Positions 1-64,000 of a stretch of 64,000 bases of DNA are shown piece by piece. The position numbers were made by a program, and so were the translations under genes. The stretch comes from Thermovirga lienii DSM 17291 (lineage in GTDB: Bacteria > Synergistota > Synergistia > Synergistales > Thermovirgaceae), in contig CP003096.1 of NCBI GenBank assembly GCA_000233775.1, positions 1,903,775 to 1,967,774 of the forward strand, given 5' to 3'. A model generated the notes under the pieces. The model ran no database searches, was not told the origin of the DNA, and saw only the letters and a list, made by a program, of their open reading frames with translations. Every line of letters begins with the position of its first letter. Position 1 is the stretch's first letter.

Positions 1-925
1 CAAGGCCTACCAAATTCATGGTTTTGGTCAGCATCCCCTTTAACCCAGCTATATTGTTAGCGGAAGCCATTCTCGAAATCGCAGGAAACATTACAGTCGC
101 TACCGACATCACGAATATGCCCTGGTTAAAGCCATTAAGCCGGCTTGCATAATTAAGGGCAGATATCCCCCCCACCACTATCCGGGAAGCCAGGGTCCTG
201 TCGACCAAAACGTTGATCTGGCTTACAGAGACTCCAAAAACGACCGGCAGCGCAAGAAGGACCATCTTTCTTATGTTGGGGTCCGACTTATCAAGGGTCA
301 GGCAATAGCGGTAGCCTTTTTTGTAGGCAAAGGGCAGAAGAAAAAAAAGCTGAGACGCAGCAGCCAGGACAAGGCCAAGGGGCAGGAAAATGTTTTTTGT
401 CCATGCGCTCAAGGTTATGGAGGCGATAACTATTATGTTGTATGGAAAGCCAATGAGGGCAGGCGGAATAAAGTCGTTTCGTATCTGGAGGAAACTTTTG
501 AATATGTAAGTTACACCAGTAAAAAACACTGCCGCAATGCTTAACCTGGTAAAAAATACAGCCAAACGCAAGGTCTCACCGCTAAAACCAGAGGCAAATA
601 GCTTAACAATAGGAACAGTGAAAGTGAGTCCTATTACAACTACAATAAAAGCAAAAAGGAGGATAAAATTAACTAGATTGTTTGAGAACCTAAAAGCTTC
701 CTCTTCTCCTCTTTCCCTTTCAACCCTAGTAAAGATGGGAATATAGCTTGTAGAAAGCGCTGCTCCTACAAAGGCAAAGATGACCGCAGGGATAGTGATG
801 GAAATCAAATAAGCATCGCTTACATCTGAGGCCCCATAGAAATAGGACAACACGATCTCCCTTAAAAAGCCTAAGAACTTAGATGCGGTGCTTATCACTG
901 TAAGCCAGATAATAAATTTTTTCAT
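1..925 (-). CDS. murJ: MurJ/MviN-type lipid II flippase, C-terminus beyond window edge
   Basis: The minus strand is open from an ATG at 925 to the window edge, giving 308 residues of a protein that is usually about 500 residues. The N-terminus has the family's FLREIVLSYFYGASDVSDAY-type signature just after a first hydrophobic segment, followed by alternating membrane helices. A later segment (NYASRLNGFNQGIF, then ATVMFPAISRMA) matches the conserved middle of MurJ. MurJ-family proteins flip lipid-linked peptidoglycan precursors across the inner membrane. The other MOP flippases (Wzx) are less likely because the N-terminal signature is MurJ-like. Its 3' end lies outside the window. Confidence 0.85.
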   Translation of the reverse strand, partial: MKKFIIWLTVISTASKFLGFLREIVLSYFYGASDVSDAYLISITIPAVIFAFVGAALSTSYIPIFTRVERERGEEEAFRFSNNLVNFILLFAFIVVVIGLTFTVPIVKLFASGFSGETLRLAVFFTRLSIAAVFFTGVTYIFKSFLQIRNDFIPPALIGFPYNIIVIASITLSAWTKNIFLPLGLVLAAASQLFFLLPFAYKKGYRYCLTLDKSDPNIRKMVLLALPVVFGVSVSQINVLVDRTLASRIVVGGISALNYASRLNGFNQGIFVMSVATVMFPAISRMASANNIAGLKGMLTKTMNLVGL

Positions 926-1031
926 GATCTGCTATTTATACGCCCTTCTTTTTGTGCTTATCTTTGCTGTTTGCACATGCGCTCCCATTCTAAATACTTA
1001 CCCCTATAAGGTCAATGAAGGCCAACATGAT

Positions 1032-1060
1032 CTATAGGCCGTCTTTAAGACGGCCTATAG
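1032..1060. repeat. Perfect 12-bp inverted repeat (hairpin) after the sigma-like gene
   Basis: Arms 1032-1043 and 1049-1060 are perfect complements around a 5-nt loop (TTTAA). It lies 4 nt past the stop of the sigma-like gene on the minus strand, where a terminator is expected. Neither strand has a clear T-run after the stem, so it may be a pause, processing or weak termination site. Confidence 0.6.
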
Positions 1061-1064
1061 AGTG

Positions 1065-1550
1065 CTACTCCTCGTTCAAGGCTTCCTTTATCTTTTCCTT
1101 CATTATCTTCATCTTCTTGCTTATTGCCTGTTGGGTCATCCCAAGGATCTCCCCTATCTGCTGTTGTGTCTTTCCTGCAAGAAAGTGTCTTAATATCTCC
1201 ACATCTTTCTTTAGGATATTCTCAAGGAACATTCGAAAATCCACGATTTCAAAGTCACTTATTGCTCTTGGGTCCGATATATTTTCGAACTCTTCCTTGA
1301 AGTCGTATTTCGATTCCTCCCTATATTTCCAAAGCTTTCTGGCCTTGGATCTCATCATTCCGGGCAGGCGCTTTTTGACATAATCCATAAGCTCCCCTGT
1401 CTTCTTAATCTTTTCCTGCGTTCTGCCCTTCAAAAGCTCCAATAAAGCCAAATGCCCTTCCTGAACAAGGTCCTCGAAGTCCTCACGCGAATTGGCATAC
1501 CTCCTTGCCGTCGCAATGATCAACTTACTGAAGTCCTTATTCATCTTCAT
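1065..1550 (-). CDS. Small sigma-70-like factor / HTH protein
   Basis: A 161-residue protein. Residues about 27-42 (EDLVQEGHLALLELLKG) resemble sigma region 2, the core-binding part. Residues about 127-155 (KTQQQIGEILGMTQQAISKKM) form a region-4-like helix-turn-helix. The linker is short and region 3 is absent, as in ECF-like or SigH-like factors. The start is the ATG at 1550, with AAGGAGG about 14 nt upstream. No anti-sigma gene is adjacent. The IS256-family element ends 22 bp upstream, so the native promoter has probably been separated from the gene. It could also be a phage-type sigma-like activator; which promoters it reads cannot be told from sequence. Confidence 0.65.
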   Translation of the reverse strand: MKMNKDFSKLIIATARRYANSREDFEDLVQEGHLALLELLKGRTQEKIKKTGELMDYVKKRLPGMMRSKARKLWKYREESKYDFKEEFENISDPRAISDFEIVDFRMFLENILKKDVEILRHFLAGKTQQQIGEILGMTQQAISKKMKIMKEKIKEALNEE

Positions 1551-1572
1551 GATAACTAAGCTTTACCTCCTT

Positions 1573-2969
1573 GGTCAAGTCCTATATTTTGTGTAAATTT
1601 GTTTTGGTCTCTGGTAATGGTCTTATGCATTTTTCTTATTTTTTGTTAAAGGCAATAGATTTTAGGGCTTGATCTAGATTGCTGTTGTGAAAGATATTCA
1701 TAGTACTCATCCATATCAAGGTACTTCCTTCCACCAGCCCACTTGTTGTCTATCTCAAGAAGAACTGCGCCAAGCAACCTTACTGCCGATTCCCTGCTTG
1801 GAAATATCCGTATAACCCTCTCCCTACGCCTTATCTCCTCATTCAATCTCTCCACACTGTTGGTCGTCCTCAGACGCTTACGATACTTCTCCGGCAAAGA
1901 CAATATCGCCACAGCATCGTCAAATCCCTCTTCCAAAATCCTCATCGCCTTAGGAGCTTTTTCTTCGTATTCCTCTAAAACCCTCATCAACAACATCCTG
2001 GCTGTCCCCATATCCGGAGCATGCAAAATAGCCTGTATCCGAGTCTTGAGCTCCCCCTGAAGACCCTTAGGTGAAGCAGATAGTATGTTCCGTATAAAAT
2101 GAGTTTGACACCTCTGCCAGCTTGACCCCTGAAAATTTCTCCTCAAAGCCTTTACTAATCCCTTGTGGTCGTCAGATACCACTAAATCCACACCTCTTAA
2201 ACCTCTATCTTTCAACCAACCGAAAAAATCCCCCCAGCTCTCCTCTGATTCGCTATCTCCTACCACAAACCCCAAAACTTCTCGTATACCTTCTCTGTTC
2301 ACACCCACACATATAAGCATGCTCCTATGTAAGACCCTGTTTTCTTCCCTCACCCTTATAACCAATGCATCTACAATCAGAAAGGGATACTCCTTATCCT
2401 TCAAAGACCTATCTCTCCACGCTTCTATAACTGGATCCAGCCTCCTGCATAATTCCGACACCAATGACTTGGATATCCTTACTCCACATAACTCCTCGGT
2501 TATCTCAGATACCTTACGGGTTGATACCCCATTTACTACCATCTCCATCAAAGCCAAAATAAAGGCCTGTTCGCTCCTCTGATATCTGCTGAAAAGCTCC
2601 GTAGAAAACTTGCCATTACGAAGCCTGGGCACCCTCAAAACAAGGCTCCCTACTCTCGTCGTAAGCCTGTGCGGGTATGTTCCGTTGCGATACCCTCGTC
2701 TTTCCTCTGTCCGCTCGTAAGCCTCTGCTCTCAATTGTTCCGTTGCCTGGGCTTGAAGAACTTGATTCAATACCGACTCCAATAACTTAGATACTCCAGA
2801 ATCCTTACTGTCCGACAAAAATAACTGATGCAGTAATTCTGAGTCGATGGTAATATTGTACTGAGCCATTGCAAGGTCACCTCCGGTTTGGGTTTGTTTT
2901 TCCGCTTACCATTTTAAACCAGAGACCTTGCCTTGGCTCTTAATTTTACACAATTATATGGACGTAACT
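1573..2969 (-). mobile_element. IS256-family insertion sequence, copy 1
   Basis: The element is 1397 bp. Its ends were set by comparison with the second copy at 33041-34437. The left end GGTCAAGTCCTATATTTTGTG and the reverse complement of the right end (AGTTACGTCCATATAATTGTG) are imperfect inverted repeats. It holds one transposase gene. The two copies differ at about seven positions that I can see. Flanking 9-mers (TACCTCCTT on the left, CTCATATAC on the right) do not match, so this copy has no target duplication, unlike copy 2. Confidence 0.9.
1646..2869 (-). CDS. IS256-family (Mutator-type) transposase
   Basis: A 407-residue DDE transposase. Likely catalytic residues are Asp167 (FLIVDAL), Asp233/234 (VVSDDHKG) and Glu340 (NSVERLNEE). 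The C-x2-H signature of the family is seen at Cys254 and His257 (WQRCQTHF). Length and motif spacing fit an intact IS256-family enzyme. The protein is identical to that of the second copy in this window, so nucleotide differences within the gene are silent. It fills most of the element and has no passenger gene. Confidence 0.95.
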   Translation of the reverse strand: MAQYNITIDSELLHQLFLSDSKDSGVSKLLESVLNQVLQAQATEQLRAEAYERTEERRGYRNGTYPHRLTTRVGSLVLRVPRLRNGKFSTELFSRYQRSEQAFILALMEMVVNGVSTRKVSEITEELCGVRISKSLVSELCRRLDPVIEAWRDRSLKDKEYPFLIVDALVIRVREENRVLHRSMLICVGVNREGIREVLGFVVGDSESEESWGDFFGWLKDRGLRGVDLVVSDDHKGLVKALRRNFQGSSWQRCQTHFIRNILSASPKGLQGELKTRIQAILHAPDMGTARMLLMRVLEEYEEKAPKAMRILEEGFDDAVAILSLPEKYRKRLRTTNSVERLNEEIRRRERVIRIFPSRESAVRLLGAVLLEIDNKWAGGRKYLDMDEYYEYLSQQQSRSSPKIYCL

Positions 2970-3239
2970 CTCATATACTTTTAGCTCCTCATTTCTCATT
3001 TATTTATAAAAATTGTCGACAGACAACTTTCTGGTTATTTTGTTGATTCTATAATACAAAAAAGTCTTTTGCAAGCTCAGCTCTAGCTGTTGTAACCGGA
3101 CAATGATATTGTCACCCTGTAAGGGGACAGAAAAAATGTCACCATGAGGAAGAGTAACTTTTTGAGCGAGCACTAAATAGAGAGGCTTAAGAGCGAGAGT
3201 GAGGTAAAGAGGTATAGCAGCGCTGGCGCATGGGAACAG

Positions 3240-4105
3240 GGGAAGCAAATCTAAACATGCTACTCCGAAAGAGATAAAAGAGGTTATAGTCAGGTTTGCT
3301 ATGAGCAAATACCATGGTGCTAGTTACCAGCACATGTGGGAGCTTTTGGACGAACATGAGAGCATATCTATACCATCCAAAACCATAGGCCGTATTCGCA
3401 AAGAAGCTTCAATACCGCACAGGCATACCCATAAGGCATCAAGGAATAGGCGTCCAGGGGACGTATGCCCCAGGAGGGCATGCTCGTACAATGTGATGCC
3501 AGCCTCCATGAGTGGCTTGAGTGCAGATACTCCAGGTTGTGCCTTCATGGAGCCATAGATGATGCCACAGGTAAGGTCCTTAGTCTATATTTCAGGCCTA
3601 ATGAGGACTTATTGGGTTACCTGTACATTTTAACACAAATGGATTTGTAAATAGGCTCAACGCTCGTTTCGCTGTTGAAGCAGATGACAAAGACCCTGCC
3701 TTCAAGGTCGCACCTAATAAGAATTCATTGAATAACACCAAATGACTAGGAAAGCATCCAAAGGCTCCACCATATCTTTCGAAGGAAATATTTATCAGCT
3801 GCCATATCATAGAAGTTCTGTAATGCCTTTGAAACCCAGGAGTACCGTCTATGCTACAAGCATTTGATGGCTCCCTGGGCGCCATGTATGGTGACGATTA
3901 TTTCAGGTTAAGACTCCTAACTGATACCAATATCAACAATGTCCCTTCCAACAAGGAGGCAAAACCGAAAGGGCCACAAGCCTCTTATAGACCTTCCCTG
4001 GCGCAAAACCCTTATAACAAAAAAGAAAGCGCCAAAAGAAAATACGAAGACTATAAGGGATATTTCATAGATGACGAATGGAGAAAGATATATGCTGCAT
4101 ATTAA
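3240..4105 (+). pseudogene. ISNCY-family transposase remnant, frameshifted and internally deleted
   Basis: Three frames carry pieces of one transposase in the correct order. 3240-3460 encodes an N-terminal part (ATPKEIKEVIVRFAMSKYHG, then SIPSKTIGRIRKEA). 3465-3650 encodes the catalytic-core start with MLVQCDASLHEWLE and HGAIDDATGKVLSLYF. About 3640-3720 encodes a later piece (NRLNARFAVEADDKDPAF), and 3851-4105 encodes the C-terminal domain (LQAFDGSLGAMYGD). The stretch between the second and third pieces is far too short, so part of the catalytic core is deleted. It cannot make an active enzyme. Confidence 0.7.
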
Positions 4106-4144
4106 CTAATCAAAGAGTCTTTAAACACCTTAAAACAGAAAAAA

Positions 4145-4189
4145 CTAGTCCTGCCCTAAATCTCAAAAACACAACCAAGGCAGGACTAG
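4145..4189. repeat. 11-bp inverted repeat near the right end of the decayed element
   Basis: CTAGTCCTGCC at 4145-4155 is the exact complement of 4179-4189, with a 23-nt AT-rich spacer. It follows the transposase remnant and may be a terminator relic or subterminal structure. No T-run follows. Confidence 0.45.
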
Positions 4190-4365
4190 ATAACATTACC
4201 AAAAATATCCTAAAAAGGAGACATTTTCACTGTCCGTTGGCAGTTTCATCCTTTTATAGTTTGTACATGGGTCTTGTTTTCACTCCATCTATTTCGGAAG
4301 CTTCCACACTTCTTGCAATTTAGTGTATTTAATTTATGGACATATAGCTAACTAAAGCATCTAAA

Positions 4366-6084
4366 TTAATCTTTACGCCATAGATATGTCGCAAAAATTA
4401 CAAATAACATTTCAACAAATAATGCAAAAATAGTTACCCATGTCCAAATTGGAATCCCCAAAGCAGAACGGGCATTCCAACTCTCTGGGGCGTACCATGG
4501 AACCATTAGAGCAATAACTATTACAAGGCCAAACCAGAACGTTTTTGATTGCGCAGGGAGCATGTATTTTATTTCGCCATTTCTTGTATCCTCTATCGTT
4601 GCATACTTAAGAATTCCCTTAGCTCTTTCTGTTTCCTGATTTTCCCCAGTAATGTAGCTTCCTACTATTACTATTAATGAATTTATTGCAAATCCCACCA
4701 AACCAGCATGTATCCCATACACCTTAGAATGTCCTGTCAATGTAAGTACGACTGCAGCACTACCTCCGATGAGCATACCTGCTATAGTAGGATTTTTCTT
4801 TATTCTAGGAAGATAGAGGCTAAAAACTAGAACTGAAGTAGCTTGAAGTAATAATTCGAATTTTATTTCTGTCCAACGCCATATTGTAATTGACGGGTTG
4901 AAAGCTAATATAAGAGCTAATACTAATAGGATACATATACTTATCCTGCTTACAGCAATAACTTTATCATCCGGAGCATCTGGGTTTATAAATCTTTTGT
5001 ACAATTCTTTTGATAGAATCATAGAGAGCACCATTACTGTAGCTCCAGCTGTGGAAAGAGTCGCCATAATTACTCCTAGGTTTATGATAGAGCCTAGTGT
5101 ATACCCCCCAGGGAAAGAAAGGGCTAATGCTCCTACTAGGTAAGGAACAAGCTTTTCAGATTCCAACTTAGAAAGGTTTGGGAATATTCCAACTCCGAAC
5201 ATTCCAATTAGCCATAAGACTAATGCAGCAAAGAGAAAAACTGGCGCTTTTAACCTAAAAGTCTTTTTAAGGTTATCTATATCACGTGCACCCATATAAA
5301 ATTGGAGCACATGTGGGTACGTAGGCAGACCTAACAGTATTAGTATGATAGTACTATACCAGGTAACCATAGTAGCTGTAGATGGTATAGCTAGCTTCTT
5401 AGGAGCCACCTGCCAAGCAATGTTAATACTATTACCAAATCCTCCTAGTATTTCGATGAGAACAAGCATCACAAACAAAGAAAAAATCATTACTGCCCCT
5501 TGGATAGCTGCTGTCAATGCCGTCCCCCTAAACCCACCTAAGCCCACGTAAATGAGAATAACAATTGCAAAGGTTATTACAATCAATTGATACGGCAACA
5601 CACCTCCAGATGCCACTTCGCCTAGGTAACCCATCGCAAAAAACTGCTCTGCAAACTGAACAAAAGTACCCCATGCCATAAAAATTAGGGCAATCAATGC
5701 TACTAACTTAGAGTTAAATCTATGTTCAATATAATCAAACGGAGACACATATCCCCATTTTTTCCCTAGGTTTATAATTGGTGGTGCCACTATAAGAGCT
5801 CCTATTAATGCAGCAACCATAAACTGGGGATATACTAAAAACCAGGCTCCCGACCTATAAGTCTTTGCTGCATAACCCAAAAAGGAGTTTCCGCTATATG
5901 CATCGGCAAATAGAGCAAGAGCTAAAACCATAAATCCTAAGCTCTTACCTGCAGCAAAAAAGTCATCTATAGTAGTGCCTACTCTTTTTTTGTACGAATA
6001 CCATCCTGCAAATACCATCCCTACAAGAGCCAAAACAACCAAAACCACCATTTGCAATCCGAAAGACACCATTTTGGGCTCCAT
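4366..6084 (-). CDS. Sodium:solute symporter (SSS family)
   Basis: A 572-residue integral membrane protein with about 13 hydrophobic segments. It has the SSS family pattern, including an early DDFFAAGKSLGFMVLALALFA-type segment and GGFRGTALTAAIQGAVM near residue 185. Family members import organic acids, sugars, amino acids or vitamins with Na+. The start at 6084 has GGAGG 10 nt upstream and lies 2 nt from the stop of the small hydratase subunit, so it is the last gene of the operon. Context suggests it imports the branched dicarboxylic acid that the operon degrades. The substrate is inferred from neighbours only. Confidence 0.88.
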   Translation of the reverse strand: MEPKMVSFGLQMVVLVVLALVGMVFAGWYSYKKRVGTTIDDFFAAGKSLGFMVLALALFADAYSGNSFLGYAAKTYRSGAWFLVYPQFMVAALIGALIVAPPIINLGKKWGYVSPFDYIEHRFNSKLVALIALIFMAWGTFVQFAEQFFAMGYLGEVASGGVLPYQLIVITFAIVILIYVGLGGFRGTALTAAIQGAVMIFSLFVMLVLIEILGGFGNSINIAWQVAPKKLAIPSTATMVTWYSTIILILLGLPTYPHVLQFYMGARDIDNLKKTFRLKAPVFLFAALVLWLIGMFGVGIFPNLSKLESEKLVPYLVGALALSFPGGYTLGSIINLGVIMATLSTAGATVMVLSMILSKELYKRFINPDAPDDKVIAVSRISICILLVLALILAFNPSITIWRWTEIKFELLLQATSVLVFSLYLPRIKKNPTIAGMLIGGSAAVVLTLTGHSKVYGIHAGLVGFAINSLIVIVGSYITGENQETERAKGILKYATIEDTRNGEIKYMLPAQSKTFWFGLVIVIALMVPWYAPESWNARSALGIPIWTWVTIFALFVEMLFVIFATYLWRKD

Positions 6085-6086
6085 GA

Positions 6087-6596
6087 CTAAGGCCTCCTTT
6101 TATGTTTATTAACTTGAGATTTGACAAAATTCACTAATCCTCCCATTCCTACTAGCTCTTCTAAAAACTCTGGATAGGGGTCAAAGTAATAATTTTTATC
6201 GTCATGTAAAACATTGATAACTCCTTTTTGCGTGTCTATCTCAACTTCTGTCCTCTCAAGCACATTTTCGACAACCTCCGGAGATACAAATATTGGAAGC
6301 CCTATGTTAATAGAATTCCTAAGAAATATTCTTGCGAAAGATTTTGCAACTATTGCAGAAACACCAGCTGCTTTTAGAACTCGTGGTGCTTGTTCTCTTG
6401 ACGATCCACACCCAAAATTTTCCCCTGCAACAAGGATGGTTCCAGGAGTTATTTTTTCCCTTAACACTTCACCTAAGTCTTCAAAAACATGTTCTTTTAG
6501 CTCATCTATCTCTGTTATTTGCAAGTATCTTCCTGGAATTATCAAATCGGTGTCTATGTTATCCCCAATTTTGACAACTTTCCCTCTAATCAGCAT
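6087..6596 (-). CDS. Aconitase-family hydratase, small (swivel) subunit, LeuD/DmdB-like
   Basis: A 169-residue swivel-domain protein. It has the N-terminal NIDTDLIIPGRYL motif (residues 13-25) and the substrate-binding loop GCGSSREQA (residues 62-70) of isopropylmalate, methylcitraconate and dimethylmaleate hydratase small subunits. It pairs with the large subunit encoded 10 bp upstream; the active site forms between the two. No leuA or leuB is nearby, and the neighbours are lyases and a CoA-transferase, so a catabolic hydratase acting on dimethylmaleate, citraconate or a related acid is more likely than leucine synthesis. The residues around the binding loop do not let me choose the substrate. 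Confidence 0.82.
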   Translation of the reverse strand: MLIRGKVVKIGDNIDTDLIIPGRYLQITEIDELKEHVFEDLGEVLREKITPGTILVAGENFGCGSSREQAPRVLKAAGVSAIVAKSFARIFLRNSINIGLPIFVSPEVVENVLERTEVEIDTQKGVINVLHDDKNYYFDPYPEFLEELVGMGGLVNFVKSQVNKHKRRP

Positions 6597-6606
6597 TTAC
6601 CCCACC

Positions 6607-7869
6607 TCACTCAAGCTCTTCCGGAGACGCTAGATACCCCAAAACAGCGGATGCTGCTGCCACTGCTGGAGATGCCAAAATAACTTTTGCATCTTTTGAT
6701 CCCATCCTCCCTACGAAATTCCTATTTGTAGTGCTTACGGCTACTTCTCCTGGCGCTAAATTTCCCATATGACCGCCAAAACAAGGTCCGCAACTTGGGA
6801 AACCAATAGATGCTCCTGCTTCAATCAGTTTTTCTATAACACCTTCTTTTATAGCCTTTAGATATATTTCATTAGATCCAGGGAAAACAAGAACTCTCAC
6901 TTTTGGATGTATTTTTCGCCCTTCCAATATTTGGGATGCTACTAACAGATCACTATATCGGCCATTTGTACAAGAGCCTATTACAACTTGATTAATCCTG
7001 ATTTTCTCTTTAACATCATCTATGCATCTTGCGTTTCCCGGAGAGTTAGGCATCGCGACCACTGGTCTTAACTCAGACAGATTAATTTCAATCTCTTGTT
7101 TGTAGTCGGCTTCTTCGTCACTTTCATAGACGACATATTTTCTATTTAATCTATTTTCAATATATTTTCTAGTGATCTCATCAAATGCAAAAATGCCCGC
7201 CTTAGCGCCTGCTTCTATTGCCATATTACTTATCGTAAACCTATCATCAATACTCAGATGTTTAAGACCTTCACCTGAAAATTCCAACACATTATATGTC
7301 GCTCCAGAAACACCAATCTCTCCTATTACATGAAGAATAATATCTTTACCCATTACCCATTTTCCTGGTTTGCCTTTAAGGACAACTTTTATACTCTCAG
7401 GAACCTGCAACCATATTTTCCCTAGTACCATTGCGGCAGCCAAGTCTGTTGAGCCCACTCCCGTTGCAAATGCAGCAAGCGCACCATACGTTGTTGTGTG
7501 AGAATCAGCTCCTATAATTAGCTCTCCAGGGGCAACAAACCCTTTTTCATGTATTATTACGTGCTCAATTCCCTCCCCTTCAAGAGAGATAAGATGGAAC
7601 TTTTCTGCAAACTCTCTCATGGCTTTGTGGTTACTGGCAGAAGCTGTGTCTTTTGCGGGATAATAGTGGTCTAACACAATGCCTACTCGCGTAGGGTCAA
7701 AAACTTCTTCAGCTCCAATCTCGTTGTTAAAAACTTCCATTGCTATCGGAAATGTTATATCTGAGCCAAAAGCGAAATCTATATCCGCTAATATGAATTC
7801 CCCGGGTTTAACTTTTTCTTTCTGGGAATGCTTTGCTAAAATTTTTTCAGCAATCGTCATCCCGCTCAT
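6607..7869 (-). CDS. Aconitase-family hydratase, large (Fe-S) subunit, LeuC/DmdA-like
   Basis: About 420 residues from the ATG at 7869, chosen because GGAGGTGAT precedes it at good spacing; upstream in-frame codons lack a ribosome site. It carries the family's cluster-ligand regions GSCTNGR and CGPCFGGH and the DSHTTTYGALAAFATGVGSTDLA block. With the small subunit it forms a [4Fe-4S] hydro-lyase. Such two-subunit enzymes include isopropylmalate isomerase and 2,3-dimethylmaleate hydratase of nicotinate fermenters. Position between a lyase/CoA-transferase group and a symporter points to catabolism of a branched dicarboxylate. The reaction is inferred; the family is clear. Confidence 0.85.
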   Translation of the reverse strand: MSGMTIAEKILAKHSQKEKVKPGEFILADIDFAFGSDITFPIAMEVFNNEIGAEEVFDPTRVGIVLDHYYPAKDTASASNHKAMREFAEKFHLISLEGEGIEHVIIHEKGFVAPGELIIGADSHTTTYGALAAFATGVGSTDLAAAMVLGKIWLQVPESIKVVLKGKPGKWVMGKDIILHVIGEIGVSGATYNVLEFSGEGLKHLSIDDRFTISNMAIEAGAKAGIFAFDEITRKYIENRLNRKYVVYESDEEADYKQEIEINLSELRPVVAMPNSPGNARCIDDVKEKIRINQVVIGSCTNGRYSDLLVASQILEGRKIHPKVRVLVFPGSNEIYLKAIKEGVIEKLIEAGASIGFPSCGPCFGGHMGNLAPGEVAVSTTNRNFVGRMGSKDAKVILASPAVAAASAVLGYLASPEELE

Positions 7870-8183
7870 ATCATCACCTCCACAAAAACTTTTGCGGTAC
7901 CCCTTTGATCCCATTTCTTTAACGTCTTTTTAACAATTTTCTCCTCCAAAATTTTCTTCTGGCATACATCTTTTGACCTGAGCAACTTAACCTTATTTCT
8001 TAGGCAATGTTATCTTTTAATTATCCCCCCCTACATTTCAAATCGACGATTATCAGACGACAGTCGACGGTACTTAGGAGGCAAAAAAATCATCTTCTAC
8101 TCCGAAAATTATCTATACCAAGAAACAGGAATTATATAGCCGCATCCTTATATTAGGTTTACTCGCTCTATACCTGGACAGTA
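7870..8183. other. Intergenic gap inside the catabolic cluster, with a GTCGAC-containing dyad
   Basis: These 314 bp separate the HMGL-like gene from the large hydratase subunit, both on the minus strand. I see no open gene. At 8041-8070 there is a run of related half-sites (AATCGACGAT, then GACGACAGTCGACGG). It shares its GTCGAC core with the candidate operator at 11231. It may hold a second promoter, but no convincing -35/-10 pair stands out. Confidence 0.4.
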
Positions 8184-9104
8184 CTAAGAACAAACACTGC
8201 AAGAAGCTAAGTGACTTATAACGTTGAAACCATACGACTGAAGTTCTCTCGCTATACCTATTACTTTCATAAGGTCCACCCCTGTGATTATTCCCAACTT
8301 GTCAAGAAAGTTAACCAGGTCTTCTGTAGCAAGGTTACCCGCTGCTCCAGGAGCAAAGGGGCAACCTCCAAGTCCTCCAGTTGCCGCATCAAACCTACTG
8401 TATCCTAATTCAAGGGCAACCATCGTATTGGCAAGAGCCATACCTTGAGTATCGTGGAGGTGAAGGAAGAATGGATAGTCTTTATATCTTTGTTTTATCT
8501 TTTTCAAGGTTCTTTTTACTTCTGAGGGGTTTGCAGTACCAATAGTATCTGCCAGCGTCACGTTCTTAATTCCCATCTCCAATATTGCATCAAGCAATTC
8601 TATGACTCTTTCCGGCGGTACTGCTCCACAAAAAGGGCATTCGAATGCAGTGGCTACGGAAACTGCAAGTTCTGTATCTTCAGCTAAATCAGCTATTTTT
8701 TTGAGTTCTTCGAGGGATTCTTTTACACTCCTATTTGTGTTGGCCTTATTATGCGCTTCACTGGCAGAGATTACAAAATTTAGGCTATCAGGATTAACCT
8801 TCAGGGCATTCTCTGCACCTCTCAGATTAGGAACAAGTACATAGCTTTTTATTTTCCCCTTCCATTTTTTGTTAAATTCTTCCATTACTTCTGCAGCGTC
8901 TCTCATTTGTGGTATCGCTTTAGGACTAACAAAAGACGTAACTTCCATACAGCTTATGCCAGTAGAAGCCAACTTGTCTATTATGTTAATTTTTCTCTCT
9001 GTTGGAATAAACTCTTTGACATTTTGAAACCCGTCGCGGGGGCATACTTCCCTAATAATCGCCCTTTTGGGCTTTTTAGGTTCTGCCTCACAGCAACTTT
9101 TCAT
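8184..9104 (-). CDS. HMG-CoA lyase-like acyl-CoA lyase
   Basis: A 306-residue TIM-barrel protein of the HMGL/DRE family. It shows the R-x-CPRDGFQN start motif (residues about 18-28), the metal-binding HLHDTQG segment and the signature loop GGLGGCPFAPGAAGN. Family enzymes cleave 3-hydroxy-3-methylglutaryl-CoA to acetyl-CoA and acetoacetate, or (R)-citramalyl-CoA to acetyl-CoA and pyruvate. Its start overlaps the stop of the CoA-transferase gene by 4 nt (ATGA), so the two are translationally coupled. That pairing fits activation of a 3-hydroxy diacid to its CoA ester followed by cleavage. A citramalyl-CoA or HMG-CoA substrate is the most likely choice. Confidence 0.85.
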   Translation of the reverse strand: MKSCCEAEPKKPKRAIIREVCPRDGFQNVKEFIPTERKINIIDKLASTGISCMEVTSFVSPKAIPQMRDAAEVMEEFNKKWKGKIKSYVLVPNLRGAENALKVNPDSLNFVISASEAHNKANTNRSVKESLEELKKIADLAEDTELAVSVATAFECPFCGAVPPERVIELLDAILEMGIKNVTLADTIGTANPSEVKRTLKKIKQRYKDYPFFLHLHDTQGMALANTMVALELGYSRFDAATGGLGGCPFAPGAAGNLATEDLVNFLDKLGIITGVDLMKVIGIARELQSYGFNVISHLASCSVCS

Positions 9105-10297
9105 ATTACACCTTCCTCCTTCAGCTTATCTATCTCTGCCTCGTCCATTCCAAGCTCTCCAACATAGATATCTTTATTATGTTGTCCCAACAGAGGAGAA
9201 CATGTTTTTATCGCTGGAGGGGTATCAGAAAGCTTAATATGACTTCCTGTTATCTTTATGGCACCCGCTATTGGGTGGTAAGTCTCCACAAACATTTGTC
9301 TATCCTCTGCTATGTGAGGGTCGTTTACTACTTTATCTATGGTCATTATAGGAGCACAAGGTATGCCCTCGGCTTCCAAAAGATCCAGAACTTCCTGCAT
9401 TTTATGCTTCATGGTCCATTCTTCTATTATTGCTTTAACTTCCTCATGATGCTCTACTCTATCCTTTATGCGCAAGAATTCAGGCTTTTCTGCAATATCA
9501 GGTTTCCCCATAACTTCACAAAGCTTTTGCCATAGCCTGTCATTTCCAGCCCCTATGACAATACTTCCATCGGATGTTCTAAAGGAATCATAGGGGTAAG
9601 TAGATTCGTAGCGGTTTCCTATTCTCTCAGGCACTCTACCTTCCACCAGATATATCATGTTTATTATCTCTAAGCTCGCCACGGCGGAATCTACTAATGC
9701 AACATCCACCATTTGGCCTTTTCCAGTTATGCTTCTAGCGTTGACCGCAGCCAGTATCCCTATTGCGCAGGATAACCCCCCAAGCACGTCGCCTATAGCA
9801 GTCCCTGTCCTAGTAGGTTCTCCCCCAGGCCATCCTGTGGTACTCATAAGTCCACTCATGGCCTGAGCTATTATGTCGTAGCCCGGGCGCATCTTGTAGG
9901 GCCCTGTTTGTCCAAATCCTGATATGGCCGCATAAATTATCCTTGGATTTACTTCTTTTAGCACTTCATACCCCAGTCCAAGTTTTTCCATAGTCCCTGG
10001 TCTGTAATTCTCCACCACCACATCGGCCCTCTTCACCAATTCAAGGAATATCTCTTTGCCTTTTGCACTCTTTAGGTTAAGGGTTATTCCCCTCTTATTT
10101 CTATTAAGGTTCATGTAATAAGCGCTTTCTCCTTCCTTAAAAGGCCCCATCTGCCGCGTATCATCTCCTCTTTCAGGTATTTCAATCTTTATAACATCTG
10201 CCCCCATGTCTGCTAATATCATGGTACAGAAGGGACCTGCCAAAACCCGCGTTAAATCCAACACTCTTAAATTAGATAGCGCCCCTTTAATTGCCAT
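9101..10297 (-). CDS. CaiB/BaiF (class III) CoA-transferase
   Basis: A 398-residue class III CoA-transferase. The N-terminus (RVLDLTRVLAGPFCTMILADMGADVIKIE) and the catalytic Asp170 in GTAIGDVLGG are both present; the aspartate forms the acyl-aspartyl intermediate in this family. Relatives move CoA between succinyl-CoA or acetyl-CoA and acids such as citramalate, itaconate, malate or HMG. Overlap with the downstream HMGL-like gene suggests that it makes that enzyme's substrate. Thirty-three bp separate it from the upstream lyase gene. The exact acid cannot be read from sequence. Confidence 0.88.
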   Translation of the reverse strand: MAIKGALSNLRVLDLTRVLAGPFCTMILADMGADVIKIEIPERGDDTRQMGPFKEGESAYYMNLNRNKRGITLNLKSAKGKEIFLELVKRADVVVENYRPGTMEKLGLGYEVLKEVNPRIIYAAISGFGQTGPYKMRPGYDIIAQAMSGLMSTTGWPGGEPTRTGTAIGDVLGGLSCAIGILAAVNARSITGKGQMVDVALVDSAVASLEIINMIYLVEGRVPERIGNRYESTYPYDSFRTSDGSIVIGAGNDRLWQKLCEVMGKPDIAEKPEFLRIKDRVEHHEEVKAIIEEWTMKHKMQEVLDLLEAEGIPCAPIMTIDKVVNDPHIAEDRQMFVETYHPIAGAIKITGSHIKLSDTPPAIKTCSPLLGQHNKDIYVGELGMDEAEIDKLKEEGVI

Positions 10298-10330
10298 CTG
10301 GAATCAACCTCTTTTTTTATAAATTTTTTA

Positions 10331-11209
10331 TTAGACATCTCTGCCGGTAGCGTACATTTTCTCTGCTTTTTTAATGTCAGGAAGGCCTACAAGTTCATTG
10401 AAGGCCTCAAAGTCAAATATTCTGCTAACCGTTGATGCAGTTGTGCCCCTATTTTTAAGTTCTTCCAGCATGTCAAAAACCGCTTTAGTCGCGGCCAAAA
10501 GGGAACTCACTGGAAATATTGCAATGTCGTATCCAATTTCTTGAAGTTCTTCAGCACTCAGAAGGGGCGTTCTTCCGCGTTCAACCATGTTAGCAATAAC
10601 TGGGGCATTGAAAGATGAAGTTATCATCTTCATTTCTTCTATAGACTCTGGCGATTCTATAAAAATGATATCCGCTCCTGCTGCTTCGTAAGCTTTTCCT
10701 CGTTCTATCGCCTCTTCTATTCCCATAGAGGTCCTTGCATCTGTACGCGCCATTATCATAAGGCTATCGTCTCTTCTAGCATCACAAGCAGCCTTTATCT
10801 TTCCAACCATTTCATCCTTTGAAATTACTTGGCGCCCCAACATATGTCCGCACTTTTTTGGAGCAACCTGATCTTCTATTTGTATACACGCCACCCCTGC
10901 CTTTTCGTAAAGCCTTACCGTTCTTTGGACATTAATCGCATTGCCAAATCCATTATCAGCATCTGCTATCACTGGAATATTCACCGCTTCGACCATGTTA
11001 GCGGCATGGCAGGCCATTTCCGAAAGGGTAAGCAACCCTACATCTGGTCTACCCAACAAGCTGGCAGAGGCTCCAAAACCCGTCATATAAACGGCGTCAA
11101 ACCCCGCCTTTTCAACTATTTTTGCTGAAAGCGAGTCGTAGGCACCTGGGACTACAAGTATTTCATTTTTTAAAAGCAACTCTCTAAGCTTTTTCCTTGC
11201 ATTATTCAT
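10331..11209 (-). CDS. Isocitrate lyase/PEP mutase superfamily C-C lyase (methylisocitrate or dimethylmalate lyase-like)
   Basis: About 292 residues from the ATG at 11209, preceded by AGGTG; a TTG 45 nt upstream is possible but lies across the operator-like site. It has the metal-binding DADNGFGNA motif and the catalytic KKCGH loop, which marks lyases rather than phosphonate mutases. Relatives cleave 2-methylisocitrate (PrpB), 2,3-dimethylmalate (giving propionate and pyruvate) or oxaloacetate. No prpC or prpD is present. Together with the DmdAB-like hydratase, dimethylmalate lyase is a reasonable reading. It is the first gene after the operon promoter. Confidence 0.83.
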   Translation of the reverse strand: MNNARKKLRELLLKNEILVVPGAYDSLSAKIVEKAGFDAVYMTGFGASASLLGRPDVGLLTLSEMACHAANMVEAVNIPVIADADNGFGNAINVQRTVRLYEKAGVACIQIEDQVAPKKCGHMLGRQVISKDEMVGKIKAACDARRDDSLMIMARTDARTSMGIEEAIERGKAYEAAGADIIFIESPESIEEMKMITSSFNAPVIANMVERGRTPLLSAEELQEIGYDIAIFPVSSLLAATKAVFDMLEELKNRGTTASTVSRIFDFEAFNELVGLPDIKKAEKMYATGRDV

Positions 11210-11230
11210 CGTAACACCTCTTTCTGACTT

Positions 11231-11244
11231 TTGTCGACAGTCGC
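11231..11244. promoter_or_regulatory. Candidate operator TTGTCGACAG in the 5' leader of the catabolic operon
   Basis: TTGTCGACAGTCGC lies between the -10 box (11260-11265) and the start codon (11209). The same 10-mer TTGTCGACAG recurs at 3013-3022, and a GTCGAC variant at 8060-8070. It resembles half-sites of FCD-type GntR regulators, but no full-length regulator gene is in this cluster. Confidence 0.35.
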
Positions 11245-11259
11245 CATATGCCAAAACTA

Positions 11260-11288
11260 ATTGTATTAATGTTAGAAATTTTTGTCAA
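11260..11288 (-). promoter_or_regulatory. Sigma-70-type promoter of the catabolic operon
   Basis: On the minus strand TTGACA (11283-11288), a 17-nt spacer and TACAAT (11260-11265) form a near-consensus promoter about 50 nt upstream of the first lyase gene. Transcription would start near 11253, placing the TTGTCGACAG motif just downstream of the start site. Confidence 0.7.
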
Positions 11289-11412
11289 GCGTTGAAGCAT
11301 TTCCTTTTTGTATGTTTACCTAACGAAGGTCTCCAATAATCAAATTTGCCATTTCAAACCTGCTGAAGTAAAATCTCTGCAACAAAACTCGTTGCCCGCT
11401 TACGTGGAGGGG

Positions 11413-12513
11413 ATGGCCTTGGATTGGGATAAGAAAAACGAGATAGCAGAAATGAGGCAAAAAATTGACCAGCTTGACCAATCGCTCGCCCAAATACTGA
11501 AAGAACGCGTCGAGGCCGCACGGGCCATCGGCAAGCTGAAAGGCAAACATCAAGTTCTGGATCCCATAAGGGAGCAGGAGGTCATTGACAGGACAGTCAA
11601 AATCTGCAGCGGGCTGGACCCCAAGGGCATAGAGGCCGTGATGAAAGAAGTAATATCCCTTTGTAGAGCTGTCCAGAAAAGGCCAACGGTGGCTTGCCTG
11701 GGGCCAGAAGGGTCCTTTTCTCAGCAAGCAGCCTACGCCTGCCTTGGAAGGAGCATCGACCTTGAATATCTTGAAGACATAGAAGGCATTTTCAGTGCCG
11801 TAGATAGAAAATCCACCTTATTTGGGATCGTGCCGGTAGAAAATTCCATCGAAGGAGTGGTCTACAGCACCCTCGACGCCTTCTCCTCCTCCTCTTTAGA
11901 TCTTTCAATTTCCATGGAAATAATGCTTCCAATAAACCATGTCCTGGCAAGTAAAAGCTCTACTTTGTCTCAAATAACAGAGGTACGTTCTCATCCTCAA
12001 GCTTTGGCCCAATGCAAGGGGTGGCTTTCCATGAACCTGCCTCAATGCCCCAGAAAAACGACTGCAAGCACCAGCGCTGCCGCCATGGAAGCGGCAAAGG
12101 ACCAACGCCTTGCCGCCGTATGCACCTTGCTGGCTGCAGAGATAAACGGATTGAACGTATTGGCCAAAGATATCCAGGACCACCCTCATAACACCACCAG
12201 ATTCTGGCTCATATCCAAAGGACAAAACCCAACAAAACCCCTCAAAGGCATGAACAAGGCCTCTATCCTTTTCACCGTGGCTCACAAGCCTGGTTCGCTC
12301 TTTTACGCCCTCGAGCCGGTGAAGGATGCAGGACTGAACATGATGTTCATCCAGTCCCGTCCCCTTACCAGCAACCCATTTGAGTACCTCTTCTTCGTGG
12401 ATATAGAACTGGACCCCCAAGGCGAGAAAGCCCTGGAGGCCCTAAAAGAAATGGAGAAAAGATGTTTCAGCTTCAGGATCTTGGGGATATACCCCTCATT
12501 CAAAAGCCGCTGA
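11413..12513 (+). CDS. pheA: Bifunctional chorismate mutase / prephenate dehydratase (P-protein)
   Basis: About 366 residues. An N-terminal AroQ-type chorismate mutase helix bundle (MRQKIDQLDQSLAQILKERV, then IREQEVIDRT) is followed by prephenate dehydratase (CLGPEGSFSQQAA, GIVPVENSIEG, NTTRFWLIS). The C-terminal ACT domain has PGSL and IQSRP, close to the GALV and ESRP motifs that bind phenylalanine in feedback inhibition. It converts chorismate to phenylpyruvate. The ATG at 11413 sits very close to GGAGGGG; a TTG at 11419 has better spacing (8 nt) and may be the true start. The coding region overlaps the converging trpA by 18 bp at the 3' end. Confidence 0.93.
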   Translation: MALDWDKKNEIAEMRQKIDQLDQSLAQILKERVEAARAIGKLKGKHQVLDPIREQEVIDRTVKICSGLDPKGIEAVMKEVISLCRAVQKRPTVACLGPEGSFSQQAAYACLGRSIDLEYLEDIEGIFSAVDRKSTLFGIVPVENSIEGVVYSTLDAFSSSSLDLSISMEIMLPINHVLASKSSTLSQITEVRSHPQALAQCKGWLSMNLPQCPRKTTASTSAAAMEAAKDQRLAAVCTLLAAEINGLNVLAKDIQDHPHNTTRFWLISKGQNPTKPLKGMNKASILFTVAHKPGSLFYALEPVKDAGLNMMFIQSRPLTSNPFEYLFFVDIELDPQGEKALEALKEMEKRCFSFRILGIYPSFKSR

Positions 12514-13296
12514 GTCCAGTGCTTTCCTGAGGCTCGAAGTGAAGGCCCTGACCTTTTCTTCAAGGGCATGTACGTCCTTTTGGCTTTCCTCTATCAACCT
12601 GACCAAGGCACTCCCTACTACCACACCGTCAGCCAGGACCGCGGCATCCTTGGCCTTCTTTTGATCGTCGATCCCAAACCCCAAGGCCAGAGGAATTTTT
12701 ATGTGGCGCCTTACCCTTCCTATGTACTCGTCCAGGTTCTTTGCCGGCCCCCTCTTGTCTCCGGTTATGCCAAACAAGGAGACACAGTACACAAACCCTC
12801 TGGCAAAGGTTGCCATCCTTGATATCCGTTCCTCCTGGGTATTTGGCGCGACCATCAATATTCCGTCCACTCCCTCGTCCTCCAGGGCCCTATAAAACGA
12901 AGGGTCTTCATCGAAAGGAAGGTCAGGGACTATGACACCTGCTACCCCTGCATCCTTTGCCTCGGAGGCAAAGCGCTGCAGGCCATACTGCAGAATTGGA
13001 TTGTAGTATCCCATCAAAACCAGTGGAACCTTCACCCTTGAAGCATTTTCCCGAAGGGTCTTCAATACCCCTTCCAGGGTGACTCCCCTCTCCAGGGCTC
13101 GCTTGGAGGCCATCTGAATGATCGGCCCATCCGCCTGAGGGTCCGAAAAAGGAACGCCCACCTCCACTATGTCCGCTCCACTTTCCTGCAGCACCTCTAT
13201 AAGACGCACCGTCTCCTCCAAGGAAGGATCACCAGCAGTAATGTAGGGTATCAATGCTTTCCTCTTGGCAAAAGCCTCCTGCAATCTCATCATCAT
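12496..13296 (-). CDS. trpA: Tryptophan synthase alpha chain
   Basis: About 266 residues from the ATG at 13296, which overlaps the trpB stop (ATGA); a longer in-frame extension into trpB is not used. It has the family's [11 protein letters not shown] start, catalytic Glu in [17 protein letters not shown], and the GFGI and ADGVVVGSA phosphate-binding loops. It cleaves indole-3-glycerol phosphate to indole, which is channelled to TrpB. It is the last gene of trpEGDCFBA. Its stop lies inside the 3' end of the converging pheA. Confidence 0.95.
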
Positions 13297-14483
13297 ATGG
13301 AAACACCACCTTTCAGCAGATAAGGCCTCACTGAGGACATATCCTTGTCTCCCCTTCCCGAAAGGCACACCACAACCAAGGCATCCTCCCCCAAAAGGGG
13401 CGCCCTCTTTATGGCTTCAGCCAATGCATGGGAGCTTTCCAGAGCCGGGATTATCCCCTCAAGCTTGCTTAGAAGCTCAAAGGCCTCAAGAGCCTCATGG
13501 TCCGTGACAGAAGTGTACTCCACTCGCCCTTTCTCTTTGAGGTAACTGTGTTCCGGTCCTACACCGGGATAATCCAACCCCGCAGAAATCGAGTAAGCCA
13601 CCTGCACCTGTCCATATGGATCCTGAAGCAAATAAGACTTACTTCCATGGAGAACTCCCACCTTGCCAGCAGTGAGAGTGCATGCGTGACGCCCTGTGAA
13701 AAGGCCCGCTCCTGCAGCCTCCACACCTACCATCCCAACGTGCTCGTCCTCAAGAAAGGGATGGAAGAACCCTATTGAGTTGCTTCCTCCACCTACGCAA
13801 GCTATTAGTACATCGGGAAGCCTTCCCTCGGCCTCCAATATCTGAGACTTTGTCTCCTCGCCTATCACTCTCTGGAAATCTCTTACTATAGTGGGATAAG
13901 GATGAGGCCCTACTACCGACCCTATGACATAATACGTGTCTTTGACGTTGGTTACCCAATCCCTTATCGCCTCGTTGGTGGCGTCCTTCAGCGTCTGGCT
14001 GCCTGAGGTTACTGGCACCACCTCTGCTCCCAAAAGCCTCATTTTCTCCACGTTCAACGCCTGGCGCTCCATGTCCTCGGCGCCCATATAAACGTGGCAT
14101 TCAAGGCCCTCCCTGGCGGAGGCCGTGGCCACTGCAACTCCGTGCTGGCCCGCTCCGGTTTCAGCTATTATCCGCTTCTTGCCCATCCGTTTGGCCAAAA
14201 GGACCTGGCCCAAGGCGTTGTTTATCTTATGAGCCCCCGTGTGGTTCAAGTCCTCCCGTTTGAGATATACCCTTCGATCCAACCTTTCCGAGAGGCGTTC
14301 AGCAAAATAAAGAGGTGTGGGCCTGCCGCAGTAGGTTTTAAGGAGCCTTTTTAGCTCCTCATTGAAGGAACTGTCGCGCCTTACCTCTTGGTACATTTTC
14401 TCCAACTCATCCAGGGCTGGTATCAAGGTCTCAGGCACATACCGGCCACCGAAATCTCCAAAATACCCTCTTCTGTCACTCAT
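13293..14483 (-). CDS. trpB: Tryptophan synthase beta chain
   Basis: A 396-residue PLP enzyme of the TrpB1 type. The PLP lysine lies in [13 protein letters not shown], and [16 protein letters not shown] and the C-terminal LSGRGDKD motif are all present. It joins indole and serine to make tryptophan. It overlaps trpF upstream by 8 nt and trpA downstream by 4 nt, which indicates tight translational coupling within the operon. Confidence 0.96.
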
Positions 14484-15117
14484 CTTTTCTCCCCTCCATC
14501 TTAGTCAACTGGTAGCTTCTTATAATCCTTATCGTCTCTTCCATGAGACGGTGGTCCTTAACACCTGGAGATATCTCCAGTCGGCTGTTCAAGTCCACGC
14601 CGCAGGGTTTTACTTTTTCAATAGCATTCAATACGTTCCCCGGTCCAAGTCCCCCTGCCAAAATAAAGGGTTTCCTCATCCTTTCGTGCTCGACTCTTTC
14701 CCAACGAAAGGGCTTTCCCGTCCCTCCTGCTTTGGCTTTTGCTGAGTCCAACAGAAAAAAATCTGCAACGTTCCTGTATTTCTCAAAATCCGCTCTTTCT
14801 CCCTCAGCAAAGGAAAAGGCCTTTATCACCTTCACTGGCAATCCCTCAAGAAGGCTTGGATCTTCCTTTCCGTGAAATTGGATGGCGTCAAAAATACCGC
14901 AGGAAATCACTTTCATTAAAAATGTTTCCTCGGGATCCGCCACCACGGCCACTACGCTCACGAAAGGAAAGACACCCTCGGTCAAACGCCTTGCATCGTC
15001 AAGGGTTACCTGCCTTGGGCTGGGGGCTAGAATAAAACCCAAAGCGTCGAACCCAAGCTCCAGGGCCTTCAAAACGTCCTCTTTTCTTTTCAACCCGCAA
15101 AGCTTGACTCTCACCAT
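14476..15117 (-). CDS. trpF: Phosphoribosylanthranilate isomerase
   Basis: A 213-residue single-domain TIM barrel. [11 protein letters not shown] at the N-terminus holds the catalytic cysteine. [23 protein letters not shown] and [11 protein letters not shown], with a final [16 protein letters not shown], match TrpF. The usual catalytic aspartate region is retained. It is a separate protein and not fused to TrpC. Its start is 2 nt from the trpC stop and it overlaps trpB. Confidence 0.94.
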
Positions 15118-15119
15118 GG

Positions 15120-15872
15120 CTATCGGGTCCTTTCCACTATTTCCCTTATCCTGTCCTGGGGGTCTTGGGCCTCCACAAGATAAGTCCCCACCAAAAGGGC
15201 ATCCACGCCGCAGCTTGCCAAAAAGAGAGCATCTTCCAGGGAGGAAATCCCGCTTTCTGAGACCATTTTTCGCTTCAGGGGATTCTCAAGCTTTCGCGCC
15301 AAATCCATCATCCTTTGAGTCACCCTAAGATCTATGGAAAAGTCCTTTAGGTTTCTGTTGTTGATTCCTATTATTCTCGCAGGAGTGTCCATGGCTCTTT
15401 TCAATTCATCGGGGGTATGAACCTCCAACAAAACTTCAAGGCCCAGCTCCAGCGCCTTTTCCACCATCATGGAAAGCTTTTTCCCCTCTAAAAGGGAAGC
15501 TATAAGAAGCACGGCATCAGCTCCCAAAAACAAGCTCTCGTAAAGTTGAAGGGGATCTATTATGAAATCCTTCCGCAGAAGGGGAACGGGAGAAATGGCA
15601 CTCAGCTGTCTCAAGGTCTCGTTAGAACCTCCAAAGAAGTTCCCTTCAGTTACCACCGATACCGCCACAGCCCCTCCCTCCACGTACTTTTGGAACCTGG
15701 CTTCGGGCGTTAAAGTCCTTTCTATGACTCCCCTGCTGGGAGATGCCTTTTTGATCTCCGCTATGACCGCAAGCCCCCTGGCAGACGAAATGGCTTCTTT
15801 CAAAGAACGGCGAGGAGCTTTCATCCTCTTAATCTCAGCCTTTTTGGCTTCCACTATTCTTGAAAGGGTCAT
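15120..15872 (-). CDS. trpC: Indole-3-glycerol phosphate synthase
   Basis: A 250-residue stand-alone TrpC. It has VIAEIKKASPSRGVI, LRKDFIIDPLQLYES, LLEVHTP, GINNRNLKDFSID and VSESGISS, all conserved catalytic and phosphate-binding elements. It closes the indole ring from carboxyphenylamino-deoxyribulose phosphate. The start overlaps the trpD stop (4 nt). Confidence 0.95.
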   Translation of the reverse strand: MTLSRIVEAKKAEIKRMKAPRRSLKEAISSARGLAVIAEIKKASPSRGVIERTLTPEARFQKYVEGGAVAVSVVTEGNFFGGSNETLRQLSAISPVPLLRKDFIIDPLQLYESLFLGADAVLLIASLLEGKKLSMMVEKALELGLEVLLEVHTPDELKRAMDTPARIIGINNRNLKDFSIDLRVTQRMMDLARKLENPLKRKMVSESGISSLEDALFLASCGVDALLVGTYLVEAQDPQDRIREIVERTR

Positions 15873-16897
15873 ATGGCTTCCTCCCTTCTCGCTTCCCTCG
15901 TAAAGGCCCTGAGTTCAAAAAGAAGCTTATATGCCTTTCCGTTTGAGATTACGTCTCTGGCCAAGAACGCTCCCTCCCTCAAAGAGGGGGTTACTCCGGC
16001 CGTGAAGAAAGCCGCTGCCGCATTGAACACCACAGCCTCCACCAGGGGACCTCCTTCTCCTCTCAGCACACCTTCCATGAGGGCGGCGTTTCCTTTGGCA
16101 TCCTGGCCAGCAAGAAGGTCGTTGCTCTTTTTCTCAAGCCCTACATCTTCTGGTCCTATCTCCCCTTCTTCCAATCTCCCTCGCTCTACGAAGCAAACCT
16201 TGTTGGGTCCTTCAAGGGAAAATTCATCTATGTTACCAAAGCCGCAGACCACCAGAGCTCTCTCCACACCCAACCCCGCAAGGGCCTCGGCCATGGGCCT
16301 CACCAGGTGGGGTGAATAAACACCTAAAACCTGAAACCTAACCCTGGCGGGGTTCGTGAGAGGCCCTAATATGTTAAATATGGTTCTGACTCCCAAGGCC
16401 TTCCTTATCGGAGCTACGTTCCTCATAGCCTCATGAAAGTAGGGAGCATAGATGAACCCGAAGTTGGTCCTTTCTATGCATTGAGCCACCAAGGATGGAT
16501 CATCAAAAATGCCCACTCCAAGCTCCTCCAGCACATCCGCACTCCCGCACTTGCTTGAAATGGCCCTGTTGCCGTGCTTCGCAACAGCTACCCCCCCTGC
16601 TGCCGTCACCAAAGCCGCTGCGGTGGATATATTGAAGGTTCCCTTTCCATCCCCGCCAGTGCCCACTATGTCTATCAGGATCTCTTTTTTTACATTCAGG
16701 CCTTTGGCCTTTCCTCTCATCACCTCCGCAGCGGCCCTTATCTCCTCTGGGGTCTCCCCCTTGACCCGCAAGGCCGCAAGGAACGCCGCTACCTGTATTG
16801 GAGGTGCCGCTCCCTCCATTATGGCGTCCATGACGTCCTTCATCTCCAAGTAGTCGAGGTTTTTCCTCTCCAAAACCTTCTCAATGGTCATCTTCAT
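15869..16897 (-). CDS. trpD: Anthranilate phosphoribosyltransferase
   Basis: A 342-residue enzyme with the PRPP-binding GTGGDGKGTFNIST motif (about residues 80-93), KHGNRAISSKCGSAD, and NILGPLTNPA. It transfers phosphoribose from PRPP to anthranilate. It is not fused to TrpG, whose gene overlaps it by 4 nt upstream. Gene order and coupling fit a single trpEGDCFBA transcript. Confidence 0.95.
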   Translation of the reverse strand: MKMTIEKVLERKNLDYLEMKDVMDAIMEGAAPPIQVAAFLAALRVKGETPEEIRAAAEVMRGKAKGLNVKKEILIDIVGTGGDGKGTFNISTAAALVTAAGGVAVAKHGNRAISSKCGSADVLEELGVGIFDDPSLVAQCIERTNFGFIYAPYFHEAMRNVAPIRKALGVRTIFNILGPLTNPARVRFQVLGVYSPHLVRPMAEALAGLGVERALVVCGFGNIDEFSLEGPNKVCFVERGRLEEGEIGPEDVGLEKKSNDLLAGQDAKGNAALMEGVLRGEGGPLVEAVVFNAAAAFFTAGVTPSLREGAFLARDVISNGKAYKLLFELRAFTREARREEAI

Positions 16898-17490
16898 CTC
16901 TGCTCAGCTCCTCTTCTCAGATGTTCTTTTGCTATCTTGTGAAAATTCCTCAATATCTTCTCTCCGTGATCGGTCATGATTGATTCAGGGTGAAACTGAA
17001 CGCCGTACACCGGAAAGGATGTGTGCTGAATGGCCATTATGGTACCGTCCAAGGTGGTTGCTACGACCTTCAGTTCCCTGGGCAGGGAGGTCTCTTCAAC
17101 CACAAGGGAATGGTACCTGGTAGCCCTGAAGGGAGATGGAAGGCCCTCCAATACTCCTTCTCCGCGGTGGTATATCTCCGAGGTCTTTCCGTGGAAGGGT
17201 ACCTCTCCCCTTATTACCCTACCGCCAAAGACCTCTGCTATGGCCTGGTGTCCCAAGCACACACCCAGGATGGGTATAACTCCTGCAAAAGCCCTTATTA
17301 CTTCCTTGGATATCCCCGATTCATCAGGGGTCCCCGGACCGGGAGAGATAACTATGCCGTCCGGTTGAATATCCTTTATTTCCTCGCATTGAATTTCATC
17401 GTTTCTATAAGTCCGTACAGTATCTATTAGGGAAAGGTACTGCACCAGGTTGTAGGTAAAGGAATCGTAGTTGTCTATGACCAAAATCAC
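16894..17490 (-). CDS. trpG: Anthranilate synthase glutaminase component
   Basis: A 198-residue class I glutamine amidotransferase. The nucleophile lies in GVCLGHQAIAEVFGG and the catalytic His-Glu pair in VQFHPESIMT; the N-terminus is ILVIDNYDSFTYNLVQYL. The start is GTG directly after the trpE stop. It supplies ammonia to TrpE. It may also serve para-aminobenzoate synthesis, since no second copy is visible here. Confidence 0.94.
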   Translation of the reverse strand: MILVIDNYDSFTYNLVQYLSLIDTVRTYRNDEIQCEEIKDIQPDGIVISPGPGTPDESGISKEVIRAFAGVIPILGVCLGHQAIAEVFGGRVIRGEVPFHGKTSEIYHRGEGVLEGLPSPFRATRYHSLVVEETSLPRELKVVATTLDGTIMAIQHTSFPVYGVQFHPESIMTDHGEKILRNFHKIAKEHLRRGAEQR

Positions 17491-19014
17491 CTAGGCCACC
17501 CCCTTTGTTCTTTGGCCTTCCAGTATCTTGATTAGGGCCTTGGCCTTGTTCTTGGTCTCCTCGTACTCCCTCTCAGGCAATGAATCGTAGACTATGCCTG
17601 CACCAGCCTGAACGTGCAGCCTTTCTCCCTCCTGAAGAAACGTCCTTATGGCAATGCACATGTCCATGTCTTGGCCAAATCCTATATATCCCACTGCTCC
17701 GGCATAGGGCCCCCTGGCTTCAGGCTCCAGCTCCTCTATGATCTCCATGGCCTTGATCTTGGGAGCTCCGGATACGGTCCCAGCGGGGAAAGCGCTCTTC
17801 AGGATCTCGAGGGGAAAGCAGTCCTCTCGCTTGATGCCTTCCACGTTGGAGACGATGTGCATTACCTTGGAGTACTTCTCTATCCCCATAAGCTCCGTTA
17901 CCTTGACCGTCCCAGGCACACAGACCCTTCCCAAGTCGTTCCTGGCAAGATCCACCAGCATCAGATGTTCTGCCCTCTCCTTCTCATCGGACAGAAGGTC
18001 ATCTTCCAAGTGCCTGTCCTCAGTGGGACACCTTCCTCTCCTCCTGGTTCCAGCCAAGGGCCTTGTGGTGGCTTTGCTGCCCTCAACTCGGACCAAGACC
18101 TCCGGCGAAGAGCCAATTAGCCTAAAGTCCTTTAAATCCAGCAGAAACATGTAAGGGGAGGGGTTGGCCGACTTCAATGCCTGATAAAGAGTCAAAGGGT
18201 TAACCTTCGCCTGGGCGGTGAACCTTTGGGATAGGACCACCTGACATATATCTCCAGAACGTATTCTCTCCTTTGCCTCCTCCACCATGGAAAGGAAGCA
18301 AGATTCGGTCATGTTAGAACGAAACGTTGCCGCTATCTCCGTAGGGTCATCAAACTCCATGGGAAACTTTGGCTCCGAGATCTTTCTTTCGAGTTCCTCC
18401 AGCGAAAGTAGTCCTTCATCGTAGAGGGTCTTTTTTTCTGCTGAAGTCGCTCCTTCTGGGATCCTAACCGTCTCTATCAAGAAGATCCTTTCATATAGGT
18501 GGTCTATGGCCACCACGGAACGAAAAGCTATCATCATAGCTTCCGGGAATGGGCTTTCCTTCAGTTTCCTTTCGGGATCCTGATGGAAAAGTTTCTCCCA
18601 GTGCTGAACCATTTCATAACCCAAATAGCCCGCAAGACCTCCTGGGAAGGGGGGTAGGCCCTCGAAAAGCTCGTTTTTATGGCTTGATATATACTCCTCA
18701 ATAGCTTTGTCGAACAGCTCCGGCCCGCCACTTCGCAACAGATTACCTTTAGGCCCCTTCTCCCTGAACGTGCCTTTAGCCAAGGCGAAAACCCGTTCTG
18801 GCCTTGATGCCACGAAGGAGAACCTTCCCTCGTGGGGCCTTGAAATTCCGCTCTCGAAAAGGAGGGAAAAGTTCCCTTTTCCAGCGACCCGGCGGTATAT
18901 ATCAAAAGGACTGTTTCTTCCGAGGGGCATTTCCCTCACCAGGGGCACTGCATTGAAACAATGGCTATACTTTTCAAATTCCACAAAACTGACCTCTTTT
19001 CTCAAACTCTTCAT
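17491..19014 (-). CDS. trpE: Anthranilate synthase component I
   Basis: About 507 residues from the ATG at 19014, chosen for GGAGGT 9 nt upstream; an upstream in-frame ATG at 19074 lies inside the attenuator hairpin. It has the chorismate-binding core (GDICQVVLSQRF, TRPLAGTRRRG, FPAGTVSGAPK, GAGIVYDS). Near the N-terminus it has LLFESGIS, the equivalent of the LLES element used for tryptophan feedback inhibition. With TrpG it makes anthranilate from chorismate. It is controlled by the attenuator immediately upstream. Confidence 0.95.
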   Translation of the reverse strand: MKSLRKEVSFVEFEKYSHCFNAVPLVREMPLGRNSPFDIYRRVAGKGNFSLLFESGISRPHEGRFSFVASRPERVFALAKGTFREKGPKGNLLRSGGPELFDKAIEEYISSHKNELFEGLPPFPGGLAGYLGYEMVQHWEKLFHQDPERKLKESPFPEAMMIAFRSVVAIDHLYERIFLIETVRIPEGATSAEKKTLYDEGLLSLEELERKISEPKFPMEFDDPTEIAATFRSNMTESCFLSMVEEAKERIRSGDICQVVLSQRFTAQAKVNPLTLYQALKSANPSPYMFLLDLKDFRLIGSSPEVLVRVEGSKATTRPLAGTRRRGRCPTEDRHLEDDLLSDEKERAEHLMLVDLARNDLGRVCVPGTVKVTELMGIEKYSKVMHIVSNVEGIKREDCFPLEILKSAFPAGTVSGAPKIKAMEIIEELEPEARGPYAGAVGYIGFGQDMDMCIAIRTFLQEGERLHVQAGAGIVYDSLPEREYEETKNKAKALIKILEGQRTKGVA

Positions 19015-19048
19015 ACCTCGTCTACCTCCTTTTTCTCCCCTTGACTTC

Positions 19049-19089
19049 AAAATAAGAGGGGAGAGGCTCTTCAAGGCCTCTCCCCTCTT
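19049..19089 (-). terminator. trp attenuator terminator hairpin
   Basis: A perfect 14-bp stem (19076-19089 with 19054-19067) and 8-nt loop, followed on the minus strand by ATTTTG. It lies between the leader peptide and trpE. The loop and ascending arm (19067-19078) can instead pair perfectly over 12 bp with 19122-19133, which would dissolve the terminator. Confidence 0.85.
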
Positions 19090-19120
19090 TGATTACAGCT
19101 AAAACTCAAGCAAAACAAAA

Positions 19121-19219
19121 GGGCCTTGAAGAGAATCCCAAAAGGGATCCGCCTCCAAGGCCCTAAGCTCTATTTATTTACATCGCTTCAGGCTCTTGGG
19201 GGCAGACCGCGAAAGTCTG
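19121..19219 (-). promoter_or_regulatory. trp leader antiterminator and competing segments
   Basis: Segments on the minus-strand RNA: a, GGCAGAC (19213-19219) just after the Trp codons; b, GTCTGCCCCCAAG (about 19193-19205); c, CTTGGAGGC and overlapping GGGCCTTG (19152-19163); d, CTCTTCAAGGCCC (19121-19133); e, GGCCTTGAAGAG in the terminator. Possible pairs are a:b, b:c (one mismatch), c:d (8 bp) and d:e (12 bp). Stalling at the Trp codons would free b to hold c, leaving d free to pair e and prevent termination. Confidence 0.7.
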
Positions 19220-19258
19220 CCACCACCAATTGCGTAACGATGCTTTTTTAATGCTCAA
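19178..19258 (-). CDS. trpL: trp operon leader peptide with three consecutive Trp codons
   Basis: A 26-residue frame starting at TTG 19258, with AGGAGG 8 nt upstream, and ending at TAA 19178. Codons 11-13 are TGG TGG TGG. Three adjacent Trp codons in a short frame, upstream of an intrinsic terminator and trpE, are the hallmark of ribosome-mediated attenuation. The start is 25 nt after the stop of the chemoreceptor gene, and the promoter is inside that gene. The peptide itself probably has no function beyond sensing charged tRNA-Trp. Confidence 0.85.
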   Translation of the reverse strand: MSIKKASLRNWWWQTFAVCPQEPEAM

Positions 19259-19283
19259 CTATCTTTCCTCCTGCAAAATGATT

Positions 19284-21455
19284 TTACGAGATGTTAGCAC
19301 CTTCCTTTTCCTCCGTCAAGTGTTCTTCCTCTTCAAGTTCCTCCTGCACCTTCGCTTTTTCCTCTACTTTAAACCTGTTGAGCATAACTTCGAGTTTATC
19401 GGCATTCGCCATAAGGGTTTGTGCTTCTTCAGCCACTTGCATAGCTTTCTCGTTAGTGGAAACAGAGGAGGATTCTATTCCTTCCACTTTCTCGACCAGC
19501 TGGTTGTTAGCCAAAGTTATCTGTTCAACGGCTTCAGCGATTTCGTGACTTGCAGCCGCCTGCTCTTGGGCAAAGGCCGCCATGGAATGTATTGTTTCAT
19601 CGATGGAGTGGATATGCTCCAAAACGGACTCTATGTTGTTCTGGGCCTCTGCTGCTTGTTGCGCCGTGATCTTAAGCTCTTCCGCTGAGGTCATTACGGC
19701 ATCTGCAGAATTTCTGCTCTCCACACGAAGGACTTCCACCAAAGTGCTTATTTCCTTGGCGGCTTTGTTGGAGTTCTCTGCGAGTTTCCTGACTTCATCC
19801 GCAACCACTGCAAAGCTCCTGCCGTGTTCTCCAGCTCTCGCTGCCTCTATGGCAGCGTTAAGGGCCAACAAGTTGGTCTGATCGGCAATAGTACCTATGG
19901 TGCTTACAAAGGATGTTATCTTCTCAACGGAATCCACCAATTTCTCTATGGCCTTGGCGTTGAGTTCCGCATCCTCCGAAGTCTTGTACACAGCCTGTAT
20001 TACGCTCTTAACCTGTCCTGTAGCCTCCTCTCCGATCTTGCGGGTCTTATCCGAGAGGGCCGCTGCTTCTGCTGCAGACTCTGCAACATTCTTGGAACCG
20101 CTGGAGACCTCTTCTATGCTAGCGTTGGTCTCTTCCAGGGAAGCCGCATTGTTTTCCGCAAGTTCCGCTAGGTCCTTTACCGCCCCCTGTATAACTTCCA
20201 TGGCTTCATTCACTGAATCGGACAACCTTGCGAGCTCATCTGCTCCGTGTTTGTTGTTTGCCACCTCATCTTTTATGGCTTCTATGATCTGCTTTTGGTT
20301 GGTGATCATTTTTTCCATTTCCACAGCTACTTCGTATATCTCATCGCGGAAGGGGAAAGAGTACCAGCTTAAAGACACCGTGAGATCTCCGGAACCAGCC
20401 TTTTGAGCCATGTCCGAAAGGTTGCGGAGAGGTTTCTTTATGCTTCTGGTGATCAAGAAAGAGACCACCAAACCTAATAATATTACGACCAAGGTAACCA
20501 CTAAGCTCAATTTGAGGCTTTGAGAAAGGCGCACCATTATATTTGAAGCAACTTCATTGACTTTCTTCAGAGTCTCCTTGTTCACATCATCAACTAACTT
20601 GTTGGTCTTCTCCGCTCTATCCTCCAAATCTTGGGCTATGCTCTGAAGGGCCTCCCAATTTGCCACCAAGTCTTCTACCGCCTTTTTGTATGAGCCTATG
20701 GCCTCAATCACCTTTTCCAAGTTCTTTTTGCTGGAAAGAACGTAGGTGTCTTTCTTGATGGCCCCCACTTCGCCTTGGACCTTAGTCAACCTTGAGAGCA
20801 AAGCCTTTACCTCGCTGTCGCTTCGAGCCAGCTGAGCTTTATATATGTCAATTCCCACGCTTTCCATTTCCCTCAACAAATCCATGGCCTTATTGATTTT
20901 TCCCATGCGCTTCATTACCGCTGCAACGCCAAGTTCAAATTCTATCTCGTTTTTTAGTTCCTCTCTCTCTCCTGCTAAGTATGCCCTCATGTTTTCCCTA
21001 ACCGTAGATAAAGCCTTTTCTGTTTCTGCGCGGCTATCCTTTATACTCTCCATGGCTCTTCCTATCTTTCTGGCCGCGTTCTTGAGAGAACTTATAGCAC
21101 TTGTAGCCACATTGGCTCCTTGTTCTAGCTCCTCAATGTCGCTCCTTGCGGTGGCCATCCGCATCGCCTGTTGAACAAGGGCTTCTGCTTCTTTTAATTT
21201 TTCGTCACCTTTAAGAAGGTAGCCTTTTTCGCCCACTAGAGCATATTTGGAGTAGTAAGACGATCCCTCCAAAAGTTTTTGCCTGATATCGGAAGTAAGA
21301 TTTATCTCAGCAAACCTTTGCTTCACCAAGTCTTCCGTGGAGTATTGAATCTCCTGGAAATTTTTCCAGGAAAAGAACGTGGCAATAGCAAATACAACCA
21401 CTACTGCCAAAATGCTTCCTGCAAGCCTTGGACCTATTTTGGTGTTTTTAAACAA
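19284..21455 (-). CDS. Methyl-accepting chemotaxis protein
   Basis: About 723 residues, taking the TTG at 21455 after GGGGGGAAG (a start at 21485 is also open). An N-terminal membrane helix is followed by a helical sensor region of about 290 residues, a second membrane helix ([18 protein letters not shown]), HAMP, and the cytoplasmic signalling domain. The hairpin tip [34 protein letters not shown] is conserved for CheA/CheW contact. There is no C-terminal CheR-binding pentapeptide. It is transcribed in the same direction as trp, and its last codons contain the trp promoter. A binding-protein gene lies just upstream. No other chemotaxis genes are in the window. Confidence 0.92.
19291..19319 (-). 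promoter_or_regulatory. trp operon promoter embedded in the 3' end of the chemoreceptor gene
   Basis: On the minus strand TTGACG (19314-19319), 17-nt spacer, TAACAT (19291-19296). It overlaps the last codons of the MCP gene, and transcription would begin near 19284, about 25 nt before the trpL start. No other promoter room exists between the two genes. Confidence 0.6.
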
Positions 21456-21490
21456 ACTCTTCCCCCCCTTTAAGGCGCACCGCAACTAAC

Positions 21491-21532
21491 AAGGTTGTCA
21501 AGGGCGTTATGAATCCACCGCTTGACAACCTT
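21491..21532. terminator. 12-bp inverted repeat between the binding-protein and MCP genes
   Basis: AAGGTTGTCAAG at 21491-21502 pairs exactly with 21521-21532 around an 18-nt loop. It lies 14 nt past the stop of the minus-strand binding-protein gene. No clear T-run follows, so termination may be weak. Confidence 0.5.
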
Positions 21533-21546
21533 GAACCCTGCAGGTC

Positions 21547-22284
21547 CTACTTGAACCACTTTTCGAATAGTTCCTTCCTGTTTTTCTTTACCACCTCATC
21601 TATGACTGCCTTAAGCTCGGAAGTGTTTTTAGGCATTGCCACTCCATATCGCTCTCTCGTAAAATTTTCATCCAGCAACCTAAAACGCGGGTCTTTCTTA
21701 ACCTTGTACTGCAGGAATCCTCCGTCGTACACCATTGCATCGGCTTCGCCGTTCAATAACTTCTCGTATCCCTCGTCTACGCTGCTTACCAATACAATCT
21801 GGTCAGTCAATTGAGACGCCACATCTTCACAAACAGAGGCCTTCAAAGCTGCAACCTTGCGCCCTTTAAGCTGATCAGGCGACTGTATCGACGAATCCTT
21901 TGGCACTATTACCATCTGGCCACTCATGAAATACCAATCGGAAAAGTCACATACCTTGGCCCTCTCTTCCGTTATGGTTATAGCGCCCATGGCGATATCA
22001 AAGTCGCTCCAATCATAGTTGGGATCCCAAGCTTTCGTTATGTTTTCCCAACCAGGCAAACTAATCTCCAACTTTACACCTATCGCTTCCGCTATAGCGT
22101 TGGCCATATCCACTTCTAAGCCTTTGAGCTGGCCTTCCTCTTCGTAGCAAAATGGCTCGGTGACGTCCAAAGCTACCTTGATTACTCCCCTATCCTGGAT
22201 TTCCTTGAGAGTCGCACCATAAACCTGGGAAACCATCAATAAAGACAAAAACACTACACACAGAACAGACAACACCTTCCTCAT
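21547..22284 (-). CDS. Amino-acid-type ABC transporter substrate-binding protein (family 3), orphan
   Basis: A 245-residue protein with a cleavable signal peptide (hydrophobic stretch 4-18, cleavage near VYGA) and an SBP_bac_3 fold. ALDVTEPFCYEEEGQLKGLEVDMANAIAEAIG and FDIAMGAITITEERAKVCDFS are typical of polar amino acid binding proteins. GGAGGTG precedes the ATG. No permease or ATPase gene is adjacent. The next gene downstream is a chemoreceptor, so it may deliver ligand to that receptor or use a permease encoded elsewhere. Confidence 0.85.
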   Translation of the reverse strand: MRKVLSVLCVVFLSLLMVSQVYGATLKEIQDRGVIKVALDVTEPFCYEEEGQLKGLEVDMANAIAEAIGVKLEISLPGWENITKAWDPNYDWSDFDIAMGAITITEERAKVCDFSDWYFMSGQMVIVPKDSSIQSPDQLKGRKVAALKASVCEDVASQLTDQIVLVSSVDEGYEKLLNGEADAMVYDGGFLQYKVKKDPRFRLLDENFTRERYGVAMPKNTSELKAVIDEVVKKNRKELFEKWFK

Positions 22285-22492
22285 AACTCACACCTCCAGG
22301 TGCAATATTTATCTGCAAGATCTAATGGAAAGTATAAGAGGCACATTTTGTGCATTCAATTTTTTCTTATTAGTTTTTGCAAATATTTGGTTTCATCAAG
22401 GCTTTTATGATTTATTGCCTTATTTGTGATATTTTTCATTACTAAATAATCTCTCCCCAAGAACTTATTACGTCCAAAACGGAGGTATAAAA

Positions 22493-23547
22493 ATGGATAA
22501 GGAAACCGCCCAACAGAACGTTACAAAAGAAGACAACAAAGGAAAAACTTCAAAGAAACGAATAGTCATAACACTTGGATTTTTAATCGCTCTTTTCGGA
22601 GCAGCAGTATATGGAGCCCCCAAGGCCATATACGGTTTCAAGCACGAAAGCACCGATGACGCCTTCGCGGAAGGGACCATAGTCTACGTTTCTCCGGAGG
22701 TTACAGGAAGGATAGTAAACGTCCTGGTGGACAAAAACCAGAAGGTCAAAAAAGGAGACGTACTCATGGAGATAGATTCCGCTGACTACAATGCTGCAGT
22801 TAAAAGGGCCCAATCGGACCTTTATTCCATACTGGCCGAAAAGGAGGCCCTAGACGCCCAGATCAAGCAGGCCCAAGGCAAGCTCGCCCAAGCGGAGGCC
22901 GTAGTGGAAGCTGCAGAGGCAGAGCATGACCTGGCCCAAAAGGACCTTTCACGGTACAAAGGGCTTATTGAGGAGGAAGTGATCCCTCAAGCCCAATTCG
23001 ATCAAGTAAAGGCCCGCTCGAAAGCTTCTTCCGCTAAGCTTGCGGAAGCAAAACAAATGGTAAAAGAGGCTCAGGCATCAATAGAAAGCATCAAGAAGCA
23101 AAGGAAGCCCAGGCCGCCCTAGAAGAGGCCAAGCTGGATCTGCAGCGAACCAAGGTGCTTTCTCCGATAGATGGAACTATAGCGAAAAAACAGGCTGAGG
23201 TAGGCAATCTTGCCGTTGCGGGCCAGCCTGCCTTCGCCATCGTTCAAGAAGGCCCCCTATGGATCACAGCCAACTTCAAGGAAACCCAGACTGAGAAGAT
23301 AAAAGTTGGCCAGGATGTGGACATAAAAGTGGACGCATATCCGGGCTTGACGTTAAAAGGCCACGTGGAAAGCTTCCAGCCTGGAACCGGAGCAGTGTTC
23401 AGCTTGTTGCCCCCAGAAAACGCTTCAGGCAACTTCGTCAAAGTGGTACAAAGGGTGCCGGTGAGAATAGCCATAGATTCTCCCATTGACGCAGAACATC
23501 CCCTGCGCCCAGGGCTTTCCGTGGTGGTTTTTGTAAAAGTCAGATAA
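22493..23547 (+). pseudogene. HlyD/EmrA-type membrane fusion protein, split by a frameshift
   Basis: The frame from ATG 22493 encodes an N-terminal membrane anchor, the ESTDDAFAEGTIVYVSPEVTGRI segment, the lipoyl half-motif and a long coiled coil. It then runs into a stop at 23122. The protein continues without loss in another frame (EAQAALEEAKLDLQRTKVLSPIDGTIA to the C-terminus at 23547). One missing base near 23095-23105, for example an A in the short run after AAG, would restore a single protein of about 350 residues. Such adaptors link inner-membrane exporters to the outer membrane. It is followed by a DHA2 transporter as in emrAB. Either a real inactivation or a sequencing error. Confidence 0.75.
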
Positions 23548-23565
23548 AGGCAGGCCAAAGCACAA

Positions 23566-25112
23566 ATGCCCTACGAATCCCATAAAAATGGTTAATCACC
23601 TTTACCGTGATATTGGGAACGTTCATAGCGGCGCTGGACAGCAGCATTGTCAACGTTGCCATGCCCACCGTGAGGGGTACCCTAGGGGCATCCACCAGCG
23701 AGATAACCTGGATGGCCACTGCATATATGCTCGCAAATGTAGTGGTAATGCCTTCCATAGCCTTCCTGAGCTCAAGGTTTGGAAGAGCAAGGTACTTTTT
23801 CTGGAGCGTGGTACTCTTCGGGATAGGATCAGTAATGTGTGGCCTTGCCAGAAGCCTTTCGTTCATGATCTTTTCCCGGGTGCTTCAGGGAATTGGAGGG
23901 GGAGCTTTAATTCCCATATCTCAGGCCATAATTCGCGAGACCTTTCCCCCGGAGGAGCAAGGAAAGGCCATGGACATCTTCGGCATGTGGGGTATCCTGG
24001 GCCCAGCCAGCCCCACCCTTGGTGGATGGCTCACCGACACGTACTCCTGGCCCTGGATATTCTACATCAACGTCCCAGCCATAATAGCCAGCATGATCCT
24101 CATACCAATATTCATAAAGGACCCCCCGTACCTCAAAAGAACCAAAGGCTACGTAGACGCCTTAGGGTTGGTTTCCATGGCCATAGGACTATCGTGCCTC
24201 CAGATAATGTTGGAGAAAGGACAAGAGCACAACTGGTTTCAATCTGCCTTCATAGTAAAATTGTCATTGGTCTCCTTCTTTGCCTTGGCCTTCTTCGTAT
24301 GGTGGGAGCTCAGGGTGAAGGAACCTGCAGTCAACTTACGGGTACTCAAGAACATCCACCTAGCCACAGGAACATCCATATCCACCTTCCTGGGCATGGG
24401 ATTATTCGGAAGCCTTTTCCTGTTGCCCCTTTTCGTACAGGAGATAAGGGGATATCCTGTGGTGGACTCAGGGATAGCCATGCTTCCTAGAAGCCTGACC
24501 ATGGCCCTAACCATGCCATTGGCCGGCCGTTTCTACCAGAAACTTGGCCCAAGGAAGATGCTTCTTGCAGGGGTTGGCCTGTGCAGCGTTTCTTTCTTTT
24601 TCATGGCAAGACTCACAGTGGAAACCAGCGTGAAGGACCTTTTTATCCCTCAGCTCATCCAGGGTTTGGGCTTCGGCATAATCTTCGTATCCCTAAGCAC
24701 CGCTTACCTTGCCACAGTGGACGAAAAGGACATGAACGCCGCCACGGGACTTTTCAACCTGGTAAGGACCATATTCGGAAGCGTGGGCATCGCACTGGCT
24801 GCCACGTACCTTGAAAGGGCAACCATCACTGCCAGGGCCGTCCTGGCGGAGAATCTTACTATAACCAGTCCTAAAACGTCCATATGGCTCGAAAAAGTGA
24901 CTTCTGGGCTCACCTCCCAGGGAATACCAGAGAGTGTAGCTCATCAAAAGGCCCTGGCGCTTTTGGAGAGACTCTTAACCCAACAGGCTGCAGTCATAGG
25001 ATACAACTACGTTTTCATGCTCGGGGTTTTCCTCTTCGCTGCATGCATCCCATTGGTGTTCTTGTTTCGATCCCCCAAAGGGGAAAAAGAAATAAGGAGT
25101 TTAATGGAATAA
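23566..25112 (+). pseudogene. DHA2/EmrB-type multidrug efflux transporter with a frameshifted start
   Basis: A 14-helix major facilitator. GTFIAALDSSIVNVAMP is the motif D1 region of EmrB/QacA proteins, and RVLQGIGGGALIPISQAIIRE is motif C-like. The long frame has a usable codon only from about 23607, inside helix 1. The natural N-terminus is encoded from ATG 23566 (MPYESHK...) in another frame; adding one A to the run of five at 23584-23588 joins it to KWLITFTVILGTF. So this gene also appears to lack one base. Internal initiation would drop part of helix 1. It forms an efflux pair with the preceding HlyD gene. Confidence 0.75.
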
Positions 25113-25113
25113 T

Positions 25114-25142
25114 TTGACAAAATAGGCATCAAGTGATAAATC
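25114..25142 (+). promoter_or_regulatory. Promoter of the thiC-thi4 operon
   Basis: TTGACA (25114-25119), 17-nt spacer, TAAATC (25137-25142), directly after the efflux gene stop and just before the TPP riboswitch. The -35 is perfect; the -10 is imperfect. Confidence 0.5.
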
Positions 25143-25160
25143 TTTAAACGCTGACTGAAG

Positions 25161-25238
25161 GCCATGGGGGCGCCCCTAAGAGGGGCTGAGAAGGTACCCC
25201 TTGAACCTGATCCAGGTAATACTGGCGGAGGGAATGGC
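25161..25238 (+). promoter_or_regulatory. TPP riboswitch (THI element)
   Basis: It contains the highly conserved GGGGCTGAGAAGG, CCTTGAACCTGATC and GGTAATACTGGCGGAGGGAA segments in order. P1 can form between GCCAT (25161-25165) and ATGGC (25234-25238). It lies upstream of thiC, the usual location, and is followed by an intrinsic terminator, so control is probably by transcription termination when thiamine pyrophosphate is bound. Confidence 0.96.
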
Positions 25239-25261
25239 AAGAAAAGGGAAACAACTCCTCT

Positions 25262-25281
25262 GCCGCCGTGGGCGGCTTTTT
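25262..25281 (+). terminator. Intrinsic terminator of the TPP riboswitch
   Basis: GCCGCC-GTG-GGCGGC (25262-25276) followed by TTTTTCTTTTC. It lies 24 nt after the aptamer and about 60 nt before the thiC start, as expected for the expression platform. Confidence 0.85.
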
Positions 25282-25340
25282 CTTTTCTTTCTTTTCCTTT
25301 TCACTTGCCCCTCCACCGAAAAGATGAAGGAGGGAAGAGC

Positions 25341-26618
25341 ATGTCAAAGACCCAACTGGAAAGCGCCAAGGCTGGGATAGTCACCAAGGAGATGGTGGAA
25401 GCATCCCAGGGCGAAGAACTTACCCCAGAGGAGATACGAGATTACATCGCCAATGGCTGGGTGGTCATACCCAAGAACAAAAACAGATCAGTCAAAAACG
25501 TAAAGGCCATAGGAAAGGGACTTCGAACCAAGGTAAACGCCAACCTAGGAACCAGCGATGAAAAGGCAGATCTTGACTTCGAAAAAAGGAAATTGGAAGC
25601 GGCCATCAAAGCTGGAACAGACTCCGTAATGGACCTTTCAACTGGAGGGGACCTTAATAAAGCAAGGGAGTTCTTTCTGGAGAACTCTCCTGTCATGGTG
25701 GGAGCCGTTCCCATATACGGCATTGCCTCAGAGATGGCCAGAAAAGGCCGCAATGTGGAGGAAATGACCGAGGAGATGATATTCGACTCCATCGAACAAC
25801 AGTGCCTCCAGGGAGTGGACTACATAACGGTTCACTGTGGCGTCACCCAGGAAACCGCTGCTCGCCTGAAGTACGCGGAACGCATAATGCCCTGCGTCAG
25901 CAGAGGTGGCTCTATAACTCTTCGTTGGATGAGGAAGAACAAAAAGGAAAACCCCCTATACGAGCATTTCGATGAACTTTTGAAGATTGCCCACAAATAC
26001 GACGTGACACTGAGCCTGGGGGACGGCTTCAGGCCAGGAACGGTGCTCGATGCCATAGATGGGCCTCAGATAAGCGAACTTTTGATCCTTGGGGAACTTG
26101 CCAAACGAGCCAGGGAAAAAGGCGTCCAGGTGATAATAGAAGGCCCGGGCCACGTACCCTTGGAGCACATAAAGCCTCACGTAAGACTCGAGAAAAAGCT
26201 GTGCAATGAAGCCCCGTTCTACGTGTTGGGCCCCCTTCCGACGGATATAGCACCGGGATACGACCACATAACAGCAGCCATTGGAGGAGCCGTAGCGGCC
26301 GCAGCAGGGGTGGACTTCTTGTGTTACGTGACCCCGGCGGAACATCTTGGGCTGCCCGATGAAAAGGACGTATATCTTGGTGTGATGGCTGCAAGGATCG
26401 CTGCGCACGTAGGGGATATTTCAAAGGGTATCAAAAGCGCCATAGAAAGGGACAGGGCCATGTCCGTAGCAAGGCAAAACCTAAACTGGGAGGAAATGGC
26501 AAGACAAGCCCTGGATGGAGAACTTTTAAGGTGTAGGGCTCACATTGCCCAAGACAAGGAGGCCTGCACCATGTGTGGGAAGCTTTGCGCAGTAAAGTTA
26601 AGCCGTACAGAAGACTGA
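25341..26618 (+). CDS. thiC: Phosphomethylpyrimidine synthase ThiC
   Basis: About 425 residues from the ATG at 25341, preceded by GGAGGG; an upstream frame through the riboswitch is not coding. It has the ThiC signature LGDGFRPG and EGPGHVPL, and the C-terminal [4Fe-4S] radical-SAM motif CxxCxxxxC in CTMCGKLCA. It rearranges aminoimidazole ribotide to the pyrimidine moiety of thiamine. The shorter length, lacking the N-terminal extension of E. coli ThiC, is usual in anaerobes. It is regulated by the upstream TPP riboswitch and co-transcribed with thi4. Confidence 0.97.
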
Positions 26619-26640
26619 AACCCAAAAGGAGGATGGACAA

Positions 26641-27420
26641 ATGAAGCTGGACGAAAAGATTATCTCAAAGGCAATTATAACCAGGTACTATCAGAAGATA
26701 CTGAGCCATCTCCAGGTGGACGTAGCCATAGTTGGAGGAGGTCCCTCCGGCCTTGTCGCAGGCTACTATCTTGCAAAGGAAGGGCACCGCGTTGCACTAT
26801 TTGAGCGCAAGCTGAGCGTTGGAGGAGGCATGTGGGGAGGAGGAATGCTCTTCAATGAAATAGTCGTGCAGGAGGACGCAAAGGAGATCCTGGAGGATTT
26901 TGGTGTGCGAGTCCAACCGTGGGAAGATGCTGGATACTACACTGCGGATGCCATAGAGAGCGTATGCTCCATAACCAGCAAGGCCATCCAAGCAGGACTT
27001 ACCGTCTTCAACTGCATAAGCGTAGAAGATGTCTCCGTTGAAGGTGACCGCATCACGGGGTTGGTCATCAATTGGACTCCCGTAGAGATGTCGGGGCTTC
27101 ATGTGGATCCCCTTTCAATAGGGGCTTCCTTCGTTATAGATGCTACAGGACACGACACCGAGGTAGTGCACATGGTGGCCAAGAAAGCTCCTGGCAAACT
27201 TATGACCCCCTCTGGAGACATCGAAGGAGAGAAGTTCATGTGCCCCGACGAAGCGGAAAAGAAGACCGTCGAAAACACCAAGGAAGTCTTCCCAGGTCTC
27301 TATGTTGCCGGCATGGCGTGCAACGCTACCTTCGGCGGCCCCAGGATGGGTCCCATATTCGGAGGCATGCTACTTTCTGGCCGAAAGGTAGCCGCACTAA
27401 TATCACAACGTTTAAAATAG
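26641..27420 (+). CDS. thi4: Thi4-family thiazole synthase, histidine (sulfide-using) variant
   Basis: A 259-residue FAD/NAD-binding protein with [18 protein letters not shown] near residues 28-45 and the C-terminal [20 protein letters not shown]. In yeast Thi4 a cysteine in the CCMDP segment gives up its sulfur. Here the matching segment is GLHVDP with His154, as in methanogen enzymes that use free sulfide and turn over repeatedly. It makes the thiazole moiety of thiamine from NAD and glycine, replacing the ThiG/ThiH route. It lies 22 bp after thiC with its own ribosome site. It is sometimes annotated as ribose-1,5-bisphosphate isomerase. Confidence 0.92.
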
Positions 27421-27430
27421 CAAAAAAATA

Positions 27431-27460
27431 GAAAAGGCCGGCAATTAGCCGGCCCTTTTC
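27431..27460. terminator. Bidirectional terminator between thi4 and the NhaC-type gene
   Basis: GAAAAGGCCGGC-AATTA-GCCGGCCCTTTTC, a stem with one bulged C, T-rich on the plus side and A-rich before it. It sits between two converging genes and can serve both. Confidence 0.85.
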
Positions 27461-27476
27461 TATATTTGCTGATTAT

Positions 27477-28874
27477 TTAGTCCTTTTTATAGAAGATTCC
27501 TATGCCGAAGAACGTCAAAGCTATGGCCACTATGGGGTTGAGCCAGTTTAGCACTGCGTAGGGTGCGTAGGAAAAGGCATTTACTCCGAGCATGGCTGAC
27601 ATGTAGCCGCCACAGGCCGTCCAAGGTATCAGAGGAGACGTAAGGGTTCCACAGTCCTCCAAGGTTCTGGAAAGCATCCTAGGGGCAAGGTTCAACCTGT
27701 CGAAGGCCGGCTTGAACATACGGCCCGGAACCACAATGCCCAGGAACTGATCTCCAAGGAATAGGTTACCAAATAGACTGGAGAAGATAGTAGTGGTTAT
27801 AAGCCCTGTGACGTTGTTTATTATCTTGCTCAGGGCGTTAAGAAGGCTTTCCAAGTAGCCGCACCTTTCCATGATGCCTCCGAAACTCAAAGCGCAGATT
27901 ATCAAGGAAATGGTCCACATCATGTGGTCCAGTCCGCCTCTGGTCAAAAGCTTGTCCACAGCTTCTACGCCGGTGGAGGATTCATATCCATAGTGGGCAG
28001 CAGTGATGAGGTCTGCCGCTGATGCTCCCTGATAGACCACAGCAACTATCACTCCTGCCAAGGTTCCCAGGATAAGCCCCGGTATCGCAGGAAATTTCTT
28101 GGCAGCCAGCAATATTACGAGGACAGGGGGAAGCAAGGTCATGAGATTCAGATTGAACTGGCTTGCCAGAGTGGTCCTTATAGTCTCAACGGCCTGTGCA
28201 TCCACCGTCTGGCCATGAAATTTCATGCTCATGAAAGTATAAACGGCTATTACGATCAAATAGGTTGGCAAGGTTGTCCAGAGCATCGCCCTTATGTGAT
28301 CGAAAAGCTCTCCTCCTGCGACGGCAGGCGCCAGGTTCGTGGTATCCGAAAGGGGGGACATTTTATCACCAAAGTAAGCCCCAGAGACTATCACTCCTGC
28401 AGTGATGGGGGCAGGAATTCCAAGGCCCGATCCGATTCCCATCAAAGCCACTCCTATAGTTCCCGCGGTGGTCCAAGAGCTTCCAGTAGCAAGAGAAACA
28501 ACGGAACACGACAGAAGAGCCGCTACGAGGAAGACCTTGGGGGAAAGGATCTTGAGGCCATAATAGATCAAGGCTGGCACGGTTCCGCTCTGGATCCAAA
28601 CACCGACTACCACACCCACCATCATGAGTATCACGATGGGCAAGAGAGCCAAAGAAATGCCGTTGAGCATTCCCTCCTGAAGATCGTCCCACTTCTTTCC
28701 TAGAAAGAGCATGCCGCAAAGAGCAGATATGATGGCTGCAATGAGGATAGGGATATGGGCATCCACTTTCAACTTGAGGACGGAAAAACCAATGACGAAG
28801 GCTGAGATAGCGATAACCGCTGCTGACAAACCTACTGGGGGCAGCTTCTTTTCATTCTGCTTCTGGTACTCCAA
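27477..28874 (-). CDS. NhaC-type Na+/H+ (or malate-lactate) antiporter
   Basis: About 465 residues from a TTG at 28874, chosen for GGAGGT 7 nt upstream; an upstream in-frame ATG lacks a ribosome site. It has about 12 membrane helices and the NhaC motifs GSSWTTAGTIGVALMGIG, GAYFGDKMSPLSDTTNLA and PWTACGGYMSAMLGV. Family members exchange Na+ for H+, or malate-Na+ for lactate-H+. Both would suit an organism with malic enzyme and a lactate-racemase-like gene nearby. A TACAGTATAC-containing partial dyad lies just upstream (28891-28909). Confidence 0.88.
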   Translation of the reverse strand: MEYQKQNEKKLPPVGLSAAVIAISAFVIGFSVLKLKVDAHIPILIAAIISALCGMLFLGKKWDDLQEGMLNGISLALLPIVILMMVGVVVGVWIQSGTVPALIYYGLKILSPKVFLVAALLSCSVVSLATGSSWTTAGTIGVALMGIGSGLGIPAPITAGVIVSGAYFGDKMSPLSDTTNLAPAVAGGELFDHIRAMLWTTLPTYLIVIAVYTFMSMKFHGQTVDAQAVETIRTTLASQFNLNLMTLLPPVLVILLAAKKFPAIPGLILGTLAGVIVAVVYQGASAADLITAAHYGYESSTGVEAVDKLLTRGGLDHMMWTISLIICALSFGGIMERCGYLESLLNALSKIINNVTGLITTTIFSSLFGNLFLGDQFLGIVVPGRMFKPAFDRLNLAPRMLSRTLEDCGTLTSPLIPWTACGGYMSAMLGVNAFSYAPYAVLNWLNPIVAIALTFFGIGIFYKKD

Positions 28875-28890
28875 AACTTCCACCTCCAAT

Positions 28891-28909
28891 ATACTATGTA
28901 CAGTATACT
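28891..28909. promoter_or_regulatory. Imperfect dyad upstream of the NhaC-type gene
   Basis: ATACTATGTACAGTATACT has ATACT/AGTAT arms and the 10-mer TACAGTATAC, which recurs at 42104-42113 upstream of the truncated GntR gene. It may be an operator; no regulator can be assigned. Confidence 0.25.
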
Positions 28910-29011
28910 GGCGCGCCGGAGGTATGATACCAGAATCACAATGTCCCATCAACCCTCCATTTGGGAAGGCGACGGGACATTTTGTCTTTTATGCTTTAAT
29001 TGTTGAATTTT

Positions 29012-29449
29012 TTAAAGATTTTCTTGGCTTTTCTCTTTCTGAGAATTTTGCTCCAGCTTGGTCCACATAAACACCTTGAGTATTTCGTTCTTCTTTTCCA
29101 ACGGTAGCTCTCCGAAGTTCACCCCTGCCTCAACCATCTTTACTCCATCAGGAGTTTCCTCTTTAGTCACCCAGGCCAACTTTCCAACGTAAACCTTGTC
29201 TTCGCCCTTCGCGTGAAACTTTACCGCGCAGACCTCACCTTGCTCACCTTTCACTATGGTCTCGTCGTTTTTAAAGCGAACATGCGCCCCACCAAAACTT
29301 ATATCCATGACTTGGGCCTCTATCCAAGGGCCTGAAGGAGAAGGGCCAACGCTTGCCTTGGTTTCGAAGGGCGCACGGGCATACCTTCGCTTTTTAGAGG
29401 GATCTTCCACACTGGGTTTATTCATATCCTCTGACACCATTCGGACCAC
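29012..29449 (-). CDS. PilZ-domain c-di-GMP receptor
   Basis: A 145-residue single PilZ domain. It keeps both c-di-GMP binding elements, RxxxR (RRYAR, near residues 20-24) and the D-x-S-x-x-G motif (DISFGG, near residue 50). It has no membrane segment and no attached output domain, so it would act by binding a partner. It lies directly downstream of two diguanylate cyclase genes on the same strand, which suggests a local signalling set. The target is unknown. Confidence 0.85.
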   Translation of the reverse strand: MVRMVSEDMNKPSVEDPSKKRRYARAPFETKASVGPSPSGPWIEAQVMDISFGGAHVRFKNDETIVKGEQGEVCAVKFHAKGEDKVYVGKLAWVTKEETPDGVKMVEAGVNFGELPLEKKNEILKVFMWTKLEQNSQKEKSQENL

Positions 29450-29516
29450 TCCTCACCGTTACAGATAGCTTTATTCTATATTAACAAAAAACGCCATCTA
29501 CACCACCGTACTTATA

Positions 29517-30827
29517 CTAATAAATTGCATATCTTACGCAATTTCTGCCCTCATTTTTAGCCTTGTATAGAGCTTCATCTGCTCTTTTTATCAAATCTTT
29601 GCCCGATTCCCCTTCAAGGAAAGCTGTAACGCCAAAACTGGCAGTACAGTTGCCATCGAAGGGCATATTTTCCTGTTCTATTTTCTTTCTTAACTCCTCC
29701 GCTAAAAAAACGGCCTTTTCCAACGTTGTCCCAGGCAAAATAACTAAGAACTCTTCCCCACCCCAACGTCCCAAAGTATCAATCTTACGAATCCTCCTCT
29801 TTACTACATCCGTCACCCTTTTAAGCACTTCGTCCCCTATATCATGGCCAAACTCATCGTTTACACGTTTGAAATGATCTAAGTCAAACATTATCACAGA
29901 GAAAACAGTCCTCATCCGCTTGGAACGTTCCATTTCTTCCTGTAGCCTTTGTTCCGTGTACCTTCGATTATATGCTCCAGTGAGGGGATCTGTTATGGAA
30001 AGATATAACAATTTTTCCTGTAGCTCTTTATGCTTGGTCACATCTTTACCTGCTACAACATAGTAGGCTCTTTCCTCTATTTTCAACAAAGAAAAGGTCA
30101 TATCCACAAAGATCGGTCTTTCTTCCCTTTTATGCTTAAATTTTACTTCTAGTTCCTTCCCTTCAAGGTGCTTTAAATATTCCAGTTTTTCACTTTTTAC
30201 CTCGTCTCCAGATACCAAATCCAGAATCCATTCGGGTTCCAGCAAAGAAAACAAACCCTTTCCTCGGGCTTCGCTGTTGGTATAACCAAATATCTTTTCC
30301 GCTGCAGAATTTAAAAACAAAACTCTTCCCGCTTGGTCTAACAACAATATTCCATCTTTAACGGTGTTCACTATGGCCCTCAGAGTGGCTTCCTTTTCCT
30401 TCAGTTTAAGCCTGGTTTCATGAAGCTTAAGGGCCATATTTACATTGGAAAGAAGAGATACTCCCTCCGTGCCCTTGGGTATGTATCCGTAAGCACCTAA
30501 GCTATTTATCCTTTCCAAAGTTTTGGGATCTGTACTTGATGTTAGAAAGAGTATCGGAATATCTCTAACCTTTAGGATCTCCTCTGCCGTTTTGATTCCG
30601 TCGAGCTGCCCACTTAGGACAACATCCATTAAAACTATAGCTATATCTTTATCTTCGAAAACTCTCTTTATGGCCTCTTCTCCAGAGGAAACCGTGATTA
30701 CGATGAAGACATCCTTGGGCAGCAGGTTCTCAACGATCCTGACATAAAAAGGAGCATCTTCTACAAGTAGCACCTTATTTATTATTTGGCCGCTGGTCTC
30801 ACGCTCAACTTCTATCATCCTGCCCAC
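29517..30827 (-). CDS. Response regulator-PAS-GGDEF diguanylate cyclase
   Basis: A 436-residue cytoplasmic protein. Receiver domain (residues about 15-130) has LLVEDAPFY, the phospho-acceptor Asp in VLMDVVLSG, and a conserved Thr/Lys region (FLTSS, YIPKG). A PAS domain follows (about 150-265), then GGDEF (about 275-436) with the active motif GGEEF. RKID five residues before it is the inhibitory I-site, so product feedback is likely. It makes c-di-GMP. No histidine kinase is adjacent. The neighbours are a PilZ protein and a second GGDEF protein. Confidence 0.92.
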   Translation of the reverse strand: MGRMIEVERETSGQIINKVLLVEDAPFYVRIVENLLPKDVFIVITVSSGEEAIKRVFEDKDIAIVLMDVVLSGQLDGIKTAEEILKVRDIPILFLTSSTDPKTLERINSLGAYGYIPKGTEGVSLLSNVNMALKLHETRLKLKEKEATLRAIVNTVKDGILLLDQAGRVLFLNSAAEKIFGYTNSEARGKGLFSLLEPEWILDLVSGDEVKSEKLEYLKHLEGKELEVKFKHKREERPIFVDMTFSLLKIEERAYYVVAGKDVTKHKELQEKLLYLSITDPLTGAYNRRYTEQRLQEEMERSKRMRTVFSVIMFDLDHFKRVNDEFGHDIGDEVLKRVTDVVKRRIRKIDTLGRWGGEEFLVILPGTTLEKAVFLAEELRKKIEQENMPFDGNCTASFGVTAFLEGESGKDLIKRADEALYKAKNEGRNCVRYAIY

Positions 30828-30860
30828 CGTCTTTATGCCTCATCCAAAAATCAAAAATCC

Positions 30861-32273
30861 CTATGTATCAATACCAATCAAAACCTCTACCCTGTTTTTA
30901 CCCTGAGCTTTGGCTCTGTATAGGGCCCTATCCGCCCTCTCAAGAAGGCTGGAAGCTGTATCGTTCTCCTGGTATTCCGCAACTCCGAAACTTGCGGAGA
31001 CCGTTATTCCCTTACATATAGTTGCATCTTTTAATTTCTTCCTCATTCTCTCCGCGCACTCAGCGGCTTCATAAAAGTTTGCCCCTGGCAAAATTATCAA
31101 AAACTCCTCTCCCCCGTACCTGAAAGCTAGATCATTTACTCTAATGCAATCTCTGATCAGTCGTCCAAACTCAGCTAAAATCTCGTCCCCCACCTTGTGA
31201 CCGTAAGTGTCATTTAAATCCTTGAAGTTATCTAGGTCGGCCATAATTATTGAAAAATGCTGATCCTTTGCCCTCTCTATGTATCGTTCCAGTATGGTTT
31301 CCATTTCATGTCTAGACCTCAGTCCAGTCAGAGGATCCACCCTGAAGTACTCTATGAAACGACTTACCGCATCAGCTATATTTCCTATCTCTCCTCTTTT
31401 TCTTGCATAGCCGCTAATCTGGTCTGGGTCCTTATCCAATAAAGCTTTTCCCATATCCTTTAAGGGCTTGATGAACCTAAAGTAAACATACCCAATGATC
31501 AATAGGCCAAAGGAAATGCTGGTCCCCAAAGCTATAAGAGAAAGGCTTACCAAAAGCTTCTTGCCCATAGGGAGCAAGGGATCAAGCTCCCTGAACACCA
31601 AATAACCCACTGGTTTTCCATGGTCACCCCTGAGGGGCACCGAAACAAGCCCCAGCTGGGGTTCAGGCTCCTTTGCCGCAAAGGTCACAGAACAATTAGT
31701 CAAAAGGGCCAATCGTCCTAAATAATGAGCGTCTATAACTTTTATCACAAACAGGTACCCCTGAGGGACACTTCTGCGCTCCACATCTCCTCCTGGTTGA
31801 ATTGGAGCGATATAATACATGACAGTACTGTCGCCGAAGGTTCCATAGAAATGCTTAAATTCAGGCTTTTTGAAGTTTAACTTCCTTATGTATCCTTCAA
31901 GCAGGGCATCAGTTGCTACGCCGTCTTGAAATATTACTTTCCCGCTTCTATTCACCACCGCTATCCCATCAACCACATACTGAGAAAGCAAACTATCCAG
32001 GGCAATGTTATCCGCAGCCCAAAGTTGGTCTTCAGTGGAAAGAAATTCCACCATCTCGTCCCACCAAGAATAATCTTTGGCCACGAAGTCATATACGTTG
32101 TTTACCTCCTCCAGGACTACCCCTATGTTTTCCTGTAGAGTCCTATGTCGTTCAGAGGCCATATGGTTGAATTGACTCCAAATAGCTGCACAAACTACCA
32201 ATATAATTAAGGTCTCCAACGCTAAAATGGAAAAAAGGAATATCAAAGACCTGCGCAAGAAAGAGTACTTCAT
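30861..32273 (-). CDS. Membrane diguanylate cyclase with extracytoplasmic sensor (CHASE4-like)
   Basis: A 470-residue protein. A membrane helix at residues 8-32 and another near 240-265 enclose about 205 residues outside the membrane, beginning with a SERHRTLQENIG helix and a YDFVAKDYSWWDEM segment typical of CHASE4 sensors. A HAMP-like linker leads to a C-terminal GGDEF domain with active GGEEF and the I-site RVND five residues before it. It likely senses an external signal and makes c-di-GMP. The start has AGGAG upstream. It lies 33 bp from the response-regulator cyclase. Confidence 0.9.
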   Translation of the reverse strand: MKYSFLRRSLIFLFSILALETLIILVVCAAIWSQFNHMASERHRTLQENIGVVLEEVNNVYDFVAKDYSWWDEMVEFLSTEDQLWAADNIALDSLLSQYVVDGIAVVNRSGKVIFQDGVATDALLEGYIRKLNFKKPEFKHFYGTFGDSTVMYYIAPIQPGGDVERRSVPQGYLFVIKVIDAHYLGRLALLTNCSVTFAAKEPEPQLGLVSVPLRGDHGKPVGYLVFRELDPLLPMGKKLLVSLSLIALGTSISFGLLIIGYVYFRFIKPLKDMGKALLDKDPDQISGYARKRGEIGNIADAVSRFIEYFRVDPLTGLRSRHEMETILERYIERAKDQHFSIIMADLDNFKDLNDTYGHKVGDEILAEFGRLIRDCIRVNDLAFRYGGEEFLIILPGANFYEAAECAERMRKKLKDATICKGITVSASFGVAEYQENDTASSLLERADRALYRAKAQGKNRVEVLIGIDT

Positions 32274-32306
32274 GGCTAACTCCTGACATCGCCAGCCACA
32301 AGAAGG

Positions 32307-33026
32307 CTAAAATTCAATATCAAGCCACCTCTTTTCCGGCGAAAGTAACCACACGTCAACTTCACCGCCGCACTTGGACTTCACCAGTTTGGCAACTTCA
32401 AAAGCCGCTCTTCGGTGCTCCTCTTGAGGGACGACGTCCATCATGGCGTCTATATTTATGGCCACAACCTTAGTTTCGGGCGTTATCTTGCTTGAATCGC
32501 CGTTCTTCCAGCACCAGCCTCTGCAGAAAACATCTTTGGTGCCCGTATCGTAAAGGATTATCTCCCCAGGCGCAGGGGTTTCTGTTTCTTGGGGTTTACC
32601 AAGGGGGTTGTATGTCTCATCACCTGCGGCTTGCCCCAAAAGCAAGGTACCCCTGACGACGCTCAGGTCATCTCCTCCACAAGGCACTATATACTTTAAG
32701 CTTACGATATTGAATATGCAAACCAACTTGTTGACAAAGGGCAGATCCTTGCCAGATCTGACCCGCTTCACAAGGTTCGCTATGGATGGGGGGAACCTGT
32801 TGGGGTTCAAATTCATGTCCTCGAAGACCTTTCTCCAAACCAAAATTCTGGGGTGCTCCTTGTAGTTTGAAAGATCCTCACAGCTTCTCACAGCCTGCTC
32901 TTTTTCCCTGAGCATCCCTTCCAGCTCTTCGTCCCTCCCTGAATTGTCGACTCCTTTGGCCAGTACTACGTAGCGCCTGTAATTGGGGTATGATTCGAAC
33001 ACCTCTTTTGCTATCTCTATCCTCAA
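32307..33026 (-). CDS. B3/B4 tRNA-editing-domain protein
   Basis: A 239-residue stand-alone B3/B4 domain, the fold found in phenylalanyl-tRNA synthetase beta chains. HPRILVWRKVFEDMNLNPNRFPPSIANLVKRV and GKDLPFVNKLVCIFNIVSLKYIVPCGGDDL are characteristic. Stand-alone members may deacylate mischarged tRNA or bind related ligands; the role is not settled. The start is TTG at 33026 with a GAGGG site. The second IS256 copy ends 14 bp upstream, with its target duplication overlapping the leader. Confidence 0.8.
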   Translation of the reverse strand: MRIEIAKEVFESYPNYRRYVVLAKGVDNSGRDEELEGMLREKEQAVRSCEDLSNYKEHPRILVWRKVFEDMNLNPNRFPPSIANLVKRVRSGKDLPFVNKLVCIFNIVSLKYIVPCGGDDLSVVRGTLLLGQAAGDETYNPLGKPQETETPAPGEIILYDTGTKDVFCRGWCWKNGDSSKITPETKVVAINIDAMMDVVPQEEHRRAAFEVAKLVKSKCGGEVDVWLLSPEKRWLDIEF

Positions 33027-33031
33027 CAGCC

Positions 33032-33040
33032 CTCACTCCC
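33032..33040. repeat. Target-site duplication of IS256 copy 2 (left)
   Basis: CTCACTCCC, repeated exactly at 34438-34446 on the other side of the element. A length of 8-9 bp is normal for this family. Confidence 0.9.
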
Positions 33041-34437
33041 GGTCAAGTCCTATATTTTGTGTAAATTTGTTTTGGTCTCTGGTAATGGTCTTATGCATTT
33101 TTCTTATTTTTTGTTAAAGGCAATAGATTTTAGGGCTTGATCTAGATTGCTGTTGTGAAAGATATTCATAGTACTCATCCATATCAAGGTACTTCCTTCC
33201 ACCAGCCCACTTGTTGTCTATCTCAAGAAGAACTGCGCCAAGCAACCTTACTGCCGATTCCCTGCTTGGAAATATCCGTATAACCCTCTCCCTACGCCTT
33301 ATCTCCTCATTCAATCTCTCCACACTGTTGGTCGTCCTCAGACGCTTACGATACTTCTCCGGCAAAGACAATATCGCCACAGCATCGTCAAATCCCTCTT
33401 CCAAAATCCTCATCGCCTTAGGAGCTTTTTCTTCGTATTCCTCTAAAACCCTCATCAACAACATCCTGGCTGTCCCCATATCCGGAGCATGCAAAATAGC
33501 CTGTATCCGAGTCTTGAGCTCCCCCTGAAGACCCTTAGGTGAAGCAGATAGTATGTTCCGTATAAAATGAGTTTGACACCTCTGCCAGCTTGACCCCTGA
33601 AAATTTCTCCTCAAAGCCTTTACTAATCCCTTGTGGTCGTCAGATACCACTAAATCCACACCTCTTAAACCTCTATCTTTCAACCAACCGAAAAAATCCC
33701 CCCAGCTCTCCTCTGATTCGCTATCTCCTACCACAAACCCCAAAACTTCTCGTATACCTTCTCTGTTCACACCCACACATATAAGCATGCTCCTATGTAA
33801 GACCCTGTTTTCTTCCCTCACCCTTATAACCAATGCATCTACAATCAAAAAAGGATACTCCTTGTCCTTCAAAGACCTATCTCTCCACGCTTCTATAACT
33901 GGATCCAGCCTCCTGCATAATTCCGACACCAATGACTTGGATATCCTTACTCCACATAACTCCTCGGTTATCTCAGATACCTTACGGGTTGATACCCCAT
34001 TTACTACCATCTCCATCAAAGCCAAAATAAAGGCCTGTTCGCTCCTCTGATATCTGCTGAAAAGCTCCGTAGAAAACTTGCCATTACGAAGCCTGGGCAC
34101 CCTCAAAACAAGGCTCCCTACTCTCGTCGTAAGCCTGTGCGGGTATGTCCCGTTGCGATACCCTCGTCTTTCCTCTGTCCGCTCGTAAGCCTCTGCTCTC
34201 AACTGTTCCGTTGCCTGGGCTTGAAGAACTTGATTCAATACCGACTCCAATAACTTAGATACTCCAGAATCCTTACTGTCCGACAAAAATAACTGATGCA
34301 GTAATTCTGAGTCGATGGTAATATTGTACTGAGCCATTGCAAGGTCACCTCCGGTTTGGGTTTGTTTTTCCGCTTACCATTTTAAACCAGAGACCTTGCC
34401 TTGGCTCTTAATTTTACACAATTATATGGACACAACT
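33041..34437 (-). mobile_element. IS256-family insertion sequence, copy 2
   Basis: A 1397-bp element, nearly identical to the one at 1573-2969 and in the same orientation. Left end GGTCAAGTCC and right end (reverse complement AGTTGTGTCC) are the inverted repeat tips. A 9-bp duplication CTCACTCCC flanks it, so this copy arose by a simple transposition and its ends are certain. It separates the B3/B4 gene from its upstream neighbour. Confidence 0.95.
33114..34337 (-). CDS. IS256-family (Mutator-type) transposase
   Basis: 407 residues, identical in protein sequence to the transposase at 1646-2869, with Asp167, Asp233/234, Glu340 and the Cys254/His257 pair in place. The few nucleotide differences between the copies inside the gene are silent. 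It is likely to be active. Confidence 0.95.
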   Translation of the reverse strand: MAQYNITIDSELLHQLFLSDSKDSGVSKLLESVLNQVLQAQATEQLRAEAYERTEERRGYRNGTYPHRLTTRVGSLVLRVPRLRNGKFSTELFSRYQRSEQAFILALMEMVVNGVSTRKVSEITEELCGVRISKSLVSELCRRLDPVIEAWRDRSLKDKEYPFLIVDALVIRVREENRVLHRSMLICVGVNREGIREVLGFVVGDSESEESWGDFFGWLKDRGLRGVDLVVSDDHKGLVKALRRNFQGSSWQRCQTHFIRNILSASPKGLQGELKTRIQAILHAPDMGTARMLLMRVLEEYEEKAPKAMRILEEGFDDAVAILSLPEKYRKRLRTTNSVERLNEEIRRRERVIRIFPSRESAVRLLGAVLLEIDNKWAGGRKYLDMDEYYEYLSQQQSRSSPKIYCL

Positions 34438-34446
34438 CTCACTCCC
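34438..34446. repeat. Target-site duplication of IS256 copy 2 (right)
   Basis: CTCACTCCC, the exact partner of 33032-33040. Confidence 0.9.
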
Positions 34447-34532
34447 TCTAGCTTTTCACTATCCTAATATCAACAATTGAATGAATTATATATAAAAAAA
34501 TCTACTTCTTACAACCCTTTTGCAATGACACC

Positions 34533-35891
34533 TCAATGGGGCAGATGGGATTGTATGTTCTCCACGTGGCGCCTAATGCTCTCCTGGAGTTTGTCTACGT
34601 TCTTTTCTATGGCATCTGCGCTGTTTCTAATGGTCCCAACCTTGGTCAGGATATCGGAGGCTCTCTCCAAGGCCTTGATTATGTTCTCCATCTCGCTTCT
34701 TATGTAGCCTTCGTCTATGGCCTTCTTCTCCTCCTCCCTTACCCTCGTGGCAATCATCGCTCGGGCTATCCTGTAGGCTGTCTCAAAAAATATTACGGGC
34801 TTATCCCCCATAAGAGCGTCTTCGTCCACGGTGACAACGAAATCTCCGCCCATCCTGTAGAAATCTCCCACCTCCGGCGGCTCGTATCCCTTGCAGAAGA
34901 CGAAGATTCCCATGTCCGCTTCCCTGTTCTTCTTTGCCCTGTCCAGCTCGTCCTTTATCTTCCTCAGGTTGTACCCTGAGGCCTTCTTGGCCTCGAAGAC
35001 AAGCACCTTTCCAGAAGCGGCCGAATCTTCCCCCAGGCGCACTACATAATCTCCTACTTTCTCGTAGGCCACCGATCCCTTGGAGCCTGAGACGTTCTCC
35101 GACCAATCCCCAAGCTCTCTGGCAAGCCGGGCCAATCGCTCATAAAGGGCATCTTCAAAATCTCTACCCTTGGCAGTACCCCTTTGGGCCTCCTCCATCC
35201 TCCCCTTTTCCCTCTCCAAAAGAGCTAGGATGGAAGCATATTGTTCAGACGCCTTTTTATCGAACCTCTCCAGCTCTTCCCTTATGGACCGTTTAAGGCG
35301 GCTCAATGAACTGTTCTCGTCGTCCAAGGAAAAGGCCCCCAGTACCTGCCGAGAGTTTTCCTTAATTATCTCTTCAACAACTGACTCTACCCTCGCTATT
35401 AGTCCCTCTCTGTTGGCGGGATCCATCTGTCTTCCCAGGAAACTTTCGGGCCCTACTTGGCGCTTAAGCACCTCGGAAAGCCTTCCTCTCTCCATGTCAA
35501 AATACTCCTCCATGGCCCTGGCAAGACTCCCGTTCTCTCCAAAATAGCGTTCAAGGCACAGGGGAACAAAGCCCCCCTCAGCCTTGAAGTACTGCTCCAG
35601 CTTCGTCCTGATCTCTTCCTTGAAATCTGAGATTGCCCCGTTTATATCCTCTTCAACCTGGCGAAACTTTTCTTCCACCACCCTGGTGTCCAAGGAGGGC
35701 GAAGCCGATTGAATGGCTATAACGCCAACTTTCAGCGCGTCCAGGGCCTTTTCACACCTTACCTCCTCTGGAAACTGCTCCAAGTACTCCAAAACAACCC
35801 TTTCGGTTATCTCCAAGGTCAAAGTCAACTTCTCCATCCTGTCCTCCTCAGCTTCCTTTAACACAGAGCGGCCATTTGCATGTTCCATCAA
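34533..35891 (-). CDS. Coiled-coil protein with a PD-(D/E)XK nuclease-like domain, unrecognised family
   Basis: A 452-residue soluble protein that I cannot assign to a named family. Residues about 1-235 are mostly charged helix with coiled-coil character. Residues about 240-360 look like a restriction-endonuclease fold: GRDFEDALYERLARLA supplies an early Glu, GDYVVRLGED an Asp, and VFEAKKASG the E-x-K pair. A second helical region follows (about 380-452). RmuC-like and DUF2130-like proteins share this kind of layout. Upstream it is separated from malic enzyme. The nuclease activity is inferred from motifs; a structural role is possible. Confidence 0.6.
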   Translation of the reverse strand: MMEHANGRSVLKEAEEDRMEKLTLTLEITERVVLEYLEQFPEEVRCEKALDALKVGVIAIQSASPSLDTRVVEEKFRQVEEDINGAISDFKEEIRTKLEQYFKAEGGFVPLCLERYFGENGSLARAMEEYFDMERGRLSEVLKRQVGPESFLGRQMDPANREGLIARVESVVEEIIKENSRQVLGAFSLDDENSSLSRLKRSIREELERFDKKASEQYASILALLEREKGRMEEAQRGTAKGRDFEDALYERLARLARELGDWSENVSGSKGSVAYEKVGDYVVRLGEDSAASGKVLVFEAKKASGYNLRKIKDELDRAKKNREADMGIFVFCKGYEPPEVGDFYRMGGDFVVTVDEDALMGDKPVIFFETAYRIARAMIATRVREEEKKAIDEGYIRSEMENIIKALERASDILTKVGTIRNSADAIEKNVDKLQESIRRHVENIQSHLPH

Positions 35892-35936
35892 TGGCCGCTC
35901 CAGTTGACTAGAAATATTTTAATAAGATTTTTTACT

Positions 35937-37133
35937 CTATTCCAACGGCAACCGTGCCACGCCGCTTTTGCAGGCCGCTTCCGCAACAGCTTTTGCAACA
36001 GCAGGGACCACTCGAGGATCCAAGGCACTTGGGATTATGTACTCTGGTGACAGCTTTTCATCTGAAACCAATTCAGCCAGGGCCTTTGTCGCCGCAAGTT
36101 TCATCTCTTCATTTATGGCTCTTGCTCTTACATCCAAGGCCCCTCTGAAAATCCCCGGAAAACCGAGGCAGTTGTTTATCTGGTTGGGGAAGTCGCTCCT
36201 GCCCGTGGCAACCACGGCCGCCCCAGCCTCTTTGGCCTCATCGGGGAATATCTCCGGCGTGGGGTTCGCCATGGCAAAAATTATGGGGTCCTTGTTCATG
36301 GAACGCACCATATCCTGGGTCAAAAGTCCAGGACCAGAAAGCCCCAAGAACACGTCGGCACCCTTTATTACGTCCTCCAGCGCCCCCTTCTCTTTGCCAG
36401 GGTTGGTCTTTTTTGCTATCTCTTCTTTAGCAGGGTTCATGTGCTCCTTTCTTCCCTCATAGATGGAACCAGACCTGTCGCACAATATTACGTTCCTTGC
36501 CCCTGCAGATAAAAGGAAAAAGGCTATGGCTATGCCCGCTGCTCCCGCTCCCGTCATGACGATCTTTACGTCCTCCAGTTTCTTCTCCACTATCTTCAGA
36601 GCATTATAAAGCCCTGCAAGAGCTATGACGGCCGTTCCGTGCTGATCATCGTGGAATACAGGAATATCCAGCCTCTCTTGAAGTTTCCTCTCTATCTCAA
36701 AACATCTGGGGGCTGAGATATCCTCCAGGTTTATACCCCCAAAAGAGGAAGCTATTTTAGCAGCGATATCCACTATCTCATCGGGGTCCTTGGAATCAAT
36801 GCATATAGGAAAGGCATCTATGCCCGCAAAACGCTTGAAAAGCACTGCCTTGCCCTCCATCACTGGAAGGGCAGCGTCTGGACCTATGTCACCAAGCCCC
36901 AAGACGGCGGTGCCGTCAGTTACCACCGCTACCATGTTGCCCTTGGATGTAACTTCGAATATGGAGGAAGGATTTCTCTCTATCTCCCTGCATGGCTCTG
37001 CGACCCCAGGCGTGTAAACCAAAGAAAGGTCCTCCATGGTCTCAACGGACATCTTACTTTCTACACTTATTTTGCCCTTGTACTGCTTATGCAATTTCAA
37101 CGACCTCTTATAGACATCCTCTCTGCTGTTCAT
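35937..37133 (-). CDS. Malic enzyme (NAD(P)-dependent, oxaloacetate-decarboxylating)
   Basis: A 398-residue short malic enzyme of the bacterial type without a phosphotransacetylase-like extension. LVYTPGVAEPC, VTDGTAVLGLGDIG, FHDDQHGTAVIALAGL, and the nucleotide-binding VMTGAGAAGIAIA are conserved. It converts malate to pyruvate and CO2. In this window it fits with the NhaC-type antiporter and the lar cluster in 2-hydroxyacid metabolism, although no operon link is seen. Confidence 0.95.
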   Translation of the reverse strand: MNSREDVYKRSLKLHKQYKGKISVESKMSVETMEDLSLVYTPGVAEPCREIERNPSSIFEVTSKGNMVAVVTDGTAVLGLGDIGPDAALPVMEGKAVLFKRFAGIDAFPICIDSKDPDEIVDIAAKIASSFGGINLEDISAPRCFEIERKLQERLDIPVFHDDQHGTAVIALAGLYNALKIVEKKLEDVKIVMTGAGAAGIAIAFFLLSAGARNVILCDRSGSIYEGRKEHMNPAKEEIAKKTNPGKEKGALEDVIKGADVFLGLSGPGLLTQDMVRSMNKDPIIFAMANPTPEIFPDEAKEAGAAVVATGRSDFPNQINNCLGFPGIFRGALDVRARAINEEMKLAATKALAELVSDEKLSPEYIIPSALDPRVVPAVAKAVAEAACKSGVARLPLE

Positions 37134-37305
37134 TACCTCATAACGCCTCCCCGCTTAGTTCATATGGTGGTATAAAAATTAAAATTCGCAACATAACATC
37201 CACTTAGCAGCAAAGCAAATAATGAAGCAAACTACCAAGTGGCCTTGTAATAATCCAGCACGGTATAGTGTGCTGACTATTTCATTGTCCGTACACCTCT
37301 TAAGG

Positions 37306-38469
37306 CTAACATTCAAAATCGATAAGTTTCATAACGTCCCTATAAATTCCTACAATTGAATTTCCTGTTTTCTTAGCAACAGCTTTAACATCTTCGTATT
37401 CTGGATGCGCTTTAACAAGTTTTCCATTTAAATAACCTTTTTTTACCCTTACTTCGCTCCCCGAAATATTCACTATTGAAAAATCCCTATCAAGCTCGTG
37501 TCTTAGCGTTTCATAACACCTTACACCGAAAGTGGAAGTTTCTCTAAATATTATCTCTTTCAACTTATTGATCTTTTCCTTTCTACAAGTCACTGTCAAA
37601 AGAGTCCCCGGCCTCTGTTTTTTCATAATGGTAGGAGTCAAAAAAACATCTAATGCACCATTTTCAAAGAGTAACTCAAATAAATACTGGTAAAATTCTG
37701 GATTCATATCATCTATATTTGTTTCCAAAACCATCAACGTTCTAGGTTTTTTTTCTTCTTCACCTACATATGTTCTCAATAGGTTTGGTATTTCTAAATC
37801 CTTAGTACCAGCACCATATCCCACAGAACCTATCCTCATATCAGGTACACCGTCAAATTCGTCGACTAAAGTTTTAATAATAGCTGCACCAGTAGGCGTC
37901 ACTATTTCTTCTTTCACATCACTTTTATAAACAGGTATCCCTTTTAACAACTCTACAGTTGCAGGTGCAGGCACAGGCATAATACCGTGAAGCGTCTTAA
38001 CAAAACCTGAACTCAATGGCAATGGTGAGGAAACAATCTTATCGGGCTTTATCATATCTATAAGTATGGCCGCACCTATTACATCTACTATTGAATCCAC
38101 TGCACCAACCTCGTGAAAATGCACTTCTTCAGGAGAGATTCCATGCACCTTGGCCTCTGCTTCCGCTAATTTTTCAAACACCTCAATACTTATTCTTTTA
38201 ATGTTTTCTTCTAAATCACTTTTACTAATTATTTCTCTTATATCTTCCATGTGTCTATTGTGGTTATGAAATTTTTCCCTGTGTAATACTTTAAAAAACC
38301 GTGCAACTATACTGTTCTTTCGTGTCTCTCCTATCTCTATATCAAAATCACTCAAAGCTATCTTCTTTACTTTTCTTTTGAACGCTTCCTCATTAACATG
38401 GCACAATAACGAAGCAATAATCATATCTCCGGAAACTCCAGCAAAACAATCAAAATACAAAACCTTCAT
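37306..38469 (-). CDS. larC: LarC, nickel insertase for the nickel-pincer cofactor
   Basis: A 387-residue single-frame LarC; in Lactiplantibacillus plantarum the same protein is made from two frames by a programmed shift. It begins VLYFDCFAGVSGDMIIASLL and has a histidine-rich stretch (HNHNRHMEDI, residues about 70-80) and VHFHEVGAVDSIVDVIGAA, both proposed metal sites. It inserts nickel with CTP into the dithiolate cofactor made by LarB and LarE. It is the last gene of the lar cluster, 1 nt after larB. Confidence 0.93.
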   Translation of the reverse strand: MKVLYFDCFAGVSGDMIIASLLCHVNEEAFKRKVKKIALSDFDIEIGETRKNSIVARFFKVLHREKFHNHNRHMEDIREIISKSDLEENIKRISIEVFEKLAEAEAKVHGISPEEVHFHEVGAVDSIVDVIGAAILIDMIKPDKIVSSPLPLSSGFVKTLHGIMPVPAPATVELLKGIPVYKSDVKEEIVTPTGAAIIKTLVDEFDGVPDMRIGSVGYGAGTKDLEIPNLLRTYVGEEEKKPRTLMVLETNIDDMNPEFYQYLFELLFENGALDVFLTPTIMKKQRPGTLLTVTCRKEKINKLKEIIFRETSTFGVRCYETLRHELDRDFSIVNISGSEVRVKKGYLNGKLVKAHPEYEDVKAVAKKTGNSIVGIYRDVMKLIDFEC

Positions 38470-38470
38470 G

Positions 38471-39226
38471 TTAGCTTTCTCCTATTCTGTTTATCAAACT
38501 TGCAGTATAAGCCGCCCCAAAACCATTATCTATGTTTACAACACTTACTCCACAGGCACAGGAGTTAAGCATGGCCAAAAGAGCGGATAAACCATGAAAA
38601 TTAGCGCCATAACCCACACTAGTAGGTACTGCAATTATGGGAGAACTAACCAATCCTCCTAACACAGTAGGGAGTGCCCCTTCCATACCAGCAATAGCAA
38701 TTAAAACACTGCATTGCCTGATTTCATCTAATTTATCTATGAGCCTATGTACCCCTGCAACTCCTACATCATAAAACCTTTTTACCGTATTCCCCAGAAG
38801 TTCTGCGGTCACAGCTGCTTCTTCGGCAACATTTAGATCAGAAGTCCCAGCAGCTACTACTCCAATTATTCCTTTCGCTTTATTAACTACCGTGTTTCTT
38901 ATAAAAATTATCCTTGCTTCCTCATAGTAATCTGCCTCTTCTATCGCTTCTTTTACCGCCTCAAAATGATGCTTCGAAGATCTCGTTCCCAAAACGTTGC
39001 TTCCATTTTTATGCATATGCAAAGCTATTTCTTTAACTTGCTGTGGAGTCTTTCCCTGACAAAAAATCACCTCAGGGAACCCCTTCCTCATTTCTCTGTG
39101 GTGGTCTATCTTAGCAAACCCCAAATCCTCATAAAGAAGTTTCTTCAAAGCCTCTAATGTTTCGTCCGTTGATAGTGCGTCTTGCTTAAAATTCATTAAA
39201 ATCTGCAATATTTTATCTTTATACAT
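38471..39226 (-). CDS. larB: LarB, nicotinate adenine dinucleotide carboxylase/hydrolase
   Basis: A 251-residue protein with a PurE-like C-terminal half (GVVAAGTSDLNVAEEAA, VGVAGVHRL, AIAGMEGALPTVLGG, VPTSVGYG). LarB carboxylates NaAD and releases AMP to start the nickel-pincer cofactor. It overlaps larE by 8 nt and precedes larC by 1 nt, so the three maturation genes are coupled. Confidence 0.93.
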   Translation of the reverse strand: MYKDKILQILMNFKQDALSTDETLEALKKLLYEDLGFAKIDHHREMRKGFPEVIFCQGKTPQQVKEIALHMHKNGSNVLGTRSSKHHFEAVKEAIEEADYYEEARIIFIRNTVVNKAKGIIGVVAAGTSDLNVAEEAAVTAELLGNTVKRFYDVGVAGVHRLIDKLDEIRQCSVLIAIAGMEGALPTVLGGLVSSPIIAVPTSVGYGANFHGLSALLAMLNSCACGVSVVNIDNGFGAAYTASLINRIGES

Positions 39227-39998
39227 GACACGCCCTCTCTACGGAATGTTCATTCAAACTACCCATCCTATATCCTTCTAAATCCAAAGCCACATATTTA
39301 AACCCCGTAGACTTAATTTTTTGCACAATTTGTTCCGTTACGCCTTCTTCAAAAACTTTTATCATTTGTGATTTCGGAAGCTCTATTCGCGCAACATCTC
39401 CGTGGTGTCTAACTCTAACTCCCGAAAAACCCAAACTCTTCAAAGATTCCTCCGCTTTTTCCACCATAGTGAGCTTATAATGGGTTATTTCTTCTCTATA
39501 AGGGATCCTTGAAGCAAGGCATGGGTTAGAAGGTTTATTCCACGTAGGAAGTTCAATCTTTTTAGATAAGATTCTTATATCTTCCTTTGTTAGGCCACAC
39601 TCCAACAAAGGGCTTAAAACTCCTAGCTCCTTTAATGCTCTTCTACCTGGTCTAAAATCCGATACATCATCTACATTTGTGCCTTCTAGAAGGTGTTCTA
39701 GGCCCTTTTCGTTTGCAATAGTTTTAAACTTAAGAAACAAATTAAACTTGCATATATAGCATCTGTTTAAAGGATTCTTTTTAAATTCTTCTTTCTCAAG
39801 AATGTCATGAAAATCCACAACCGCATGGGGAATTCCTATTTCTTTAGCAAGATTCACAGCTTCTTCTACTTCGCTCGAAGGATGTATAGGCGAAACAGCA
39901 GTCACAGCAAATATCTTATCCCCCAAAACATCGTAACCTATTTTAGCCAAAAAGGTACTATCAACCCCTCCAGAAAAAGCAATCAGGGCACTACCCAA
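39219..39998 (-). CDS. larE: LarE, sulfur transferase of the nickel-pincer cofactor (three-cysteine type)
   Basis: About 260 residues from a TTG at 39998. PP-loop SGGVDSTFLAK near the N-terminus adenylates the substrate. Three cysteines are placed as in [4Fe-4S]-type LarE: Cys80 and Cys83 (NRCYICK) and Cys160 (NPCLASR). Other LarE proteins have only the last one and sacrifice it. Reading the same frame upstream gives NAGVREKLQRLKGYIQSLG, the helix normally found at the LarE N-terminus, but no ATG, GTG or TTG starts it; GAGAGGGG lies 9 nt before an AUA. The true start is therefore uncertain and may be non-canonical. Confidence 0.88.
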   Translation of the reverse strand: MGSALIAFSGGVDSTFLAKIGYDVLGDKIFAVTAVSPIHPSSEVEEAVNLAKEIGIPHAVVDFHDILEKEEFKKNPLNRCYICKFNLFLKFKTIANEKGLEHLLEGTNVDDVSDFRPGRRALKELGVLSPLLECGLTKEDIRILSKKIELPTWNKPSNPCLASRIPYREEITHYKLTMVEKAEESLKSLGFSGVRVRHHGDVARIELPKSQMIKVFEEGVTEQIVQKIKSTGFKYVALDLEGYRMGSLNEHSVERACHV

Positions 39999-40139
39999 AC
40001 TTTGTATATACCCTTTTAATCTTTGTAACTTTTCCCTAACGCCAGCGTTTATTGCACTCTTCCCCTCTCTCTTATCTTTAATGAATTAAGCGTAAAACAA
40101 TATTAGTTAGTTTTTGCCAAATTGCGGGAGCTTTCGTTA

Positions 40140-41402
40140 TTAACTTGAAAGCACAGGTACCGTCAAACTACCCTGAGGCATCAGTATATAGCTAGGCCTT
40201 TCATGCTTTTTTTCCACATATTTTATCGCTTCGTCAATTGAAGTCATTTTACGCATAAATAGTTCCTCTGTCTTTTCTTCAGAGAGAGAAGAAATCAAAA
40301 TAATTTCCTTTTCGGCAGCGACCTTACAAATTCCGTAGGCTTTGTGTCCACCCATAACAAAGTTTTTCTTTATGCGCTCTATAACGTCATTTGGTGTCTT
40401 AGCCTCTAACATCCACTCCTCGAAGACCTTCTCCCCATATCCCTGAGAACACTCAGCTACTAGGATGATAGTTCCCCCTGGCTTTGTAGCTTTATCCGCA
40501 TGATCAAGAGCCTTTTGTGCTTGATAAACATTAATGTCTCTTGGGAAACCACCTGCACTGGCTATAGCAACATCTGCTTTTTGCGGTATTGGAACTTCAT
40601 ACATATCTGAAGAAACCGACACGCCCTTATACCATGCTTCTTCTAAATCGCCTGCAACAATTTCAACAATTTCTTTCTTGCTATTAGTAACTACATTTAA
40701 TATAAAATCCACTCCCACTAATCTAGCTGCCTCTATCATTTCGAGACTTACTGGGTTCTGCTTTATAGGCGGAAGGTCATCCATTAGATATACCATCCTA
40801 GAATGATTTTTTTCTATACTTTCCCTTCCGGCAACACCTGGCAATATACTCTTTCTGCCACCCGAGAAGCCGGCAAAATAATGAGGCATAATCACCCCCA
40901 AGGTGATTAAGAAATCAGCCTCTACGGCTAACTTGTTAACTTTTAACTTTAAGCCTGTAGAAAGATCTCCTACTTCAACTAAGGAAGAAGTGTCATCAGC
41001 TTTATGCGACAAAAACCGGTATTTATTTACTAGGTTTTTGCCGTAAACTTCTTCGTCTTGTTCCCGCGTATGAGGGTCATGAATTCCCGTTGCCGTCAGG
41101 AAAGTGATTTGGTCATCTTTCAATCCGCTACCATGTAAAACTTCAAGCAATGGAGGAAGCAGAAATTCATAAGGTGTAGGACGGGTAATATCATTGACTA
41201 TAATAACTACATTTTGAGGCTTCCTCGCTTCTAGCATGTCAGCCAAAGATGGAGTCCCTATAGGTGTTTTCAAAGCTTCCCTCACTGCATTTAAAGGGTC
41301 CAATTTCCCAGGTCTTTCGTTAGGCCATAGCGTTTTGATTACTCTATGTTGGTCAACATCAAAAGAAATCTCTGATCTTCCATATCTCATCTGTGTTAAC
41401 AC
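40140..41402 (-). CDS. larA: LarA-family nickel-dependent 2-hydroxyacid racemase
   Basis: A 420-residue LarA homologue. His108 (ATGIHDPH), His174 (MPHYFAGFSGGRK), Lys184 in the same segment and His200 (EKNH) fall at the numbering known for characterised LarA; Lys184 holds the pyridine cofactor and His200 binds nickel. The start is GTG at 41402, with AGAGGTGAT at good spacing. Homologues racemise lactate, malate, phenyllactate and other acids, so lactate cannot be assumed. The genes for all three cofactor proteins follow in the same direction. A TctB remnant upstream suggests a larger dicarboxylate context. Confidence 0.9.
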   Translation of the reverse strand: MLTQMRYGRSEISFDVDQHRVIKTLWPNERPGKLDPLNAVREALKTPIGTPSLADMLEARKPQNVVIIVNDITRPTPYEFLLPPLLEVLHGSGLKDDQITFLTATGIHDPHTREQDEEVYGKNLVNKYRFLSHKADDTSSLVEVGDLSTGLKLKVNKLAVEADFLITLGVIMPHYFAGFSGGRKSILPGVAGRESIEKNHSRMVYLMDDLPPIKQNPVSLEMIEAARLVGVDFILNVVTNSKKEIVEIVAGDLEEAWYKGVSVSSDMYEVPIPQKADVAIASAGGFPRDINVYQAQKALDHADKATKPGGTIILVAECSQGYGEKVFEEWMLEAKTPNDVIERIKKNFVMGGHKAYGICKVAAEKEIILISSLSEEKTEELFMRKMTSIDEAIKYVEKKHERPSYILMPQGSLTVPVLSS

Positions 41403-41421
41403 TTAAAATCACCTCTATCTT

Positions 41422-41718
41422 TTAGAAGAGAAAACCTTCTGGGAAGAAAATATATAAATATTTCGTGAACGTGTAATATATAACAAACACACAACCAACA
41501 GATACTGCTAAAAACTTGACTGCACTTTTTAGATCACGATCACTGCTGAGAGACCACTGAATCATCCACATAGACGTAACGCTAGCAACAAAAAAACCAA
41601 TGTACTTTATGGAAATAACCCATATCAGAGACCACACCATCACTGCAACCATGTATTTGTTCATATCTTTTAAAAAATTACTCGTATATTGGGGTTTTAC
41701 TTTCGATTTAACTATCAT
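41422..41718 (-). pseudogene. TctB-like transporter subunit, C-terminal half only
   Basis: 98 residues with two or three membrane helices and the C-terminal pattern of TctB, the small membrane subunit of tripartite tricarboxylate transporters (IIYYTFTKYLYIFFPEGFLF-like end). A whole TctB has about 150 residues and four helices, so the first part is missing. The ATG at 41718 overlaps the last bases of the GntR fragment. No tctA or tctC is present. It is most likely the downstream half of a deletion junction; a free-standing small membrane protein is the alternative. Confidence 0.5.
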
Positions 41719-41912
41719 CTTCCCTGCCTATCCCGAATCTCAATTACACCAAAGGCCTCAAGTATTGCTAAGGCCTCTCTTACCAATGTGCGAGTAATAC
41801 CAAACATATCCGCCAACTCGCGCTCACTTGGTAATTTATTGCCTCCGCCAAACCTCTCTTCTTTTATGTGCTTATAAATGAGAATCGCTACTTCTCTTCT
41901 CGTCATTCTCAT
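41715..41912 (-). pseudogene. GntR-family regulator, DNA-binding domain only
   Basis: 65 residues covering just the winged-helix domain: LPSERELADMFGITRTLVREALAILEAFGVIEI is the standard GntR/FadR recognition region. The frame stops at the wing (DRQGR), where an FCD effector domain of about 150 residues should begin, and the TctB-like fragment starts there instead. A deletion that removed the effector domain and the first half of tctB explains both. The fragment might still bind DNA without responding to ligand. Confidence 0.7.
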
Positions 41913-42348
41913 ACCTCTAAATCTGGTAGCCCAAGATAGTCCAGTTGTATATAAAACAAATCATTATGAATGATAATATCTGCTCTTTTATTAGTCAACC
42001 CACTAGAAGCGTTGCAGTTGCAAGGTAATGATATCGTCCCCTTGCAACTGCACAAAGCAAACGTATACAGTAAAGCCATATCATTTTCAAAACTAGAAGG
42101 CCTTACAGTATACGTTGACTGAGGTTTTGCTTTTTGAGACAGACAGTAAGGAGGCCGAAAGGGGTGGAATAAGCTCATTACCAGAGGAACTTGGACAAGA
42201 TCACAAAATAGTTAAGGCAGCTACTTGCGTAGCTGCCTTAACTACAAAACTTGCACGAAACCCTATTGCGGTAATAGCAATTCTACCCTCAAGGCTTTAA
42301 AAAGGCCCTGATCTCTTCATATAACTTCAGCACAGAGCCCACTTAATC
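41913..42348. other. Non-coding interval with several dyads between the lar cluster and the nitroreductase gene
   Basis: 436 bp with no convincing gene. It holds GCAGTTGCAAGG (42014-42025) paired with 42040-42051; AACGTATAC (42060-42068) paired with GTATACGTT (42108-42116); and the 15-bp hairpin at 42210-42243. The centre of the first dyad (GGTAATGATATCGTCC) resembles the end motif of the decayed ISNCY element at 3098, so it may be an insertion-sequence scar. The second could be an operator for the GntR fragment. Confidence 0.5.
42210..42243 (-). terminator. Terminator downstream of the nitroreductase gene
   Basis: Perfect 15-bp stem AGTTAAGGCAGCTAC / GTAGCTGCCTTAACT with a 4-nt loop, followed on the minus strand by ATTTTG. 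It lies about 105 bp past the stop of the nitroreductase gene. Confidence 0.75.
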
Positions 42349-42867
42349 TTAAAATTTCTCTAGATGAATTTTATTGTATGGCAGCTCCCCTTTAGGTATG
42401 GGCTTTTTCTCCTCGGCTGGATATCCTACCGCCAGGATACATAGCACCCTGTAAGGCTCGGGGATCCCCAGAAGGTTTCTAACGTAATCCTCGGCGCTAA
42501 GCTCCGGTGAATGGTCTCGGTTTCGTATCTGGATCCAGCAGGAGCCAAGTCCTATGGAGGTAGCCACAAGCTGACCTATCATGGCGGCAAGGGAGGCGTC
42601 CTCCACCCAAACATTGGTGGTTTGTTCGTTTCCCATGACGACTATCGCAAGGGGCGCTCCTGCCAAGAAACTTGAGCTTGCTCCTCTTACCTGCGCAAGC
42701 TTCTTTATGGTTTCGGGGTTCTCAACGAAAACAAACTCCCAGGACTTTAAGTTCTTCGCCGAAGGAGACCGCAGAAGTCCCTCTTTTAGCGTCTCTATCT
42801 TCTCGGGCTCTATGGGCCTTTCCTGATATTTTCTTATGCTTCTGCGCTTTCTTAGGATATCCAACAT
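42349..42867 (-). CDS. Nitroreductase-family FMN protein
   Basis: A 172-residue small nitroreductase-fold protein. RRSIRKYQERPIEPEKIETL, SPSAKNLKSWEFVFVENP and GLGSCWIQIR match FMN-binding positions of the family. Family members reduce nitro compounds, quinones or flavins with NAD(P)H; the natural substrate is not predictable. It stands alone, with a strong terminator downstream. Confidence 0.87.
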   Translation of the reverse strand: MLDILRKRRSIRKYQERPIEPEKIETLKEGLLRSPSAKNLKSWEFVFVENPETIKKLAQVRGASSSFLAGAPLAIVVMGNEQTTNVWVEDASLAAMIGQLVATSIGLGSCWIQIRNRDHSPELSAEDYVRNLLGIPEPYRVLCILAVGYPAEEKKPIPKGELPYNKIHLEKF

Positions 42868-42949
42868 GGTTATTACCTCCCCGACTTTCGGATGCTTGCC
42901 TATGCGATTCTATTCTATATCAAGGCAGCCTAGAATACACAGGCAGGCT

Positions 42950-44128
42950 TTACGACCTGAAAAACCCCTTCAGCGTGAAGGCCTCTTTTATCAGTTTCAC
43001 CTTCTCTCTCTCCTCGGGGTCCTCCGAAGCTCTGTGGAAAAACTCCATGAAAAAGGCAGAAAAGACCCCAATAAAAAGTCCTAAGACCAGGGCCACCGCC
43101 AGGAGGAGCTTCTTGTTGGGTTTAAAGGGTTTGTCAGGAACCTGGGCACTTCCAAGGGAGACAACCGAAACGTTCAATGTCTTTTCCTGAAGAACCACTT
43201 TATCGTACAAGGACTGCAGCTTTTGGTAAAGCATCCACTGAACAAGCCACTCTTTGCGCTTTTTGAGGTATTCGGAGAACACCTCAAAGGAAGCCGAGCT
43301 TTGACCATTTAAGGCGCTTTTCATGATCGACTCCTCATACTGCTCAAGCTCAAGATTTAGTTCCGACAACTCCTCTTTCATGGTGGCAACCTCTGGGTTA
43401 TTCCCAACGTCCGCCTCTTTTTCCGAAATAAGCATAACCTTATCCATGATTTTTTCCTGAAGCTTCAACCACTCTGCAACCACTGGTTCAAGGTCCCTGA
43501 TCTTTCCGTCCACTCCCACAGATTTGGCTCCTATACCTAATTTTCCCTCCAACTCCGCCAGGTCCTTTTCAATGGCCCTGAGGTTGCCTGAAACCTCGTT
43601 GAGCTTCCCTGCGTAATCTTCTGCCATTTTTCGATACTCCCCGTATCTTACGTCCTTTAGAACGTTCTCCAGGGCATTTACGTATTCATTGGTTATCTCT
43701 GCAGCCTTCTTGGGATCAGTATAGGTAACAGAAAGCTTTATAACTCCCTCTTTGGTCCCTTGAGCTTCCATTTCGCCTATATACTTTGCAACAAGCTGAT
43801 CCTTTTTTAGTTTCTTGTCAGGACCAACCATCTCCCTCCAGTTTTTCGGGGCGAATCTATCCAAAACCCTGTCCTGGACAGCGGAGCTTTTCAAAAGTCC
43901 TAAATAACTTTTGTCCGTTTCCGCCACCAGCACAGAAGCCTTGTAAAGGGGGGTCATCATAAAAGCAAAGATCAAGGCACCCACAGCAAAAAGCAGAACA
44001 GTGGCAGCTATCAAGCGTCTCCACTTGGCAAATATCACCATAATGTCCAGTAGCGATATCTCCTCGGCGTATCTTCCCTCGTAAGGCTCAACTTGATAAG
44101 TTCTTCCCTGAGACAAATCCTCCGGCAT
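42950..44128 (-). CDS. Wzz-type polysaccharide chain-length regulator
   Basis: About 392 residues from the ATG at 44128 (GGAGGT 7 nt upstream). The N-terminus ISLLDIMVIFAKWRRLIAATVLLFAVGALIF is a Wzz-type membrane helix. A long region outside the membrane is rich in coiled coil (residues about 150-290). A proline-rich motif (PDKPFKPNKK) comes just before the C-terminal helix. There is no cytoplasmic tyrosine kinase. Such proteins set chain length of O-antigen or exopolysaccharide. No polysaccharide polymerase or glycosyltransferase genes are adjacent. Confidence 0.87.
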   Translation of the reverse strand: MPEDLSQGRTYQVEPYEGRYAEEISLLDIMVIFAKWRRLIAATVLLFAVGALIFAFMMTPLYKASVLVAETDKSYLGLLKSSAVQDRVLDRFAPKNWREMVGPDKKLKKDQLVAKYIGEMEAQGTKEGVIKLSVTYTDPKKAAEITNEYVNALENVLKDVRYGEYRKMAEDYAGKLNEVSGNLRAIEKDLAELEGKLGIGAKSVGVDGKIRDLEPVVAEWLKLQEKIMDKVMLISEKEADVGNNPEVATMKEELSELNLELEQYEESIMKSALNGQSSASFEVFSEYLKKRKEWLVQWMLYQKLQSLYDKVVLQEKTLNVSVVSLGSAQVPDKPFKPNKKLLLAVALVLGLFIGVFSAFFMEFFHRASEDPEEREKVKLIKEAFTLKGFFRS

Positions 44129-44180
44129 CAACCATACCTCCTTGACCTAACCATGAGTGTTTTAATTATGCTGAACAAAA

Positions 44181-44912
44181 TTAAATATACTTTTGCAGCT
44201 TTTCACTAACACAATATAACACTTTGTTTATTTCTTCGGCAATTACCCTTTCAGCGAGGGCGTCCAGCGGGGTGGGCTCCATGTTTATGATGAAAAGCTC
44301 TGCCCCATTCCTCTTGGCCAAGGACGGAAACCAGTTTGCAGGAGATACCCGAAGGGATGAGCCCAGAACCAAAAAACACTTGCAGGACAAAGAGAGCTCC
44401 TCTGCCTTTTCCAGAGCCAAGTCAGGCAGACTCTCGCCAAAAAGGACCACATCGGGTCTGAGCTTCCCTCCACAGTTGGGGCAACTGGTTCTTTCCAGGA
44501 AAAGAGCGCTTTCGTACCTGCTGCGGCACCTCATGCACCTTACCTTTCTCAGTGTTCCATGGAGTTCCCACACCTTTTTGCTTCCAGCCTCTTGGTGAAA
44601 ACCGTCCACGTTCTGGGTTATTATGCCCTTTACGTAGCCCTTTTCCTCCCAATTTGCCAATATAAAATGTCCTTCATTGGGTTTGGCCTCCAGCAGGGCC
44701 TTTATCCGCCAGCGATAGAACTCGCAAAACTCCTGGTAGTTGTTCTCCAATGCGCCTACGGATGCCAAAAGGGAAGGGTCCTTCTCCTTCCACAGACCCT
44801 TTTTGCCCCTGAAGTCCGGAAGGCCTGAGGCAGTACTCATCCCCGCACCGGTGAAGACCACCACTTCCTTGGACTTCAAAAAGGAAACCAACCGCTCCAG
44901 CCCTTCCAACAT
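44181..44912 (-). CDS. Sir2-family NAD-dependent protein deacylase
   Basis: About 243 residues from the ATG at 44912, which has GGGGAGG upstream; a longer frame would run into the next gene. NAD-binding GAGMSTASGLPDFRG, the ITQNVDGFHQEAG segment, catalytic His in WELHGT, and a zinc site of two CxxC pairs (CMRC, CPNC) are all present. It removes acyl groups from lysine with NAD. Residues that favour succinyl substrates (Tyr-x-x-Arg) are seen as YRWR near residue 65, so a desuccinylase role is possible. Confidence 0.93.
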   Translation of the reverse strand: MLEGLERLVSFLKSKEVVVFTGAGMSTASGLPDFRGKKGLWKEKDPSLLASVGALENNYQEFCEFYRWRIKALLEAKPNEGHFILANWEEKGYVKGIITQNVDGFHQEAGSKKVWELHGTLRKVRCMRCRSRYESALFLERTSCPNCGGKLRPDVVLFGESLPDLALEKAEELSLSCKCFLVLGSSLRVSPANWFPSLAKRNGAELFIINMEPTPLDALAERVIAEEINKVLYCVSEKLQKYI

Positions 44913-44952
44913 GCTTCCGCCTCCCCTCAAATATAAGCCTTGCGCTGGCCGC

Positions 44953-45861
44953 CTACCCTCGTCTTTGTACTTTCGCCAGGAAAACCAAGGCAACCCCGGA
45001 GAGGATCACCGCCATGGCCAGCAAGGCAACTAAAGAGAACCTCTCTCCAGCGAGGGTTGCCCCCAAGATGGCCGCTATTATGGGATTGACCAAAGCATAA
45101 CTGGTGGCCACTGCAGGTCTAGTGGTCTTAAGAAGATGAACGTAAAGGGAAAAACCAGCGACAGAACCAAATACGACCAGGTGGAAGATCCCCCATGCTG
45201 CTTTCATCGTGAGAGGCCCCATTCTTTCACCCAACAAGAAGGAAATAAAAGCCAATATAGCCCCTCCTACGATCATCTGCGCCGCCGTCACAGTCTGCTG
45301 GGACTGCCATTTGATCCTTCGGTTGAGCGCCGAGCCAAAACCCCAGCACGCCGCTGCCGACAATATGTATATGACCCCGATTGGATTGCCCCTTATGCCC
45401 CTCTCCATGTTGAGCATGGCCACGCCCAAAATACCGATGACCAGCCCCAAGATCTCCAGTCTGCCTGGCCTGCCCTCCCAAAAGCTTGTGAAGACTACCG
45501 TCCACAAAGGCACGGTGGCTATAAGGGTCGCGGCAAGACCTGATGCCACCCACTGCTGACCCACGGTGAGCCCCCCTGAACCACCTACCACCATGAAAAG
45601 TCCAACAATTCCTGCCTTCATCCACTCTCCGAAGGTAGGGTCTTTCTCTCCCTTGAACTTCATTATGGCATATAAAATCACTCCGCCAGACAAAAACCTA
45701 ACAGCATTCAGCATATAGGGAGGAAAGCTTTCCAAGCCAAACTTATTGGCCAGAAACGTAGACCCCCACACAGCATAAAGGGAAGCAAGACAAAGAGCTG
45801 TCTTGGCTTCCCATCTTTTGCTGCCGCTTGCAAAATCTTGATCTTTAACAAAAAGTCCCAC
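44953..45861 (-). CDS. EamA-family (DMT) transporter
   Basis: A 302-residue membrane protein with ten predicted helices in two EamA repeats (WGSTFLANKFGLESFPPYMLNAVRFL in the first; the second begins near residue 155). Members export amino acids, metabolites or drugs. No substrate can be inferred. It is 40 bp upstream of the Sir2 gene on the same strand and may be co-transcribed. Confidence 0.88.
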   Translation of the reverse strand: MGLFVKDQDFASGSKRWEAKTALCLASLYAVWGSTFLANKFGLESFPPYMLNAVRFLSGGVILYAIMKFKGEKDPTFGEWMKAGIVGLFMVVGGSGGLTVGQQWVASGLAATLIATVPLWTVVFTSFWEGRPGRLEILGLVIGILGVAMLNMERGIRGNPIGVIYILSAAACWGFGSALNRRIKWQSQQTVTAAQMIVGGAILAFISFLLGERMGPLTMKAAWGIFHLVVFGSVAGFSLYVHLLKTTRPAVATSYALVNPIIAAILGATLAGERFSLVALLAMAVILSGVALVFLAKVQRRG

Positions 45862-45968
45862 TCAGCGCCCTCCGCTCGATTATGGTATGTAATTTAGGAC
45901 AATTCTACTACGAGAGCAGAGGAGAGTTAAAGGAAAAGTGGTTTTAGTCAATAAAAATCAATTTTACC

Positions 45969-46535
45969 TTACTCTTTTTGCTCGCGAATTAGCCCCTTTA
46001 TACGAGGCGCCACCTTGGCTCCAAGTAGAGCCACACCTAAAGCCTTGAGGGCATCACTTACAACGAAGGGGAAAAAGCCGATCTTAAGCACCGTCCAGAA
46101 CGTGACGGACTTCCCTGCAACGTAGTTTAGGTTCAAATACAGCCCCAAAAGCCCTAAAACGTAAAGGGCAGCGCTTCCTGCGATGCAGGCCACTAAAACC
46201 TTGACGAAGGAGTAATCCTTGCTCCTTTCAAGAACTGCCCCTGCAACGAAAGCCGCTGCAATGAAACCCAAAAGAAAGCCAAACGTCGGGCGAAAGACAG
46301 TCTGCAAGCCTCCCGCTCCTCCCGCGAACACAGGAAGCCCCAAAAGCCCAATGAGAATGTACAAAACCTGAGACAAGGCCCCTATGCGAGACCCCAGAAG
46401 CACTCCCGCAAGAAGTACAAAGGCCGTCTGTAAAGTGAAAGGAACCACTGGCATGGGTACCCTGATGTAAGCACCCACAGTCGTCAAAACTGCGAACATA
46501 GCTGCAAGAACCATAGTTTTTGGTGTAAACCTCAT
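45969..46535 (-). CDS. bioY: BioY-family biotin transporter S component
   Basis: A 188-residue protein with six membrane helices and the BioY pattern VPMPVVPFTLQTAFVLLAGVLLGSRIGALSQVLYILIGLLGLPVFAGGAGG. BioY binds biotin and either works alone or with a shared EcfAT module; no EcfA or EcfT gene is here. TTGTCAACC at 46548-46556, overlapping the ribosome site, vaguely resembles one half of a BirA box, with a poor second half. Organisms with this gene are usually biotin users that import it. Confidence 0.93.
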   Translation of the reverse strand: MRFTPKTMVLAAMFAVLTTVGAYIRVPMPVVPFTLQTAFVLLAGVLLGSRIGALSQVLYILIGLLGLPVFAGGAGGLQTVFRPTFGFLLGFIAAAFVAGAVLERSKDYSFVKVLVACIAGSAALYVLGLLGLYLNLNYVAGKSVTFWTVLKIGFFPFVVSDALKALGVALLGAKVAPRIKGLIREQKE

Positions 46536-46630
46536 GACTTAACCTCCTTGTCAACCTAATTTAAAATATGGGTGACCATGATAGATGATTATACTCCTTT
46601 CCTCTCCGTTTACAAGCTCCCAAAAACTAC

Positions 46631-46652
46631 GGGGCGGGTTTCTACCCGCCCC
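46631..46652 (-). terminator. Intrinsic terminator of pckA
   Basis: GGGGCGGGT-AGAA-ACCCGCCCC on the minus strand, followed by GTAGTTTTTG. It lies about 40 bp after the pckA stop. Confidence 0.85.
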
Positions 46653-46690
46653 TTCTAGGTTTAAGATCCATGCTTTTCTGTTGTTAGCAA

Positions 46691-48205
46691 TTACACAGCG
46701 CTTATAACTTCTTGGGCAAGTCCTTTAAACTTGACCAGATAGTCCTTACGCTCCTTTCTGAGAGCTCCCATGATCTGGGCGTACTCCTCCCTGCTGTAAT
46801 GGGTATACGGGTCGTACTGTTCTGCATTGGGGATGTCCAAAGCTTCAGGTACCTCACACCCCAAGATGTCGTCGTATTTCCAATTTATCCTTTCCGAGAG
46901 GGCGCCTACTATGGCCTTAAAGGTGACATCAGGTGTCATATTAGCCCCGTCTCTGCCCCCGATCCTGCCAGTGTTCACTATGTAGCACTTTATGTGAGGG
47001 TTATCTCGCAATATCCTGAGCAACCTGTTGCCGTTTACATGGGGGTTGTCGATTATGAAGGGGTCAAAGCCCACCACCCGCTTGGCCTGGCCCACCCTCG
47101 ATGGATCCTCGGCACTGGTTATAGTGGATTCACCAAGCATATAGAAAGCCGCTGCCTGCTCTGGGGACATCAGCCTGCATATGGGAGGGGTATCATACCG
47201 CCTCATGTTGAACAAAATGGCATCTACCCTATCCAGGTCTATCTTCTCTGACGTATTGGGGATCTTATCTCTGAAGACTATGGCCCTGCCGTTGGTCGTC
47301 AAGGCGTGGTTGTTGAAGTTTATGTTGCCGTCGTCGTCCACCCAGCAGTTCTCTATGATCGCCGAAGAATGGCTGGCTGCAGCGAGGATCTCTGGCTGTT
47401 TCATTACGTTGTCCGTCTTGATGTAGAAGTTTCTCTCGGTTCCAAGGGCTTTGCCGTTGGGCAAGAGCAGGTTTATATCGTCCTGCAGCACCTCAACCCC
47501 TTCTGGAGCCTCAAGGCCGTGGTCCGAGGTAGTTATAGTGGTCTTTCCTGTCCCTGAGAGCCCAAATACTATAAGCCCCTTTTCCTCTAAGCCTCTTGGG
47601 GTATTGACCCTTACTATCTTGCTTCCTGCGTGAAGCCCTACCCCTCCAAGCTCCTCTCGCGCTATGTGCATGGCCATCCTCAGCGTGGCCATCTTGGTCT
47701 CTCCGTAGTAGTCGCTTCCCAGAATGCACGTGGTCCTGTACTGAGGGAACACCAATATCTTCCTCTGGTGCCACTCAGGGACGACCACCGTTACTATGTC
47801 TGCCGTATCTTGATCTGCCTCCGTGGCGAAGTTCGCCGCAAACATATGGGCTATCCTGGCGTACCTTCTGGTGACGTACATGTTGGCAATCATGGGGTTT
47901 TTATCGTGGGCCCCTATGCGGGCAGTGACCCTTATCATCTGTTGCCATCTCAGATAGTCCCATACCTGCTTTAAGAGAGAAAGGGCCTCCTCATCCATGG
48001 AGTACACTATCTCTGTGAAAGCAGCACTGCGGCTTCGTATCCTGGTCACATATAGGGCAGAGCCCTGATTGTTGGGCACCGACTCGAAGGAGGCTATAGC
48101 GGCCAACTCCTGGTTTGAGAGGTCTCTCAAAAGACTTCTACAAGGCGGATGCCTCAACGCCGTTATAAAGGGCTGAAACTCGTCATACACGCTCAACAAG
48201 ATCAC
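46691..48205 (-). CDS. pckA: Phosphoenolpyruvate carboxykinase (ATP)
   Basis: A 504-residue ATP-type PEPCK. The kinase P-loop is GLSGTGKTT; the metal site DDIN and the LLPNGKALGTERNFYIKTD segment follow. It interconverts oxaloacetate and PEP. The start is a GTG at 48205 with a weak ribosome site, and TTG codons at 48199 and 48196 are also possible. In anaerobes the enzyme may run toward oxaloacetate to make ATP. The neighbours do not indicate direction. Confidence 0.95.
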   Translation of the reverse strand: MILLSVYDEFQPFITALRHPPCRSLLRDLSNQELAAIASFESVPNNQGSALYVTRIRSRSAAFTEIVYSMDEEALSLLKQVWDYLRWQQMIRVTARIGAHDKNPMIANMYVTRRYARIAHMFAANFATEADQDTADIVTVVVPEWHQRKILVFPQYRTTCILGSDYYGETKMATLRMAMHIAREELGGVGLHAGSKIVRVNTPRGLEEKGLIVFGLSGTGKTTITTSDHGLEAPEGVEVLQDDINLLLPNGKALGTERNFYIKTDNVMKQPEILAAASHSSAIIENCWVDDDGNINFNNHALTTNGRAIVFRDKIPNTSEKIDLDRVDAILFNMRRYDTPPICRLMSPEQAAAFYMLGESTITSAEDPSRVGQAKRVVGFDPFIIDNPHVNGNRLLRILRDNPHIKCYIVNTGRIGGRDGANMTPDVTFKAIVGALSERINWKYDDILGCEVPEALDIPNAEQYDPYTHYSREEYAQIMGALRKERKDYLVKFKGLAQEVISAV

Positions 48206-48229
48206 CTTCTCGGTCTGGATTTATTTCCA

Positions 48230-48856
48230 TCAGTTTTCCCAAGCCCAGGAAATCAATAGATTCCTGGCCTCGTACCCCTTGAAGAGCTCCTCCGCCTGAG
48301 GTACGAAACTTTTGGGCACTGGAAAACGCAGCGTAACATTAACACTGTAAGATGACTCAATCAAGTCCTCTTGAACGCCAATCTCCTTAAGTTGAGCCAT
48401 AAACGCCCTTGTATTCTCGTAGCCCAAGACGACAAGGGCGTTCAAACTTACCCTCCGCATGACCTTCCCGGCCTCCTCCAAGGCCAAGGTCGCGCTCCTG
48501 CCGTAGGCATCTATAAGGCCCCTCACCCCCAGCTTTATGCCCCCAAAGTACCTCGTTACCACGATCGTGGCGTTGGTGACGCCTGCATGTTGGATTGCAC
48601 CAAGGATGGGCTTTCCTGCCGTCCCTGAGGGCTCTCCGGCGTCGGAATAATACTCCACTACCCTCTCCACGCCGACCCTGTAGGCCCAGCAGTTGTGGGT
48701 TGCATCTTTGAATTTTCTGTTTATCTCTCTTATGAACTCCTTTGCCTCTTCCTCGCTCCTGGTAATCCCCACAGAAGCTATGAAGAAGGATCTTTTTTCC
48801 TTGAGCTCCACGGAGACACTCTTTTGAGGCTCCCAGTAGGTATCGCTACGATCCAT
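48230..48856 (-). CDS. YigZ/IMPACT-family protein
   Basis: A 208-residue UPF0029/IMPACT protein. FIASVGITRSEEEAKEFIREI, AYRVG, DAGEPSGTAGKPILGAIQHAG and VVTRYFGGIKLGVRGLIDAYG are diagnostic. The C-terminal half has the ferredoxin-like domain usual for the bacterial form. Relatives are linked to ribosome or translation regulation, but the bacterial function is poorly known. Its start overlaps the stop of the HIT gene by 11 nt. Confidence 0.93.
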   Translation of the reverse strand: MDRSDTYWEPQKSVSVELKEKRSFFIASVGITRSEEEAKEFIREINRKFKDATHNCWAYRVGVERVVEYYSDAGEPSGTAGKPILGAIQHAGVTNATIVVTRYFGGIKLGVRGLIDAYGRSATLALEEAGKVMRRVSLNALVVLGYENTRAFMAQLKEIGVQEDLIESSYSVNVTLRFPVPKSFVPQAEELFKGYEARNLLISWAWEN

Positions 48857-49340
48857 TGCCTTCGTCCCAGGCCTCCTTCAGCTTGGCCCAGGTCTCCTCC
48901 AGGGCCTCAGGCAGTACCCTGACCTGGGCTGTCACGGGCATGAAATTGGTGTCCCCTGCCCACCTAGGCACCACGTGAAGGTGAACATGGCCTGCAAAAC
49001 CAGCACCAGCTACCTCCCCTATGTTTACGCCCAAATTGAAGCCCTGCGGCGACATGGTTTTCTTGAGCACCTTTATGCACTCAGAAGCCATCTTGTGCAT
49101 CTCCAGGAGCTCTTCATCGTCCAGTTCCTCATAGTTTCCTACATGTCTGTAGGGTGCAACCATGAGGTGCCCCGGGTTGTAAGGAAAGGCATTCATTATC
49201 ACGAAGACCTTTTCTCCCCGAGCCAGGATGAGCCTCTTTTTATCGTCCTTCTCCGCGGGAAAAAGGCAAAAAATACAGCCTGGTTCCTTCTTGGCGTTCT
49301 TTATATAAGCCATCCTCCAAGGTGCAAAAAGACTTTCCAT
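48846..49340 (-). CDS. HIT-family nucleotide hydrolase/phosphorylase
   Basis: About 164 residues from the ATG at 49340 (GGGGAG upstream); the longer frame upstream overlaps the AtpZ-like gene and is not coding. The histidine triad is HVHLHVVPRW. CIFC near the N-terminus and a later motif suggest the zinc-binding HIT branch related to Ap4A phosphorylases. It has FNLGVNIGEVAGAG before the triad. It likely cleaves dinucleoside polyphosphates or adenylylated compounds. Confidence 0.9.
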   Translation of the reverse strand: MESLFAPWRMAYIKNAKKEPGCIFCLFPAEKDDKKRLILARGEKVFVIMNAFPYNPGHLMVAPYRHVGNYEELDDEELLEMHKMASECIKVLKKTMSPQGFNLGVNIGEVAGAGFAGHVHLHVVPRWAGDTNFMPVTAQVRVLPEALEETWAKLKEAWDEGNGS

Positions 49341-49372
49341 TGAATCACTCCCCTTTAAGCCATCCGTCAAAG

Positions 49373-49603
49373 CTATCTCCTCCGGTTTCTTCTCCAAGCC
49401 TGCTTCACGAAACTCCAGGCCTGCCAAGCCCCGACAAAGGCCCCACAGGCCGCGCAAACAGGAACGGCCCAACCAGGCCAACCTGAAGCTTCCAGTCTCC
49501 TGCCCACCAAAAGCCCCAGGATCAAAAAACCACAAAGCACTAAGGCCGCTGAAATCACCTTTCCGAAAACCAAAAAATCCTCGAAGCTTCTCTTATAAAC
49601 CAT
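49373..49603 (-). CDS. AtpZ/AtpI-like small membrane protein
   Basis: 76 residues from the ATG at 49603 (AGGAGCGG upstream). Two membrane helices (FGKVISAALVLCGFLILGLLVG and WAVPVCAACGAFVGAWQAW) with GRRLE between them, and a basic tail. This matches the AtpZ family encoded at the front of many F-type ATPase operons. No atp genes follow in this window, and the next gene is a HIT protein. Its assignment rests on helix layout and the GLLVGRRLE-type motif. Confidence 0.6.
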   Translation of the reverse strand: MVYKRSFEDFLVFGKVISAALVLCGFLILGLLVGRRLEASGWPGWAVPVCAACGAFVGAWQAWSFVKQAWRRNRRR

Positions 49604-49637
49604 AAACCGCTCCTTACAGGAAGTGGTCAAGCATCCT

Positions 49638-50528
49638 CTATTCCTCAGGGAAAAGTTCCTCTTGTCTTGCCTCCAGGAGGTCAAAGAGTCTCATGGCAAC
49701 CTGAGGGGTGAGCCCATCCAAGGTCAACTGAAGCTTACCTCGAGCTCCCTTCAACTTGACCTTTATACCAAACTTTTCAGAGATTCGTTTCGCAGATTCG
49801 GGTATCTCCATTACGCGCACCGACTTCTTCCTGGATGTCCCTGAGGTCAAAGTCCTCCTCACTGCGTCCTCGAGCTCCCTTACGGACAAACCCTTCTCCG
49901 CAGCGAGGCGGGCCAACCGTATGCACTCTTCCTCCCTTTTCAAGGCAAGAAGAGCCCTTGCATGTCCTTCGCTTATTCTGCCATCCCCAAGGTAATCCAA
50001 GACCTCTTGAGGGAGGTTAAGAAGCCTCAACTTGTTCGTAACCGCCACTCTGCTCCACCCAAGCTTCTTTGCTGCCTGTTCCTGGGTCAAGGAGAACCTG
50101 TTTATGAGCTCCTTGACGCCCAAGGCAGCCTCCAGAGGAGAAAGGTCTTCCCTTTGGAGGTTCTCCACCAGGGAAAGCTCCATAACTGAGAGGTCATCTG
50201 CGTTTATCACCTTAACAGGAACGGTCTTGAGCCCCGCCATTTTAGCAGCCTTCCACCGCCGTTCCCCTGCAACTATCTCGTACTTGCCCTTGGATGACCT
50301 CGCCAAGATAGGCTGTATTACCCCGCACTCCTTTATGGACGCTGCCAGGGACTTGAGCGAAGCGTTGTCAAAAGACTTTCTCGGCTGAAGGGGACTGGGG
50401 AAAAGATCCTCTATGGGAATGTCCAGCAAACCATCTTCCCTCTCCATATGGGCTGGCTCCTTCGGTGGGGCTTCAGCACCAGAAAAAATGGCCTCCAAAC
50501 CTCTCCCTAAGACCTTTTTTCGAGCCAT
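49638..50528 (-). CDS. parB: Chromosome-partitioning protein ParB (Spo0J)
   Basis: A 296-residue ParB. LGRGLEAIF at the N-terminus is the ParA-stimulating part. Residues about 35-130 form the CTP-binding domain with the GERRWKAAK box. The helix-turn-helix is LTQEQAAKKLGWSRVAVTNKL. The C-terminal part would dimerise. It overlaps parA by 22 nt. Two parS sites of the consensus type lie 2.9 kb away at 53423-53470. Confidence 0.95.
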   Translation of the reverse strand: MARKKVLGRGLEAIFSGAEAPPKEPAHMEREDGLLDIPIEDLFPSPLQPRKSFDNASLKSLAASIKECGVIQPILARSSKGKYEIVAGERRWKAAKMAGLKTVPVKVINADDLSVMELSLVENLQREDLSPLEAALGVKELINRFSLTQEQAAKKLGWSRVAVTNKLRLLNLPQEVLDYLGDGRISEGHARALLALKREEECIRLARLAAEKGLSVRELEDAVRRTLTSGTSRKKSVRVMEIPESAKRISEKFGIKVKLKGARGKLQLTLDGLTPQVAMRLFDLLEARQEELFPEE

Positions 50529-51277
50529 CGCCCTATTACCTCCTCAGCCAAACTACTGTAGGCCTTGGCCCCACTGCAAGAAGGATCATAATACCCTATG
50601 GGCTTACCATGGCTTGGAGCCTCTGAAAGTCGAATGTTCCTGGGGATTATGGTCTCAAAAAGAATGTCATTGAAACGCCTTTTAACCTCTTCTGCTACCT
50701 CTCTGGCGAGGTTGGTCCTGGCGTCGAACATGGTCAAGACCAACCCTCCAAGCTCCAGTTCCTCGTTAAGGTAGCGCCTCACCAGGTTCACCGTCCGCAT
50801 CAGCTGGCTTAAGCCCTCAAGGGCGTAATATTCACACTGTAAGGGAACCAAAAGGGTATCCGCAGCCACCAAGGCGTTCACCGTCAAAAGTCCCAGCGAA
50901 GGAGGGCAATCCATGAAGACCAAATCAAAATCCTTGAAGGCACCACGATGCCTGGCGAGCCTGGTCTCCCTGCTTATGACCCCCGCCAACTCCACTTCTG
51001 CAGCCGCCAAATCAAGGGTCGCCGGCAAAGCCCATACTCCTTCCCACTCCGTAGGAATTATGACATCCTTGGGCTTTGCCTTGTCCAGGACCAAATGATA
51101 GACGTTCTTCTTCACTGCCTTGGCGTCTATTCCTAAGCCACTGGTGCTGTTTCCCTGGGGATCCATGTCTATGACCAGCACCTTCTTACCTTTACGGCCC
51201 AACTCTGCAGCGAGGTTGACACAGCACGTGGTTTTCCCAACCCCACCCTTTTGATTAGCAACAGCAACAGCCTTCAA
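50507..51277 (-). CDS. parA: Chromosome-partitioning ATPase ParA (Soj)
   Basis: About 256 residues from a TTG at 51277, 8 nt after GGTGGAGG; a GTG at 51292 is the alternative. Deviant Walker A is NQKGGVGKTTCCVNLA, then DMDPQGNSTSGLG and the MDCPPSLG switch. It has no N-terminal DNA-binding extension, so it is the chromosomal type. It works with ParB in origin segregation. Confidence 0.95.
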   Translation of the reverse strand: MKAVAVANQKGGVGKTTCCVNLAAELGRKGKKVLVIDMDPQGNSTSGLGIDAKAVKKNVYHLVLDKAKPKDVIIPTEWEGVWALPATLDLAAAEVELAGVISRETRLARHRGAFKDFDLVFMDCPPSLGLLTVNALVAADTLLVPLQCEYYALEGLSQLMRTVNLVRRYLNEELELGGLVLTMFDARTNLAREVAEEVKRRFNDILFETIIPRNIRLSEAPSHGKPIGYYDPSCSGAKAYSSLAEEVIGRWLEKRS

Positions 51278-51987
51278 CGAACACACCTCCACCAGTGCAG
51301 TTTCTGAGCTCGCCCCGGTTTCCTAGGAAAAGTTTTTGGGCAGTACTCCTCTTTTTTCCAGACCACCAGGAACAAGTTCTTTTCACCCAGCCTGTAAGAA
51401 TATATTTCTGGTTCCGAAAGGCCCAATTTATTCCACGATGGCCCCACTTCCTTAAGCTCTTCCTCTACCTTGGGCCCCTTGAAACAAAGAAGGATTCCCC
51501 CTTTCATCACCAAGGGGGACATATACTCTGCACAAAGGCCTAGATGTCCCACTGCACGGGTGGCCGCTGCTGAAAACCTCTCCCTATTTTCCGCAGCAAA
51601 GATCTCTGCCCTGTCGCATACCACGAAAGCATTCTTCAGCCCTAGGTTTCTTATCATCTCACCGACGGCAGCGCACTTCTTATGCACGCTGTCGAGGAGA
51701 TAGACATTCAGGTGGGGACGGCATATCGCCCAAAGCATTCCTGGAAGCCCACCACCAGTTCCCACATCTACAGCGCTGCCAATCTCCGGGATAAGGGGTA
51801 ACGAAAATCCACAATCCAAAAGATGTTCATTCCAGATCTTAGATGGATCTCGCTCCCCAGTGAGTCTAGAAGTGGAGTTCATCGCAGAAAGAATATGGAC
51901 GTATGTTTCAAGGGTGTCCTCGTTCCTTTGGATCTCCGGCATTATATCTTCAATGTGGATCTCTGCCTTGATTTTTATGATTTTCAC
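51274..51987 (-). CDS. rsmG: 16S rRNA (guanine-N7) methyltransferase RsmG
   Basis: A 237-residue SAM-dependent methyltransferase. NSTSRLTGERDPSKIWNEHLLDC and AVDVGTGGGLPGMLWAI are the RsmG signatures. It methylates G527 of 16S rRNA. The start is uncertain: GTG 51987, or an internal ATG 15 codons later. rsmG-parA-parB is the common gene order near bacterial replication origins. Confidence 0.92.
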   Translation of the reverse strand: MKIIKIKAEIHIEDIMPEIQRNEDTLETYVHILSAMNSTSRLTGERDPSKIWNEHLLDCGFSLPLIPEIGSAVDVGTGGGLPGMLWAICRPHLNVYLLDSVHKKCAAVGEMIRNLGLKNAFVVCDRAEIFAAENRERFSAAATRAVGHLGLCAEYMSPLVMKGGILLCFKGPKVEEELKEVGPSWNKLGLSEPEIYSYRLGEKNLFLVVWKKEEYCPKTFPRKPGRAQKLHWWRCVR

Positions 51988-52093
51988 TCCTTTATCCCGC
52001 AGGAATAAATTTGCTCATATAATAATAACACTCACAGGAATTCTTTTGCACCTTCAAGGTTCTCTAAATTTGACCTAAAAGGAGGAATGTAAA

Positions 52094-52537
52094 GTGGGAA
52101 GCACTCTTGTAAGGTCGGGCAACATCATATCCTTGCGGCTGGAAGACGGAAGCGACTTGCTTCCAGAGCTCAAACACTTGCTGGAAAAGGAAGCAGTAAA
52201 GGGCGCAGTCATACTCTCGGCCATAGGTATGCTCAGAAACTTCACCATCGGATGGCTGGGGCCTGAAGGATACGTCAAAAAGGAATACAACGAACCCTAT
52301 GAGCTTTTGAGCATCAGTGGAACCGTGAACATTATGGAGGACGGAGGAGTGTTCATCCACCCCCACGCAGCCCTTTCCGGCCGCGACCATTCTACCGTAG
52401 GAGGGCATCTTTTCAGCGGAGTGGTTCACAACACCCTCGAAGCAGTATTACTTGTTCCAGAGGGCGTCTCTTACTACCGAAAAGAACTGGAAGAGGGAGG
52501 GTACAAAAAATTCTGCCCGCAAAGAGAGGAAAATTAA
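52094..52537 (+). CDS. PPC/DUF296-domain protein
   Basis: A 147-residue single PPC domain from GTG 52094, with AAAAGGAGG upstream. The core HPHAALSGRDHSTVGGHLFSG and the GAVILSAIGMLRNFTIGW segment match the family. In plants the domain is joined to AT-hooks; bacterial single-domain proteins form trimers and may bind metal or small ligands. Function unknown. It is divergent from rsmG, and its last codons overlap the likely true start of the nuclease gene. Confidence 0.85.
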   Translation: MGSTLVRSGNIISLRLEDGSDLLPELKHLLEKEAVKGAVILSAIGMLRNFTIGWLGPEGYVKKEYNEPYELLSISGTVNIMEDGGVFIHPHAALSGRDHSTVGGHLFSGVVHNTLEAVLLVPEGVSYYRKELEEGGYKKFCPQREEN

Positions 52538-52587
52538 GACGTTTACTTTGGCTGCTAGTTCCTATAATATTATTTGCCCAATTATTC

Positions 52588-53319
52588 ATGGGGCTTCCTG
52601 CAGAGGCCTATCTGCAGGAAGCCTTTGCCGTAAAGGTATATGATGGCGACACCATTGAGGTAATCCTTCCAGACGGAAGCAAGAAAAAGGTGCGGTACCT
52701 CGGAATAGACACCCCAGAGCTTCATCACCCTCAAAGGGGGGAGGAGGAGCTCGGCAAAATTGCAGCAGCCTTCAACGCTCAGCTTGTCATGAAAAAGGCC
52801 ATAATACTCGAAGTGGACGTTCAACCTTACGACAGGTACGGGAGACTTCTTGCATGGGTCTGGCTATCCCCAAAAAACAAGGACCTTTTGGTGAACGAAA
52901 TCATAACCAGAAACGGGCTTGCTATGCCTTTTACCCTAAGCCCCAACGTCAAATATACAGATCGCATAATAAGAGCTTTCCGATTGGCCTTCAAGGAAAG
53001 AAAAGGGTTTTGGGACAAAGCCTGCCGAAGGGTTTTCACCTCCGAACAGGCTTGGAACGAACTTCCCTCATTGGCGGGGAAATTTATAACCCTGAAGCTC
53101 ACCATACGGGAGATAGAACGGTCGTCCAACAAGGTATCCCTCGTGGATATGAACGGAAAGATGAGAGTAGTGATATACAACGATGACCTTCCCCGGTTCT
53201 CCAAAACGAAATTCGAAAAGAACCTAACGCTGTACGTTGCGGGAAAGCTCAGGACAAGCTTCCAGGGAGGGCAAATGAAACTGGCTGACCCCATACAGAT
53301 AATCAAGATGAAACATTAA
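52588..53319 (+). CDS. Secreted staphylococcal-type nuclease with a C-terminal OB-like domain
   Basis: 243 residues from ATG 52588. VYDGDTIEV, VRYLGIDTPE and YDRYGRLLAWVW are the thermonuclease calcium-binding and catalytic elements. Residues about 170-243 form a separate OB-fold-like nucleic-acid-binding domain (ITLKLTIREIERS to LADPIQI). The ATG has no ribosome site. The same frame upstream reads LRRLLWLLVPIILFAQLFMG before PAEA, a clear signal peptide, back to ATT 52510 or CTG 52513 after GGGAGGG. So the protein is probably exported and starts with a rare codon inside the preceding gene. Confidence 0.85.
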   Translation: MGLPAEAYLQEAFAVKVYDGDTIEVILPDGSKKKVRYLGIDTPELHHPQRGEEELGKIAAAFNAQLVMKKAIILEVDVQPYDRYGRLLAWVWLSPKNKDLLVNEIITRNGLAMPFTLSPNVKYTDRIIRAFRLAFKERKGFWDKACRRVFTSEQAWNELPSLAGKFITLKLTIREIERSSNKVSLVDMNGKMRVVIYNDDLPRFSKTKFEKNLTLYVAGKLRTSFQGGQMKLADPIQIIKMKH

Positions 53320-53361
53320 CCCCAAAGTTTTTCACAACTAAATGCCAACTTGTCCACTAGA

Positions 53362-53410
53362 ATATCCACAAATCCACATATTTTTCCACTCTTGTTTCCA
53401 CTTATCCACA
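53362..53410 (+). promoter_or_regulatory. DnaA box cluster
   Basis: ATATCCACA (53362-53370, one mismatch) and the perfect consensus TTATCCACA (53402-53410), with AATCCACAT between them. The short spacing suggests cooperative DnaA binding. Confidence 0.6.
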
Positions 53411-53422
53411 TGTATGGGTCTA

Positions 53423-53438
53423 TGTTTCACGTGAAACA
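53423..53438. promoter_or_regulatory. parS site 1, perfect
   Basis: TGTTTCACGTGAAACA, a perfect 16-bp palindrome identical to the widely conserved chromosomal parS consensus. ParB is encoded 2.9 kb away. Confidence 0.95.
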
Positions 53439-53454
53439 TTTTCTCCGGCTGGTG

Positions 53455-53470
53455 TGTTTCACGTGAAACG
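53455..53470. promoter_or_regulatory. parS site 2, one mismatch
   Basis: TGTTTCACGTGAAACG differs from the consensus only at the last base. It lies 16 bp after parS site 1. Confidence 0.9.
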
Positions 53471-53649
53471 TATATCCTTAATCATCCTCAAGTAGTATAA
53501 TTTCCCTGTGGGAGTGTTGCATTTATATACGTATTTTTCCTGATGTTTTATGCTTTATTTTCTGCAAAAATAGACATCGTATAGGCTTTTCAACCTAAAC
53601 CCAACATCTGAATACATCTGGCAGGATCACCTGTTCTGTGAGGAGATAG

Positions 53650-56600
53650 ATGGAAATGAAAAAATACATGAAGATTCTGTTCGTAAGCCTCTCTATAGCA
53701 TTCATCGCTTTTGGAGGAGGGGTTTTGTATCTCTCCCAAAAGGATGTGGCTGTAGATTATGCCAAGGCCAGTGCCCAGCGCATGGCCTCAGAAAAGCTGG
53801 GAGCCACTCTTTCTGTGGGCAAGATCTCTGGGAACCCTATTCGGGGATATACCGTCTCAGGTATATCACTAAATAAAGACGGTATCCTCATAACCAAGGC
53901 TCGGGGGTTGTCTCTAAAACTTGACCCCCTAGCCCTACTGTTAGGTAAGACCAAAGTGCGAAGCGTTAAGTTGAGTGGAGGAGAGATTTTCGCTGATAAC
54001 CTTCCCTCTTTGTTTACAGGTCAAGAAGAAAAGACCCTTGAAAAGCTACCCGACATAAAGCTCTCCATTGTCCAAAGCACTATACGAACGAAAGAATCCT
54101 CCGTAGGCCTTGACTCTGTAAGGCTTTCCTCGAGCAATGGGGCCCTTTCCCTTCACGGCAAGGTTTCATTCAAAGGGCTCTCCTCTGAACTTGAGGGAAG
54201 GGGTAGCTTCAAAAACGGCAAGCTTTCCCTGGAGAGGTTCAAAGCGACCATAGGTAAGGGAAATATCGAAGTTAAGGGAGATATTTACCCTACGGTGGCA
54301 TGCACAGGCAAGGTCTCTGACCTTGACTTAGAAGTTGTATCCTTTTTGTGGCCCGCCCTGAAGGATAAAGGCTTCAGTGGAAGTTTCTCCACGTCCCTTG
54401 AAATCGAGGGGCCATGGCGTGAAGTGGGTCTCAGGGGAAGTTTGAGCATGGACAAAGGGCAAATATGGGGCATACCTGTAGAGGGACTTAGATCCAACTG
54501 GTGGAGTAGAGGCAGGAAACTATGGTTTGAGGACATATCTGGCTTCGCAAATAACTCTAAGGTCTCTGGAAAGCTTGGAATGCTCTTTAGCGCCCTTCCC
54601 CCGGAGCTTTACTTCGATTTGGATGTACAAGATGGGGAACTGGTCCAATGGACTAAAACCTTCCCTTGGCTGGGGTTTGCTTCAGGAAGCATAGAAAAGG
54701 CCCATATAGGCTTCGCAGTGAAAAGGGGCAAAGTGGTGGGGCCCGCGCGGGTTGAGGCCTCCTCCGTGACCATGGCTGGACAACCCATAGAAAACCTTAC
54801 AGCCACGCTGGACTTCAAGGAAAACTATACATCCTTGGTCACCATTTCAGGCAGGTGGCTTGATGCTCCTGTAGCTGGTTCAGGGATAATCCGCATAAAA
54901 GAAGGGCCTTATTTTGACTTTACCCTTTCTGGAAAGGGTATCGCACTGAACAAGGCTAGAACCATCGTTCCCGTGGAGGGCATGAAACTTGAGGGCCTTG
55001 CGGGCGGTACCGTGAGAATAAGTGGAACTCCAGGCAAAATTTCGTCAGATGGCAAGCTTTGGTCTGAAAAGATAAGGGTGATGGGACATCTGATAGAGAA
55101 TCCTGCAGTGGAGTTTGCCTATTCCAATTCCATGCTGCAGGTTAAAGACTTGTCCGCAACGTGGAACAGCCTACCTATACGGGGGTCGGGGAAAATATCC
55201 GGATTGGGCACCCAGAAGGCATCTTTGCTCTTCAGCGGAACTGGAGGAAAGGTAAACCTATCGAAAGTCCTGCAGGCTGCAGGGATATCCATCCCCAACT
55301 TGAAAGGTGAGGTTTCAACTTCATGGAAGGTAACTGGAAGCATAAGCAACCCTGATATCTCCCTGAGCTTCTCATCTAGCTTTATAAAGGGACCTTACGA
55401 CATAGAGCTTTCGGACATCACCATGTGGACCGACCTTCCCTTATCGGCCATAAGCCAAAGGACCCCAACGGCAAAGATCTCCTTCAAGGCCCAAAAGGGA
55501 AGCCTAAGGGGCCTCCATACTGGCCCTATCTCAGGCAAAGCATCATATTCTCAGAAAGAAGTACTTTTAGAAGGACTATCCTTAAGCCTGTGGGATAGCC
55601 AGTTGACAGCTAAAGGCAAAATCCTCATGCCCCAGAAAGAGAAAGAAGCGCCCCACATGGAGTTTGAGGGCTCCGTAGAGAAGGCCAATCTGGCCAAAAT
55701 GGGGGAGCCCTTCAAACTGCCCTTGAAAGGAACACTGAACGGCACCTTCAAAGTTACGGGAAGCCTCCTTTCCCCCGAGGTCGCAGCGAGTTTTTTGTGC
55801 GACGAACTGACCTTTAGGGACTATTCTTTCAGTAACGCAGAAGGTCAAATATCCGTGAAGGATGGGATAGCCAAGATAGTTAAAGGCACCGCTCGAATAG
55901 GGGAGGGAACCGTCTCCGTAAAGGGCTCTTTCCCCATTAAAAAGGAGAAAGATGCGGACTTGTCCCTTTCCATAGAGGGCAACAACCTGGATCTTGCTCT
56001 TTTTACCAAGGAATCCCGACAAGCAAGGGCCATGAACCTAGGTGGGTTGATCAACCTAGCAGTTGAGGCTTCAAGGAGCAGAGGCGATTGGTCAGGTAGT
56101 GGCGAGATTAATTCCGACACCATAAAACTTCACGGTTTAACGATAAGCAACTTCCACGCTCCTTTATCCTTCTCCGGTGACTTCCTTAAGGTCTACAAGG
56201 CCAAGGGGACCTTCTACGGGGGAAGCGCCACTGCGGACGCTCTCTTCAACCTAAGGACGGGCAAGTGGTCCGCCATGATCGCAACCTCCAACACCAACAT
56301 CGAGGGAGTAGTGAAGGACGCCTTGAGCCTCAAGGGCAAGGTCACGGGGAAAGGCGACCTGAACCTCAACCTAGAAGGATCCTTTACCAAACCCATGCCC
56401 ATAAAGGGAAATGGTCGTTTCTCCGCAAAGGACGGAGAGATATCGGATTTCAAGGCTATCAAGATAATAGCTGCACCCCACGGCCTTTCGTCCATCCGCT
56501 ACAGCAACGTGGAAACCTACTTCAACATCTTGGGCAACACCCTCACTTTGATGCCTGGAAGCCGCATGACGGCCTATCCTCAGGATCCCTTGTACCGGTA

Positions 56601-57033
56601 CCTCACCGCCGACGGGACCCTGGGGCCTGGTTCAAGCATAAACTTAAACTGCAGTGGCAACATAAACATGCAGACCCTCAATGCCCTGGTGGGGGCCATA
56701 CAGGGAATAATGGGATCAGACATACAAAACCCACAAGAGCTCCTTTCTGGCCTCTTGGGAGGCCTGGTTGGGGGGCTGTCGAAACAGGACTTCCGGGACG
56801 TTTCCTTCCACGTTTCCGGAACGTGGGAGAAACCTATGATATCCAACATAAAGGTCTATTCTCCTGCAAAGAGTCAGCCTATACCTGAAGACAATACAGA
56901 CCCATCGGTGAAAGATGACCAGACCAAGGTCAACATAAACATCCCCACCAATGGGTCTGACGAGAGCGTTGGCGATCAGCTGAAACAGCAAATACTGGAA
57001 CAGATATTCAAACAGTCTGTACCCAGCGAATAG
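53650..57033 (+). CDS. TamB/AsmA-like inner-membrane-anchored transport protein
   Basis: 1127 residues. One N-terminal membrane helix (residues about 6-28) is followed by a very long, repetitive beta-strand region with many short G-x-Phi-x-hydrophobic repeats, as in TamB, AsmA and YhdP-like lipid-transfer bridges. The C-terminal part (about 830-1080) has the TamB/DUF490 pattern near residue 940 (SAKDGEISDFKAIKI). The tail is polar. Such proteins carry phospholipid or help outer-membrane assembly, which supports a diderm envelope. Start has AGGAG 5 nt upstream. No tamA is adjacent. Confidence 0.82.
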   Translation: MEMKKYMKILFVSLSIAFIAFGGGVLYLSQKDVAVDYAKASAQRMASEKLGATLSVGKISGNPIRGYTVSGISLNKDGILITKARGLSLKLDPLALLLGKTKVRSVKLSGGEIFADNLPSLFTGQEEKTLEKLPDIKLSIVQSTIRTKESSVGLDSVRLSSSNGALSLHGKVSFKGLSSELEGRGSFKNGKLSLERFKATIGKGNIEVKGDIYPTVACTGKVSDLDLEVVSFLWPALKDKGFSGSFSTSLEIEGPWREVGLRGSLSMDKGQIWGIPVEGLRSNWWSRGRKLWFEDISGFANNSKVSGKLGMLFSALPPELYFDLDVQDGELVQWTKTFPWLGFASGSIEKAHIGFAVKRGKVVGPARVEASSVTMAGQPIENLTATLDFKENYTSLVTISGRWLDAPVAGSGIIRIKEGPYFDFTLSGKGIALNKARTIVPVEGMKLEGLAGGTVRISGTPGKISSDGKLWSEKIRVMGHLIENPAVEFAYSNSMLQVKDLSATWNSLPIRGSGKISGLGTQKASLLFSGTGGKVNLSKVLQAAGISIPNLKGEVSTSWKVTGSISNPDISLSFSSSFIKGPYDIELSDITMWTDLPLSAISQRTPTAKISFKAQKGSLRGLHTGPISGKASYSQKEVLLEGLSLSLWDSQLTAKGKILMPQKEKEAPHMEFEGSVEKANLAKMGEPFKLPLKGTLNGTFKVTGSLLSPEVAASFLCDELTFRDYSFSNAEGQISVKDGIAKIVKGTARIGEGTVSVKGSFPIKKEKDADLSLSIEGNNLDLALFTKESRQARAMNLGGLINLAVEASRSRGDWSGSGEINSDTIKLHGLTISNFHAPLSFSGDFLKVYKAKGTFYGGSATADALFNLRTGKWSAMIATSNTNIEGVVKDALSLKGKVTGKGDLNLNLEGSFTKPMPIKGNGRFSAKDGEISDFKAIKIIAAPHGLSSIRYSNVETYFNILGNTLTLMPGSRMTAYPQDPLYRYLTADGTLGPGSSINLNCSGNINMQTLNALVGAIQGIMGSDIQNPQELLSGLLGGLVGGLSKQDFRDVSFHVSGTWEKPMISNIKVYSPAKSQPIPEDNTDPSVKDDQTKVNINIPTNGSDESVGDQLKQQILEQIFKQSVPSE

Positions 57034-57042
57034 GCACCGAAA

Positions 57043-58014
57043 CTAGTACTTTCTCAATATTTCCTCCAATGTCAGGTGGTCAATGTTGCCACCTGATATT
57101 ATTATGCCGGTTTTCCTGCCCCAGCCTGATATCTTGCCGGAAAGGAGGGCCGCTACGCCAACAGCCCCGGCACCTTCAACTACCTGGTGATGCTCTCTGA
57201 AAAGCCATACTATCGCTTTTGCGATTTCCTCCTCCGTCACCGCAACAAAGCCCTTTACTCTCCTTCTTGCAAGGTCCAAAAGGCTTTGGGGAATCCAACC
57301 CGTAAGGCCATCTGCCAAGGAGTCCTTATATTCCACCTCTACAACCCTTCCCGTGGGCCAAGATGCCACATAAGGCTGTGAGGAAACTGACTGGACTCCC
57401 CATATTTCAACGTCAGGACGAAGGGTCTTGGCTGCCAGGGCTATCCCTGAGATAAGGCCGCCACCACCTGCAGGAACTATGATTGTGTCTATCTCGGGCT
57501 CATCCATCATCATCTCCAGCCCTGCGGTGCCCGCCCCACAAATGATGTATGGGTCCTCAAAAGAGGAAATGTACGTCATTTTCTCCTCTCTCTCCAAACT
57601 GTGAGCTTTCGCTTCCGCATCGTCGTAAAAATGGCCTGCCACTACGAGGTCCACCCATGGACCACCGTACCTTTTTATGGCCTTTTTCTTGGTTTCAGGA
57701 CACACCCCAGGCACGCATATGGTGGCCTTCACCTTCAGCATGGACGCTGCAATGGCTATGCCCTGGGCATGGTTTCCGCTCGAGGCCGTGACAACGCCCC
57801 TTTTCTTCTCTTCTTCGGTTAAGCTGAACATCTTGTTCAAGGCACCTCTCACCTTGAAGGAGCCCGTAAGCTGCTGATTTTCCCATTTCAAGTAGACTTC
57901 ACCACCTGCAATCTCCGACAACGGCAGGGATTTTTCCGTTGGTGTATGCCGCACCTTCCCTTTTAGAAATCTTGCTGCAAGAAGCAGGTCTTTCATGGAT
58001 GGGTTGATGAACAT
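57043..58014 (-). CDS. Threonine/serine dehydratase-like PLP enzyme
   Basis: A 323-residue fold-type II PLP enzyme without the regulatory ACT domain of biosynthetic IlvA. The PLP lysine is in GSFKVRGALNKM, and the glycine loop is PAGGGGLISG. NHAQGIA follows at the substrate site. It probably deaminates threonine or serine in a catabolic role. A racemase-type activity is possible in this fold. It converges on the TamB gene and is divergent from the HAD gene. Confidence 0.87.
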   Translation of the reverse strand: MFINPSMKDLLLAARFLKGKVRHTPTEKSLPLSEIAGGEVYLKWENQQLTGSFKVRGALNKMFSLTEEEKKRGVVTASSGNHAQGIAIAASMLKVKATICVPGVCPETKKKAIKRYGGPWVDLVVAGHFYDDAEAKAHSLEREEKMTYISSFEDPYIICGAGTAGLEMMMDEPEIDTIIVPAGGGGLISGIALAAKTLRPDVEIWGVQSVSSQPYVASWPTGRVVEVEYKDSLADGLTGWIPQSLLDLARRRVKGFVAVTEEEIAKAIVWLFREHHQVVEGAGAVGVAALLSGKISGWGRKTGIIISGGNIDHLTLEEILRKY

Positions 58015-58078
58015 TCCTGCACCTCCTCGAATAATGCTTTTTCTGATAGTATAAACCCACTGCTAAGGAGGGTGAAGG

Positions 58079-58885
58079 ATGACTTTCAAATTGGTGGTTT
58101 TGGATTTGGATGGGACCTTATTGCGTCCCGACAACAGCATATCTTCTAAGACTCAAAAGACAATCGCAGAGTGCATCAAAAGGGGAATTTGCGTTACCAT
58201 AGCCACTGGAAGGCTTTTTCCCTCTGTCTTGCCTTTTGCGAAGGCATTGAACCTGAAAGACCCCCTCATAACAGCAAACGGCGCAGACATAAGAAACCCA
58301 AGAACCAACGAGCAATTATTTTTCCGGCCTATAGACTCCCGTACTGCCAGGGAATTAATGGCTTTTTTCAAGGACAGAGGGTGGTATATCCAGTCATACG
58401 TGGGAGATAACCTTTACGTGTACGAAAGAAACGAAACCGCTCTAGAGTATGGGAGACTCACATTCCTGGATCCCATAGAGCTAAAAGAAAAGCTTTTCAC
58501 CTTGAACGAAAGCCCTACCAAGCTTTTATCTATAGCAAAAAGCCCTGAAGAGGCCGTACTCATACGTAAAGCTGTGCAGGAAGAGTTTGGCGAAAGGATT
58601 TATGCTGCAGTAAGCAACCGACTCTTCGTGGACATGGCTCACCCTGAAGTCAGTAAAGCCAGGGGAGTAAAGATCTTAATGGAGAAGATGGGCATTAAAA
58701 GCAATGAAATGATGGCCATTGGGGATTCGGAAAATGACCTTCCCCTCTTTGAGATGGCAGGTTTTTCGGTTGCCATGGGAAACGCTAGAAAAGAAATCCA
58801 GGACCGCGCAGATGCTGTAACCTCGCCTAACTATGACGATGGAGTAGCTGCGGCCCTGGAAAGGTACGTGCTCCAAGATCCTTAA
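58079..58885 (+). CDS. Cof-type HAD-IIB phosphatase
   Basis: 268 residues. HAD motif I is DLDGTLLRPD, motif II ATGR, motif IV GDSENDLPLFEMAG, and a type IIB cap lies between. GVKILMEKMGIKSNEMMAIGDSEND is conserved for Cof-like enzymes. It dephosphorylates sugar phosphates or cofactors such as FMN; the substrate is unknown. GGAGGG precedes the ATG. Confidence 0.92.
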   Translation: MTFKLVVLDLDGTLLRPDNSISSKTQKTIAECIKRGICVTIATGRLFPSVLPFAKALNLKDPLITANGADIRNPRTNEQLFFRPIDSRTARELMAFFKDRGWYIQSYVGDNLYVYERNETALEYGRLTFLDPIELKEKLFTLNESPTKLLSIAKSPEEAVLIRKAVQEEFGERIYAAVSNRLFVDMAHPEVSKARGVKILMEKMGIKSNEMMAIGDSENDLPLFEMAGFSVAMGNARKEIQDRADAVTSPNYDDGVAAALERYVLQDP

Positions 58886-58913
58886 AGCACCCTACGGGGC
58901 CCTTTGGGGACCC

Positions 58914-60071
58914 TCAAACCAAGGTTTTCAAGGCCTTTATGACCGTAGATATCTCCTCTTTTGTGTTGAAATACCCCACGCTGAGCCTCAGGGCTCCCTG
59001 GGGAAAACTTCCTAAAGTCTCGTGAGCCACCGGCGCACAGTGAAGGCCAGGGCGAGCCTCGATACCATACTCATCAGCCAACTTAAGGGCCAAGGTAGCG
59101 TTATCGCCATCTTGAGGGTTAACGGCGAAGACGCTGAGGCGCCCCTGCATGGTTTTTTTGCCGTAGAGGGTAAGCTTTTTCATATCCAATATTGCCTCAA
59201 GAAGAAGCTCTCCCAGCTTTTTTTCCTTCTCTCGTATGGTTTCCAACCCCGTTTTTCTTATCCATTCCAGGGCCGCTGAAAGTCCTGCAATGCCAGGCAA
59301 GTTGGGAGTCCCGGCCTCAAACTTGTCTGGTAGGCTCTCCGGCTGAACTTGAAGGTGGGACAAACTTCCCGTGCCTCCCTCCACCAAGGGCTTTACTCTC
59401 TCAGCAAAGGAAGGTTCCCATACTATGCCTCCTGTTCCCTGGGGCCCCATAAGGCCCTTATGTCCCGTAAAGCAGAGGGCAGCAAGACCAAGGTCCCTAG
59501 CGGAGATATCCAGAACCCCAGCGGTCTGGGCGCTATCCAAGACCAATGGAACGCCGTACTGCCTACACAACTTGGACACTTCCTCAATGGGTTGGATGGT
59601 TCCGCAGACATTGCTGCAGTGGCTCATGACCGCCAGGTCTTGGCCTTCTTTCAGGGCTTGTTCGAAGCGTTCCAGATCCAACGTGCCGTCAGAAAAACAC
59701 GGCGAAACGGTAACCTTTACACCCCTCTCAGACTCCAGCCTTCTTAGGGGGCGCATCACGGCGTTGTGCTCCATAGATGTGGTAACCACCCTGCTAGAGG
59801 GCCGTAAAAACCCCTTCAATACTACGTTCAGGGCCTCGGTGACGTTGGATGTGAAGGTTACGTACCTGGGGTCTTCGTCCTTGTAGCCGCCGAAGAAGGA
59901 TGCCAGTCTCTCCCTGGTCGTTGTAACCAAGTCCAAGGTCTCCAAGTCCCTAGAACTGGAGGAACCTCTGGCCAGGTTGGCCCCAGAGCTGGTCATGAAC
60001 TGGTACATTGCCTTTGGCACCTCTTCAGGTTTTGGCCATGAAGTTGCCGCGTTGTTCATATATATTCCCAT
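58914..60071 (-). CDS. Cysteine desulfurase-family PLP protein (class V aminotransferase)
   Basis: About 385 residues from the ATG at 60071 after AAGGAGGTG. NNAATSWPKPEEVPKAM is the characteristic start of the TIGR01977-type branch. The PLP lysine is in FTGHKGLMGPQGTGG. SHCSNVCGTIQPIEEV and LHCAPVAHETLGSFPQGALRLSVG resemble SufS/CsdA, with an active cysteine in the last segment (GLHCAP). It may mobilise sulfur from cysteine for selenium or Fe-S metabolism. No iscU or sufU is next to it. Confidence 0.87.
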   Translation of the reverse strand: MGIYMNNAATSWPKPEEVPKAMYQFMTSSGANLARGSSSSRDLETLDLVTTTRERLASFFGGYKDEDPRYVTFTSNVTEALNVVLKGFLRPSSRVVTTSMEHNAVMRPLRRLESERGVKVTVSPCFSDGTLDLERFEQALKEGQDLAVMSHCSNVCGTIQPIEEVSKLCRQYGVPLVLDSAQTAGVLDISARDLGLAALCFTGHKGLMGPQGTGGIVWEPSFAERVKPLVEGGTGSLSHLQVQPESLPDKFEAGTPNLPGIAGLSAALEWIRKTGLETIREKEKKLGELLLEAILDMKKLTLYGKKTMQGRLSVFAVNPQDGDNATLALKLADEYGIEARPGLHCAPVAHETLGSFPQGALRLSVGYFNTKEEISTVIKALKTLV

Positions 60072-60221
60072 CTCTTTCACCTCCTTTTCTTGCTCTTTAT
60101 AAACTCCTGCTCGGCAATTTTAACACTATTTTTGCTGAAAAATCCGTTCTTTACGTATATAATTATTACCTAGTGGGGGTTTTTATTTTTGTTTTTCTGT
60201 TTATTCAAGATAGGAGGGGAA

Positions 60222-61580
60222 ATGGTGAAAAATTCAAGACTATTAAGGTTTTCCGTTCAGGGAGTCTTTCTGGTCCTTCTTACCTGGATAGGCTACAGAC
60301 ACCAGGTTGTAGGCGGAGGTCCTTCCGGAATACCTCCGGTGGATGCTTTTTGTCCCTTTGGAGGGTTGGAGGGGCTTTTTCAAGTTATGACCTCCGGGGT
60401 TTGGCTTCGGAGGCTTGCTCCGAGCTCTTTGATTCTTTTTCTGCTCCTTGTTGGCGTTACTTTGGTGCTTGGAAGGGCCTTTTGCGGCTGGATTTGCCCC
60501 CTTGGAACGTTGGGGGAGTGGAGCGCCTCTTTGGGGCGGAAAATGGGCATAAAACCCAAAAAGCTACCCAAAAGCATAGATGGCCCTCTGAGATACCTTA
60601 AATACCTCATTTTGGCGGCCATAATTGGGGGAACTTGGAAATTGGGCACCCTGGTATGGAGAAATTATGACCCTTGGGTTGCATGGATGCATCTTTCAGC
60701 GTTTTTCGAAGCATTTCCAGAAAAACCCGGAGGCTTTATTGTGCTTTTTTTGACGGTCATAGGGGCCAGCTTCTTCATAGAAAGGTTTTGGTGTAGGTAT
60801 TTATGCCCTCTGGGCGCTTTTCTCGCAATACTTCAAAAGGCTTCTTTAACCAAGATAACCAGAAGTGAGCGAAGCTGCGTTCACTGCCATAATTGTGGAA
60901 GATCCTGCCCTGTGGAGCTTGACCCCGAAAATGTGGAGGTAGAAAGGAGCGCAGAATGCATAGCCTGCGGTAGGTGTGCAGAAAACTGCCCCATAGATGG
61001 TACTCTCTTTTTCGGGATCAAGAAAAAGAAGCTATCTGTTTCGCTGGTGGGGCTTGCCACGGTGCTTTTGCTCTTAGGAGGCATAGCAACAGCTAGGTTA
61101 AGTGGCCTTTGGCAAACCTTTGCTCCCATACCTTCTTCCATAACAGGCCCTGCCGCCGTAGATTCCCTGTACGGATGGATGACCATAACTCAGATGGCAG
61201 AAGTCCTCCATGTAAGCCCCAAGGAGTTCTTAAAGCTCGGAGGCCTGGATGAATCGACTCCATTGGACGTAAGGGTCAAAGATATCCCCGGTATAGACGA
61301 TGAAGCTCTCAAGGAGCGCATCAGGGAGGCTCTATCTGCTCAGGAGGCCTCTAAAAAGACGTCCTCCTTCATTCCTTCCCCAGAGGAAATAAAAGGAAGC
61401 ATGACCATGAGACAAGTAGAGGAAATCTACAAGGTCCACGGAGAGGAAGTCTTCACCCTGGCTGGATGGCCTGACAACCTCAGCAAAGAAAAACCTCTCA
61501 AGGACCTTGCAGTTGAACTTGGCAAGGAAGTGAGCCAGATAAGGGATGCCGTAAAGAAATTGCTTGAAAAAAACCAGTAA
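60222..61580 (+). CDS. NapH-like membrane polyferredoxin with an unrecognised C-terminal double repeat
   Basis: About 452 residues from the ATG at 60222 (GGAGGGG upstream). Membrane part: CPFGGLEG, GRAFCGWICPLGTLGEW and CRYLCPLGAFLAI are the periplasm- or cytoplasm-facing cysteine motifs of NapH/NosR-type quinol-linked proteins. Two [4Fe-4S] ferredoxin motifs follow (CVHCHNCGRSCPV and CIACGRCAENCPI). After another helix come about 145 residues with two similar helical units: GWMTITQMAEVLHVSPKEF and GSMTMRQVEEIYKVHGEEV, each ending in a PLD/PLKDL element. Likely an electron-transfer protein; the C-terminal domain is not one I recognise. Confidence 0.85.
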   Translation: MVKNSRLLRFSVQGVFLVLLTWIGYRHQVVGGGPSGIPPVDAFCPFGGLEGLFQVMTSGVWLRRLAPSSLILFLLLVGVTLVLGRAFCGWICPLGTLGEWSASLGRKMGIKPKKLPKSIDGPLRYLKYLILAAIIGGTWKLGTLVWRNYDPWVAWMHLSAFFEAFPEKPGGFIVLFLTVIGASFFIERFWCRYLCPLGAFLAILQKASLTKITRSERSCVHCHNCGRSCPVELDPENVEVERSAECIACGRCAENCPIDGTLFFGIKKKKLSVSLVGLATVLLLLGGIATARLSGLWQTFAPIPSSITGPAAVDSLYGWMTITQMAEVLHVSPKEFLKLGGLDESTPLDVRVKDIPGIDDEALKERIREALSAQEASKKTSSFIPSPEEIKGSMTMRQVEEIYKVHGEEVFTLAGWPDNLSKEKPLKDLAVELGKEVSQIRDAVKKLLEKNQ

Positions 61581-61593
61581 AAAGTGTTAGTAG

Positions 61594-62742
61594 CTATTGA
61601 CTTTTGTTGACTTTTATTTTGTTTCTTTTTACTATCTCTAAAGTTTTAAGTGCTATATCCCGTCCTGCAAAGGGGCGGGATATTTTTTTTGCCGTCTCTG
61701 AAAGTCTCTTCATCTCTTGGAACGAAGAGAGTATCATGTTCGCCTTTGATGCGGCCCTTCTGTATTCGAACAGGACCCTTGCTGCTTGTCTGTCCAAAAG
61801 ATAGTCGCTGTTTCTCTGTTCTTGGCCGGGTATTGGGTCCGTCAATATTATGGGTTTACCCATGCACAAAAGTTCGGAGGTTGAAAGGCCGCCAGGTTTC
61901 ATAAAGACTAAGTCGCTGGAAGCGTAATAGTCTATTATGTTGTCCACGAACCCCTTCACTTCCACCCTTGAAATATCTTCCCACTGGCTTGAAAGTTTCT
62001 GAAAAAGTTTTTCGTTATTGCCGCATATCACCGTTATCAGGGCATCTGTGTCTTTGTAGAGGGATACTAGGACCTCCTCGATGGGGCCCACACCAATGCC
62101 GCCTCCCATCACCAGAATGTGGCTAGCCTTGCTGTCTATGCCCAGTTTTACCCTGCCTTCCTCCTTACTTGGGGGGGATGAATAGATGGGATCAACGGGT
62201 ATGCCCGTTAGAAAGATCCTTTCAGGCTCCAGGTCATCGGCAAGACACTGTTCCAAAGTCTCCTCTGATGCCACAAACCAGGCATAAAATGCAGGATTAC
62301 GATGGAAAACATGGCTCAGGAAATCGGTGTTAACGTAGCAGACTGGAATTCGGTCTTTAAATTTATCCAGCACAACCTGGGAACCGAAAAAATGGGTGAA
62401 TAAGACAGCATGGGGGGCGAAGTTTTCAAGTTCATCAAGGAGGCTTGCGGTGTTAACCTTCTCAGTCAGTTCAGCAAGGGTGGCGAGAACTCCATCCCTT
62501 GCTGAGGGGTTATCCATGGTATCGTAAAAGTACCCCCACAGTTGGGGCATTTTCCTAACTAGCTCCAAGTACGACCTGGTGTATATGCCCCTTACTATGG
62601 GAGAGTAGAAGGAAAGGGTATCCAAGCACAAAACCTCTACATCTGGAGACACCGTGCCAAACCATTTAGCAAGAGCTTTTGCTGCCGTCTTATGTCCCGT
62701 TCCTACCGAAGCATACAATATAGCTACCCTTATCTTAGTCAT
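61594..62742 (-). CDS. MGDG-synthase/MurG-like glycosyltransferase (GT28)
   Basis: About 382 residues from the ATG at 62742; an ATG 6 nt upstream is too close to the ribosome site. ILYASVGTGHKTAAKAL is the N-terminal donor-side motif. The C-terminal UDP-sugar site has MGGGIGVGPIEEVL and FMKPGGLSTSELLCMGKPIILTDPIPGQEQRN. Relatives include diacylglycerol glucosyltransferase UgtP and plant MGDG synthase, so a glycolipid product is likely. It is coupled to the DHH gene 12-18 bp upstream. Confidence 0.9.
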   Translation of the reverse strand: MTKIRVAILYASVGTGHKTAAKALAKWFGTVSPDVEVLCLDTLSFYSPIVRGIYTRSYLELVRKMPQLWGYFYDTMDNPSARDGVLATLAELTEKVNTASLLDELENFAPHAVLFTHFFGSQVVLDKFKDRIPVCYVNTDFLSHVFHRNPAFYAWFVASEETLEQCLADDLEPERIFLTGIPVDPIYSSPPSKEEGRVKLGIDSKASHILVMGGGIGVGPIEEVLVSLYKDTDALITVICGNNEKLFQKLSSQWEDISRVEVKGFVDNIIDYYASSDLVFMKPGGLSTSELLCMGKPIILTDPIPGQEQRNSDYLLDRQAARVLFEYRRAASKANMILSSFQEMKRLSETAKKISRPFAGRDIALKTLEIVKRNKIKVNKSQ

Positions 62743-62760
62743 ATACATCCCTCTTTCAGT

Positions 62761-63753
62761 CTAATCTTTTATGCCCTTCAAAAGATCCCCTAGAGTGGGC
62801 CCTGCGCTCTGCTCTTGTTCCTTTACGGCCTTGATAGCCGACTGTAAGGAATCCTTTATAAGCTCCTCGCTGTAGTTAGGAGGAAAGTAGAGGGCGGCTG
62901 CGTCAGCATGTCCACCTCCTCTTACCTTTCTTCCATCTTTTAGAAGTCCTACAATGCGTCCTGCCAAGGCATTCCTGCTTCTGAGGGAGACGCTCCAATC
63001 TCCCTGGGGTCTTCTGTTGGCCACCGCTACCAGAAGAGGAGGATTTTCCATCTTGTCCAGAACTAGCCCGCAAAAGTCCGATACGTCACCAAACTCCAAA
63101 ATATTCGGCTTTACGAACATCAGGTCCTTGTCTGCTCCAGATATCTCCTCTAAGGCCCTCTTGAAGCGTTCTTCCTGCATCTTCACGAATTGGGTGGTAC
63201 CTTCATGTTCCCAGCGGGCCAATTTAGGGCTTGGATCCGCAGCAAGCCTGGCAAAGAGGCTGTAGGGCCCGCACATGGTTATGTAGGCCTGCCATAATCG
63301 GCTCTCTGGAATCTTTCCTATCCACAGGTCCCTGTCGTTGGCAATCTCCACCAAACCAGCAAGGTCTTCCTTTATCTTACCCTTCAAAAAATCTCTCTCT
63401 GACAACCATTCGAAATAAACCTTAGCGGCGCACATAGAGGTATCGACCATTGCCCACGGTCTTTTAGGAAACCTTTCCTCAGTGGTCTTGTGATGATCGA
63501 AAAAAACTGGCTCTGAAGGAAGCTCAAATTCCTTATCTAGCATATCCACCGTTTGGGTACGCTGGCAGAAAAGGTCAAGCACCACAAAGTTTTCTTTCTT
63601 TTTCAAGCATTCCACCACAAGGTTATCCACATCTCCATAGCCTGTTAGGCTTACTTTTATCAAATATCCATTATTAAAGTATCTGTGCCATGCAACAGCC
63701 GCAGCAGTCACTCCATCCAGATCAGTATGGCTTATTATGTGTATAACTTTCAT
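62761..63753 (-). CDS. DHH-family phosphoesterase
   Basis: About 330 residues from the ATG at 63753 (GGGGTG upstream); an earlier in-frame ATG at 63840 has no ribosome site. HTDLDGVTAAAVAW, FVVLDLFCQ and the DHH motif FFDHHKTTEE are present. A later GGGHADAAALYF is the DHHA1 glycine-rich segment. Such enzymes cleave oligoribonucleotides, cyclic dinucleotides or pAp. It has no attached domains. Given two GGDEF proteins in the window, a dinucleotide-degrading role is possible but unsupported by position. Confidence 0.87.
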   Translation of the reverse strand: MKVIHIISHTDLDGVTAAAVAWHRYFNNGYLIKVSLTGYGDVDNLVVECLKKKENFVVLDLFCQRTQTVDMLDKEFELPSEPVFFDHHKTTEERFPKRPWAMVDTSMCAAKVYFEWLSERDFLKGKIKEDLAGLVEIANDRDLWIGKIPESRLWQAYITMCGPYSLFARLAADPSPKLARWEHEGTTQFVKMQEERFKRALEEISGADKDLMFVKPNILEFGDVSDFCGLVLDKMENPPLLVAVANRRPQGDWSVSLRSRNALAGRIVGLLKDGRKVRGGGHADAAALYFPPNYSEELIKDSLQSAIKAVKEQEQSAGPTLGDLLKGIKD

Positions 63754-63832
63754 ATGAAACACCCCAGCATCCAAAAATGGCATATTTACGTTTAAATCAT
63801 ACACCAAACCTAACGTGAGGAAAAAAAAAATT

Positions 63833-63841
63833 TTATCCACA
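63833..63841 (+). promoter_or_regulatory. DnaA box at the right edge
   Basis: A perfect TTATCCACA, followed within 25 nt by inverted near-copies TTGTGGAAAA and TTGTGGATTT. It lies in the leader of the minus-strand DHH gene. Confidence 0.6.
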
Positions 63842-63991
63842 GTTGTGGAAAATTTGTGGATTTTTCACAAGACCCCTTCTTTTCTGATAGGTCAATTTTG
63901 GTCATCCACTCATGCCAATATGGAAAGTTCAAAAATTTCCTTCTTTGCTGCTTATTTTTTTCCACATAATTTATTCCCATATCTGTGAATA

Positions 63992-64000
63992 TGTGGATAA
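63992..64000 (-). promoter_or_regulatory. DnaA box, reverse orientation, at the last base
   Basis: TGTGGATAA on the plus strand is the exact complement of TTATCCACA. Confidence 0.6.

Follow-up and report, generated by a model that had tools for sequence, protein, structure and literature searches.

The window analysed here, a stretch of 64,000 nucleotides from Thermovirga lienii DSM 17291, carries a trp operon on its minus strand with the gene order E, G, D, C, F, B, A, as read from open reading frames (trpE and trpG assigned by Pfam, the rest from their proteins). Between the upstream gene for a methyl-accepting chemotaxis protein (MCP; 21485-19284) and trpE (19014-17491) lies a trp leader of ~270 nt on the same strand, which includes the following elements.

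19284-21485, minus strand: upstream MCP gene, from the open reading frame and NCBIfam matches
19291-19319, minus strand: candidate promoter TTGACG-17-TAACAT with an extended -10 (TGC), within the final MCP codons, from a consensus scan
19267-19272, minus strand: trpL ribosome-binding site AGGAGG, from the sequence
19178-19258, minus strand: trpL leader peptide frame, TTG start, 26 codons (LSIKKASLRNWWWQTFAVCPQEPEAM), TAA stop
19220-19228, minus strand: regulatory codons TGG TGG TGG, from the sequence
19024-19030, minus strand: trpE ribosome-binding site AGGAGGT
17491-19014, minus strand: trpE, the first structural gene, with Pfam domains Chorismate_bind and Anth_synt_I_N

As an RNA of 270 nt, the leader folds at -104.5 kcal/mol versus -80.4 +/- 4.8 kcal/mol for shuffled sequences (z -5.0). 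Its candidate promoter is a weak match when taken alone, the consensus scan having found one site versus 0.7 expected in shuffles. The TTGACGG and the extended -10 (TGnTA..AT) are also kept in a Thermovirga MAG, and there too an MCP gene lies upstream. This MAG is the nearest named relative (TrpE 70% identical), which puts the genome in Synergistota. The initial annotation of this DNA had reported trpL, its AGGAGG and three TGG codons, a 14-bp terminator, a 12-bp alternative pairing and the promoter, all of which are indeed found in the sequence. It had also placed the promoter over the end of the MCP coding sequence and stressed that chemoreceptor and trp leader share this DNA. The position is right, but we saw no regulatory link. 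We therefore set aside a connection between chemotaxis and the trp leader, as the two overlap only in that the promoter sits within the 3' end of the MCP gene, an ordinary position for a promoter.

Several features of the leader are those of the ribosome-mediated attenuator class: a run of Trp codons in a leader frame with its own ribosome-binding site ahead of trpE, mutually exclusive antiterminator and terminator pairings whose first arm overlaps the regulatory codons, and, ahead of the first gene, a GC-rich hairpin with a U tract directly behind it, an arrangement that occurs twice, as T1 and T2. The initial annotation had proposed a relay of five segments ending in one terminator; it was correct that the relay exceeds that of E. 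coli trp in length, but there are six segments and two terminator-like hairpins, T1 occupying 19163-19121. The segments and their pairings in the window are as follows.

19215-19221, minus strand: segment 1 (GGCAGAC), which pairs with 19201-19207
19191-19208, minus strand: segment 2 (GGTCTGCCCCCAAGAGCC), partner of segment 1 or segment 3
19145-19163, minus strand: segment 3, the 5' arm of T1 (GGGCCTTGGAGGCGGATCC), partner of segment 2 or segment 4
19121-19163, minus strand: hairpin 3:4, the terminator-like T1 (GGGCCTTGGAGGCGGATCCC / GGGATTCTCTTCAAGGCCC), about -33 kcal/mol
19111-19120, minus strand: T1 tail TTTTGTTTTG, directly 3' of the T1 hairpin
19122-19133, minus strand: segment 4 core CTCTTCAAGGCC, partner of segment 3 or of 19067-19078
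19067-19078, minus strand: segment 5 core GGCCTTGAAGAG, the top and loop of T2
19054-19089, minus strand: hairpin 5:6, terminator T2 (AAGAGGGGAGAGGC/GCCTCTCCCCTCTT), 14 bp, with a U-rich tail at 19049-19055

These elements form a chain in which 1:2, 3:4 (T1) and 5:6 (T2) stand against 2:3 and 4:5. The 2:3 pairing joins 19208-19191 with 19162-19146 over about 16 bp and takes up the 3' arm of hairpin 1:2 in full and most of the 5' arm of T1; an alternative pairing of 19152-19163 with the leader coding region had been recognized from the outset, although its extent was understated. The 4:5 pairing is an exact 12-bp complement (CTCTTCAAGGCC at 19133-19122 with GGCCTTGAAGAG at 19078-19067) that overlaps the T2 stem by only about 3 bp, the remainder being T2 loop. 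T1 is a strong, GC-rich hairpin with a UUUUGUUUUG tail immediately after it. A simple terminator scan listed no site, T1 included, probably owing to the scan's loop and stem limits.

The pairings were assessed among 54 leaders in 21 clusters by setting the pairing of each segment with its own partner against its pairing with partners taken from other clusters. All five chain-adjacent pairings of a his-type relay were found: 2:3, 3:4 and 5:6 are own-partner specific (z -7.6, -10.4 and -12.3, respectively), as is 4:5 (z -4.6, with -4.6 to -5.8 over the own-partner tests), and the 1:2 helix is well paired (98% in alignment A2). Conversely, 2:4, 2:5, 2:6, 3:5 and 4:6 showed no own-partner specificity in the same leaders and clusters, and 3:6 was marginal (z -2.1), as expected if segment 3 resembles segment 5. 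The permutation values are to be read as measures of specificity rather than exact probabilities, because the clusters are not fully independent. The specificity of 4:5 stands when leaders are clustered at 80 or 75% and when Watson-Crick pairs alone are counted; it weakens at 65%, where 7 clusters give p of about 0.01-0.03, and a 60% cut-off leaves 3 clusters. When counted in fixed columns of a MAFFT alignment, support for 4:5 is only moderate because its register shifts between lineages. Comparing the longest 4:5 run with dinucleotide shuffles proved insensitive, because arms rich in G and arms rich in U pair easily and segment 5 had been truncated for the window; the own-versus-foreign tests were used instead. 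For 2:3, the covariation score exceeds those of 500/500 shuffles and of slid controls, and 3:4 is conserved with column covariation. Two leaders, L012 and L013, have A in place of C in segment 3, and segments 2 and 4 have each changed to match, as a strand shared by two pairings requires. Thus both the TGG run and the alternative stems are conserved among relatives, and the suggestion that leader-peptide attenuation of trp genes is used in Synergistota is supported by WWW codons kept phylum-wide and by the covariation of the alternative stems.

Based upon these features, we consider it very likely that the leader controls the trp operon by ribosome-mediated transcription attenuation through a relay of six segments; it is real and conserved, and it probably has two terminators that are switched together. 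The sequences themselves show that the elements are present and conserved and that 2:3, 3:4, 4:5 and 5:6 are own-partner specific, whereas termination at T1, the timing of the successive steps and a response to tryptophan are inferred from comparison. With ample Trp-tRNA, the ribosome would pass the WWW codons, leaving segment 2 either masked or back on segment 1; T1 would then form and hold segment 4 off segment 5, so that T2 could form as well, and transcription would end at T1 or, if polymerase leaks past T1, at T2. With Trp-tRNA in short supply, the ribosome would stall on the Trp codons and cover segment 1, whereupon segment 2 would take segment 3 through the pairing of about 16 bp. The freed segment 4 would take the top of the 5' half of T2 together with its loop (12 bp) before segment 6 is made, neither terminator would form in time, and trpE would be transcribed. 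Given the footprint of a ribosome, a stall at the Trp codons would leave the RNA free from about 19209.

Folding, which had been put forward as a check of the relay, supports it in part. With RNA ending at 19067 and segment 2 free, the minimum-energy fold holds both 2:3 and 4:5, and roughly half of the representatives shift likewise at equilibrium when segment 2 is free, but T1 and T2 are favoured at equilibrium by the complete leader of every representative, even with segment 2 free. Since equilibrium favours T1 and T2 once segment 6 exists, the switch must be kinetic and depend upon the order of synthesis, a reliance that is usual for attenuators. The position of the leader stop codon also bears upon the fate of segment 2. 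In most relatives it falls within the 1:2 loop, such that a ribosome on the stop would cover segment 2; in Thermovirga the leader frame extends through segment 2, and hairpin 1:2 would form again once the ribosome has moved on.

Whether T1 itself terminates is the point at which the closest rival reading departs. The same six-segment relay could operate with T2 as the sole terminator, 3:4 acting as a protector hairpin, which would either release segment 4 or keep it bound, in the manner of stem CD of the his leader, in which such an arrangement exists (PMC10989985). By a lenient count, U-rich tails follow T2 in 52/54 leaders and T1 in 39/54; the T2 U tract is thus the stronger and nearly universal one, and the T1 tails are poor in several relatives (L004, L007, L008, L012, L013 and L020). 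Even so, T1 in the window is strong, GC-rich and directly followed by UUUUGUUUUG, and most relatives have a U-rich T1 tail, which leaves a sole T2 terminator as a possibility to be taken seriously, albeit on the doubtful side. It is unlikely that the leader is an ordinary four-segment attenuator (1:2, 2:3, 3:4) in which regulation acts at T1, with T2 as a backup terminator apart from it and 4:5 as an incidental product of GGCC words shared by neighbouring hairpins. Many arms do have the self-complementary word AGGCCU in common, and the fixed-column support for 4:5 noted above would agree with such a view. However, 4:5 is specific for its own partner across 21 clusters whereas non-adjacent pairs are not, long 4:5 pairings are kept despite quite different words in L001, L016, L017 and L145, and a backup terminator that never opens would block the operon.

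A reading of the RNA by a protein, a tRNA or a metabolite (TRAP-like, T-box or riboswitch), with the short frame being secondary, seems very improbable. The T1 sequence GGCC..GGAGGC(G/A)G..CC is conserved to an unusual degree, much like a binding site, yet this conservation can be attributed to the two partners, segments 2 and 4, that a single stretch must match. Moreover, the leader start, its ribosome-binding site and the Trp codons are kept across diverse species, and neither the T-box nor any other Rfam family matches: the T-box model had no match in the window or the leader region, the Trp_leader model (RF00513) had none by gathering score or at E up to 10 and none in eight related loci, and a search of the window, the region at relaxed E-value and the eight related loci yielded no family, the relaxed matches having the appearance of chance. 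Elsewhere in the window, a TPP riboswitch (Rfam RF00059, 82.9 bits) lies at 25156-25250 on the plus strand.

When examining the distribution of the leader, a WWW leader was found upstream of trpE in 33/46 Synergistota genomes with a trpE match. Among the remainder, one has WW, two have contig ends in the way and ten have neither; the ten leaderless genomes carry a distant trpE of about 33-41% identity. The ten trpE genes with no WW leader frame upstream, all of them distant in sequence, are those at L146, L147, L149-L154, L156 and L157. A covariance model of the part from WWW to T1, termed R1 and built from 18 trpE leaders, matches 55/185 Synergistota genomes, a count that includes the weakest matches as well as opposite-strand matches, which arise because the hairpins are near-palindromic, and both should be discounted. 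The genes that follow R1 RNAs were named by reading their proteins, with a Pfam check for L160, L165, L171 and L176. Besides trpE, they include trpD-led operons (L159, L163, L164, L166, L167, L170 and L172), trpC- or trpB-led genes (L160, L168, L173, L174, L179 and L180), SSF symporters (L169, L171 and L175), an SNF-type transporter (L176) and an NhaC-like transporter (L165). In one genome (G017), two copies of the RNA occur, one before trpE (L003) and the other before trpC-trpB (L160), so that a split pathway would share one control. Before two of the SSF symporters (L171 and L175), the T2-like hairpin has no U tract behind it and is located near the ribosome-binding site, and so may act on translation. 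No genuine R1 match was found in 44 genomes reached via other trpE loci; their single weak match (L181) was rejected as a plain terminator after a permease gene.

The scaffold also occurs with other codons. At two loci, TAT TAT TGG replaces TGG TGG TGG, as one would expect were the codons the sensor.

L161 (genome G007), 2996-3115, minus strand: Tyr-Tyr-Trp scaffold before a gene for a 393-aa membrane protein
L162, 968-1087, plus strand: Tyr-Tyr-Trp scaffold before a gene for a 393-aa membrane protein

The leader peptides in G007 and G002, both of the window's family, read GFFYYWQT and GCFYYWQT, and a genome search gave no trpE match in either. The 393-aa membrane protein has no Pfam or NCBIfam match, and at L161 an M20 amidohydrolase lies downstream of it. 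A 59% identical relative of the same membrane protein is preceded at L185 (about 1225-1390, plus strand) by a different short frame, MRDFFDLSAV..., in which two Phe codons occur, and by a terminator-like hairpin, with an R1 score of only 17.5 bits.

Among known systems, the E. coli trp attenuator has adjacent Trp codons in its leader peptide and the alternatives 1:2, 2:3 and 3:4. The Synergistota leader resembles it in these respects and, in most relatives, in having the stop within the 1:2 loop, but differs by its additional pairings 4:5 and 5:6 and a second, terminator-like hairpin. The enterobacterial his leader, with stems AB, CD and EF opposed to BC and DE and uridines after EF (PMC10989985), provides the parallel for the whole chain. 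In the his attenuator of E. coli and other enterobacteria there are likewise six segments, a stalled ribosome covers the first of them so that BC and DE replace AB, CD and EF, and uridines follow the last hairpin. Unlike it, the present leader carries Trp codons ahead of trp genes in a different phylum, shares no sequence family with it by Rfam and, in the window and most relatives, has a terminator-like U tract after the middle hairpin, T1. The trp attenuators of actinobacteria (Corynebacterium and Streptomyces) comprise terminator and antiterminator hairpins and are similar in their double or triple UGG, their GC-rich terminator with a U tract and their conserved GGCC-type words common to antiterminator and terminator, but they are described with one terminator and one antiterminator (PMC1262725). 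Two tandem terminators together with a possible antiterminator occur within one leader in the rimP leader of some Gammaproteobacteria, which is not described as an amino-acid leader-peptide relay and is unrelated in gene and sequence (PMC2965389). The main text of Stav et al. 2019, whose screen included Thermovirga lienii intergenic regions, mentions neither trp nor tryptophan (PMC6429828). Neither full-text search nor Rfam yielded a report of a trp attenuator in Synergistota, a result that comes from an incomplete body of literature and is no proof that there is none.

In a broader reading, to which we would give even chances, one stalled ribosome controls two serial intrinsic terminators via a single strand-exchange chain, thus constituting a low-leak switch, and the module serves as a phylum-wide sensor with exchangeable codons (WWW to YYW) that puts other genes under another amino acid. 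Apart from this reading, the finding shows that an elaborate relay of the his type has a counterpart on a trp leader outside the enterobacteria, in a phylum far removed from them, where the relay probably includes a second terminator. The codon-swapped members provide a natural test of the scaffold as an amino-acid-independent module, and the R1 RNAs extend a probable tryptophan regulon to transporters whose substrate is unknown.
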